The notes under the pieces: generated by a model | The model's database searches: none | What the model was told of the DNA's origin: nothing | What the model saw: the letters and a program-made list of their open reading frames with translations, nothing else | Program-made: the position numbers and the translations under genes | Source: Flavobacteriales bacterium | GTDB lineage: Bacteria; Bacteroidota; Bacteroidia; UBA10329 | Direction: 5' to 3' | Assembly (NCBI GenBank): GCA_021739625.1 | Contig: JAIPBJ010000020.1 | Location: 1-37,127, forward strand | Length of the DNA: 37,127 bases | Shown here: piece after piece, positions 1 to 37,127 of the stretch | Position numbering within the stretch: position 1 is the stretch's first letter | Layout: every line of letters begins with the position of its first letter

Positions 1-2433
1 GCTCAGGAACTGGACGGTGGTTCGTTCGCTGCCTGTGGTGTTGCCAGCATCAGTGTTTCACAAGAAAGCTTCGACTGCGGACAAGTTGGCGTGAATACGG
101 TGGCACTGATTGTGACGGACGTTATCGGTCAGACGGACACCTGCTTTGCATCTGTGACCGTAATCGACATCACCGCACCTGTATTCGTAAGCTGCCCGAC
201 CGACATCGTCATCATCCCAGACAGCGCGAATTGCACCGCTCAGGCAAACTGGGAAATCCCGACCGCAGAGGACAATTGCGATGTGGTGGTGGTCTCTCCC
301 TATCAGTCAGGTGATACATTCCCAGTGGGAATCACAACGGTCACATATATCGCCACCGACCCATCTGAGAACACGACCACTTGCAGCTTCACCGTGACCG
401 TTCAACCGACCGAACTTGTGGCAGGCATCACCCTGTCGGAAGGGCCTTGCGGTTACACGCTCAGCTGCAACAGTGCCAATGACGGTGAGGCCACAGTGAA
501 TGTCACCGGAGGATGTGCCCCCTACTCCTACCTCTGGAGTAACAGTCAGACCGGTCAAACGGTCACTGGTCTCAGCGCGGGCCCGATCTCGGTCACAGTA
601 ACTGATGCCAATGGCTCTTCGGTGACGGTGAATTCAGTAGTGACCGCACCTGAGCCTCTGACAGTTGCCAACCTCAATCCCAGCGTGTATCAGGGCGGGT
701 TTAACATTGCCTGTTTCGGGGCGGCAAATGGCACTCTCGGTGCGGTCATCGCAGGCGGAGCAGAATGCGAGTCCTACACTTATGTCTGGAGCGGGCCCAA
801 TGGTTTCTCTTCTTCACAGGCGAACATCAATGGCCTTGTTGCAGGCACTTACAACCTCACGGTGACCGATGCCAACGGATGTGGAGTTTCCCAAAGTGTG
901 ACGCTCACCCAACCTGCCGAAGTCACGCTACAACAGCTTCAGGTGACCGATGCGACCTGCAAAGGCCTGGAGAACGGTGAGGCATTCGTCACGGTGACGG
1001 GCGGCACTGCCCCCTACTCCTACTTCTGGCCAGAGACCAACCAGAACACGCAGTTGGCCACAGGTCTCGGTGCGGGCGATAACATCGTCATCGTCACCGA
1101 TGCGAACGGTTGCCAGTATGTGGACACCGCGACAGTGGGCGAGCCCGACCAGATCATCGCGTTCGCATCGGGCAACGCCACTATCTGCCCCGGCTCCTCT
1201 ACGGTCATCAGTGCAACCGCTACCGGTGGCAACGGCAACTATACCTTCACTTGGAACCAAGGGCTGGGAACAGGTGCTTCGCAAACGGTAGGGCCGACCC
1301 AGACAACGGTATATACGGTTCAGGTGATGGACGACACGGGATGCGAGGGCCTTCCTGCATCTGTCACGGTGACCATTGCACCATCGCCTGTGCCATCATT
1401 CACCTACACAATCGATGAACCTTGCACGATGCCGGTCACTGTTCAGCTCACCAATACAACTGTGGGGGCCACTTCCTTTGAATGGCTGATAGGTGGCAAC
1501 ACGATCACCGATGAGAATCCGACCGTGACACTCGACCAGCCCGGCAATTATGCGGTGACACTTATTGCCACCAACGGTCAAGGCTGCTCCGGTTCAACAA
1601 CTCAACAGATCGTGGTGAATCCGCTGCCCAATGCCAATTTCGGTTTGGAGAACGCAGAAGGCTGCTACCCGCTCACAGTGACCTTCGGCAACCAGAGCAC
1701 CAACGGGTTCAACTATTTCTGGGACTTCGGCAATGGCAATACCAGCACCTCACCGAACCCTGTGCAGACCTATCTCAACCCGGGCAGTTTCTCGGTGTCG
1801 CTCGTGGTGACCAACCAAAGTGGTTGCAGCGACACCTTGACCAGCAGCTCGGCTGTCAATGTCTTCCCACCGCCAGTGGCCGACTTCACCGTGTTCCCAC
1901 CAATGAATCCGGAGAATGGCGGGCTGTATGAGTTCCAGAACAACTGCATCCTGGCCGAAACCTACAACTGGAACTTCGGTGATGGAACAGAGACAGACCA
2001 GTTCTCTCCGTCACACGATTACACCGAGTATGGCGGCTATTATGTCACCCTGACCGCAGTGAACGCTCATGGATGTGCCGACACGGCCATACATTACATC
2101 AGTGTCGAACTGAATGTGGGGCTGTTCGTACCGAATGCGCTGGTCATCGGAGAGTCTGGCCTTGGCGCAGTGTTCCAACCTGTTGGCCGTGGCATTGCAA
2201 CCATTGCTGCCCGGGTCTTCGACAAATGGGGCAACCTGCTCTGGGAGTCCTCAGAAGTGGTCAACGGTACCCCGGCAGGAAACTGGGACGGCATGTACCG
2301 CGGTCAGTATGTGCCGCAGGGATCCTACGTTTGGAATGTGGAGGCCACGTTCATCAACGGACAGGATTGGCAGGGAGCCGAAGGAACAGATGGCATCTTC
2401 CGGACCACAGGCACCGTGACCGTCATCTACTGA
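1..2433 (+). CDS. Gliding-motility-type T9SS surface protein with HYR, SprB-like and PKD repeats (5' partial)
   Basis: The frame is open from base 1, so the gene begins upstream of the window and the GTG at 91 is not its start. Reading along the protein there is a HYR-type domain (ITAPVFVSCPTDI, then FPVGITTVTYIATD). Next come several SprB-like repeats of about 80-90 residues (GYTLSCNSANDGEATV..., ending VTVTDANG), an Ig-like segment (ICPGSSTVISATATGG) and PKD folds marked by YFWDFGNGNTS and YNWNFGDGTE. The C-terminus (VFDKWGNLLWESSEV, NWDGMYRG, PQGSYVW) matches the gliding-motility-associated (type B) sorting domain, which directs export by T9SS and attachment to the cell surface. Such proteins usually act as adhesins or gliding-related filaments; that role is inferred. 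The gene ends just before a strong terminator and converges on the next gene. Confidence 0.9.
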   Translation, partial: AQELDGGSFAACGVASISVSQESFDCGQVGVNTVALIVTDVIGQTDTCFASVTVIDITAPVFVSCPTDIVIIPDSANCTAQANWEIPTAEDNCDVVVVSPYQSGDTFPVGITTVTYIATDPSENTTTCSFTVTVQPTELVAGITLSEGPCGYTLSCNSANDGEATVNVTGGCAPYSYLWSNSQTGQTVTGLSAGPISVTVTDANGSSVTVNSVVTAPEPLTVANLNPSVYQGGFNIACFGAANGTLGAVIAGGAECESYTYVWSGPNGFSSSQANINGLVAGTYNLTVTDANGCGVSQSVTLTQPAEVTLQQLQVTDATCKGLENGEAFVTVTGGTAPYSYFWPETNQNTQLATGLGAGDNIVIVTDANGCQYVDTATVGEPDQIIAFASGNATICPGSSTVISATATGGNGNYTFTWNQGLGTGASQTVGPTQTTVYTVQVMDDTGCEGLPASVTVTIAPSPVPSFTYTIDEPCTMPVTVQLTNTTVGATSFEWLIGGNTITDENPTVTLDQPGNYAVTLIATNGQGCSGSTTQQIVVNPLPNANFGLENAEGCYPLTVTFGNQSTNGFNYFWDFGNGNTSTSPNPVQTYLNPGSFSVSLVVTNQSGCSDTLTSSSAVNVFPPPVADFTVFPPMNPENGGLYEFQNNCILAETYNWNFGDGTETDQFSPSHDYTEYGGYYVTLTAVNAHGCADTAIHYISVELNVGLFVPNALVIGESGLGAVFQPVGRGIATIAARVFDKWGNLLWESSEVVNGTPAGNWDGMYRGQYVPQGSYVWNVEATFINGQDWQGAEGTDGIFRTTGTVTVIY

Positions 2434-2450
2434 GCATCACGGGTCAAAAG

Positions 2451-2495
2451 CGGAACGCCCTGCAAGACAATCCTTGCAGGGCGTTTCCGTTTTTT
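2451..2495. terminator. Rho-independent terminator between convergent genes
   Basis: A near-perfect stem pairs CGGAACGCCCTGCAAG with CTTGCAGGGCGTTTCCG around a short loop and is followed by six T residues. It lies 17 bases after the adhesin stop codon. It could also partly serve the minus-strand oxidoreductase, which ends at 2504, although the T run favours the plus strand. Confidence 0.88.
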
Positions 2496-2503
2496 CAATG
2501 CTG

Positions 2504-4105
2504 CTATAGCAATCTGAGATACGCCCGCTTGTCGATGGCCGTGGCCGCCAGTATCCCGCTCGTCATGCCCGATATCACCCCTACTGAAGCCACATCCACT
2601 CCACTCAGATAGAAGTTCCTGATGGGGGTGCGCACGCGCAACTCTCCGCAGATGAAACGCTCGGGGGTTGATGCCAGCCCATAGATGGCACCCTGACTGG
2701 CACGGGCGTAATGCTGCGCTGTGAGCGGGGTTGAAAGTTCGCTGAACTCCAAGTGCTGCATTATGTCGGGAATGCGAAGGCGCAGTTCGGCCAACATCCG
2801 CTCTTCGATATTCTTCTTCAACGCCTCGTAGTCCGGTTCGCGGTCACCGAATTGCGTGTGCTGCCACTTGGCAAATTCCTTCCAGTCCACGAAGGTCACG
2901 CACTCACCGGTGTGCATCATATCCGGTCCGGAATCATGGTTCGGGTCTTTGAGTGATGGGAAGGAAACGTAGAGCAGATGCGGCCTTTCGTCAGGATTGC
3001 CCATGTCCCACAGCTGCGTGTCGTTGTTCTCAATGGTATAGAGCCATTGGTTGCCCGACCTTGCCCCTGCCGCCCTGATGTCGCCTTTGAAAGCGAGGTT
3101 GAGACACAGATAGGGCGGTGAGTCATCGATGGCGCGGATCTTCTTGGCCCAGTCGGACTGACGATACGATTCGGGTATCAGACGGTTCACCGTGGTCCTG
3201 GCACCGGCAGCGGATACCACATACTTTGAGCGGAACTCACGCCCATCCTTCATGCTCACCCCCACGGCCTTGCCATCCTCAACGATGACCTCATTGACGC
3301 TTGCCTTGGTCAGCACCTTTCCACCATTGTTCAGCACATTGGACAGCATTGACTCAGCGAAAACCTTGGCCCCGTCCTGCGGATAGCGCGCACCGTTCCA
3401 AAAATGCGTGTGTGTCAGTGCATGGACCCCGAAACTCGATTCCTTCGGCACGCTTCCATAATAGCCCCAATGTGCGGTGAGCGCCAGTTTCAGGTTCTTA
3501 CTGAAGTTGAAGGACGCGACAACCTCTTCGGTGGTCATGGCCCAGTAGTTCGGGAAAATCCCATACCACACTTTGGCAAGTGCCTTTTCGAGCCAGAGCG
3601 GCAGGGTCTGGAAAAGGAAGAACGACTTGCTCACCATATCGGCCTTACGGACCATCTTCACATAGCGGTCAATCTTCTCCGTCTCATCCGGGAACTGTGC
3701 TTTCAGACTGTCAATGAGCTTCTGAGACCCTTCAGGCATGTGAAAGGTGTATCCGTGTGGGAAATAGAAACTGTCGAACGGGTCGCCAAGCGAGTTCATG
3801 GTCACCTCGTTGTTGGTGAGCCACATCAGCATCTTGTACGGAATCTCGCCCTCGGTCATCTCGCCCATCACATGCACGCCCACGTCCCACACGTGGCCTT
3901 TGCGCCCGAACATGTGTGTGAATCCGCCCGGAACATAATGCTGCTCCAAAAGCAGGACCTTTTTCCCCAGCTTGGAAAGCGCGGCCGAGCAGCTCATGCC
4001 GCCCATGCCGCTGCCTATCACGATCACATCCCAGTTCTCATCGATGATCTTCGGGCTGTAGTGCTCGTAAACGCGCTTGCCGTTGCGCATTGGGATAGCT
4101 GACAT
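2504..4105 (-). CDS. FAD-dependent oxidoreductase, RetSat/phytoene-desaturase (CrtI) family
   Basis: This 533-residue protein has an N-terminal dinucleotide-binding Rossmann motif (DVIVIGSGMGGMSCSAAL, about residues 25-42), then LLLEQHYVPGGFTHMF. The GxGxxG plus PGG arrangement is typical of the CrtI/retinol-saturase flavoprotein family. The tail (FYLSGVDVASVGVISGMTSG) matches the second FAD-binding segment of these enzymes. Family members saturate, desaturate or isomerise polyene or lipid substrates. The substrate here cannot be read from sequence and no carotenoid genes lie nearby. The ATG at 4105 is the natural start because the Rossmann fold begins about 25 residues in. It is transcribed alone and toward the adhesin. 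Confidence 0.85.
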   Translation of the reverse strand: MSAIPMRNGKRVYEHYSPKIIDENWDVIVIGSGMGGMSCSAALSKLGKKVLLLEQHYVPGGFTHMFGRKGHVWDVGVHVMGEMTEGEIPYKMLMWLTNNEVTMNSLGDPFDSFYFPHGYTFHMPEGSQKLIDSLKAQFPDETEKIDRYVKMVRKADMVSKSFFLFQTLPLWLEKALAKVWYGIFPNYWAMTTEEVVASFNFSKNLKLALTAHWGYYGSVPKESSFGVHALTHTHFWNGARYPQDGAKVFAESMLSNVLNNGGKVLTKASVNEVIVEDGKAVGVSMKDGREFRSKYVVSAAGARTTVNRLIPESYRQSDWAKKIRAIDDSPPYLCLNLAFKGDIRAAGARSGNQWLYTIENNDTQLWDMGNPDERPHLLYVSFPSLKDPNHDSGPDMMHTGECVTFVDWKEFAKWQHTQFGDREPDYEALKKNIEERMLAELRLRIPDIMQHLEFSELSTPLTAQHYARASQGAIYGLASTPERFICGELRVRTPIRNFYLSGVDVASVGVISGMTSGILAATAIDKRAYLRLL

Positions 4106-4250
4106 GGGCTGACTTCAGTAGGTTTTTAACGGGCCGTAATGTTAACGAAAGATGATGCGCGTATGCTGTCCCGAACCGACCGCTTGGTGCATCTGGCAGT
4201 CTCAGTGCAGGACATGGCCAAAAAGTCCATGGACAGAGAATTCGGGACAT

Positions 4251-4291
4251 AAAAAAGCCCCCTGCAAGAAATGGGTTCCGGCAGGAGGCTT
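4251..4291 (-). terminator. Rho-independent terminator of the ice-binding protein gene
   Basis: Read on the minus strand, AGCCTCCTGC pairs with GCAGGGGGCT (one G-T wobble) across a loop of about 15 bases and is followed by six T residues. It lies just after the stop codon at 4309. The remaining bases between here and 4105 show nothing else recognisable. Confidence 0.8.
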
Positions 4292-4308
4292 CATAAGGAA
4301 TTGCCTGC

Positions 4309-5928
4309 TCACCGGATCGAGACCATCCTTCCAGTAAGCACAGCGTCACCACTGCTCAGTTGGTAGAAATAGATGCCGGCAGGAAGCCCGCTCATGTCCA
4401 GTGATGTCGATGTCCGGGTGATGTTGCGACTGAGCATCTCAGCACCGACCGCATTGAACACCTTCATCAGATAAGGATTCGAGCCGGTTGCATCCGGCAC
4501 CGTAAACATGACTGAAGCTGTGAATGGATTGGGATGAACAGACACTTGCAATACTGCGTCAGCTTCAGTCGCCAGCCCCACGGTGGCGCTACAATTATCA
4601 GGAATCATGTCGGCCATGCCCTCAAAGGCATTCGTTCCCACAGCACCTACACCTGTCAAGACCCTGCCATGCACCGCAGTTCCAGTGGACATGCCCACCG
4701 CCCCCTGACTCACGATGGTGCCACTGAAGTCCGAGTAGTCGGCCATGTCGATCGCCCCGTTCACCATCCAATAGACGTTCTCCGCCTGAGCACCATTGGT
4801 GAGCTTCACCTTTGAAAGCGCAGATGATGCGAAAGCACCGTACACCTTGATGATGAACACCGCGTCTGTCCTGCCCTGCGCATTGAGGTAGAGCGTATCG
4901 GTGAAGGTGGTGCCCCCGTTCAGGATATACGTGTGCGGTGTCAACTCAAGCCCAAGGCCGAACTGCGCAGGATAGAGCAGCGCAATGTCGGGTGCAAGCC
5001 CATTGAGGTAGTTGTAGGCCACCAGCAGGTCGGCAGCGGCCTCGGCAGTGGTGCTGTTGGGAATGGGGTGCAGGGTTCCGGTGACCAACAGCGGGTCGAA
5101 TCCCGTGGTAAGGCCCACATTCGCCCCCACATCGCCCATCACGTGCGTCACTCCAGTGTTGTCCACAGGGCCGTCAGACGAGAAGATGCCGAAGCAGCCC
5201 GCCTTTCCCAGCGTTGGGGCATCAGGCCCCAGCAGCACAGGGCTTCCGCAGCCTATCGGCATGCGGCCTACGATTCCGCTCACCGTCACCGCACCTGCCG
5301 TGGAAAGCGCCCGGCCCTCCAATGTGTCTCCGGTGCTCATCACGATGGCGGCATTGTTGGCAATCACAGTTCCGCGCATCGTGGTGCCAGCGGCCATGCT
5401 CACCAGCCCTTCCGTCACCCATAACACATTGCACGCCTTCGCACCATTGATCAGCGTGACCCGCGACAGCGCGTTGGTCGAGAACGCCCCGTTTATCAGG
5501 AATATGAACACTGCATTCGGATCGTTCTGCCCGTTCAGGATCAGTTCGAGGTTCAGTGTTGCGGCCTCGTCTATTTCAAATACGCCCGGGGCAAGTTCCT
5601 GCCCATTGCCCAGCAGAGGCGCGGGAAAGTCGGTGGGAACCGTGCTGCTCAGGTCGTTGTAGGCGCTCAGCAGGTCGGCAGCGCACTGGGCACTCACGGA
5701 ACCGCCATCGTGCATCGTGCCGTTCACATTGCCGAAGCCTGTGCTCGACCCACCGTTGGTGCCCACATTGCCCGTAAGCTGCGTGATACCTGTGTTGGTC
5801 ACCGCCCCGGCCGAGGAGAAGAGTACGAAATCGGCCGCCACTCCCAAGTTGGGCGTCTGTGCGGTCATCAGATTGGGAATAATGGACAGCGAAATAGCTG
5901 CAACAGCAATGCGTAGTGTGTGTTTCAT
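4309..5928 (-). CDS. Secreted tandem ice-binding protein (two DUF3494 domains) with T9SS sorting domain
   Basis: The 539-residue protein begins with a signal peptide (about 1-23, ending MTAQ). Two DUF3494 ice-binding-like domains follow. The first covers about residues 27-222 (AADFVLFSSAGAVTNTGITQ, LTGNVGTNGG). The second covers about 238-440 (FGIFSSDGPVDNTGVTHVMG, DVGANVG). Each repeats the family hallmarks of a beta-solenoid: GVFEID/HTYILNG, AVFIFLINGAFS / AVFIIKVYGAFA and the LEGRALSTAGAVT / VHGRVLTGVGAVG tail. A type A sorting domain ends the protein (VHPNPFTASVMF, GLPAGIYFYQLSSG), predicting T9SS export. Related single-domain proteins bind ice and inhibit recrystallisation or help cells adhere to ice. 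DUF3494 proteins of non-cold bacteria may have other roles, so ice binding is an inference from the family. It is a single-gene unit with its own terminator. Confidence 0.88.
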   Translation of the reverse strand: MKHTLRIAVAAISLSIIPNLMTAQTPNLGVAADFVLFSSAGAVTNTGITQLTGNVGTNGGSSTGFGNVNGTMHDGGSVSAQCAADLLSAYNDLSSTVPTDFPAPLLGNGQELAPGVFEIDEAATLNLELILNGQNDPNAVFIFLINGAFSTNALSRVTLINGAKACNVLWVTEGLVSMAAGTTMRGTVIANNAAIVMSTGDTLEGRALSTAGAVTVSGIVGRMPIGCGSPVLLGPDAPTLGKAGCFGIFSSDGPVDNTGVTHVMGDVGANVGLTTGFDPLLVTGTLHPIPNSTTAEAAADLLVAYNYLNGLAPDIALLYPAQFGLGLELTPHTYILNGGTTFTDTLYLNAQGRTDAVFIIKVYGAFASSALSKVKLTNGAQAENVYWMVNGAIDMADYSDFSGTIVSQGAVGMSTGTAVHGRVLTGVGAVGTNAFEGMADMIPDNCSATVGLATEADAVLQVSVHPNPFTASVMFTVPDATGSNPYLMKVFNAVGAEMLSRNITRTSTSLDMSGLPAGIYFYQLSSGDAVLTGRMVSIR

Positions 5929-6188
5929 GTTGTGGGTTTAGGGTAGATCAAAGGTGATTCTGCCCCGCCCCCTTATCGTTACACAATTCTCTGCCGCGAT
6001 TTCATGATTCGCACATCCGCTTGGCGCGGATTGCCTATCGCATCGCCATCGGATGTAATCGTATCAGAATGATGAGATGCTGTGGGGAGGCTGATCGGGG
6101 AGGGCCGCAAGGTTCTCCCCTTTCTTCTTTCGGGAAGGGGAAATGGGGAAATGGAGAATGGGCGGGGCGATGGGATACGGTGATGGGG
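5929..6188. other. Intergenic stretch upstream of the ice-binding gene
   Basis: This is the first part of a 935-base gene-free interval (5929-6863). It must hold the minus-strand promoter of the ice-binding gene, but no clean TAnnTTTG box is visible. The G-rich stretch 6105-6185 is low-complexity and codes for nothing I recognise. The rest of the interval is covered by the composite repeat, REP core and terminator entries that follow. Confidence 0.5.
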
Positions 6189-6247
6189 GATTGCGGAATA
6201 TCTAATGATGAATGTCGATCTGAGATTCAAGGGGGGTTGAAGAGGGA

Positions 6248-6290
6248 TTACTGCGAAAAGCAGTGAGCTCACCGCCTTTGGCGGATCGGT
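6248..6290 (+). repeat. REP-like core, isolated copy
   Basis: TTACTGCG, AAAA, then GCAGTGAGCTC, followed by GGCGGATCGGTT, corresponds to the core of the larger REP elements at 22.5, 24.7 and 30.4 kb (TTACTGCG, TGCC, GCAGTGAGCTC, GGTCGGTT). CTGC and GCAG form a small hairpin. Confidence 0.65.
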
Positions 6291-6371
6291 TTGCAATAGA
6301 CAATGTGCAATTTTCAATCTGCAATCGGGAAGGGGAAAGGGGAAACGGAGGAAGGGAAGTGCAGGGCAATC

Positions 6372-6731
6372 GGGGAGATAGATTTTACACGGATGGAGAT
6401 AGTTTTTACTGAGGGGGAGATAGATCTGACAGATGCCGAAATTGTTTTTACACAGGGGGAGATAGATCTGACACGGTCCGAGATGGTTGTTACATGGGGG
6501 AAGATGGATCTGACACGGGCCGAGATGGTCTTTACACAGGGGAAGATGGATCTGACATGGGCAGAGATGGTTATTACACAGAGGAGGATTGATCTGACAC
6601 GGGCCGAGATGGTTGCAACACGGGGGGAGATGGATCTGACACGGGCCGAGATGGTTTTTACACAGGGGGAGATAGGCCTAAACATGGGCAGTGATAGTCT
6701 TTACACGGGGGGAGATGTATTCAACACAGGC
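6372..6731. repeat. Tandem array of about 17 degenerate 21-bp units
   Basis: The consensus unit is roughly NNNGAGATRGATCTGACACGG, and alternate units differ, giving a 42-bp super-period (for example GGGAAGATGGATCTGACACG, then GCCGAGATGGTCTTTACACA). Because 21 is a multiple of three, both strands stay open. The plus frame (ATG at 6303, stop at 6765-6767) would encode a 14-residue repeat of the type GEIDLTRAEMVFTQ. Substitutions hit all codon positions, and the second copy of the element encodes a different peptide. I therefore regard it as a DNA repeat rather than a gene, although the terminator at 6775 leaves transcription possible. Confidence 0.8.
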
Positions 6732-6774
6732 CAATGGTGGGTTTCGGGAAGAGAAGGGTATGGCTGACCCCACC

Positions 6775-6811
6775 CCGACCCATCCGGCTTAGGCGGACGG
6801 TCGGTTTTTTT
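6775..6811 (+). terminator. Rho-independent terminator after the 21-bp array
   Basis: CCGACC pairs with GGTCGG, with an inner CCG/CGG extension around GCTTAGG, and is followed by seven T residues. No protein gene on the plus strand precedes it, only the 21-bp array. This suggests that the array is transcribed or that the element carries its own terminator. Confidence 0.7.
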
Positions 6812-6863
6812 GTTGCACGCAGAGGTGCATGGGCACAGAGCAACCGGAATCCTATATCTCAAC

Positions 6864-9800
6864 TTATTGCACCACCACCTTCCTGTTCCAGATAGTATCG
6901 GAGGTGATGATGGTGAGCACGTAGGTGCCAGCAGAAACTGCGGTGGGCAGCTCGATCACCGAACCATTCATCTGTAGGTCCAGAAGGCGTTTTCCGCCCA
7001 CATCGGTGAGCAGTGCGCGGCCCTGCACAGGGATTCCGAGGTTCAGGCTGCCGCCCTTGCCAACCGGGTTGGGCCACAGCGACAACTGTGGGGTTTCGGT
7101 GATGGCAGAAGCTCCGACAGGCGAGCTGAGGTTGATGTTGTCCACATAGATGTTGTTGCCCCAACGCCCGCGGTTGCGGAACGCGACAAGCACGGAGGCC
7201 TGCCCGCTGTACGCACTCAGGTCGATGGACTCGTTGCGCCATTGGCCCGCAGCGGGGGTGAAATAGTTCTGACTGCTCGGTGCGGTGGCAAGCACATCGC
7301 CCCCTTTCAAATATACCGAAGTGAGGTTGGCCCCACAGTCGGTGCTTACAAGCACTTCCAGCGAGTCGCTATACTGCCCACCATATCGGGAATAGGCCAC
7401 ATCGAAGGTGAGCACTGGCGTTGGATTGCCCCCGTTGTCCAAGAGGAACCGCAGTTCGTCCCACGTGCCCTGCGAGTCGATGTCGTAATTGCGGAACAAT
7501 GCACTCTGCGTAGAGTTGCCAAAACCGCCACAGTCATCTGTCTGCTCCCAGCTTCCGCCATTGTCGGCATTGACAGTCCACCAGCCGAAGGGCATGAAAG
7601 TGCTCTGAAAATCCTCGCTCACCTCTGTGGGGATCGGCACTTCGGCCACTTGGACGGTGATCTGATCGGTGTCCTGCATGCCATTGGCATCGGTAACGGT
7701 GAGGGTGGCGGTGTAGGTGCCGGAGGCGGTATAGATCACTTCCGGGTTGCGCAGCGAGGAGCTTGAGGGCGAACCGCCAGCGAAGGTCCATTCCCATGTG
7801 GCGTTCTGATGGTTGAGGAACGAATAGCAGTCGAAATAGAAGGCCTCGTTGTCGCATGCGCGATCGAGGCGGAGCTTGTCCACCGTGATGCGCGCAATGG
7901 GGCCGTTGGGCTGTTCATAGAGCTGATTCTCCCAAATGCCCTTGCCGTAGGATGCGATGCGGATCTTACCATCGCGATAGAACGGCCGGGCAATGTTAGT
8001 GTTGATATAGGCGGGCAGTCCGGCATTGGTCACCTGCCAGTTGCCCATGCCCATGTTGCGGTAATAAACGCTGCGATCGGTGCAGTAATATACGCCACCG
8101 TTGGTTCCGGTGATGTGCAGTATGCTGTGCGCCTCCTCCCCATTGAGCACCGAAGTTGTGATGTTGGTCCAACTCTGCCCTCCGTTGCTGGAGTGGAAGA
8201 TCTTGTTGCCATTGCTGCCGCCCGGATAGGCGATCCATATGTTCTGATGGTCAACGGGGTCGAGGGTGAGTAGGATCCTGCGGCTGTTGCCCGAGGGGAT
8301 GGTGAGTGCGGTCCAGCTCTGCCCACCGTTCGTTGTTTTCCAAAAGGTGCCCACGTTGCCCGATGAGGGCTGTTGGTTGCAGTACATCACCTGCGGGTCG
8401 TTGGACGATACCTCGATGTACTTGATCTGGTCGGCCGTGTTGGAGCCGAAGGTGTACACCAGATTGAATGTTGCCCCACCATCGGTGGTCTTCCACATCT
8501 TGTTCTCGTTGCCGATGAAGGCGATGTTGTAGCAGTTGGGATGGAACTCCATCTCGCTCGACTCGGCACCCCAGTAGCTTTCGTTGGGGCTCATGCCGAA
8601 AGGCGCATTGGTGATCGTTCCTGTGATGGTGGTGGGAATGCGCTTGCCACCGATGTCCGAGAAATACGTGTTGCGTGCATCGCCCGGATTCACATAGCCC
8701 GTGGGAGCCTCTCCACCGCCCAGTTCCAAGTGATTGCCCAGCCCGTAGTTCTCGTGATAGACGTTGTTCCCGTTGTGATACATGCCGCCCACCAGCACAT
8801 CATCGTTCCATCCGCTGCCGAAACCCCAGTAGTCGGCCGAGCTGACCCCGTACATGCGGAACTCCGGCTGGGTGGTGAAGAAATCGGTGCTGCGGTAGTG
8901 CCCGCCATCCGTGCTGATCCAGTACTCAGTGTCAAAGGCCCGAAAGTCCTGATTGTCCACGTGCATGTCGAGCGGCCCGCCCACATAGCCCGCAACGGAG
9001 GCGAAAGTGGCCCCACCATCGGTGCTGCGATACAGGTTGAGTCCGCCCACAAGGATGTTGTCGGCATCGATGTTCGAGGCCATGATGGCGCAGTTGTAAT
9101 ACCCTTGGTGATAGTCCCAGCCCACCCATCCGATGGCGAGGTTGGCGTGGTTGGCGGTGTAGGGGCCACCCGTTGGGGCATTCGGCAGGTTCCAGGTGGA
9201 GCCGCCATCGTTGCTGCGATAAATTCCGATAAAACCGTAATCATCGGCCTTCGCCTCTCCGATCAGATAGGCATACACGCGCTGCGGATCGGCAGGGGTC
9301 ACGGCCAAGCGGCCACCGCCATCGTTGCGGTCGGGGTCGGTGCTGTTGTACCATCCAGTGCTCTGCACCGTCCAATTGGCCCCGAAATCGGTGCTGCGTA
9401 AAAACTCGCACCTGATTGCCGTGGGGTTGTTCTTCAGCAGATACATGGTGCCAGGCGTTCCGGGCTTGCACTTCACATCATAGCTCCTCTGCACGAAAAG
9501 CTGGGAGAAATTGGCCCCGCCATCGGTGCTGCGATACAGGCCGTTGTCAGAGGCCACCAGCACGATCTGGGTGTTCCCGGGGTTGATGAGCACCTCATTC
9601 ACACTAACGTTGCTGAGGACCATAGTCCAGTTCTGCCCGCCATCGGTGCTGCGATAAAGACTGTTGGCCCCTGCGAACACGATGTTGCTGTTGGTAGGGT
9701 GCACCTCCACGGCCATGATACCGCCTCCGAAATTCATCTCATACGACACATTGTGCCACGAGGCCCCACCATCGTTGCTGCGATACACCTCGCCCGTCTC

Positions 9801-10265
9801 GCTGCCGCAATACATGATGTCGGGCGAACCGGCACATTGGTCAAGGCTATAGATATTCGACTGCCGCTTGCCTGGATCACCTGTGCTGTTGAGCACCTGC
9901 ACGGGGCCAACAAGGCTCCAACCGTCTCCACCGCGTTGTGTACCCTGCTTGGCCTCGTATGCGGCATCGATGGCCCTCTGCTCATCGGGTGTGGGCATGA
10001 CTATATGGCCATCGGCCTGAGCATAAGGTAGCACCTTGCGTCTCCATCGCTTGAAGTACTGCGTGTGATAGGTCTTGACGAACGGATGCGTACGGTAGTA
10101 GGCCTGAAAGAGGCTGTCCACCTGCCACAGGCTTGGATCTTCGCTATACATGGCCTGCGCCCAAGCGGGCAGTGTGCCTATCTCTGCCACAGAAGGGCGA
10201 TACATGGTCTGAGCTGATGCTCCTATCGCGCATGTAAGCAAGATACCGAGTAGAATTCGCATCAT
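6864..10265 (-). CDS. Giant secreted BNR/sortilin-like beta-propeller protein with PKD, jelly-roll and T9SS domains
   Basis: About 1133 residues. A signal peptide (ending GASA/QTMYRP) is followed by a long region with many copies of YRSTDGGxxF/W (also FRSTDFGANW, WKTTDGGATF, FHSSNGGQSW). These are the Asp-box/BNR repeats of sortilin- or sialidase-type beta-propellers. A PKD domain follows (WEWTFAGG, then TYTATLTVTDANGMQD), then a beta-sandwich resembling MAM or cleaved-adhesin folds (SEDFQSTFMPFGWWTVN). It ends in a type A sorting domain (LSLWPNPVGKGG, SAGTYVLTI). The protein should be exported by T9SS. A glycosidase activity cannot be claimed because Asp-box repeats alone do not make a catalytic site. 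A GTG at 10271 and ATGs at 10265 and 10262 are possible starts; I chose the first ATG. Confidence 0.85.
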   Translation of the reverse strand: MMRILLGILLTCAIGASAQTMYRPSVAEIGTLPAWAQAMYSEDPSLWQVDSLFQAYYRTHPFVKTYHTQYFKRWRRKVLPYAQADGHIVMPTPDEQRAIDAAYEAKQGTQRGGDGWSLVGPVQVLNSTGDPGKRQSNIYSLDQCAGSPDIMYCGSETGEVYRSNDGGASWHNVSYEMNFGGGIMAVEVHPTNSNIVFAGANSLYRSTDGGQNWTMVLSNVSVNEVLINPGNTQIVLVASDNGLYRSTDGGANFSQLFVQRSYDVKCKPGTPGTMYLLKNNPTAIRCEFLRSTDFGANWTVQSTGWYNSTDPDRNDGGGRLAVTPADPQRVYAYLIGEAKADDYGFIGIYRSNDGGSTWNLPNAPTGGPYTANHANLAIGWVGWDYHQGYYNCAIMASNIDADNILVGGLNLYRSTDGGATFASVAGYVGGPLDMHVDNQDFRAFDTEYWISTDGGHYRSTDFFTTQPEFRMYGVSSADYWGFGSGWNDDVLVGGMYHNGNNVYHENYGLGNHLELGGGEAPTGYVNPGDARNTYFSDIGGKRIPTTITGTITNAPFGMSPNESYWGAESSEMEFHPNCYNIAFIGNENKMWKTTDGGATFNLVYTFGSNTADQIKYIEVSSNDPQVMYCNQQPSSGNVGTFWKTTNGGQSWTALTIPSGNSRRILLTLDPVDHQNIWIAYPGGSNGNKIFHSSNGGQSWTNITTSVLNGEEAHSILHITGTNGGVYYCTDRSVYYRNMGMGNWQVTNAGLPAYINTNIARPFYRDGKIRIASYGKGIWENQLYEQPNGPIARITVDKLRLDRACDNEAFYFDCYSFLNHQNATWEWTFAGGSPSSSSLRNPEVIYTASGTYTATLTVTDANGMQDTDQITVQVAEVPIPTEVSEDFQSTFMPFGWWTVNADNGGSWEQTDDCGGFGNSTQSALFRNYDIDSQGTWDELRFLLDNGGNPTPVLTFDVAYSRYGGQYSDSLEVLVSTDCGANLTSVYLKGGDVLATAPSSQNYFTPAAGQWRNESIDLSAYSGQASVLVAFRNRGRWGNNIYVDNINLSSPVGASAITETPQLSLWPNPVGKGGSLNLGIPVQGRALLTDVGGKRLLDLQMNGSVIELPTAVSAGTYVLTIITSDTIWNRKVVVQ
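9013..9788 (-). repeat. Dispersed nucleotide-level repeats encoding Asp-box motifs
   Basis: The string CCATCGGTGCTGCGATA, or a one-base variant, recurs near 9015, 9205, 9519, 9639 and 9770, and related copies lie near 8888 and 9388. Each encodes YRSTDGG or YRSNDGG on the minus strand. Near-identity at synonymous positions suggests recent duplication or gene conversion among propeller blades rather than protein-level selection alone. Confidence 0.7.
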
Positions 10266-10461
10266 TTTCACCCGTATGAATAAGCGGTGAAGATATTATT
10301 CGGCATCAATACGCTGTGGATGCCCGCACGCGTCTTCTGCAGAGCCTGCCCTGCGCCTGACGAAGGGATAACTTGTGTGGAACAGTACATGCGAAATCTG
10401 TGATTTCACAACAAGCTGGGGAAGGCTACCAAAAGGGGAAGGCTTCAGAGCTCCCAAACAA

Positions 10462-10493
10462 AAAAGCCCGCTGCTTGAGACCTCAGGAGGCCC
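10462..10493 (-). terminator. Possible terminator after alkB
   Basis: Read on the minus strand, GCCTCC, TGAGGTCTCA and GGGC form an imperfect stem followed by six T residues. It lies downstream of the alkB stop codon at 10504. The stem is interrupted, so the call is moderate. The bases from 10272 to 10460 show nothing else I can name. Confidence 0.45.
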
Positions 10494-10503
10494 CTCCCCC
10501 CAC

Positions 10504-11574
10504 TCAGGCCGCCACCGCCAGATGCTCAGGATACTGCTCCCGCAGTTTGTTCACCCGTGGGTTCATCACCGCGAACCACAGGGGCGGCACCAGCGACAGC
10601 ATGATCATCCCCGGATAGCCCGTGGGCATCTGAGGCGAGTCGTCAAAGTGGCGCAGCACCTGATAGGGGCGGCTGGCCATGTAGTGGTGGTCGCTGTGGC
10701 GCGACAGCTCGAACAGCAGCAGACGGCCCAGCACGTGGTTCGAGTTCCAACTGTGGATGGGCAGCACGCGCTGGTAGCCCTTCTCACTTGCATGGCGCAC
10801 AAGGCCGTAATGCTCGATGTAGTTCACCGTCTCCAGCAGCAGGAAACCGATGGTGGAGGCCGCCAGCACCGCCAGCATCACCGTGACGTTGAACACCGCT
10901 GCCACCAGCGCGAGGAACCCGATCTGCACCACGGCATAGAAGACCATCTCGTTGCTCCAGTGATACCAAGGCTTTCCGGCCTTTTCCAATCGGCCCAGCT
11001 CAATTTTCCATGCCGAGATATAGCCCATGATGACGGAGCGGAACCAGAAGGTGTAAACGATCTCTCCCTGACGCGATGTGGCGGGGTCCTCGGCCGTGCT
11101 CACGTTCTTGTGGTGGCCGCGGTTGTGCTCGATGAAGAAGTGCATGTACTGCGCGGTGAGCAGCAGCGCCTTGGCCATCCACTGCTCATACCACTTGTGG
11201 CGGTGGCCCAGCTCGTGCCCCACATTGATGCCGAATGCCGCGCAGCCGATGCCCATCGAGACTACCAGTCCCGTGTATTCCCACCACGCCAGTCCCGGTG
11301 TACCGATAACGAACATGAAGCTGATGAACATGGCCCATTGCAGCGGCACGATGCTATAGACCATCCAGTCATAGAGGCGGCTGTTCTTCGCCACATCCTC
11401 CTCGGCCTTGGTCATGTTCTTCTGCGAGGCTTTCGTCACCAGTTCGACTATCGGCACGAAGACATAGGCGTATATCGGCACGGCCCACGTCCACGCTCCG
11501 AACTTGTGAAAACCTATGAAACCCACCAAGGGCACTGTATAGACAAACAGGTATTGAAGCGCTCGGAAGTTCAT
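10504..11574 (-). CDS. alkB: Alkane 1-monooxygenase (AlkB-type membrane di-iron hydroxylase)
   Basis: This 356-residue membrane protein carries the full set of histidine boxes of AlkB-like hydroxylases: HELGHRHKW (about 120-128), EHNRGHHKN (149-157), NYIEHYG (251-257) and RHSDHHY (292-298). Several hydrophobic segments lie between them, including two near the N-terminus. The family inserts one oxygen atom into the terminal carbon of medium-chain alkanes using electrons from rubredoxin; no rubredoxin gene lies nearby. HxxxH-type membrane hydroxylases acting on fatty acids or xylene are distant alternatives, but NYIEHYG and SRHSDHH are AlkB-like. The frame opens at a TTG (11580), but ATG at 11574 is the likelier start. 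It is divergent from a TetR-family gene, suggesting substrate-responsive repression. Confidence 0.87.
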   Translation of the reverse strand: MNFRALQYLFVYTVPLVGFIGFHKFGAWTWAVPIYAYVFVPIVELVTKASQKNMTKAEEDVAKNSRLYDWMVYSIVPLQWAMFISFMFVIGTPGLAWWEYTGLVVSMGIGCAAFGINVGHELGHRHKWYEQWMAKALLLTAQYMHFFIEHNRGHHKNVSTAEDPATSRQGEIVYTFWFRSVIMGYISAWKIELGRLEKAGKPWYHWSNEMVFYAVVQIGFLALVAAVFNVTVMLAVLAASTIGFLLLETVNYIEHYGLVRHASEKGYQRVLPIHSWNSNHVLGRLLLFELSRHSDHHYMASRPYQVLRHFDDSPQMPTGYPGMIMLSLVPPLWFAVMNPRVNKLREQYPEHLAVAA

Positions 11575-11627
11575 CGCCAATGGTTTTACGGGGATTAGAC
11601 AAGGCGAAAGTAGGAATGTTTTCCGAA

Positions 11628-11657
11628 AGTAAACTATTAGTAATGATAAAGTTTACT
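11628..11657. promoter_or_regulatory. Inverted-repeat candidate operator between alkB and the TetR gene
   Basis: A perfect inverted repeat, AGTAAACT and AGTTTACT, is separated by 14 bases in the only gap between the divergent genes. TetR-family repressors commonly bind such palindromes and control both themselves and the divergent neighbour. The right arm ends one base before the -7 box of the TetR gene, so binding would block its own promoter. Confidence 0.6.
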
Positions 11658-11658
11658 C

Positions 11659-11666
11659 TACATTTG
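11659..11666 (+). promoter_or_regulatory. Bacteroidota-type -7 promoter box of the TetR gene
   Basis: TACATTTG matches the Bacteroidota consensus TAnnTTTG exactly. It ends only five bases before the ATG at 11672, so transcription would start at or beside the start codon, implying a leaderless or near-leaderless message. A -33 TTTG is not evident. Confidence 0.5.
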
Positions 11667-11671
11667 CTTCC

Positions 11672-12271
11672 ATGGGAAGGCAGTCATTGGTAAAAGCGCG
11701 CATCCGCGACCCGAAGAAGCGTGAGGCATGGGCGCGGAAGCTGTTCCCGCTGTTCATGGAACGTGGCATTCAGGGCGTTTCGATGGACGAGATGGCCGCT
11801 GCCCTCGGAAAATCCAAGGCCACAGTTTACAAGCATTTCGAATCACAGAAGGACATCATCGCGGTGGCCATTGCACAGAAACTGGAAGACCTGCGCTACT
11901 TCCAAGCGATTCTGGAAGATGCCGAGAAGGGCTACACCGACCGTTACATTCTGGCCGTGGCCAGCATTTCGCGTCATCTGGGCGATGTGAGCACGCTGTT
12001 CCTCTCAGACCTCAAACAGGTCTATCCCGAACTCTGGGAAATGATCAACGGATTCAAGCTGTTCGCGCTATCAGTGCTCAAACACTTCTACGAGGAAGGA
12101 ATTGCAGCGGGGGTGTTCGAGGCCATCGACACCGACATCCTTGTGCTCAGCGATGAGCTTTTCTTCGATGTGCTGACCAATCCCGAGTTCCTGACCCGCA
12201 AGGACATCAATCTGAGGTTTGCCTTCGAGAGCTATTTCAGAATGCGGTTCAATGGGATACTCAAGAGATGA
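11672..12271 (+). CDS. TetR/AcrR-family transcriptional regulator
   Basis: The protein is 199 residues, the usual size for the family. The N-terminal helix-turn-helix is clear: ERGIQGVSMDEMAAALGKSK, then ATVYKHFESQKDI (about 30-62), with the conserved xTxYxHFxxK pattern. The C-terminal helical ligand-binding half is not diagnostic. Its position, divergent from alkB across a 97-base gap with a 30-base palindrome, makes it the likely local regulator of alkane or fatty-acid hydroxylation and of itself. The ligand is unknown. Confidence 0.88.
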   Translation: MGRQSLVKARIRDPKKREAWARKLFPLFMERGIQGVSMDEMAAALGKSKATVYKHFESQKDIIAVAIAQKLEDLRYFQAILEDAEKGYTDRYILAVASISRHLGDVSTLFLSDLKQVYPELWEMINGFKLFALSVLKHFYEEGIAAGVFEAIDTDILVLSDELFFDVLTNPEFLTRKDINLRFAFESYFRMRFNGILKR

Positions 12272-12283
12272 GCAGATGACCAT

Positions 12284-12940
12284 TCACGGATTCAACCGCA
12301 CCACCTTCCACCGGGTCGATTGACGCAGATAGACCAGACGGTCGTGCAGTCGATTGGGCCGCCCCTGCCAGAATTCGATGCGCTCGGGCATCACTGCATA
12401 TCCGCCCCAGTGCGGAGGGCGTGGAATGTCCATACCTTCGAACCGCATGAGAATATCAGCCTTGCGTGACTCCAGCACCTCACGGCTTTCCACTACTTGG
12501 CTCTGTTCGCTCATCCACGCGCTCACTTGGCTTTCGCGCGGTCTGGAGGCCCAATACGCATCGCTTCTTTCCTCAGAGACCTTTTCCACCGTCCCCTCGA
12601 TGCGCACCTGCCGCTCCAACTCGCTCCAATGGAAATTGATGGCGGCCAAAGGATGCTGGGCAATGTCAGAGGCCTTGTGGCTGTCATAGTTGGTGTAGAA
12701 GATGAAACCACCCTCGGCCACATCGCGCAGATAGACGATGCGCGAGGATGGCCAGAAGTCCTTTCCAACCGTGGACACGCACATGGCATAAGGGTCGAGG
12801 ATCTGGCTGTTCACCGCTTCTTCCATCCACTGTGCGAACTGCTCGAAGGGGTCAGCTACGATGGACGACTCTGTCAGCGGACGGTTGGCGAAGTCCCTGC
12901 GCACGGTGTTGATGTAGTTGCGTACCTCTTCGAGACTCAT
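12284..12940 (-). CDS. pdxH: Pyridoxamine 5'-phosphate oxidase
   Basis: The 218-residue protein has the length and motifs of PdxH: PYAMCVSTVG, PSSRIVYLRDV (FMN binding), FYTNYDSHKASDI, YWASRPRESQVSAWMSEQS, PRPPHWGGY and the C-terminal WQGRPNRLHDRLVY with a closing RWKVVRLNP. The enzyme uses FMN and oxygen to make pyridoxal 5'-phosphate from pyridoxamine or pyridoxine phosphate in the cytoplasm. It converges on the TetR gene with 12 bases between stops. It appears to be a single-gene unit. Confidence 0.95.
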   Translation of the reverse strand: MSLEEVRNYINTVRRDFANRPLTESSIVADPFEQFAQWMEEAVNSQILDPYAMCVSTVGKDFWPSSRIVYLRDVAEGGFIFYTNYDSHKASDIAQHPLAAINFHWSELERQVRIEGTVEKVSEERSDAYWASRPRESQVSAWMSEQSQVVESREVLESRKADILMRFEGMDIPRPPHWGGYAVMPERIEFWQGRPNRLHDRLVYLRQSTRWKVVRLNP

Positions 12941-12986
12941 GACTGCCTTTTTCTTCCGTCAAAGATAGCGACCCCATGAAACGACA

Positions 12987-13018
12987 GAAGGCCGACCCCC
13001 TTGCGGAGACCGGCCTTC
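12987..13018 (-). terminator. Hairpin downstream of the lipoprotein gene
   Basis: GAAGGCCG pairs perfectly with CGGCCTTC across a loop of about 16 bases, just beyond the stop of the lipoprotein gene (13036). There is no T run, so termination is less certain than for the other hairpins in the window. Confidence 0.5.
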
Positions 13019-13035
13019 GCACATATATCATAACC

Positions 13036-13794
13036 TTACTCTACGGTGACCGTCTTGGTCACCACTTTCTCGTTGATGAAGTAGAAGGTCTTACCTCCAT
13101 AAACCGCAGAATCGAGGTTGTAGGCCGCAACTTGGATGATATTGCCGGCACCTGCGGTAAGATCGCTCAACTCATCGGCAGTGAAGGTGCGCGAATTCAT
13201 CGCAACGGTAGTGGCGAACTGCTTGCTGCCCACCACCCAGATCACCGAGTCTGTGTTGCTCATATTGCCTTGGAAAGTCACGGTATATCCGGCAGAACGT
13301 GTAACCACATCAGGACTGGTGATCTTGCTGATGCCAGGGAAACCACGGTCGGCCGTATGGGTGAAAGCAGGAATGTCGCCATTGCCGCTCACGGTCCAGC
13401 TCGGGTCGCCACTGAAATCAAGGCCAGTGGTACTGGTCTGGCTATATGTGCTGTATGTGCCATTGTCGAATTGAGACAGCGCCTCATCCTCGCAGGTCAC
13501 ATCGCCTCCACTGATGTAGGTCTGATAGTCGGTGCCATTGAAGAACACGGCCACACCGATACCATAATCGATGTCCTGTGGAGGCACACCGAATCCGGGG
13601 TCGATGGTCGTCACTGTCTTGGCGGCCACGAGTGTTCCATGGCCTGCATTGATCTGTGGGGTCGGGGTGCCACCGGATGAATCGGGCGGAGTGTCATCAT
13701 CATCGTCTGTGTTGCAGGCAGAGAATGATACGGCCACGATGGTGGCGAGAGCGGCCAAACGGCCAAATCGGAAAAAAGGGTTGAAGTGTCTCAT
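13036..13794 (-). CDS. Putative outer-membrane or periplasmic lipoprotein, function unknown
   Basis: The frame is open to 13863, but the ATG at 13794 places a lipoprotein signal at the N-terminus: a hydrophobic stretch LAALATIVAVSFSAC with the lipobox cysteine, followed by an acidic NTDDDDDTPPDS linker. In Bacteroidota an acidic run after the cysteine often accompanies surface-exposed lipoproteins. The remaining residues of the 252-residue product form a beta-rich region (GVAVFFNGTDYQTYI, TVTFQGNMSNTDSVIWVVG) with no family I recognise. It has its own downstream hairpin and no obvious partner. Confidence 0.75.
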   Translation of the reverse strand: MRHFNPFFRFGRLAALATIVAVSFSACNTDDDDDTPPDSSGGTPTPQINAGHGTLVAAKTVTTIDPGFGVPPQDIDYGIGVAVFFNGTDYQTYISGGDVTCEDEALSQFDNGTYSTYSQTSTTGLDFSGDPSWTVSGNGDIPAFTHTADRGFPGISKITSPDVVTRSAGYTVTFQGNMSNTDSVIWVVGSKQFATTVAMNSRTFTADELSDLTAGAGNIIQVAAYNLDSAVYGGKTFYFINEKVVTKTVTVE

Positions 13795-13884
13795 GGGATT
13801 GATGGATTTAGTTGATGGGGCAAATGTTGTATTTTCTGACACATCAGCCCTACGTTGATGCACGTATTCAACCCTGAAAGCCCA

Positions 13885-15447
13885 TCACCTTGGAGTGAAC
13901 TCTGACAATGCCCATACGCCCTCTCTGTGAACGGTCGGCCCCAGTTCATCCACGAACATGCACGTCCTCAAATTGTCCAGCCGATAACGGATGGGAAAAC
14001 TATTGCCCGTGTAATTCCTGGTGGCATAGCGGTCGGTGGCCAACTGTCGTGCGTTCGCTATTCCAATGTCTGCGAGTCCCACGCCATAGACTTGCTGCAC
14101 CTTCCCATACCATGGCAACATGAACTGCGGGGTATGAATGATGGCATGAAAATGCACAGGCATCGGCCGCTTGGCCTGACAGGAGAACGAGGTGTTCTCG
14201 GGCCCTACAAGCACCATGGCGTCCTTGGCAGTATGGGCAGATATCCACGCATGCATACGCTCCAGATCCGACAAATGACGGTTGCCAACCATAAAACGAC
14301 CATCGAACCGTTCGGGAAGCCATGCGGAATTGGTCATAAGCGTCAACAACAGCAATGAAATGACAGCACACGACAGGGCCATACTGGCCGAAACAATGTT
14401 CCGCGAAGGAATCAAGGTCTGAAGGAACATTCCGATCACACCGGCCACCATCACTGCACTGAAGGCCGCTGCCCAGATGGTCGATTTGAACCATTGCAGC
14501 TTCCCCAGCGCATGAATGTCCAGCCCTTCAAGGCCCACAGTATAGGCCACCATCCCGAACAGGACAGCCGCGACAAGGGCAGGGAAAAGATGCCTGTCGG
14601 CAGGGCGTGTGAAAAGATAGCAGGCGATTCCCAATGCCATCAGCCCGAAGAACTTGATATAATGCGTCACCGGGAATAGCGAAGGCAGATAGTGATGGTA
14701 GTTTCTGAACCGATAAAGGATCTCGTAGTAGAGTTCCGCATCAAACGCTCCCTGCGAACCGAACTGCTGCCGGAGCACAGGCACGAGAATGAACAGCGCT
14801 GGGACGAGATATGCTGTCCAGAACCCTATCATTCCACGGCATCTCTTCTGCGTGGAAAGAATCGGCAGGGCCACCGTAAGTACAAGCATGAGCTGCAGCC
14901 CTACAAGCACCTGAAACAGCGATGCCACACCCAATAGCACACCTGCTGCGGCCCATCGTCTCCACATGAACTGCAGAATTGCCACACTTGCAATGGCCTT
15001 GGCCAAGGTGCTCGAAATGAGTGTGCCATAGATGATATTGTTTCCACCCACAGTGAAATCATAGAACACCAGCAGCACCATCACAGGGGCCAGCAAGGCC
15101 GCCCATCGCTCTTTGAAGATCTCCCATGCGATGCGCTGGAACGCCCATGCCATCACAGTGATGCAGAGCAGTGTGAGCAGGAACGCGCCCCACTCAAGTC
15201 CAATGGTGCGGGCCACCACAAGGGCCAGCTGCTCATAAAAGTGCCGCACCGTGAACTGGGCCTGCATCTGAGGAACGAAATAGTCGTTGGGATACAACTG
15301 CGCATCGAGGATCTGATAGACCTGTGGCAGATGTTCGGCCTGATCGCCCGTGTTGAAGGCATATCCTCTTATGAAAAGGAAGATGCAGGCCATGGTCAGG
15401 GCATAAAGCCATGATGCCCATAACTCCGATCCTATCCATTGCCGCAT
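13885..15447 (-). CDS. Polytopic membrane protein of unknown function (GT-C-like architecture)
   Basis: About 520 residues with roughly ten hydrophobic segments. The first is YALTMACIFLFI, followed by a loop GDQAEHLPQVYQILDAQLYP with acidic residues. That pattern resembles the first loop of GT-C-type lipid-linked sugar transferases. The C-terminal 120 residues are soluble (SAHTAKDAMVLVGPENTSF, YTGNSFPIRYRLDNLR). I do not recognise a named family with confidence. The frame extends to a TTG at 15486, but the ATG at 15447 is preferred because a TACATTTG box lies just upstream. It is divergent from the response regulator gene. Confidence 0.7.
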   Translation of the reverse strand: MRQWIGSELWASWLYALTMACIFLFIRGYAFNTGDQAEHLPQVYQILDAQLYPNDYFVPQMQAQFTVRHFYEQLALVVARTIGLEWGAFLLTLLCITVMAWAFQRIAWEIFKERWAALLAPVMVLLVFYDFTVGGNNIIYGTLISSTLAKAIASVAILQFMWRRWAAAGVLLGVASLFQVLVGLQLMLVLTVALPILSTQKRCRGMIGFWTAYLVPALFILVPVLRQQFGSQGAFDAELYYEILYRFRNYHHYLPSLFPVTHYIKFFGLMALGIACYLFTRPADRHLFPALVAAVLFGMVAYTVGLEGLDIHALGKLQWFKSTIWAAAFSAVMVAGVIGMFLQTLIPSRNIVSASMALSCAVISLLLLTLMTNSAWLPERFDGRFMVGNRHLSDLERMHAWISAHTAKDAMVLVGPENTSFSCQAKRPMPVHFHAIIHTPQFMLPWYGKVQQVYGVGLADIGIANARQLATDRYATRNYTGNSFPIRYRLDNLRTCMFVDELGPTVHREGVWALSEFTPR

Positions 15448-15451
15448 CTGC

Positions 15452-15459
15452 CAAATGTA
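15452..15459 (-). promoter_or_regulatory. Bacteroidota-type -7 box of the membrane protein gene
   Basis: On the minus strand this is TACATTTG, identical to the box before the TetR gene. It ends four bases before the ATG at 15447, again suggesting a leaderless transcript. If translation instead starts at a later ATG, the leader would be longer. Confidence 0.45.
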
Positions 15460-15567
15460 GGATGCGCAGTGGACAGAAGGTCCCAACGAGGAATCGTGTC
15501 AAATTCATACTTCCTTATCAGGTCAACTTTATCCAACTTTGTCATCCCATCAATAGGCCATAGAACC

Positions 15568-16260
15568 GTGTCGAGCAAGCGCATATTACTGGTCGAGGAC
15601 GAGGAAAGTCTTCAGGACATCATACGCCTGAATCTTGAGCTGGAAGGTTTTGAGGTCGTTTCGGTGGGCAATGGAAGGGTGGCTCTCAAAGAGTTCGCTG
15701 CCCAACGGTTCGACCTCGTCATCCTCGATGTGATGCTGCCAGAAGTGGACGGTTTCACCATCTGTCAGACCATCCGCCTCGAGAACACGCGTGTTCCCAT
15801 TCTGTTCCTCACGGCCAAGAGCGCAGTGGAGGACCGCGTCTATGGCCTCAAGGTGGGCGGAGACGACTATCTGGTGAAGCCTTTCGACCTGCGCGAGTTC
15901 CTTCTGCGTGTGCATGCCCTGCTGAGGCGCGGTGCGGTGGAGCCCCGATCCGACATAGAGACCTTCCGCTTCGGACCATGCAGCATCAATTTCCGCGCCT
16001 TTACCATCATCGACAGGCAAGGGAATGAACATGCGCTGTCGCAGAAGGAGATGGCCCTGCTGCGATTGTTCGTGGAGCGCAGGAACGAGGTGCTTTCGCG
16101 CGACATCATCCTTGAGACCGTGTGGGGATATGACAGTTTTCCGAGCCCGCGCACGATTGACAATTTCATCCTCGCCTTCCGAAAGTATTTTGAAGAGAGC
16201 CCTGCCGACCCTCGCCACTTCATCAGCGTGCGCAGCGTGGGCTACCGTTTCGTGGCATGA
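15568..16260 (+). CDS. OmpR-family DNA-binding response regulator (orphan)
   Basis: The product is 230 residues from a GTG at 15568, chosen because SSKRILLVEDEE then starts the receiver domain directly; the frame is open further upstream but encodes nothing receiver-like. Receiver landmarks are the acidic pair in VEDEE, phospho-acceptor Asp54 (DLVILDVMLPEVDG), Thr82 (FLTAKS) and Lys104 (GGDDYLVKPF). The C-terminal winged helix includes LSQKEMALLRLF, RDIILETVWGYD and FISVRSVGYRF. No histidine kinase gene is adjacent, so its partner lies elsewhere. It is divergent from the membrane protein gene. Confidence 0.92.
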   Translation: MSSKRILLVEDEESLQDIIRLNLELEGFEVVSVGNGRVALKEFAAQRFDLVILDVMLPEVDGFTICQTIRLENTRVPILFLTAKSAVEDRVYGLKVGGDDYLVKPFDLREFLLRVHALLRRGAVEPRSDIETFRFGPCSINFRAFTIIDRQGNEHALSQKEMALLRLFVERRNEVLSRDIILETVWGYDSFPSPRTIDNFILAFRKYFEESPADPRHFISVRSVGYRFVA

Positions 16261-16297
16261 AAAAGGGGAGGGACGACCAACGTCACCCCTCCCCTTT
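16261..16297. terminator. Bidirectional hairpin between convergent genes
   Basis: AAAGGGGAGGG pairs perfectly with CCCTCCCCTTT across a 14-base loop. It lies immediately after the response regulator stop codon and 17 bases before the stop of the minus-strand T9SS gene. A/T runs at the stem base suit termination in both directions. Confidence 0.75.
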
Positions 16298-16313
16298 CTC
16301 CAAGTCTTCGTTT

Positions 16314-19238
16314 TCAGTGACCTACAACAAGCCTGTTGCTGAGCACCGAGGTACCATTGGTCAGCGAATAGATATAGACCCCATCGCTGAGCGATGAGCC
16401 ATCGAACAGGATACGGTTCTCACCGACTCCCGCCTTCACTTCCATGCTTGCCACGCGTCTTCCGGTCAGATCGCGCACGTCAAACACATAACTGCCTGCC
16501 TGACGGCTCTGGAAACTGATGGTGGTGCTCTGACTGAATGGGTTGGGAACCGCATTGCCCAAAGCAAAGCCATTCATGGCAAGCTGTTCTTCTATGCCCA
16601 CTCCCGGACCACCTACAGTCCAAGAGCCGGAACCAATCGCGCCAACGGCATCGGTCACCACCACACTGTAGGTGCCCGGGGCAAGATTGAATCGGTCCTC
16701 GCTTGTGGGGCCATCTGCCCATGCAAAGGAATAGGGCGGTGTTCCTCCGGTCACACTGACGTCAATGTAGCCGTTAGGCGCTATTCCGCTGGTCGAGTTC
16801 TGGGCTGTGCCGGAAACCACCAGCACGTTTGCACTTGTGTCGGGATAGCAGTTGACGAAGGTCAGCGGCTTGGGAGTGCCGAATGCCGCACAATTGTCGC
16901 TCACCAGAGGGAACCCGCCCGGTAGTGGTGGCAGATAGAAATCGTAAGATACCGTTCCTCCATTTGCTGCTGCCATGAGGGTCACACCAGTGATGAGATA
17001 GGTCTCGTCCTGATCGATGAGCTCGCAAGTGTCGGCATAGTTGATGACGAGGAAATCAGGCACGACCATTTCAAGATCGGTGGTGCCTGTGTTCGTGATG
17101 GTCACGCTCCAGTGGCCGTTGGGGTCTCCAGCATAAAGGCTGGTGAGGTTGATGCAAGGCAGGCCTCCGGCAAAGTCGATAAGCTGCTGTGTGATGGGCA
17201 GACCGAAGGCGATGGCATCGTTGGCGTTGAGCTGCGAACCGTCAGGAAAAGTGAAGATCATCGGGAAAAGTGCCCAGTTGTCATCTGCGGCACTGAGTTC
17301 CGGACAGATTTCGGCCCGTGGACGGCAGCCCACCAAGGTGTCGTAGGTCAAAGGCGTCACATTGGGATTCTCAATTGCGAAAGGAGTCACCCAATAGTTG
17401 CCTGTGAGGGCACTGTCGGCAAGGCTGTTGCAGATGCGGGTGTACTCGGCATTCGCCCCGAGGTTGCTGATGCCAAGCACGTAGCCGGCATCATTGGCCG
17501 CAGCTGCCTCCTCGGCATTGGTGACCGGGCCGAAGGTCTCAGGTGTGATGGCCCATGCGATGGTGCTGAACGGGTTGAGCGTGAAACCTGAGGCACTCAG
17601 ATCCACTGTCTGTCCACAACATACCGTATCGACCGCAAATGGATCGGTGGCGCCCGGAAGGCAGAGCGAGAACGGCAGCGAAGTTCCTGTGCATCCTCCC
17701 GCATTGGTGAACACCACGGTGAATGGCCCGCTTGAACTCAGGTTGCCGATGGAATTGCCGTTGGCACCCACAATGACCTCACCGTCCTCATACCATGTGA
17801 CATCATATCCGCTGGTATTGTTGGTCACCTCCAGTTCGTCAGTCTGGTTGTTGTAACTCAGCACTGGCTGATTGGGGAATGGGAGCACCTGCACCAGGAA
17901 CGAGTCGGTCTGGTTCTGGCAGAAATGGGTGGTGTCCACCACGAGGAGACTGTAATAGCCGGTGATGCTCACCCATAGAGCTATAGAGTCCGATTCGAAG
18001 GAAGAGCTCTTGAACCACTGATACTGGTAGGGTCCGGCAGGGCCTTGAAGAAGTATGGAATCGCCAGCACAGACAGCAGGGCCAGGGTTGAAATCAACTT
18101 GGGGCACAGGAGGCACAGCATACACCGAAACAGTGTCGATGGTCTCATAAACGGTGTTCTCTGCCAAGGCCACTGTCACACTTCCAAAACCTTCCTGAGT
18201 GCCATTGACGAACGTGCTGAAATTGAAGGTTCCGGGTGCTGTGACGTTCTGTGAAACGATTCCGAGGTTGTCGTCCTGAGAGGTTCCGTCCTCATCGAAG
18301 AACTGAAGGGTGAATACGTTGTTCTCCAATATGAATGACTGATTGCTCCATCCGGCATTGAGGTTGTTGGCTACACTTGACGAAGTTGCTGTCTGACTTC
18401 CATTCGTGAAATTGAAATAGATGTCCGGTGCCCCTTGACAGACTCCCAGAAAAGAGATCTCCTCAACATCACCACACCAGTTGGATCCCGTGGCGGTGAA
18501 GCTGACATCTGTGATCACATAATCATAGACCGTGGTGATGAGTTCGGGGTAATAGTCTCCGGGAGCGGTATAGCTCTGCACAGGAGGATTCTGAACACTG
18601 CTGGTGTTGCCGTTGCCGAAGTCCCACTCCCATGTTGTGGGCTGAAGGGGAGCAAAATCGAACAGGGCACCGTAGGTCACATTCATGGGGCCGCAGTTGG
18701 ATGGCGGGTTATAGCTGAAGCAGCAGTTGCCCCCGGGCGAGGGTTCGATGGTCAGCGCGATGGAGAAACCGCTTGGCTGGTTGATCACACCAAGAGGTGT
18801 GTTGACATTGGCGATGACCGACACCAGCACACTGTAATTTCCCGGAACATTGGGGATTCCGCAGATTTTCACACAGCCACGTTGCGTGAGCGGGTCGTTG
18901 GTCACAGTATAGTTGCAGCCAGCGTTGTTGCATTGGAAGGACAGTCCCTGTGGCATGCCTGTGATCTGGGTCACCGTGATGCTGTTGAGGGTGACAGCAG
19001 CACCCGATTCCTGATCGGTGAAATCGCGGGGCATGTAGAATGTAAGGTCCTGATCATAAGGCTGACCCTGCACCCCGTTGGGCAATGCGGGCGGGCAGAG
19101 CGTGGGTTCGACCGGGTTGATGCCCACCCCGCAGGTGGCATCGATCTGGCAACCGGGGCACTGGGCCATCGACTGCGCTGATGTAAAAAACGTAACAAGT
19201 GCAATTACAGCACTCCAAAGGGCATGTGTCCTGTTCAT
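16314..19238 (-). CDS. Large secreted PKD-domain protein with type A T9SS sorting domain
   Basis: The 974-residue protein has a signal peptide (about 1-25, ending QSMAQ) and a cysteine-rich N-terminal region (CPGCQIDATCGVGINP). A PKD domain follows (TTWEWDFGNGNTSS, SYTAPGDYYPEL), then Ig-like segments (VCAGDSILLQGPAGPYQYQW). A beta-sandwich containing GHWSVTITNTGTTDLEMVV resembles a P-domain-like fold. A SprB-like repeat (GYIDVSVTGGTPPYSFAW, APGTYSVVVTDAVG) precedes the sorting domain (NAVPNPFSQSTTISF, LSDGVYIYSLTNG). The architecture predicts a secreted or surface-anchored structural or adhesive protein. There is no visible catalytic motif. It is a single gene between two terminators or promoters. 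Confidence 0.85.
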   Translation of the reverse strand: MNRTHALWSAVIALVTFFTSAQSMAQCPGCQIDATCGVGINPVEPTLCPPALPNGVQGQPYDQDLTFYMPRDFTDQESGAAVTLNSITVTQITGMPQGLSFQCNNAGCNYTVTNDPLTQRGCVKICGIPNVPGNYSVLVSVIANVNTPLGVINQPSGFSIALTIEPSPGGNCCFSYNPPSNCGPMNVTYGALFDFAPLQPTTWEWDFGNGNTSSVQNPPVQSYTAPGDYYPELITTVYDYVITDVSFTATGSNWCGDVEEISFLGVCQGAPDIYFNFTNGSQTATSSSVANNLNAGWSNQSFILENNVFTLQFFDEDGTSQDDNLGIVSQNVTAPGTFNFSTFVNGTQEGFGSVTVALAENTVYETIDTVSVYAVPPVPQVDFNPGPAVCAGDSILLQGPAGPYQYQWFKSSSFESDSIALWVSITGYYSLLVVDTTHFCQNQTDSFLVQVLPFPNQPVLSYNNQTDELEVTNNTSGYDVTWYEDGEVIVGANGNSIGNLSSSGPFTVVFTNAGGCTGTSLPFSLCLPGATDPFAVDTVCCGQTVDLSASGFTLNPFSTIAWAITPETFGPVTNAEEAAAANDAGYVLGISNLGANAEYTRICNSLADSALTGNYWVTPFAIENPNVTPLTYDTLVGCRPRAEICPELSAADDNWALFPMIFTFPDGSQLNANDAIAFGLPITQQLIDFAGGLPCINLTSLYAGDPNGHWSVTITNTGTTDLEMVVPDFLVINYADTCELIDQDETYLITGVTLMAAANGGTVSYDFYLPPLPGGFPLVSDNCAAFGTPKPLTFVNCYPDTSANVLVVSGTAQNSTSGIAPNGYIDVSVTGGTPPYSFAWADGPTSEDRFNLAPGTYSVVVTDAVGAIGSGSWTVGGPGVGIEEQLAMNGFALGNAVPNPFSQSTTISFQSRQAGSYVFDVRDLTGRRVASMEVKAGVGENRILFDGSSLSDGVYIYSLTNGTSVLSNRLVVGH

Positions 19239-19257
19239 ATTCAGAGGATTGGGGCGA

Positions 19258-19265
19258 CAAAGCTA
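19258..19265 (-). promoter_or_regulatory. Bacteroidota-type -7 box of the PKD/T9SS gene
   Basis: On the minus strand TAGCTTTG matches TAnnTTTG exactly and lies 19 bases before the ATG at 19238. Its spacing suits an ordinary short leader. No clear -33 element is seen. Confidence 0.5.
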
Positions 19266-19331
19266 AACTTTCCGATGTACTGCGTGCATTAAGGAACACG
19301 AAGCAATGGAAGATCGAGTGAAAGACGGAGG

Positions 19332-22109
19332 TCACCGCTGACAGATGCCTCTGAAATCGCAGAAGGCACATCGTTTCTCATCCTCTGTCTGAATGAAGGC
19401 AGCGTCAGGGGCCAATAATTCGGTGATGACCTCGGTGACGCGGTCGCGAGCGAAGTCCACGAGGGGCTGGTCTGTGAGCACGGGCTGCTTGTCCATTTCC
19501 ACGCGGAGCTGCTTCTCCATCTCGTTGTGGCGCACATAGAAGATGGCTGGGCGGATGTTCTCTGGGCCGTGCTTCTGGGCATACATCAGCCCGTACATCA
19601 GCAGTTGGAAGAAGTGGTCCATGCCCTCCTTCCCTCGGAAGTCATCATTGGACGTTACCCGCGTGACGGTGGACTTGCCGCCCGTCTTGTAGTCGATGAT
19701 GCGGACGGTGCCGTCACTCAGGCGGTCGATGCGGTCGGCAAAGCCCTTGATATTGACGGTGCGGCCTTCGATGTCCACTGTGCCTGTGAGGGGTTCCTCC
19801 AGTTTCACGATGGTGATGGCGTGGCCCGCCTTCAGGGTGGCGATGTCGGCATGGATGACGCGGTTCACATAGGTGAGCCCCACCTCGAAGGCGAGGAGGT
19901 TGCGGCCCTCGGGCGGCTCATCGAGCGAGAGCTGCTCGCGGAACTGTGCCTCCAACAGCGGTTTCACTTTGGGCAACATGGCCGTGAGGTCATCGGCCGA
20001 AAGCACCTTTCCCTCAAATTCCTTGTAGAGCAGTTCCAATGTGCCATGCACGGCAGAGCCGAAGGTATCGTGGGCGATGTGCTCCGTCAGGTCGTCCTGC
20101 TCGTGGAATCCGGCCACGTAGCTGAAGTAGAATTGCAGCCCGCAGTTGCGATAGCGGTTGAGCGCGCTGGGCGAGAATCCCTTCTCGGACAGTTGCACCA
20201 GCTTCTCTTGCTCGGTTTCCCCTTTATTGATGATGATGGTGGGGCGGAATTCCTTCACGGTCACCTTCTGGTTCACCTCAAACTCACGGATAGTGATGTT
20301 GTCGCCCTTCTCCAAGCGGAGTTGATGCACATAGCGGCTCACCTCGCCCTTGCCCATGGCATCTGTGTCACTGTCGTAGATGAGAGTGATGCGCTGGGCG
20401 CGATGCAGCAGCCGATAGAAGTGGTAGGCGGTGACAGCATCGCGCTCGTTCTGCCGCGCCAAGCCATATCCGCCTCGGATGTCGTAGGTGAGGTAGCTGT
20501 TCGACACGCTGCCTGATGGCAGATTGCCCTCGTTGACGCCCAACATGATTACCTCTTCGAAGTCGAGGTTCCGGGTCTCCAACATGCCCATCACCTGAAG
20601 GCCCGAGAGCGGTTCGCCACGGAAATCGAGCTGCACGGCCCGCACCAATTGCCGCCAGAAGATGTGCAGGGTCTTGAGGTCGGTGATGTCGGGCTGGGTG
20701 ATGAGCAGGTCGATGAGGCGGGTGACCACCTTGCCGAGGCGGTGCAGGAATTCCAGCTCCAAGGCGAGGGACTGGTTGTCCTTCTGTGCGTGGTGGACGG
20801 TGGCGATGAGGCTGTCCAACGCTGCGAGGAAGCCCGCAGGGGTGGCGCCCATGGTGTGGAAGACGATGCGCTCGATGTCATTGTCGACCACAAGGTCGTT
20901 GGGGGCGATGCTCACCTTGCGGGCGGCCGTGAGGCGCTTGAGCATCATGTGGGCCTCCTTGTCGGTGATGGCGAGGAAGAACGTATCGGTGAAGAGGGCG
21001 GCCAGATCGCGGTGGTAGAGGCGGCCCGCGTGGTCGGCACTGTTCTGCCAGAGGGTGAAGAGCTTGCGGATGAACACCGCGCTCTGCGAGAACTGCAGTC
21101 CATAGCCCATGGTGATGTTGACGCCCTTCAGCCCTTCGGGGAGGGCGTGGAGCAGGGGCATGAGGAGCTGCTCATCGTTGAGGACGATGGCCGTGCGCTG
21201 AAAGTCAGTGTCGGGATTGGCCTCCAGCCGCTTGGCGATGAGGCTGGCGGCCACCTTGGCCTGGCTCACCTTGCGCTGCACGGCAATGATGTCGAGCTGC
21301 TTGGGGATGTCGTTGAGCCACGGGCGGTTGAACTCCCACTCGGTGTCGAGTTTGAGGATGCTTTCCCTGCCGATGTACCTACGCATGTAGTGGCCGGCCT
21401 CGTGGAGGGGGTCGGAGACGTAGTGCGGGTCCATGTCCCAGACAATGACTCCCCTTCCACTCTCCTGCCATGCCTGCAAGATGGTCTCCTCGGTGGCGGT
21501 GAGGGCGTTGAACCCCGCGAAGACGACCTGTTTCCAACTGCTGCTGGCAATGTCCTTCTCCACGGCCTCGGCCACCTTGCGGAAGGCGAGGCCCTGATAG
21601 CCCTCGTTGCGCGAGAGGAGATCTTTGGTCAGTTCGGTGTAGAAGGTGGCGAACTGGCGGACGAAGTCGAGGTGGCGTTTCTGGAAGTCGGTGGGCGGGG
21701 TGCCATCGGGGTTCCAACGGGCGATGCGCTCTACGGAATGGAGGTCGTGGAAGACGGCCGGGGCATCGAGGAGGTTGAGGTCTATCTCGTTGATGTCGGA
21801 GAGGAAGGAAGGGGCCCATGCCGCGAACCGGTCGATGGGCTGGGGGTCGTCCGCGTGCTGGCGATAGATGTCGAAGAAGCGGAAGAGGAGGGTTGTGCGG
21901 TCGAGCGTGGTGAGGCCGCTGCGCTCGGTGATGAAGTCCTCGATGGAATGGACGGTGGGGGCCCAGATGGCCCTGTCGGTGCATTGGCCCAAGGCCCTGC
22001 GGAAGAAGACGCCCGACCGCCTGCCGGGGAGCACCACGCATACTTCGCTGAGGTCGTTGCCGTGGAGGGACAACAAACGCGAGGCGAGGGTGTGGAGGAA
22101 GGATTGCAC
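19332..22109 (-). CDS. AddB-like protein with C-terminal PD-(D/E)XK nuclease and Fe-S cysteines
   Basis: About 925 residues. The N-terminal half resembles the inactive helicase-like part of AddB (VVLPGRRSGVFFRRAL in place of a standard Walker A; VIMLGVNEGNLP matches the AddB/RecB-type PGLxEGxxP-like motif). The C-terminal third is a RecB-family nuclease: FGSAVHGTLELLYKE, FADRIDRL, then VRIIDYKTGGKS with the catalytic D and K. Cysteines in NCGLQFYF and in the terminal CAFCDFRGIC match the four-cysteine iron-sulfur staple of AddB. It probably acts with an AddA-type helicase encoded elsewhere in double-strand-break repair. The frame opens at a TTG (22118); the GTG at 22109 is my preferred start, and no ATG is available upstream of the conserved region. 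Confidence 0.83.
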   Translation of the reverse strand: MQSFLHTLASRLLSLHGNDLSEVCVVLPGRRSGVFFRRALGQCTDRAIWAPTVHSIEDFITERSGLTTLDRTTLLFRFFDIYRQHADDPQPIDRFAAWAPSFLSDINEIDLNLLDAPAVFHDLHSVERIARWNPDGTPPTDFQKRHLDFVRQFATFYTELTKDLLSRNEGYQGLAFRKVAEAVEKDIASSSWKQVVFAGFNALTATEETILQAWQESGRGVIVWDMDPHYVSDPLHEAGHYMRRYIGRESILKLDTEWEFNRPWLNDIPKQLDIIAVQRKVSQAKVAASLIAKRLEANPDTDFQRTAIVLNDEQLLMPLLHALPEGLKGVNITMGYGLQFSQSAVFIRKLFTLWQNSADHAGRLYHRDLAALFTDTFFLAITDKEAHMMLKRLTAARKVSIAPNDLVVDNDIERIVFHTMGATPAGFLAALDSLIATVHHAQKDNQSLALELEFLHRLGKVVTRLIDLLITQPDITDLKTLHIFWRQLVRAVQLDFRGEPLSGLQVMGMLETRNLDFEEVIMLGVNEGNLPSGSVSNSYLTYDIRGGYGLARQNERDAVTAYHFYRLLHRAQRITLIYDSDTDAMGKGEVSRYVHQLRLEKGDNITIREFEVNQKVTVKEFRPTIIINKGETEQEKLVQLSEKGFSPSALNRYRNCGLQFYFSYVAGFHEQDDLTEHIAHDTFGSAVHGTLELLYKEFEGKVLSADDLTAMLPKVKPLLEAQFREQLSLDEPPEGRNLLAFEVGLTYVNRVIHADIATLKAGHAITIVKLEEPLTGTVDIEGRTVNIKGFADRIDRLSDGTVRIIDYKTGGKSTVTRVTSNDDFRGKEGMDHFFQLLMYGLMYAQKHGPENIRPAIFYVRHNEMEKQLRVEMDKQPVLTDQPLVDFARDRVTEVITELLAPDAAFIQTEDEKRCAFCDFRGICQR

Positions 22110-22140
22110 GGGGTGCAAGGTAGTTGGAAGGAGGAATTAG

Positions 22141-22521
22141 GATTGCAGAATATCGAATAATGAATATCGATTGAAGATCGGGGCGGGGTTGGAAAGGGAT
22201 TTGCGAAGAACGATTAGCGATTAACGATTTGCGATTGGAAGGGAGACGAGGAGGGGGGTGAATTTGCAATAGACGATTTGCAATTTGCGATGTGCGAATG
22301 GAAGGGGGATGAAGGAGACGCAGGCGGATGAATGTTCGGCAGAAGGCGCTGGGGCATTGACCTGGTGGGGGATGATGTCGGCCGATCCGGATATGGATCT
22401 GACGCGTTCCGAGAGTGATCTGACGCGTTCCTGGATAGATCTGACACGTTCCGAGAGTGATCTGACAAGGCTGGCTGTGGGTTTCAGTGACCCCTCGCCC
22501 GACCCATCCGCCTGAGGCGGA
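22141..22521. repeat. Composite intergenic repeat element, copy 2
   Basis: This parallels 6189-6796 module by module: GATTGCAGAATATCGAATAA, a G-rich segment, AT-rich ACGATTAGCGATTAACG motifs, TTTGCAATAGACGATTTGCA, a short 21-bp array and GACCCATCCGCCTGAGGCGG. The last module forms a hairpin (CCGCCT/AGGCGG) but lacks the T run seen in copy 1. It abuts REP copy A. Together with that REP it fills most of the gene-free interval 22110-22742. Confidence 0.72.
22387..22470. repeat. Tandem array of four 21-bp units
   Basis: The units run like TCCGAGAGTGATCTGACGCG plus one base. The core GATCTGACRCG is shared with the array at 6372-6731. A plus-strand frame through it would encode SESDLTR-type heptads, unlike the EMVFTQ half-units of copy 1. 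The conserved entity is therefore the DNA repeat. Confidence 0.75.
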
Positions 22522-22523
22522 GA

Positions 22524-22676
22524 GGGGAGTTGGTGTCAGTGGGGTCTATTTGAAAGGTGGCGGGACCCTATGTTACTGCGTGCCGCAGTGAGCTCCCTTC
22601 GGTCGGTTCGACATGCTCAGGACAGGCTGCCACCGAATAATTGGCACGAGGGAAAAGACCCTTGCGCCAGCGGGGG
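22524..22676 (+). repeat. REP-like element, long copy A
   Basis: Modules in order are GGGGAGTTGGTGT, GGGGTCTATTTGAAAGGTGG, the hairpin core ACTGCG-TGC-CGCAGT, CTTCGGTCGGTTCGACATGC, TCAGGACAGGCTGCCACCGA and ATTGGCACGAGGGAAAAGAC with a closing GCGCCAGCGGGGG. It is nearly identical to copy B at 24713 and to much of copy C at 30421. GGTGGC near the start and GCCACC near the end can pair, making a long stem that encloses the core. Confidence 0.85.
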
Positions 22677-22742
22677 CTGTTTGAGAGGAATTGTTTTTCT
22701 TTGGTGTTCCATTCGACAAGTATCACCTCAAAACCACTGAAC

Positions 22743-23159
22743 ATGGCACACAACAGCCCCGAAGAGAAGGAGAAAGGCGAGATCCTGGCCAAGAAACTGG
22801 AACAGCTACTGGCCTTGGCCCGCGACCCTGATCTTCAACAGAAGATCATGAAGAGTGTGAACGACATGGGCGACTTCGTGAAGATGGCGCATGAAAAGGC
22901 GCAGTATGAGGAGCTGGAAGCACATGAGATTGAAGCGCTGGCCGAAGTGGAGAAACAGATGCCCATTCTACTTCAGTTTGTGCAGGACTGCCAATTGGCA
23001 TTGGGGAACCAGCTACGGCTCACGGCCGACAGCTATTACTTCCATGTGAAGCACTTGGCGGAGCAGGGCGACGCGAAAGCGAAGGAGGCGTATGAGCGGT
23101 TGCGGCCGCTTTACCGTGATACGCTGAAGGATTCGATGGAGAAGATGGGGTTGAACTGA
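22743..23159 (+). CDS. Small acidic helical protein, function unknown
   Basis: The frame runs back to 22641, but those codons lie in the REP repeat and spacer, so the ATG at 22743 (MAHNSPEEKEKGEILAKKLE) is the likely start, giving 138 residues. The protein is rich in Glu, Lys, Leu and Ala and looks all-helical (EQLLALARDPDLQQKIMKSV, HEIEALAEVEKQMPILLQFV). There is no signal peptide or membrane segment. The repeated AEQGDAKAKEAYERLRPLY near the end recalls a TPR/Sel1-like helix but is too short to call. No family is recognised. Confidence 0.7.
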   Translation: MAHNSPEEKEKGEILAKKLEQLLALARDPDLQQKIMKSVNDMGDFVKMAHEKAQYEELEAHEIEALAEVEKQMPILLQFVQDCQLALGNQLRLTADSYYFHVKHLAEQGDAKAKEAYERLRPLYRDTLKDSMEKMGLN

Positions 23160-23288
23160 TGAGGGGAGAGGCTTCTGGCCTGACTCCAACGACTCGGATA
23201 ATCGCGCAGTGTGCCAAAGGCGGAGCGAACGTATGGCAGCAGCTCCGGCCTCGCTTGGAGAATCAGTGAAAAATGTGGGGATGGCGAT

Positions 23289-24659
23289 TCAAAGTTTCAA
23301 TAGGCGACCATGGGCAATGCTGTTCCTGTCCTGCACGCGGACAAGATAGATGCCCGCTGGGCCGGTCACTTCCAGCTGCACCTTGCGCTGTCCGTTCGGA
23401 TGACGGGTGGCCAGCAGCCGGCCCTGCATATCGTAGAGTCCGATGACCGCATCGGTGGCCGTTGGGCCAAGGTCGATGGTGAACAGGCCTGCGGTGGGAT
23501 TGGGATACATGGCCAACACGGGGCGGGGGGCATGGCTGTGATTGGCATCGGTGACCACGCAGTCGTAGAGCGGGACACCGCACCCCGTCTGGCTGTCCTG
23601 CACCCCTTGGCAACTGCCGATGCAGTCCGCGAGCACCTCGTCACCGCAATCGTTGCAGCCGTGGTAGATGGCGCATATCTCGCCACATGGGCCGATGACC
23701 TCCGGCTGTATGAAATCGCTGCGCCATTCCCTCATCATCTTGTCCTTGATGGTGCCTGCACTGCCGCTCTGGGAGGCGAGGAAATCGCTGTTTCCCCAAG
23801 GGTTCTCGCCCGCGTATCCGGCATAGAACGGCCCCAGGTCGGTGACCAAGGGGTGCTGCTCCTCGCCCACGTTCACCACCTTTATCTTCTTGAGGGAATA
23901 GGGATTGTTGCACGATGGGTCGCAGAAGAACATGATGCCTCCGCTGCAAGCTGAACGGGTGAGATAGTTGCCATGCTTGTCGGGCGAGGGGTAGATGGTG
24001 TCCTTGCCAGCGGGGAAGGCCGCGCTGCGGAGGGGGAATGTCTGGACGGACTGGCACAGTGTGCCGGCATGGGAGACGGTCTGGATGAGATGTCCCTGCC
24101 AGTTGGCGAGGACGGTGTCCGATCGCCACGATACCCCGTCATCGGGGCCGATGTAGCGCACGGAGACGGCAAAGCCCTCGACATCGGCCACATGGCCTGT
24201 GAGCCCGCAGTCGTGGCCATAGAGCAGGGCCCCGTAGATGATGACCGTGCTGCCGAACCACCGGAGGCCGCTGCGCAGGCAGCCCTCTTCGACCACCGCA
24301 ACGGGCGGGGCGTAGAGGGTGGGGGGAGCATCGTCCTCCACGTACTGCCCGACCAGCGGGAATATGTGGCAGACCACGATGTTGCTGTCACCGGGCGCGG
24401 AATTGCCCACGGCCGGGCCGGGACAGTCATCGTCAGAGAACTCGACAAACTTGGGGACGAAGGCACCGAGAAGCACCTCTTCCAACGTATCGGATAGGCC
24501 GTCCATGTCGGCATCCACAAAGCCGGGGTGGGGGAAGGAGACGATGCCACCGCACCTGCTGCCCGCTTCGATCTGCTGCGCCATGCTTGGGCACACGGCC
24601 AGCATCAGCGCCATGACCGCAGTGATGAAGGGAGCGATATGCGGTACGCGCTGTTTCAT
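23289..24659 (-). CDS. Cysteine-rich secreted protein with type A T9SS sorting domain
   Basis: The 456-residue protein starts with a signal peptide (ending PSMAQQ). A DADMDGLSDTLEE segment, typical of calcium-binding thrombospondin type 3 loops, lies near residue 50. The central part is rich in aromatic residues and cysteines (DDDCPGPAVGNS, FFCDPSCNNPYS, CGEICAIYHGCNDCG) and probably disulfide-bonded. LYAPPVAVV and VEFSDDDCPG faintly recall Vps62-like proteins, but I do not assign that family. The C-terminus is a sorting domain (VLAMYPNPTAGLFTIDL, GPAGIYLVRVQDR). Function is unknown beyond T9SS export. Confidence 0.8.
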   Translation of the reverse strand: MKQRVPHIAPFITAVMALMLAVCPSMAQQIEAGSRCGGIVSFPHPGFVDADMDGLSDTLEEVLLGAFVPKFVEFSDDDCPGPAVGNSAPGDSNIVVCHIFPLVGQYVEDDAPPTLYAPPVAVVEEGCLRSGLRWFGSTVIIYGALLYGHDCGLTGHVADVEGFAVSVRYIGPDDGVSWRSDTVLANWQGHLIQTVSHAGTLCQSVQTFPLRSAAFPAGKDTIYPSPDKHGNYLTRSACSGGIMFFCDPSCNNPYSLKKIKVVNVGEEQHPLVTDLGPFYAGYAGENPWGNSDFLASQSGSAGTIKDKMMREWRSDFIQPEVIGPCGEICAIYHGCNDCGDEVLADCIGSCQGVQDSQTGCGVPLYDCVVTDANHSHAPRPVLAMYPNPTAGLFTIDLGPTATDAVIGLYDMQGRLLATRHPNGQRKVQLEVTGPAGIYLVRVQDRNSIAHGRLLKL

Positions 24660-24712
24660 GTTGTAGTGCGAGCGAAGTACGGTAAAAACGGAGACTCCCC
24701 CCCCAAAGGAGC

Positions 24713-24867
24713 GGGGAGTTGGTGTTGTGGGGTCTATTTGAAAGGTGGCGGGACCCTATGTTACTGCGTGCCGCAGTGAGCTCCCTTCGGTCGGTTCGAC
24801 ATGCTCAGGACAGGCAGCCACCGAATAATAGGCACGAGGGAAACGACCCTCGCGCCAGCGGGGGGGC
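24713..24867 (+). repeat. REP-like element, long copy B
   Basis: Almost identical to copy A across GGGGTCTATTTGAAAGGTGG, the ACTGCG/CGCAGT hairpin, TTCGACATGCTCAGGACAGG and CCACCGAATAATAGGCACGA. The right flank continues into ACCGAGGACGGTTGC, which recurs as ACCGAAGACGGTTGC after short copy D near 30788, so the family has a further module. Copy B sits in the gap (24660-24980) before the polyglutamate genes. No other feature is evident in that gap; a TAACCTTTG near 24936 has one base too many for a clean -7 box. Confidence 0.85.
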
Positions 24868-24980
24868 CAGGGGGAGCTATTGATTGGTGACCGAGGACGG
24901 TTGCAAATAGTGGCATCAGGAAGGGGAAGGCGGGTAACCTTTGCAGTCCGCTTTCGTTCGACTGCCACAAAGCGGCCCAA

Positions 24981-26174
24981 GTGCAAAGCCTAACGATAAT
25001 TACGCTTATTACAATTGTCCTGGTTCTCTATCTGCTGCTGGAATATCTGCGACATCAGAAGGCGCTTGCCACTATACCTCACCGCATTCACGTTAACGGC
25101 ACACGGGGCAAATCAAGTGTCACACGGCTGATAGGTGCTGGGCTAAGGGCAGGAGGCATACCCAGCATAACGAAAGTTACGGGCACCTATCCGCGAATGA
25201 TATTGCCTGATGGCAGTGAGGTCTCCATACATCGCAAGGAAAAGGCCAACATTCTTGAGCAATTGAACATTGTAAAGTACTGCTCTACTCATAAAGCAGA
25301 AGTGCTGATCATTGAATGCATGGCTTTACAGCCAGAGTATCAGCGCATTACCGAAAAACAGATGATCAAGGCAACAATGGGGGTGATTACGAACATCAGG
25401 ATGGATCATCTGGATGTGATGGGGCCGACATTGGACGATGTGGCCGTTGCCATCTGCAACACCATTCCTAAGAACACCAAACTCTTCACTGCCGAAGATC
25501 GATATACGAATTATATAAAGGGGGTTGCCTCAAAGAACAACTGCACGGTAAATGTGAGCAGACCGGCTCAAGTGAGTGACCATGACATGGAGGGTTTCAG
25601 CTACTTGGAGCACAAGGAGAATGTGGCCTTGGCCTTGAATGTCTGTGCCGAATTCGGTGTAAGTAAGGATAGGGCCTTGTCGGAAATGCATGTCTGTCTC
25701 CCAGATGAGGGCGTTCTGCGCAAGTTCAGCGTAGAACAGGATGGCAAGCGCATTCATTTTTTCAATGCGTTGGCTGCCAACGACCCGGAATCGTCCCTGA
25801 TCATTTGGAATAGCGTGATAGACAAATGTGGTCCTGATGAATTTAAAATTGCAGTGCTTAACAATAGAAAGGACCGACAGGACAGGGCAGTGCGGTTGGT
25901 AGAGATGGTGTCGAAATTGGAGTTTGACCTCTTGGTGCTCATCGGGGAAGCAGTGGAAATGGTGGAAAGCATGTGCAGATCCATCTCCATTCCCAAGGAC
26001 AAGTTACTGAGTATAGGACTGAAACCAACCGATGAGCAGTTCAGGATGCTGATGAACGCATCGGCAAAAAGCACTACGATCGTGGCATTCGGCAATATGG
26101 GTGCCGGTGGTGCAGAGCTGAGCAAAATGTTTGAGAACCAACACAACCACCAACTAAAAGGTCTGCGTGGATGA
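24981..26174 (+). CDS. pgsB: Poly-gamma-glutamate synthase ligase subunit
   Basis: The 397-residue length is close to the roughly 390 of characterised PgsB/CapB. An N-terminal membrane helix (ITLITIVLVLYLLLEYL) is followed by the Mur-ligase-type ATP-binding loop HVNGTRGKSSVTRLIGAGLR (Lys44) and VTGTYPRM. IIECMALQPEYQ and TNIRMDHLDVMGPT are further conserved ligase motifs. The enzyme uses ATP to extend a glutamate chain through gamma-amide bonds at the inner face of the cytoplasmic membrane. The start is a GTG. Its stop overlaps the pgsC start (ATGA), indicating translational coupling. It is the first gene of a six-gene run. Confidence 0.92.
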   Translation: MQSLTIITLITIVLVLYLLLEYLRHQKALATIPHRIHVNGTRGKSSVTRLIGAGLRAGGIPSITKVTGTYPRMILPDGSEVSIHRKEKANILEQLNIVKYCSTHKAEVLIIECMALQPEYQRITEKQMIKATMGVITNIRMDHLDVMGPTLDDVAVAICNTIPKNTKLFTAEDRYTNYIKGVASKNNCTVNVSRPAQVSDHDMEGFSYLEHKENVALALNVCAEFGVSKDRALSEMHVCLPDEGVLRKFSVEQDGKRIHFFNALAANDPESSLIIWNSVIDKCGPDEFKIAVLNNRKDRQDRAVRLVEMVSKLEFDLLVLIGEAVEMVESMCRSISIPKDKLLSIGLKPTDEQFRMLMNASAKSTTIVAFGNMGAGGAELSKMFENQHNHQLKGLRG

Positions 26175-26629
26175 TAGAGCTGGCAGTGACCATCGGGATT
26201 GTGCTCAGTCTGCTTTTTGTAGAGGCATTCGGGATGGCTGCGGGCGGTATCATCGTGCCAGGTTATATTGCTCTGCAACTCACATCTCCCGACAGAATCA
26301 TCGGGGTGCTGGTCATTGCGTTCATAACCTTCCTGTTGGTCAAACTGATTTCCAGATATACGTTCTTGTTCGGAAGGCGTCAGATGGTGGTTTCGTTGCT
26401 CATAGGGACCATTTTTTCAATCATCTCACATCACTATCTGTTTTTCAACATGGCCACTACGACCCTTGAGTTCAGTGCCGTGGGTTGGGTGGTTCCCGGT
26501 CTGATCGCCCACTGGTCGGTCAAACAAGGCTACCTGAAAACCCTTTCAATGCTGGCCATCACCTCTGTTCTGGTGAGGCTGTTGGTGATGCTCATATTTT
26601 GGGGCGAGCTTATACCTGACCTCTATTGA
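26171..26629 (+). CDS. pgsC: Poly-gamma-glutamate biosynthesis membrane protein PgsC/CapC
   Basis: The 152 residues match the family length of about 150. Four or five hydrophobic segments are present, and the hallmark FVEAFGMAAGGIIVPGYIAL lies near the N-terminus. PgsC forms the membrane synthase with PgsB. The start overlaps the pgsB stop by four bases. A second internal segment, WVVPGLIAHW, resembles the first (the two-half pattern of the family). Confidence 0.92.
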   Translation: MIELAVTIGIVLSLLFVEAFGMAAGGIIVPGYIALQLTSPDRIIGVLVIAFITFLLVKLISRYTFLFGRRQMVVSLLIGTIFSIISHHYLFFNMATTTLEFSAVGWVVPGLIAHWSVKQGYLKTLSMLAITSVLVRLLVMLIFWGELIPDLY

Positions 26630-26635
26630 AACGTA

Positions 26636-27757
26636 ATGAACAATAGAATATCCATACGGTCAACATTGGTTCTGATGATATTGGGCTTCCTTGCCATCTC
26701 CTTGCTGTGGATAGTGGAGAACACGAAGGTGCTGGTAGATGAAGACTGGCATCAGGAGAAGGAACAGGCTGCGCTGCTCATGAAAAAATGCATGGAGCAC
26801 ATTAAGAACGACCAGTTTGCAAATGAAATAGCCGTTGATAACATAAACGATCCGAACGGAACAGGTCTGATCGGTCAGCAGTTTACGGAGATCACTTCCG
26901 GTAGAGGTTCGCTTCCCATCAAGCTTTCAACCACCAATCCGAATTTCGCGGCCCTTGTGGTTCAGTTGTTCAAAGACGCAGGACTCAAGGAGGGCGATGA
27001 GGTGGCGATGTGTTTCACTGGGTCGTTCCCAGCGGTGAATATTGCTGTTTGTTCGGCCATAGATGTTCTCAAGCTCCGTCCGTTGCTCATTACTTCCGTC
27101 ACTTCCTCATCGTGGGGTGCCAACGACCCAGAGTTCACTTGGATTGACATGCATCAAAGTCTTTATGAGGCAAAACTCCTGAGTTTTCGGCCTCTGGCAT
27201 CTTCCATAGGGGGAAACGAGGATCTTGGAAAGACCCTCAGCACCGAATCTCGCCAAATGGCAGAAGTGGCTATTTCAAGGAACAACCTTCCTTATATAAA
27301 CGAGAACTCATTGGGAGGGAACATAAGTAAAAGGATGGAGATCTTCCGTCTGAATACGGTGGACGGAATAAAACTATATGTGAATGTGGGAGGAGGGATT
27401 GCAAGTTTTGGGAGCAGTGCGAATTTCAATGTGGTTGTTGCCGGGTTGAACGAAAACATGAAGATCAAGGAATTTCCGGTTCATCGAGGAATCATATACG
27501 AGATGGTAGAACAAGATATCTCGGTACTGAACTTCCTGAATCAAGGAGTACTTCTGAAACAATTCGGTCTCCCCAATGACCCTGTCCCCCTTCCAAAGAT
27601 CGGAGAAGGCAAGCTGTATTCCTCATTGCGCTATGATGTGCGAGTTGTGGGGGTGGCCCTTGTTGTCCTAAGCGGGCTATTGATATCCGTCATTTACATT
27701 GACAAGAAGCAGAATAAACTTGGCAGCACCATACTTAGTGACCCTGAATCGATTTAA
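26636..27757 (+). CDS. pgsW: PgsW-like poly-gamma-glutamate system protein
   Basis: The 373-residue protein starts six bases after pgsC. It has an N-terminal membrane anchor (STLVLMILGFLAISLLWIVE), a large extracytoplasmic body and a second membrane helix near the C-terminus (VRVVGVALVVLSGLLISVI). GDEVAMCFTGSFPAVNIAV and ITSVTSSSWGANDPEFTWID fit the poly-gamma-glutamate system protein family found beside pgsBC in some diderm bacteria. Its biochemical role is not established. It may replace PgsA/CapA, which is absent here. The symbol rests on family recognition plus context. Confidence 0.78.
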   Translation: MNNRISIRSTLVLMILGFLAISLLWIVENTKVLVDEDWHQEKEQAALLMKKCMEHIKNDQFANEIAVDNINDPNGTGLIGQQFTEITSGRGSLPIKLSTTNPNFAALVVQLFKDAGLKEGDEVAMCFTGSFPAVNIAVCSAIDVLKLRPLLITSVTSSSWGANDPEFTWIDMHQSLYEAKLLSFRPLASSIGGNEDLGKTLSTESRQMAEVAISRNNLPYINENSLGGNISKRMEIFRLNTVDGIKLYVNVGGGIASFGSSANFNVVVAGLNENMKIKEFPVHRGIIYEMVEQDISVLNFLNQGVLLKQFGLPNDPVPLPKIGEGKLYSSLRYDVRVVGVALVVLSGLLISVIYIDKKQNKLGSTILSDPESI

Positions 27758-27765
27758 AGTTGGCC

Positions 27766-28659
27766 ATGAGATTTACAATCCTTGTTCTATTCGTTCTATT
27801 CCACAATCAGGGTTTCGGTCAGAAGCAGAAGGAAGCGGTTCCTGATAAGTTCGTGGGCACGGTGATTCTGGTGGGAAACAAGAACTATGTCTATTACGCA
27901 CTTTCGGAGAAGATACGAACGGAAGTCACAGTGACCGGTCCGGGAGAGTTGACGGTTTATACACGGGTCAGAGTAGTCGAGCCAAATACACCGTCCAAAC
28001 CATTTGTGTTGAAATACATCATGGACGGCAAATCAGTGTCAACTGAAAAGATCGGCCCTCTGAAACCATCTTCAAAGTATAAGTTCAAAGGTAAGTTGGA
28101 AGGCGTTCCGACCCGAACAGAGAAGACGGTTATCGATATTCCTCCCGGAAAACACAAGATCAAATTTTTCAAGGCCCAAACAGATCAACCGGTGCATGCA
28201 CGCTATCTGATCAAGCAGTTCAATAAACCAAAATGGAATGATCTGAAGTCTTCAGAAACATTAAAAGAGGTGATGTTGACCTTTAGCAGTGGTGCAGTTC
28301 CGCCTCCCTATTACCGTATAACCGAAAAAGACCGGTTCATGTTCACTGTTTCAGATACCGCCAGAATCAGGATTTTGGTAAGGGCAGAATTCACGTACAA
28401 AATGCTTTCGGAGAGTTATCTGCGGTTGGAGGTTTTGGAAATCGGCAAGAGTCCTGTAATCTACAAGTTCTTGACGAAACGCGTTAAGAATGTCGTGTAC
28501 TCTGATGTGAACAAACTGGTTCCCAGCGATCTGCATAGCCTTTACTTGAATCTGCCCAAAGGATCGGGAGAACGGAAGTTCTCTGTGAGGGTGACGGGAG
28601 TCGGCAGCAGCGCGCTCATTCGAATCTCAAAAGATGTGAACCTGTCGGACAAACCCTGA
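27766..28659 (+). CDS. Secreted protein of unknown function in the polyglutamate cluster
   Basis: The frame opens at a TTG (27760), but the ATG at 27766 directly begins a signal peptide (MRFTILVLFVLFHNQGFGQ). The 297-residue mature part is basic and beta-rich (TVTGPGELTVYTRVRVVEP, DIPPGKHKIKFFKAQTD). The basic mature region would suit binding to a polyanion such as poly-gamma-glutamate; this is an inference from charge and location. I recognise no family. It starts eight bases after pgsW, so it is almost certainly co-transcribed. Confidence 0.78.
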   Translation: MRFTILVLFVLFHNQGFGQKQKEAVPDKFVGTVILVGNKNYVYYALSEKIRTEVTVTGPGELTVYTRVRVVEPNTPSKPFVLKYIMDGKSVSTEKIGPLKPSSKYKFKGKLEGVPTRTEKTVIDIPPGKHKIKFFKAQTDQPVHARYLIKQFNKPKWNDLKSSETLKEVMLTFSSGAVPPPYYRITEKDRFMFTVSDTARIRILVRAEFTYKMLSESYLRLEVLEIGKSPVIYKFLTKRVKNVVYSDVNKLVPSDLHSLYLNLPKGSGERKFSVRVTGVGSSALIRISKDVNLSDKP

Positions 28660-28692
28660 TCATCTAAAAGCTTTACAAACAATTTTCAACTC

Positions 28693-29421
28693 ATGAAATA
28701 CACCATGAAACAAATTTCAAAGTATCTGCTGCCCATGCTTGCCGTCATCTTCCTGCATGGGTGTTCAAAGGAAGCAGGATTCGGTGGGAATTCAGCCATA
28801 ACCGGATCGCTGAGGCTCAAGGTTTACAATGCCGACTTTTCGGAACTGTTGGATGATGTGGATCTGGCCGATACCTATGTTTACTTGTCGACAACCACCG
28901 GCTATGGCTATCTGGACCGCGTGAATACGTCATTCAACGGTTCATTTGAATTCAATAATCTGAATCCTGGAGATTACATCATTTACACCTATTCGAGCGA
29001 CACAACGCTATCGTCAATTGACGATATCGTCATCCAAAAAACGGTCACGATAAATAGTTCCAACGAGTCTGTAAGCTGTGGCACTTTAACCGTGGCCACT
29101 TCTGTAACAGTGGGGAACTCTTCCATAAGCGGAAGGATAATGTACCAATCTGTGAGCAACCCTAACTTTCAATATCCGGCTCCTGATGAGCGGGTCTTCA
29201 TCATGTACAATGATGAACCTACTTATAAGACCTTCGTGCGCACCAGCTATGACGGATACTACATATTCGATCGCCTTCCAATTGGAAAATATCGGATATA
29301 CGCATATAGCGCAGACATCGATAACATCTCACCGTATGCGTCAATCCCTGTACTTGACAGTCTGGTCATAGAACACAATGGAACCGATACCACTTTGTCA
29401 GACATTGTGATTTACAATTAA
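28693..29421 (+). CDS. Lipoprotein with two Cna-B/carboxypeptidase-regulatory-like beta domains
   Basis: The 242-residue protein has a lipoprotein signal (LLPMLAVIFLHGC), after which mature Cys24 would be lipidated. Two similar beta-sandwich repeats follow, each ending in the NLNPGDYIIYTYSSDT or RLPIGKYRIYAYSADI pattern typical of prealbumin-like folds. Such domains are usually structural or binding modules at the cell surface. It lies 33 bases after the preceding gene and 11 before the next, inside the polyglutamate run. A role in anchoring or guiding the polymer is speculative. Confidence 0.8.
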   Translation: MKYTMKQISKYLLPMLAVIFLHGCSKEAGFGGNSAITGSLRLKVYNADFSELLDDVDLADTYVYLSTTTGYGYLDRVNTSFNGSFEFNNLNPGDYIIYTYSSDTTLSSIDDIVIQKTVTINSSNESVSCGTLTVATSVTVGNSSISGRIMYQSVSNPNFQYPAPDERVFIMYNDEPTYKTFVRTSYDGYYIFDRLPIGKYRIYAYSADIDNISPYASIPVLDSLVIEHNGTDTTLSDIVIYN

Positions 29422-29432
29422 TTGTAGGCATC

Positions 29433-30275
29433 ATGCGAAAGATTCCAGTGCTGATCATTTTGTGTTTTTGCGTTCTCGCTGTGAACGTTAAGGCGCAGGA
29501 TGATTTTTCAGGTGGCAACGTATGGTCGTCCGTTTTCCTATCAAAGAAGATCACGCCACGCTGGTATTTCAACAACTATCTATTAGTGGGTTTCAAGGAA
29601 AGCGGTCAGTTGGCGTTTGTGCAGAATGACCTTTCGTTCAGATATAGGTTTGATAGGTTCTGGTCAATGGGTGTCGGTTACAAGCATGCACAGTACGCTG
29701 CCTATCCTGGCATAGACAAGATTTATCCTCAATCGGTAACGAGTTACGGTTCCATTATCTTTCACGGTGCGGAGATCGATGTTCAATTCGATCGACATTT
29801 GGGCAAGTCTTTCTGGATTTCCCAATCGTTGATTGTGCAGGGCTATTTTCCACGATTCGAGAAGTATCAGTTCAGATATATTTCACGGACGAAGCTTGCA
29901 TACAGGAATAAGAAGGCATTTTTACACATAACGCCATACGTTACGTTTATGCTATACTACTATCACAATGGTAAACCGTTCAATTATTATGATGAGAACG
30001 GTGATATAGAAGCGTACCGTTCTCCCAATGGGTTCCATCGGTACAGGGCAATTGTAGGGTTCTCGTTCAAACCAACAAAAAAGATAAGTCAACTTGGGTT
30101 CAACTTTTACTATGCGATCAATAGAGAGTTCAACTTCAGCAACTCCAACTCCCCACTGAACGTCAGAACACCGACTGCGGTGGCAGATGGCTCCAACGTT
30201 AAAGTTCCATTCAACAACTACAACATTTTCGGGGTTCAGGTGAATATCATCCTCGGAATGAACAAAGGAAAGTAG
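29433..30275 (+). CDS. DUF2490-like outer-membrane beta-barrel protein
   Basis: This 280-residue protein has a signal peptide (ending VNVKAQ). Alternating aromatic/hydrophobic strands follow (GNVWSSVFLSKKITPRWYF, YRFDRFWSMGVGYKH, NIFGVQVNIILGMNKG). The opening VWSSVFLSKKIT and the R[F/Y] strand pattern resemble DUF2490 outer-membrane proteins. The last strand ends near the C-terminus, as expected for a barrel. As the final gene of the polyglutamate run it is the natural candidate for an outer-membrane exit or anchor. A pore function is inferred, not shown. Confidence 0.78.
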   Translation: MRKIPVLIILCFCVLAVNVKAQDDFSGGNVWSSVFLSKKITPRWYFNNYLLVGFKESGQLAFVQNDLSFRYRFDRFWSMGVGYKHAQYAAYPGIDKIYPQSVTSYGSIIFHGAEIDVQFDRHLGKSFWISQSLIVQGYFPRFEKYQFRYISRTKLAYRNKKAFLHITPYVTFMLYYYHNGKPFNYYDENGDIEAYRSPNGFHRYRAIVGFSFKPTKKISQLGFNFYYAINREFNFSNSNSPLNVRTPTAVADGSNVKVPFNNYNIFGVQVNIILGMNKGK

Positions 30276-30420
30276 AAACCGGTTGACCTTGCGGAGAAAA
30301 GCCCCTCGCACCAGCGGGCAAAGACGCAAAGGGGTTTGCACGCAGAGAAGCAGAGGGAAGGAGAAAATGGGGAAATAGGGTTTCGCGTAAAGCCACAGAA
30401 GCACAGGATTTTACAGAGAG
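30276..30420. other. Intergenic spacer with repeat debris
   Basis: This is the left part of the gap between the polyglutamate run and thyA (30276-30925). It holds a short relic of the REP right end (GCCCCTCGCACCAGCGGG at 30301-30318) and low-complexity G/A-rich DNA. No convincing terminator is visible for the upstream operon, although the hairpins in REP copy C could act as one. Confidence 0.45.
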
Positions 30421-30540
30421 AGGTGGCGGGACCCTATGTTACTGCGTGCCGCAGTGAGCTCCCTTCGGTCGGTTCGACAAGCTCAGGACAGGCTGCCACC
30501 GAATAATAGGAACGAGGGAAAAGACCCTCGCGCCAGCGGG
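30421..30540 (+). repeat. REP-like element, long copy C
   Basis: AGGTGGCGGGACCCTATGTT, the ACTGCG/CGCAGT hairpin, GGTTCGACAAGCTCAGGACA and GGCTGCCACCGAATAATAGG match copies A and B. The left module GGGGTCTATTT is missing. Inner TTCGACAAGCTCAG differs by one base from the ATGCTCAG of A and B. Confidence 0.83.
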
Positions 30541-30541
30541 G

Positions 30542-30703
30542 TACCGCCTGCTGTTCATTGACTGGGTGGCGGGGTTTGACCAATGGAACTATGTGATTGA
30601 CCGCTGGGGGCTTTTCAACCCGCCCGGGGTAGGGCCGCATGATATTGACCCAGATGATGATGTGCCGGGGGACCGGGATGGGCGGAGATTGCCGAGGTTC
30701 TGA
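30542..30703 (+). pseudogene. C-terminal remnant of an unidentified protein gene
   Basis: Between two REP copies one plus-strand frame reads YRLLFIDWVAGFDQWNYVID, continues RWGLFNPPGVGPHDID with an acidic DPDDDVPGD, and ends RRLPRF and a stop. The 53 codons have protein-like composition (Trp, Tyr and Asp rich). There is no start codon with a sensible N-terminus, because upstream is REP copy C. It looks like the 3' end of a gene whose 5' part was lost or displaced by the repeat. The parent family is not recognised. Confidence 0.55.
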
Positions 30704-30708
30704 GGGGT

Positions 30709-30776
30709 GTGTTTGAAAGGTGGGCTGGAGCCCACCGAACAATAGGCACGAGGGGAAAGACCCTCGCGCCAGCGGA
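30709..30776 (+). repeat. REP-like element, short copy D
   Basis: TGTTTGAAAGGTGGGCTGGA, then GCCCACCGAACAATAGGCAC and GACCCTCGCGCCAGCGGA. The outer parts match copies A-C, but the roughly 65-base inner core is absent. In its place GGTGGGCT and AGCCCACC pair directly as a perfect 8-bp hairpin with a two-base loop. Confidence 0.75.
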
Positions 30777-30925
30777 TGGCAATGCAACCGAAGACGGTTG
30801 CCAATGAAATGCACCAGTGAAGACGCTGGCGCAGTCGGGAAGACTCGGCCGGGCGGAGGTTGCTTTTTATGAAAATCTGTCGTTATTTGCTCGGCTCAAA
30901 CTCAGATGCGAACCAATCGCAGGAT

Positions 30926-31720
30926 ATGAATCAGTACGAGATTCTTCTAAAGCACGTTTACGAGAACGGGACGGACAAGTCTGATAGAACAGGCACGGGT
31001 ACTCGAAGCCTCTTCGGCTATCAGATGCGCTATGATCTCTCAGAAGGATTCCCCTTGGTTACCACCAAAAAGGTACACCTCCGCTCAATTATTTATGAAC
31101 TGCTATGGTTCCTGCGGGGTGACACGAACATCAAATTCCTCAAGGACAATGGTGTAACCATATGGGATGAGTGGGCAGACCAGGACGGAGAACTTGGAAG
31201 CATTTACGGCTACCAGTGGCGCTCATGGCCGACACCAGACGGGCGGCATATTGATCAGATAACCAATGTTGTAAACACCATTAAAAACAACCCGGACTCA
31301 CGTAGAATCATCGTAAGTGCGTGGAACGTGGCCGACATTGACAAGATGGCATTGCCTCCATGCCATACGCTTTTTCAATTCTATGTCTCAGAAGGCAAGC
31401 TATCCTGCCAACTGTATCAACGGAGTGCGGACTTGCTTCTTGGAGTTCCATTCAACATTGCCTCGTTTGCATTGCTCACCATGATGATTGCTCAAGTTAC
31501 AGGCCTTGCATATGGAGATTTCGTTCACACCTTTGGAGATGTGCATATCTATAAGAATCACTTTGAGCAGGTTGATCTGCAACTGAGCCGTGAACCCCGG
31601 CTGTATCCCAAGATGATCTTGAATCCGAATGTGAAATCCATATTTGATTTCACGTATGAGGATTTTCAATTGGACGGCTACAATCCGCATCCACCAATTA
31701 AAGCTCCGATTGCGGTATGA
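30926..31720 (+). CDS. thyA: Thymidylate synthase
   Basis: From the ATG at 30926 the product is 264 residues, the same length as E. coli ThyA; upstream in-frame codons (to 30860) lie outside the conserved fold. Key features are the phosphate-binding [11 protein letters not shown] (Arg21), [11 protein letters not shown], the catalytic Cys146 in [30 protein letters not shown] and the C-terminal IKAPIAV. It methylates dUMP to dTMP with methylenetetrahydrofolate. Its TGA overlaps the start of the DNA methyltransferase (ATGA), so thyA leads the same message as the cassette downstream. No folate reductase gene is adjacent. Confidence 0.96.
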
Positions 31721-32769
31721 TTGGTGTAGAGCTTTTTTCGGGTGCGGGAGGTATGTCGCTGGGGGCAGCCCTAGCTGGTGTAAACGTGAAGTTTGCGGTG
31801 GAAAATGACAGGGATGCGGTGAACACTTTCAAGTTTAACCACCCCGATACCACGGTCTACGACCAAGACATTAGGACACTTAAAAGAATTGCGATTGCGA
31901 AAGATAGTAAACCTACGATACTCTTCGGTGGGCCTCCATGTCAAGGGTTTTCCACCTCTAATCAGCGAAATAGAAGTGCCGAAAATGCCAATAATTGGTT
32001 ATTTAAAGAGTATGTCCGTTTATTGGCGGGATGGATGCCAAACTGGGTGGTGTTGGAGAATGTCAAAGGCCTAAAAGAAACTGAAGGAGGTCTTTTTCTA
32101 GAGGAAATTATCTCCAGTTTTTCCTCGTTAGGATATAAGACAACCCATGCGGTGCTAAATGCTGCTGATTTCGGTGTGCCACAAAGAAGGGATAGAATTT
32201 TTGTCGTTGGCTCCCGAGATAACATTGAATTTACCTTTCCAGAAAAAACACATGAAAAAAGCGTCACAGTAAGTGATGCTCTTTCCGATCTTCCTATAAT
32301 TGAGAATGGAAACAACATAGGCATTCTACCCTACTCCAGTCCTCCAATGAATGAATATGCCAAATTTGTAAGGGGGGATTTGAAAGTTGTTTCAAATAAT
32401 ATAGTAACTCGCAACTCTCAGGGGGTTATAGACAGGTATAAGTACGTACCTCCAGGAGGGAACTGGGAAAGCATCCCCCTCGAACTGATGCACAATTATA
32501 CAGACGTATCTAGATGTCATACCGGAATTTACAAGAGGCTTCGATTGGATGAGCCATCAGTCGTTATTGGGAACTTTCGAAAGAACATGTTGATTCATCC
32601 AAAATACAACCGTGGACTATCCGTTCGGGAGGCCGCTCGTATTCAGTCATTTCCTGACAATTACGTTTTTACTGGTTCGATAGGATTTCAACAACAACAG
32701 GTAGGGAATGCAGTACCTCCTTTGCTAGCCAAAAAAGTATTTGAATCGATAATGGTGCACCATGAATAA
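31717..32769 (+). CDS. C5-cytosine DNA methyltransferase
   Basis: The 350-residue protein contains the ordered C5-methyltransferase motifs: I ([20 protein letters not shown] binding), IV ([11 protein letters not shown], catalytic Cys75), VI (LENVKG), VIII ([10 protein letters not shown]), IX ([18 protein letters not shown]) and X ([15 protein letters not shown]). It methylates cytosine at carbon 5 in a specific DNA site that cannot be read from sequence. The region between VIII and IX, which sets specificity, is short. No restriction endonuclease with a recognisable nuclease motif is next to it. It overlaps thyA upstream and the HD gene downstream. Its DNA is AT-rich (22/60 G+C at 31861-31920), suggesting transfer. 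Confidence 0.94.
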
Positions 32770-33802
32770 ATTTGAGAATCTACTACAGGCTAGCCTAAAA
32801 GAAGAATTGGGGGATGACTTGGGAAACAGCTACTTTCACAGATATGAGTCTGTGAAGAGTAAGTGTATAGATCAAATCTACAGCCAAATAGTTGGCACTG
32901 AACCTAGTCTCACAAAACATGATGGGTCCCACCTGGAGGGAATATTTAGTAACCTATACTATCTAATAGGGAGTGATGCAAAATATTTCAGTCCCTACGA
33001 ACAATACGTCCTCGCATTAATCGTAGTTTTCCATGATGTGGGAAATCTACAGGGAAGGAGTGCACATGAAAGAAAGACAACTGTGGGCAAGTTATATAAC
33101 GACATGCGTGGCACAGATCCGAAATGGCGGCAAGAACGCCACATAGTAATCACAGCATCTGAAGCACATACAGGAAAGGATGCCCAAGACAATCCAGTCG
33201 ACACACTGAGCAAAGTTCACAAATTATCAAATCTCGAAGAAGGACAGCCAATCAGGTTGCAGGAATTGGCTGCCATCTTCAGATTAGCAGACGAACTTGA
33301 CGAAGGACCTAGACGTACTTCTTTCGTTCGACAAGGTTTGCCATCAGCAAAAGGAGGATACCCGAATGAAAGCATGCCTCACCATGAATTTGCAAATAAC
33401 ATCAACGTATTTATTGACCGTGGCAATGGAAGAATTGTATTAACATACTATTTGAATTGGGACTCCACAACAAATCCCGATGGTTCGAAGATAAGTGCCG
33501 AGTTAAACACGCTGGCAAGTAGAGCACTGAAGATTAACGATGAACGGAAGTATACAAAATACTATTCGCATGGAGTGTTATCGCCATTTACTAGAACCGA
33601 GCTTTCAATAAACTGCTCAATAGATGAGATTCCAACAAATTACACAATTGGACCAGTAGTACTCGGAGATGAAGTCCCAATTCCAACGAAAAGAGATGTT
33701 AACCACGCAATGGAGCGAGTGTGCTCAATCGATGACTCTATGTCATTTGCAAAGGTGTTTGAAAATCTAAAAAGAATCCATGATGAGCAGGAATCCATTT
33801 GA
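32762..33802 (+). CDS. HD-domain protein (predicted metal-dependent phosphohydrolase) of the methyltransferase cassette
   Basis: This 346-residue protein has HD-superfamily signatures: HDGSHLEGIF (His53/His57), VVFHDVGN (His91-Asp92), further histidines at 127 and 136, and RLADELDEGP (Asp177, Asp180). These would bind the metal pair. The first half is thus a likely phosphohydrolase; the rest (residues about 190-346) is mixed alpha/beta without recognised motifs. HD enzymes cut nucleotides or cyclic nucleotides, and the substrate here is unknown. The start overlaps the methyltransferase by eight bases and the stop overlaps the ATPase gene by 23, pointing to coupled translation. Confidence 0.82.
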   Translation: MNKFENLLQASLKEELGDDLGNSYFHRYESVKSKCIDQIYSQIVGTEPSLTKHDGSHLEGIFSNLYYLIGSDAKYFSPYEQYVLALIVVFHDVGNLQGRSAHERKTTVGKLYNDMRGTDPKWRQERHIVITASEAHTGKDAQDNPVDTLSKVHKLSNLEEGQPIRLQELAAIFRLADELDEGPRRTSFVRQGLPSAKGGYPNESMPHHEFANNINVFIDRGNGRIVLTYYLNWDSTTNPDGSKISAELNTLASRALKINDERKYTKYYSHGVLSPFTRTELSINCSIDEIPTNYTIGPVVLGDEVPIPTKRDVNHAMERVCSIDDSMSFAKVFENLKRIHDEQESI

Positions 33803-35522
33803 GTTCGAAGCGGCAAATAATTTGACAACACGTGAATTACTCGATTACTATATCGAAGATTTCAACTATTCTCGTTTTCTAGACTCCAAACGTAATATTT
33901 TCTTGCTCGGAGAGCGGGGATCTGGAAAAACAATGACGTTGCTATATCACTCATTTAAGGTAAAATATCAAGATTCGAGAAGGAATGATGCTTCAGATCT
34001 ACTGGACAATGTAGGGGTTCACATACCGTGCAATACACCTCTGTTTCATAAGAAGGAGTACCTGCTACTTGATGATGATCATAAAGCACAGATTATTGCT
34101 GAACATTATTTCGTAATTGCAATTGTCAATGAAATAATTTTATCATTGAGTCTTGTCGGGGATGCCAAAGAGGCTTTCAAGCCCTTCGATAAGGAATTTC
34201 TGGAAGAGATTGGATATATATTTAATATACCAAGTCGAAGCAATTCTAATTTCCTAGACTCGGTAAGAAAGTGGATTGGAAAAATTGTATTTAATACTCA
34301 GAAGCACATCAATCAAGCTGAAAATATTTTTTACGAGGAAGCCCTCTCTTTAGGCTCTTTTCTGCTTCCACTTATTAAGATGATTAAACAGGTTCCATTG
34401 TTTAGCTCTACTCACTTTAGTTTCCTAATGGATGATGCACACGACCTCAATATTCATCAAATTAAAGTGCTAAACTCGTGGATTGCCTATCGCGACCATT
34501 CAGATTTCAGTGTCAAGTTGGCAACCACAAAAGTTAATAAGCCTATTCAAATTACTACTACTGGCGGTTCAATACTGGAAGGACATGACTTCACCATCAT
34601 TGACTTAGAAAAACCATACTTTAATAAGGATTCTGACTTTGGTAAGCTTGCCAGGCAAATTATCAAGAAGAGACTTCTTAAAATTAATAACTTAGACATC
34701 GAACCAGAAGATTTTTTTCCAACAAGCAAGGAGTTTGAAGCAGCTCTCGAAAAATACAAGGAAATTGCCCGAATAGAAGCGGTTTCAATTTATGGTCATT
34801 CCGATCCTAAGAAAATCACAGATCATGTATATAAGTATTCTCGGGCATACTACTTTCGTGAAAGAGCAAAATCGAAAGCCAATCTGGTCCCATACTCTGG
34901 GTTTTCAATGTTGGTTGATTTGTCTACGGGGATTATACGAAACTTACTAGACCCTTGTTATTATATGTACGATGCAGTGGTTTCTGAGGCAAGTGAACCC
35001 TTTGAGGGTATTCATTTCGTGCCGCCTCATACTCAACGAGAGGTAATATTGAATAGGAGCAATGCGCTGTGGAAACGCCTTGAAAATGGTCTGGAGAAAG
35101 AAATTGAGGGGTGCTCTGAGGAACAAGGGAAGATGATACTTCAGTTGATAGATAATATTGTTTCATTGTTCCGTGAACGATTGTTGCATCATAAGTCTGA
35201 ACCTAGGGCCATTATGTTTTCGATTTCTGAGGTGAACGATGCCTCTTTTGTAAAGCTGATAGAACTGTTACGAATTGCGCAGATGTCTCAGTTGCTTTAC
35301 ACGAGAACAGGCGTGTCCAAAGATGACGGGAAGAAGGACACCTATTATATTCTGAACAGAATGTTTTTACCGACCAGAGGGCTGGATCCCAACGGTCAGC
35401 ATGCTCGAGTGTCTATTAAGAGCAAAGATTTATGGAATGCCGCTAAGGATAATAAATCAATCCCGTACTCAAAAGGTAATGACAACAGCCCTGAGGAGTC
35501 CGTTCAACCAAAATTGTTTTGA
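33780..35522 (+). CDS. ORC/CDC6-like AAA ATPase
   Basis: The 580-residue protein has a Walker A loop LLGERGSGKTMTLLYH (Lys50, Thr51) and a Walker B FSFLMDDAHDLN (about 213-224). A sensor-like LATTKVN follows at about 247-253. The pattern, including the preceding FLDSKRNIF and a DDAH box, fits the ORC-CDC6-type AAA ATPases often found in bacterial conflict systems. The C-terminal 250 residues are helical and may hold a recognition or oligomerisation domain. It could act as a sensor or motor for its neighbours. Start choices ATG 33780 and ATG 33783 are adjacent. The DNA is very AT-rich (19/60 G+C at 34681-34740). Confidence 0.8.
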   Translation: MMSRNPFEFEAANNLTTRELLDYYIEDFNYSRFLDSKRNIFLLGERGSGKTMTLLYHSFKVKYQDSRRNDASDLLDNVGVHIPCNTPLFHKKEYLLLDDDHKAQIIAEHYFVIAIVNEIILSLSLVGDAKEAFKPFDKEFLEEIGYIFNIPSRSNSNFLDSVRKWIGKIVFNTQKHINQAENIFYEEALSLGSFLLPLIKMIKQVPLFSSTHFSFLMDDAHDLNIHQIKVLNSWIAYRDHSDFSVKLATTKVNKPIQITTTGGSILEGHDFTIIDLEKPYFNKDSDFGKLARQIIKKRLLKINNLDIEPEDFFPTSKEFEAALEKYKEIARIEAVSIYGHSDPKKITDHVYKYSRAYYFRERAKSKANLVPYSGFSMLVDLSTGIIRNLLDPCYYMYDAVVSEASEPFEGIHFVPPHTQREVILNRSNALWKRLENGLEKEIEGCSEEQGKMILQLIDNIVSLFRERLLHHKSEPRAIMFSISEVNDASFVKLIELLRIAQMSQLLYTRTGVSKDDGKKDTYYILNRMFLPTRGLDPNGQHARVSIKSKDLWNAAKDNKSIPYSKGNDNSPEESVQPKLF

Positions 35523-35524
35523 GC

Positions 35525-36424
35525 ATGAAAGATTCTGATCGACCTGCCGTATTGTTTATTGGACTTAGCTGGGAAGAGCGATGCTTTCTTGGATTGAAGG
35601 TTGACCATAAGTATTACAACAGGACCACTAAGGTTGTACTTCTTTATAACGAGCATAGTTCTGATCGAGACGCTGCTAACCGTGACAAAATCATACAGTA
35701 TTGCAAGAAAAGAAATATTATAGTCCAAGAAATTTTATTGAAATACAATGATTCCATTTTCAATTGGAAGACAATCGAGAAGGCGATTTTTGGGATTAGG
35801 GAAGAACTTGGGCGAGCAGTACTCGATATTACCACGTTACCTAGAGAGTTAGCGTGGACTTTATTATACAATATCGGAAAGTATACTCCATCAGTGCAGT
35901 ACATTTATCATTCTCCAGCTAAGTACACAGATGAGTGGGTTTGTAAAGAACCAGGTGCTCCCAGACTCTTGTTCCGACATTCTGGCATAAGCGAACTAAA
36001 TAAACCTACAGCTTTAATTATACTTACTGGATTTGATGAAATCAGAACAAAGAAACTAGTTGAGTATTATGAGCCGAAATTTCTCGCATTGGGCATTCAA
36101 ACTGGTTCAAAGTATAGTAATAATGTGAGAAATTCTCTTTCAAAGCATCTTGATGTAGTTAAAGGAGAAGTTGAACACACACATTTTTCCATTGACGCTT
36201 ATTCTAAGGAACATGGCTTAGGGCAATTGAATAGAATTATCAAGCAACTCAGGGGCTATAACATTGTTGCCTGCTCACATGGCCCTAAACTGACATTGGT
36301 TTCACTCTATCGAAGTCATCAAAGCAATCCGCAAATGGCATTATGTTATGTGCCTTCGCGGTTGTACAACATAAACTACTCCGATGGAATAGGAGAAACT
36401 TTTCGCGGGGTTATAGAATTTTAA
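35525..36424 (+). CDS. Two-lobed protein of unknown function, last gene of the cassette
   Basis: The ATG at 35525 is two bases after the ATPase stop; a TTG at 35519 overlaps it but is less likely. The 299-residue product has two Rossmann-like halves. Half one carries VLFIGLSWEERC (residues 9-20) and GRAVLDITTLPRELAW (96-111); half two begins PTALIILTGFDEIRTKKLVE. The LDITTLPRE motif recalls the DITGG/DISS-type loops of CARF-like and related ligand-binding folds, but this is a resemblance only. There is no nuclease or membrane motif. It may be a ligand sensor or effector for the ATPase. Confidence 0.72.
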   Translation: MKDSDRPAVLFIGLSWEERCFLGLKVDHKYYNRTTKVVLLYNEHSSDRDAANRDKIIQYCKKRNIIVQEILLKYNDSIFNWKTIEKAIFGIREELGRAVLDITTLPRELAWTLLYNIGKYTPSVQYIYHSPAKYTDEWVCKEPGAPRLLFRHSGISELNKPTALIILTGFDEIRTKKLVEYYEPKFLALGIQTGSKYSNNVRNSLSKHLDVVKGEVEHTHFSIDAYSKEHGLGQLNRIIKQLRGYNIVACSHGPKLTLVSLYRSHQSNPQMALCYVPSRLYNINYSDGIGETFRGVIEF

Positions 36425-36586
36425 TTCTTTGAATTTCTGCGTTGAATTTTGTTCAATCGCAAGCATTGGTGGGTGTTCAAGATTTTGCTAGTAGCTGCAT
36501 CCCAACCCCAAACCTCCTCCGGTGCCATTTCAGATTCCCCTGCCAGGGCCAGAAACTCCCGCCTGTTGCAAGGGAAACACCCCTCC
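36425..36586. other. Intergenic stretch after the cassette
   Basis: No gene is supported. A minus-strand frame ending at 36421 reads NRREFLALAGESEMAPEEVW and could be a degraded gene tail, but it overlaps the end of the cassette and has no start or family. No terminator hairpin with a T run is evident after the last cassette gene. Confidence 0.4.
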
Positions 36587-36656
36587 CTACTCATCCAATA
36601 AGCTGTCCATGAAATCGATGGTGTCATCATCGAAGCCGAGGCAGTTCATCATGAGG
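36587..36656 (-). pseudogene. Duplicated gene-tail fragment, copy 1
   Basis: On the minus strand this reads LMMNCLGFDDDTIDFMDSLL, then DE and a TAG stop. It matches the end of the fragment at 36793-37010, with a few base changes and one missing codon (LLDE against LLDDE). Upstream codons are lost where GAGGACCCCTCC repeat DNA begins. Confidence 0.6.
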
Positions 36657-36751
36657 ACCCCTCCCCCAGCCCCTCCCCAAAGGAGAGGGGAGTGTCCTTC
36701 GATACGGGCTGTCCTTCGATACGGGCTGAAAAAGCCCTACTCAGGATGACG
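36657..36751. repeat. REP-like hairpins and a perfect 17-bp tandem duplication
   Basis: CTCCCC and GGGGAG (36673-36692) form a hairpin around an A-rich loop. It is followed by two exact copies of TGTCCTTCGATACGGGC (36693-36709 and 36710-36726). GGGCT, GAAAA, AGCCC (36723-36737) form a second hairpin, followed by a TCAGGATGAC tail. The element separates the two gene-tail fragments. Confidence 0.7.
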
Positions 36752-36792
36752 CGTGTGGTTGGGGTCGCTTGGGCCGCGAGAATACACCTCCT

Positions 36793-37010
36793 TTACTCAT
36801 CATCCAACAAGCTGTCCATGAAATCGATGGTATCATCATCGAATCCGAGGCAGTTCATCATGAGGTGGCGGTAGTGATTGGCCTGCTCGTGGTCAAGGAT
36901 CTGGGTGTGGTAGGCCCAGAGGTTGCGATAGACGATGCGCATCTCGGGGGTGGTGGCGCTGTTGGAGCGCTCCACGGCCTGAAGGAGATAGTGAAGCCTT
37001 CCCCTTTTTA
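36793..37010 (-). pseudogene. Gene-tail fragment, copy 2 (longer)
   Basis: The minus-strand frame reads LHYLLQAVERSNSATTPEMR, IVYRNLWAYHTQILDHEQAN and HYRHLMMNCLGFDDDTIDFM, ending SLLDDE with a TAA stop. It looks genuinely coding, but the upstream end runs into GKRK-like codons from AAAAGGGGAAGG and an in-frame TAA near 37011, so the N-terminal part is missing. The parent protein is not recognised. The break point lies beside GGACAGTGCTAAATTAGATG, which might be the end of an insertion element that continues outside the window. Confidence 0.55.
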
Positions 37011-37044
37011 GGACAGTGCTAAATTAGATGGTTGGTTGGTTTTT

Positions 37045-37080
37045 GCAGGGGGAAAAGGGGCGCGCCCCTTTTCCCCCTGC
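37045..37080. repeat. Perfect 36-bp palindrome
   Basis: The arm GCAGGGGGAAAAGGGGCG is followed directly by its exact reverse complement, with no loop (centre GGCGCGCC). It is flanked by TTTTT on the left and AAGCGG on the right. There is no T run downstream on either strand, so it is not a typical terminator. It could form a cruciform, mark a mobile-element end or be a recombination site; an assembly fold-back is also possible this near the window edge. Confidence 0.8.
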
Positions 37081-37127
37081 AAGCGGTATCGGATCGGTGC
37101 CATTCCCCCCAGTGCGGTATGGGGGTG

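What the first reader, a model, noticed from the sequence alone, without database searches (positions are those of the whole stretch)
24981..30275. Poly-gamma-glutamate operon with its own candidate outer-membrane machinery and no PgsA
pgsB, pgsC and a pgsW-like gene are followed closely by a secreted basic protein, a two-domain lipoprotein and a DUF2490-like barrel, all on one strand with gaps of 6-33 bases. Classical polyglutamate synthases come from Gram-positive bacteria and need PgsA/CapA, which is missing. Together the three extra genes could form a periplasm-spanning export or anchoring path for polyglutamate in a diderm.
Basis: partly seen in the sequence, partly recalled or inferred. 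Interest (0 to 1): 0.75.

Follow-up and report, generated by a model that had tools for sequence, protein, structure and literature searches.

The report
Polyglutamate operon with outer-membrane export genes
This Bacteroidota genome makes a polyglutamate polymer with a synthase whose genes always travel with a secreted, positively charged two-domain protein and an outer-membrane barrel, which probably carry the polymer across the second membrane, a step for which I found no described machinery.

Summary
The six genes are real and in the stated order (24981-30275, + strand). pgsB, pgsC and the third gene pass NCBIfam cut-offs (TIGR04012, TIGR04011, TIGR04332). Relatives confirm a conserved cassette: 24 of 24 loci of this type have the basic-protein gene beside pgsBC-W. 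A barrel gene accompanies it in 23 of 23 loci whose contigs reach far enough, but it comes from at least two, probably three, sequence-unrelated families. The two-domain lipoprotein is optional. Across 690 genomes, the basic-protein family occurs in exactly the 11 genomes carrying this cassette and never without it. A second type of pgsBC-W locus has gamma-glutamyltransferase, TRAP, DUF6305 and AstE-like genes instead, and neither extra gene. Models give tandem beta-sandwiches for the basic protein and a NanC-like barrel. The missing PgsA is not new: TIGR04332 takes its place in known Gram-negative loci, and a published capsule model treats CapA as accessory. What is new is the dedicated periplasm/outer-membrane pair, filling a gap in the polyglutamate capsule model for diderms. 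Transport itself is inferred, not shown.

The parts
24981..26174 (+). pgsB: poly-gamma-glutamate synthase (Mur-ligase type), P-loop GTRGKSS
   Evidence: TIGR04012 6.5e-124, 413.5 bits over cut-off 222.7; P-loop present in all homologues complete at that end
26171..26629 (+). pgsC: membrane subunit of the synthase
   Evidence: TIGR04011 118.8 bits over cut-off 96.45; PF14102 2.1e-31
26636..27757 (+). pgsW / TIGR04332: inner-membrane protein with one hydrophobic stretch at each end and a large, probably periplasmic, domain; takes the PgsA/CapA position
   Evidence: TIGR04332 298.2 bits over cut-off 100; topology read from sequence by the positive-inside rule (alignment)
27766..28659 (+). secreted basic protein (signal peptide, mature pI 9.9, net +22): two tandem beta-sandwich domains; proposed periplasmic polyanion guide (ORF can also start at TTG 27760)
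   Evidence: in 24/24 type-I loci; exact co-occurrence with the cassette; pI 9.4-10.2 in 20/20; AF2 pLDDT 88; CBM-like sandwich matches in Foldseek; no Pfam/NCBIfam family
28693..29421 (+). lipoprotein with two transthyretin-like domains; accessory, optional
   Evidence: weak matches to NOMO_3rd, fn3_3, CarboxypepD_reg and others; Cys invariant in 8 homologues; absent from L012, L013, L019, L020, L022-L025, L027
29433..30275 (+). outer-membrane beta-barrel, DUF2490-like, probably 12 strands (11 long strands in the model); proposed exit pore
   Evidence: AF2 pLDDT 84, pTM 0.80; best solved match NanC E 1.1e-4, prob 1.00; family matches DUF2490; slot always filled by a barrel
24740..24863 (+). 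left copy of a 124-bp direct repeat flanking the operon (contains a hairpin)
   Evidence: 96% identical to 30418-30541
30418..30541 (+). right copy of the 124-bp direct repeat flanking the operon

Best explanation
The locus encodes a poly-gamma-glutamate (PGA) synthase of the PgsB-PgsC-TIGR04332 kind plus a dedicated two-part path across the rest of a diderm envelope. Steps: (1) PgsB/PgsC polymerise glutamate at the inner face of the inner membrane [function inferred from curated family membership]. (2) TIGR04332, in the PgsA position with its large domain in the periplasm, helps hand the chain through [inferred]. (3) The secreted basic protein, two positively charged beta-sandwich domains in tandem, binds the polyanion in the periplasm and keeps it extended or guides it outward, working like the periplasmic polymer-binding subunits of exopolysaccharide secretion [position, charge, predicted fold and strict co-occurrence shown; binding inferred]. 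(4) The outer-membrane barrel, NanC/KdgM-like in the window and replaced by other barrels in relatives, is the exit pore [barrel fold predicted; slot conservation shown; transport inferred]. (5) The lipoprotein is an accessory, perhaps surface tethering or pore assembly [inferred].
For: Curated cut-offs passed for B, C and W. B-C-W-basic contiguous in 24/24 type-I loci, with a barrel in 23/23 whose contigs reach far enough; one locus (L028) is permuted to lipoprotein-barrel-B-C-W-basic and keeps all parts. Non-orthologous replacement of the barrel in the same slot: window type, a ~377-aa type in L012/L013 and a ~380-aa type in L040-L045, with no detectable similarity of either larger type to the window type. 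Basic-protein family in exactly the 5/395 class genomes and 7/296 phylum genomes that hold the cassette, none elsewhere. pI 9.4-10.2 in 20/20. Stop-start overlaps of 4 bases between basic and barrel genes in five loci. AF2/Foldseek: NanC and KdgM, pores for acidic oligosaccharides, among matches to the barrel; carbohydrate-binding-module-like sandwiches for the basic protein. Type I is one clade, separate from type II, when type II is the outgroup. Relatives of the barrel in genomes without pgs genes sit beside an ABC exporter in 5/5 cases examined, so the family accompanies export machines.
Against: No biochemical evidence of PGA in any of these bacteria; PgsB substrate is inferred from homology. 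Type-II loci in diderms, including Cetobacterium, lack both extra genes in the locus, so PGA handling in a diderm does not universally need them. Lumen-facing residues of the barrel are net positive, but equally so in relatives outside pgs loci, so charge does not single out PGA. A 12-strand pore is narrow. Foldseek whole-chain TM-scores for the basic protein are low (at most 0.29), so its similarity is at domain-fold level only. The alignments behind the models have only 15-17 sequences.
Confidence: 0.55

Rival explanations
1. Anchoring rather than export: the chain leaves by some other route, and the basic protein, lipoprotein and barrel hold PGA at the cell surface as a capsule, replacing CapD-type covalent anchoring.
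For: The window genome has no gamma-glutamyltransferase/CapD homologue, and GGT is missing near the Bacteroidia type-I loci while present in all six type-II loci. The basic protein is suited to non-covalent binding of a polyanion. A lipoprotein is often present.
Against: The lipoprotein, the natural anchor, is optional. No alternative outer-membrane route is encoded in the operon. L044/L045 have GGT as well as the basic protein and barrel, so the gene sets are not simple substitutes.
Confidence: 0.2
2. The polymer is not PGA but a related gamma-linked polyamide or peptide conjugate; the PgsB/C homologues have changed substrate, and the extra genes export that product.
For: Francisella capBCA has not been shown to make PGA and is thought to do something else (PMC4688374). 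Mur-type ligases vary in substrate.
Against: PgsB scores 413 bits against an equivalog model with cut-off 222.7; PgsC is also over its equivalog cut-off. The companion basic proteins are all strongly basic, as expected for a polyanion.
Confidence: 0.15
3. The last genes are passengers or a separate unit without functional link to pgsBC-W.
For: Only consensus scans of transcription signals could be made, and they were uninformative.
Against: Order kept in 24 loci across several classes, 4-base overlaps, a permuted locus that keeps all parts, perfect co-occurrence of the basic family in 690 genomes.
Confidence: 0.03
4. The barrel and basic protein serve turnover: re-uptake or degradation of PGA fragments, not secretion.
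For: NanC and KdgM, the closest solved pores for acidic oligomers, are uptake pores by established knowledge; Foldseek ranks them among its matches. Type-II loci carry catabolic-looking genes (TRAP, GGT, AstE-like) beside pgsBC-W.
Against: Type-I loci of Bacteroidia show no GGT, AstE-like or TRAP gene nearby; the gene pair goes with the synthase, and barrel relatives go with ABC exporters.
Confidence: 0.07

Closest known systems
Bacillus pgsBCA(E) / capBCADE polyglutamate synthase
   Same: PgsB and PgsC pass the same curated family models; operon starts B-C.
   Different: No PgsA/CapA in the cluster; TIGR04332 instead; no PgsE/CapE or CapD/GGT; three extra envelope genes.
pgsBC-TIGR04332 loci of other diderms (Francisella capBCA; Cetobacterium pgsBC-pgsW)
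   Same: B-C-W core in the same order (Cetobacterium). Francisella capA is annotated as 'poly-gamma-glutamate system protein' in PMC5362203; not compared by sequence here.
   Different: The Cetobacterium locus has GGT, DUF6305, TRAP and AstE-like genes and no basic protein or barrel.
Synthase-dependent exopolysaccharide secretion (cellulose BcsB/BcsC, alginate, PNAG)
   Same: Logic: inner-membrane synthase, periplasmic polymer-binding part, outer-membrane barrel. BcsB appears among weak Foldseek matches of the basic protein (rank 49, E 7.5e-4).
   Different: Polyamide, not polysaccharide; no TPR scaffold; small DUF2490-like barrel instead of a 16-18-strand one; no sequence relation.
NanC/KdgM 12-strand porins
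   Same: Best solved-structure match of the modelled barrel (NanC E 1.1e-4, prob 1.00; KdgM 2e-3); pores for acidic linear oligomers.
   Different: 10-12% identity, TM 0.36-0.57; uptake pores in Proteobacteria; the window barrel belongs near DUF2490 (TC 1.B.81, function not established, PMC4827864).

Membership tests
Poly-gamma-glutamate synthase core (PgsB/PgsC) | PgsB over the TIGR04012 equivalog cut-off with intact P-loop | tested here: met
   413.5 vs 222.7 bits; GTRGKSS
Poly-gamma-glutamate synthase core (PgsB/PgsC) | PgsC over the TIGR04011 cut-off, adjacent to PgsB | tested here: met
   118.8 vs 96.45 bits, 4-base overlap
Poly-gamma-glutamate synthase core (PgsB/PgsC) | makes poly-gamma-glutamate | not testable with these tools
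   needs polymer chemistry
Classical Bacillus-type pgsBCA | PgsA/CapA (PF09587) in the operon | tested here: not met
   only CapA-family gene found in the genome is on contig C25 in an exopolysaccharide cluster
Classical Bacillus-type pgsBCA | CapD/GGT for anchoring or release | tested here: not met
   no PF01019 match in the window genome
TIGR04332 poly-gamma-glutamate system protein | score over the curated cut-off and position third after pgsBC | tested here: met
   298.2 vs 100 bits
DUF2490 outer-membrane barrels | Pfam gathering score | tested here: inconclusive
   window protein 17.3 vs 29.8 bits; 7 of 15 homologues match, best 1.4e-7
NanC/KdgM porins | sequence-level membership | tested here: not met
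   no KdgM Pfam match; fold-level similarity only
Synthase-dependent exopolysaccharide secretion | TPR scaffold plus outer-membrane polysaccharide porin | tested here: not met
   no TPR match in any of the six proteins; barrel is of another family
Outer-membrane polymer exit pore | transports PGA across the outer membrane | not testable with these tools
   requires mutants or reconstitution

The most novel reading that the evidence does not exclude
A distinct kind of envelope-crossing path for a secreted polymer: a polyamide synthase coupled to a previously unnamed, strongly basic periplasmic guide family and exchangeable outer-membrane pores. It would be the first dedicated outer-membrane export route for polyglutamate.
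Probability: 0.45. Interest if true: 0.8.

Novelty: new variant of a known kind. Interest (0 to 1): 0.63.

Why it matters
The published CapsuleFinder model of polyglutamate capsules (CapABCDE) lists no outer-membrane component, although such loci occur in most phyla and diderms are said there to need at least one more protein to cross the outer membrane (PMC5542703). This cassette names two specific candidates and a protein family found only with them, so the question can be tested directly. It would also give a marker separating two kinds of diderm pgs loci and a possible route to secreting a commercial polymer from Gram-negative hosts.

Tried and rejected
Lumen charge of the barrel as evidence for a polyanion pore: positive (net +3 to +14) but equally positive in relatives outside pgs loci; dropped. 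Three-partner machinery: the lipoprotein fails the conservation test. Sequence relation between the window barrel and the larger barrels in the same slot: none found; the two larger types share only weak, non-significant similarity. PDB sequence search with PgsW and PgsB: no match. Plasmid search for the basic protein: none. Promoter/terminator scans: uninformative. pgsB without TIGR04332 in the class: none over the cut-off in 193 genomes (the 3 that pass all carry the type-I cassette). The literature library held no paper that I found naming an outer-membrane step for PGA, but most subscription journals are not in it.

Full report
Observation. The window is one whole contig (C23) of a 3.69-Mb draft genome with 179 contigs. 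Six ORFs lie in a row on the + strand from 24981 to 30275. The first three pass curated NCBIfam cut-offs as PgsB, PgsC and TIGR04332 'poly-gamma-glutamate system protein'. The fourth has a signal peptide by inspection and no family. The fifth is a lipoprotein with two weak transthyretin-like repeats. The sixth is a barrel whose family touches DUF2490. Gaps run from a 4-base overlap to 33 bases.

Neighbourhood survey. TIGR04332 is rare: 5 of 395 genomes sampled from the class and 12 of 296 from the phylum, and only 1 of the 9 genomes of its own order, all of one genus. A scan of 84,980 species genomes with the PgsW alignment gave 17 Bacteroidota loci. Every one, and the window, has B-C-W followed directly by the basic gene (in L015 the basic gene is split in two ORFs). 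The window-type barrel is present in 14 of those 17 loci; L012 and L013 carry a different barrel-like protein of about 377 aa in the same slot, and L014 ends before the slot. The lipoprotein is in L014-L018, L021, L026, L028 and the window, and absent from the others. L028 is permuted (lipoprotein-barrel-B-C-W-basic) and its basic protein has three repeats instead of two. Six loci from other classes of the phylum (L040-L045) also read B-C-W-basic followed by a barrel-like protein of about 380 aa, with an LVIVD-repeat protein after it in L040-L043. I call all of these type I: 24 loci. Several are close relatives (L015-L018, L019/L020, L021/L026, L040/L041), so independent lineages are fewer, roughly 14-16. 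The barrel nature of the larger proteins rests on weak Pfam/NCBIfam matches and sequence features, not on models.

A second type. Five genomes of the phylum (L046-L050) and a Cetobacterium plasmid (L051, annotated pgsB, pgsC, pgsW) have B-C-W preceded by gamma-glutamyltransferase, DUF6305, an AstE-like protein and a TRAP permease, and no basic protein or matching barrel. With type II as outgroup, a concatenated B+C+W tree puts type I together as one clade. L044 and L045, which branch nearest to type II, have both the basic protein and a nearby GGT. In the Bacteroidia part of the tree the two-domain lipoprotein looks ancestral and lost several times, whereas the basic gene is never lost.

Specificity. 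A profile of the basic protein finds exactly the same 5 of 395 class genomes and exactly the 7 type-I genomes of the phylum sample; it finds none of the 5 type-II genomes and no genome without the cassette. The window and four of the hit genomes supplied sequences to the profile, but the six other-class genomes did not, and the absence of any other hit is the informative part. The barrel profile is broader: 23 of 395 genomes. The five best relatives outside pgs loci all sit beside an ABC exporter and a ~355-aa P-loop protein weakly like DUF1611, so this barrel family accompanies at least two kinds of inner-membrane export machine.

Structure. AlphaFold2 gives the barrel at pLDDT 84 and pTM 0.80, with 11 long strands, probably 12 in reality. 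The best solved match is NanC, E 1.1e-4, probability 1.00, TM 0.44/0.57; KdgM is also listed. The basic protein is modelled as two beta-sandwiches, pLDDT 88. Its matches are mostly carbohydrate-binding-module-like sandwiches, several of them tandem, and, weakly, BcsB of cellulose synthase. Whole-chain TM-scores are at most 0.29, so this says 'tandem jelly-roll-like sandwiches', not homology. All 20 basic proteins measured have pI 9.4-10.2.

Mechanism. From the gene set, the most likely working is: synthesis by PgsB/C at the inner membrane, hand-over by TIGR04332 with its periplasmic domain, guidance of the polyanion by the basic tandem-sandwich protein, exit through the barrel. Shown: presence, order, conservation, strict co-occurrence, charge and predicted folds. 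Inferred: the polymer, the binding, the direction of transport. The exchange of the barrel for sequence-unrelated ones in the same slot is best explained by a need for some outer-membrane pore at that step.

What is not new. PGA loci are known in most phyla and in Gram-negatives (PMC5542703; Fusobacterium nucleatum as cited in PMC3815933). CapA is accessory in the CapsuleFinder model because PGA can be made without it (PMC5542703). Francisella capA is annotated as a 'poly-gamma-glutamate system protein' (PMC5362203), and that locus is not proven to make PGA (PMC4688374). The same CapsuleFinder paper notes that diderms need at least one more protein to cross the outer membrane, while its PGA model (CapABCDE) lists none; that is the gap this cassette would fill.

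Setting. The operon is flanked by 124-bp direct repeats, 96% identical, at 24740-24863 and 30418-30541. A hairpin inside them occurs six times in the genome, four of them on this contig. The operon's GC is 46%, against 57% to its left and 43% to its right. With presence in only one of nine congeners this suggests a mobile or easily lost block, but I could not look for the empty site in relatives.

Verdict. New variant of a known kind, interest 0.63.

Noticed in passing
window 24740-24863 and 30418-30541: 124-bp direct repeats, 96% identical, bracket the pgs operon; the hairpin inside occurs 6 times in the genome, 4 of them on this contig. They could mediate gain or loss of the block.
   Followed up: partly
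L073-L077 (genomes G212, G326, G146, G382, G131): Relatives of the barrel sit next to an ABC exporter and a ~355-aa P-loop protein weakly like DUF1611 in 5 of 5 loci; an unnamed export cassette. One locus (L073) also has an Asparaginase_2-family gene.
   Followed up: partly
L046-L051: A second, distinct pgsBC-TIGR04332 operon type: TRAP permease, AstE-like protein, DUF6305 and gamma-glutamyltransferase upstream, in 6 of 6 loci.
   Followed up: partly
window 31717-36424: Low-GC run of a type II cytosine methyltransferase, an unknown 346-aa protein, an ORC-CDC6-like ATPase (PF24389, 3.7e-94) and a protein matching PADLOC CARF6 models (2.6e-29): a possible defence cluster.
   Followed up: no
L028:5466-6722: Basic protein with three domains instead of two, in a permuted operon.
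   Followed up: no
L040:16485-18001 and L041:1-1428: ORFs similar to the CapA family (E 4e-10 and 3e-9) a few kb downstream of two type-I operons, cut by the locus ends.
   Followed up: no
window 4309-5928: Ice-binding-like protein with a T9SS sorting domain.
   Followed up: no
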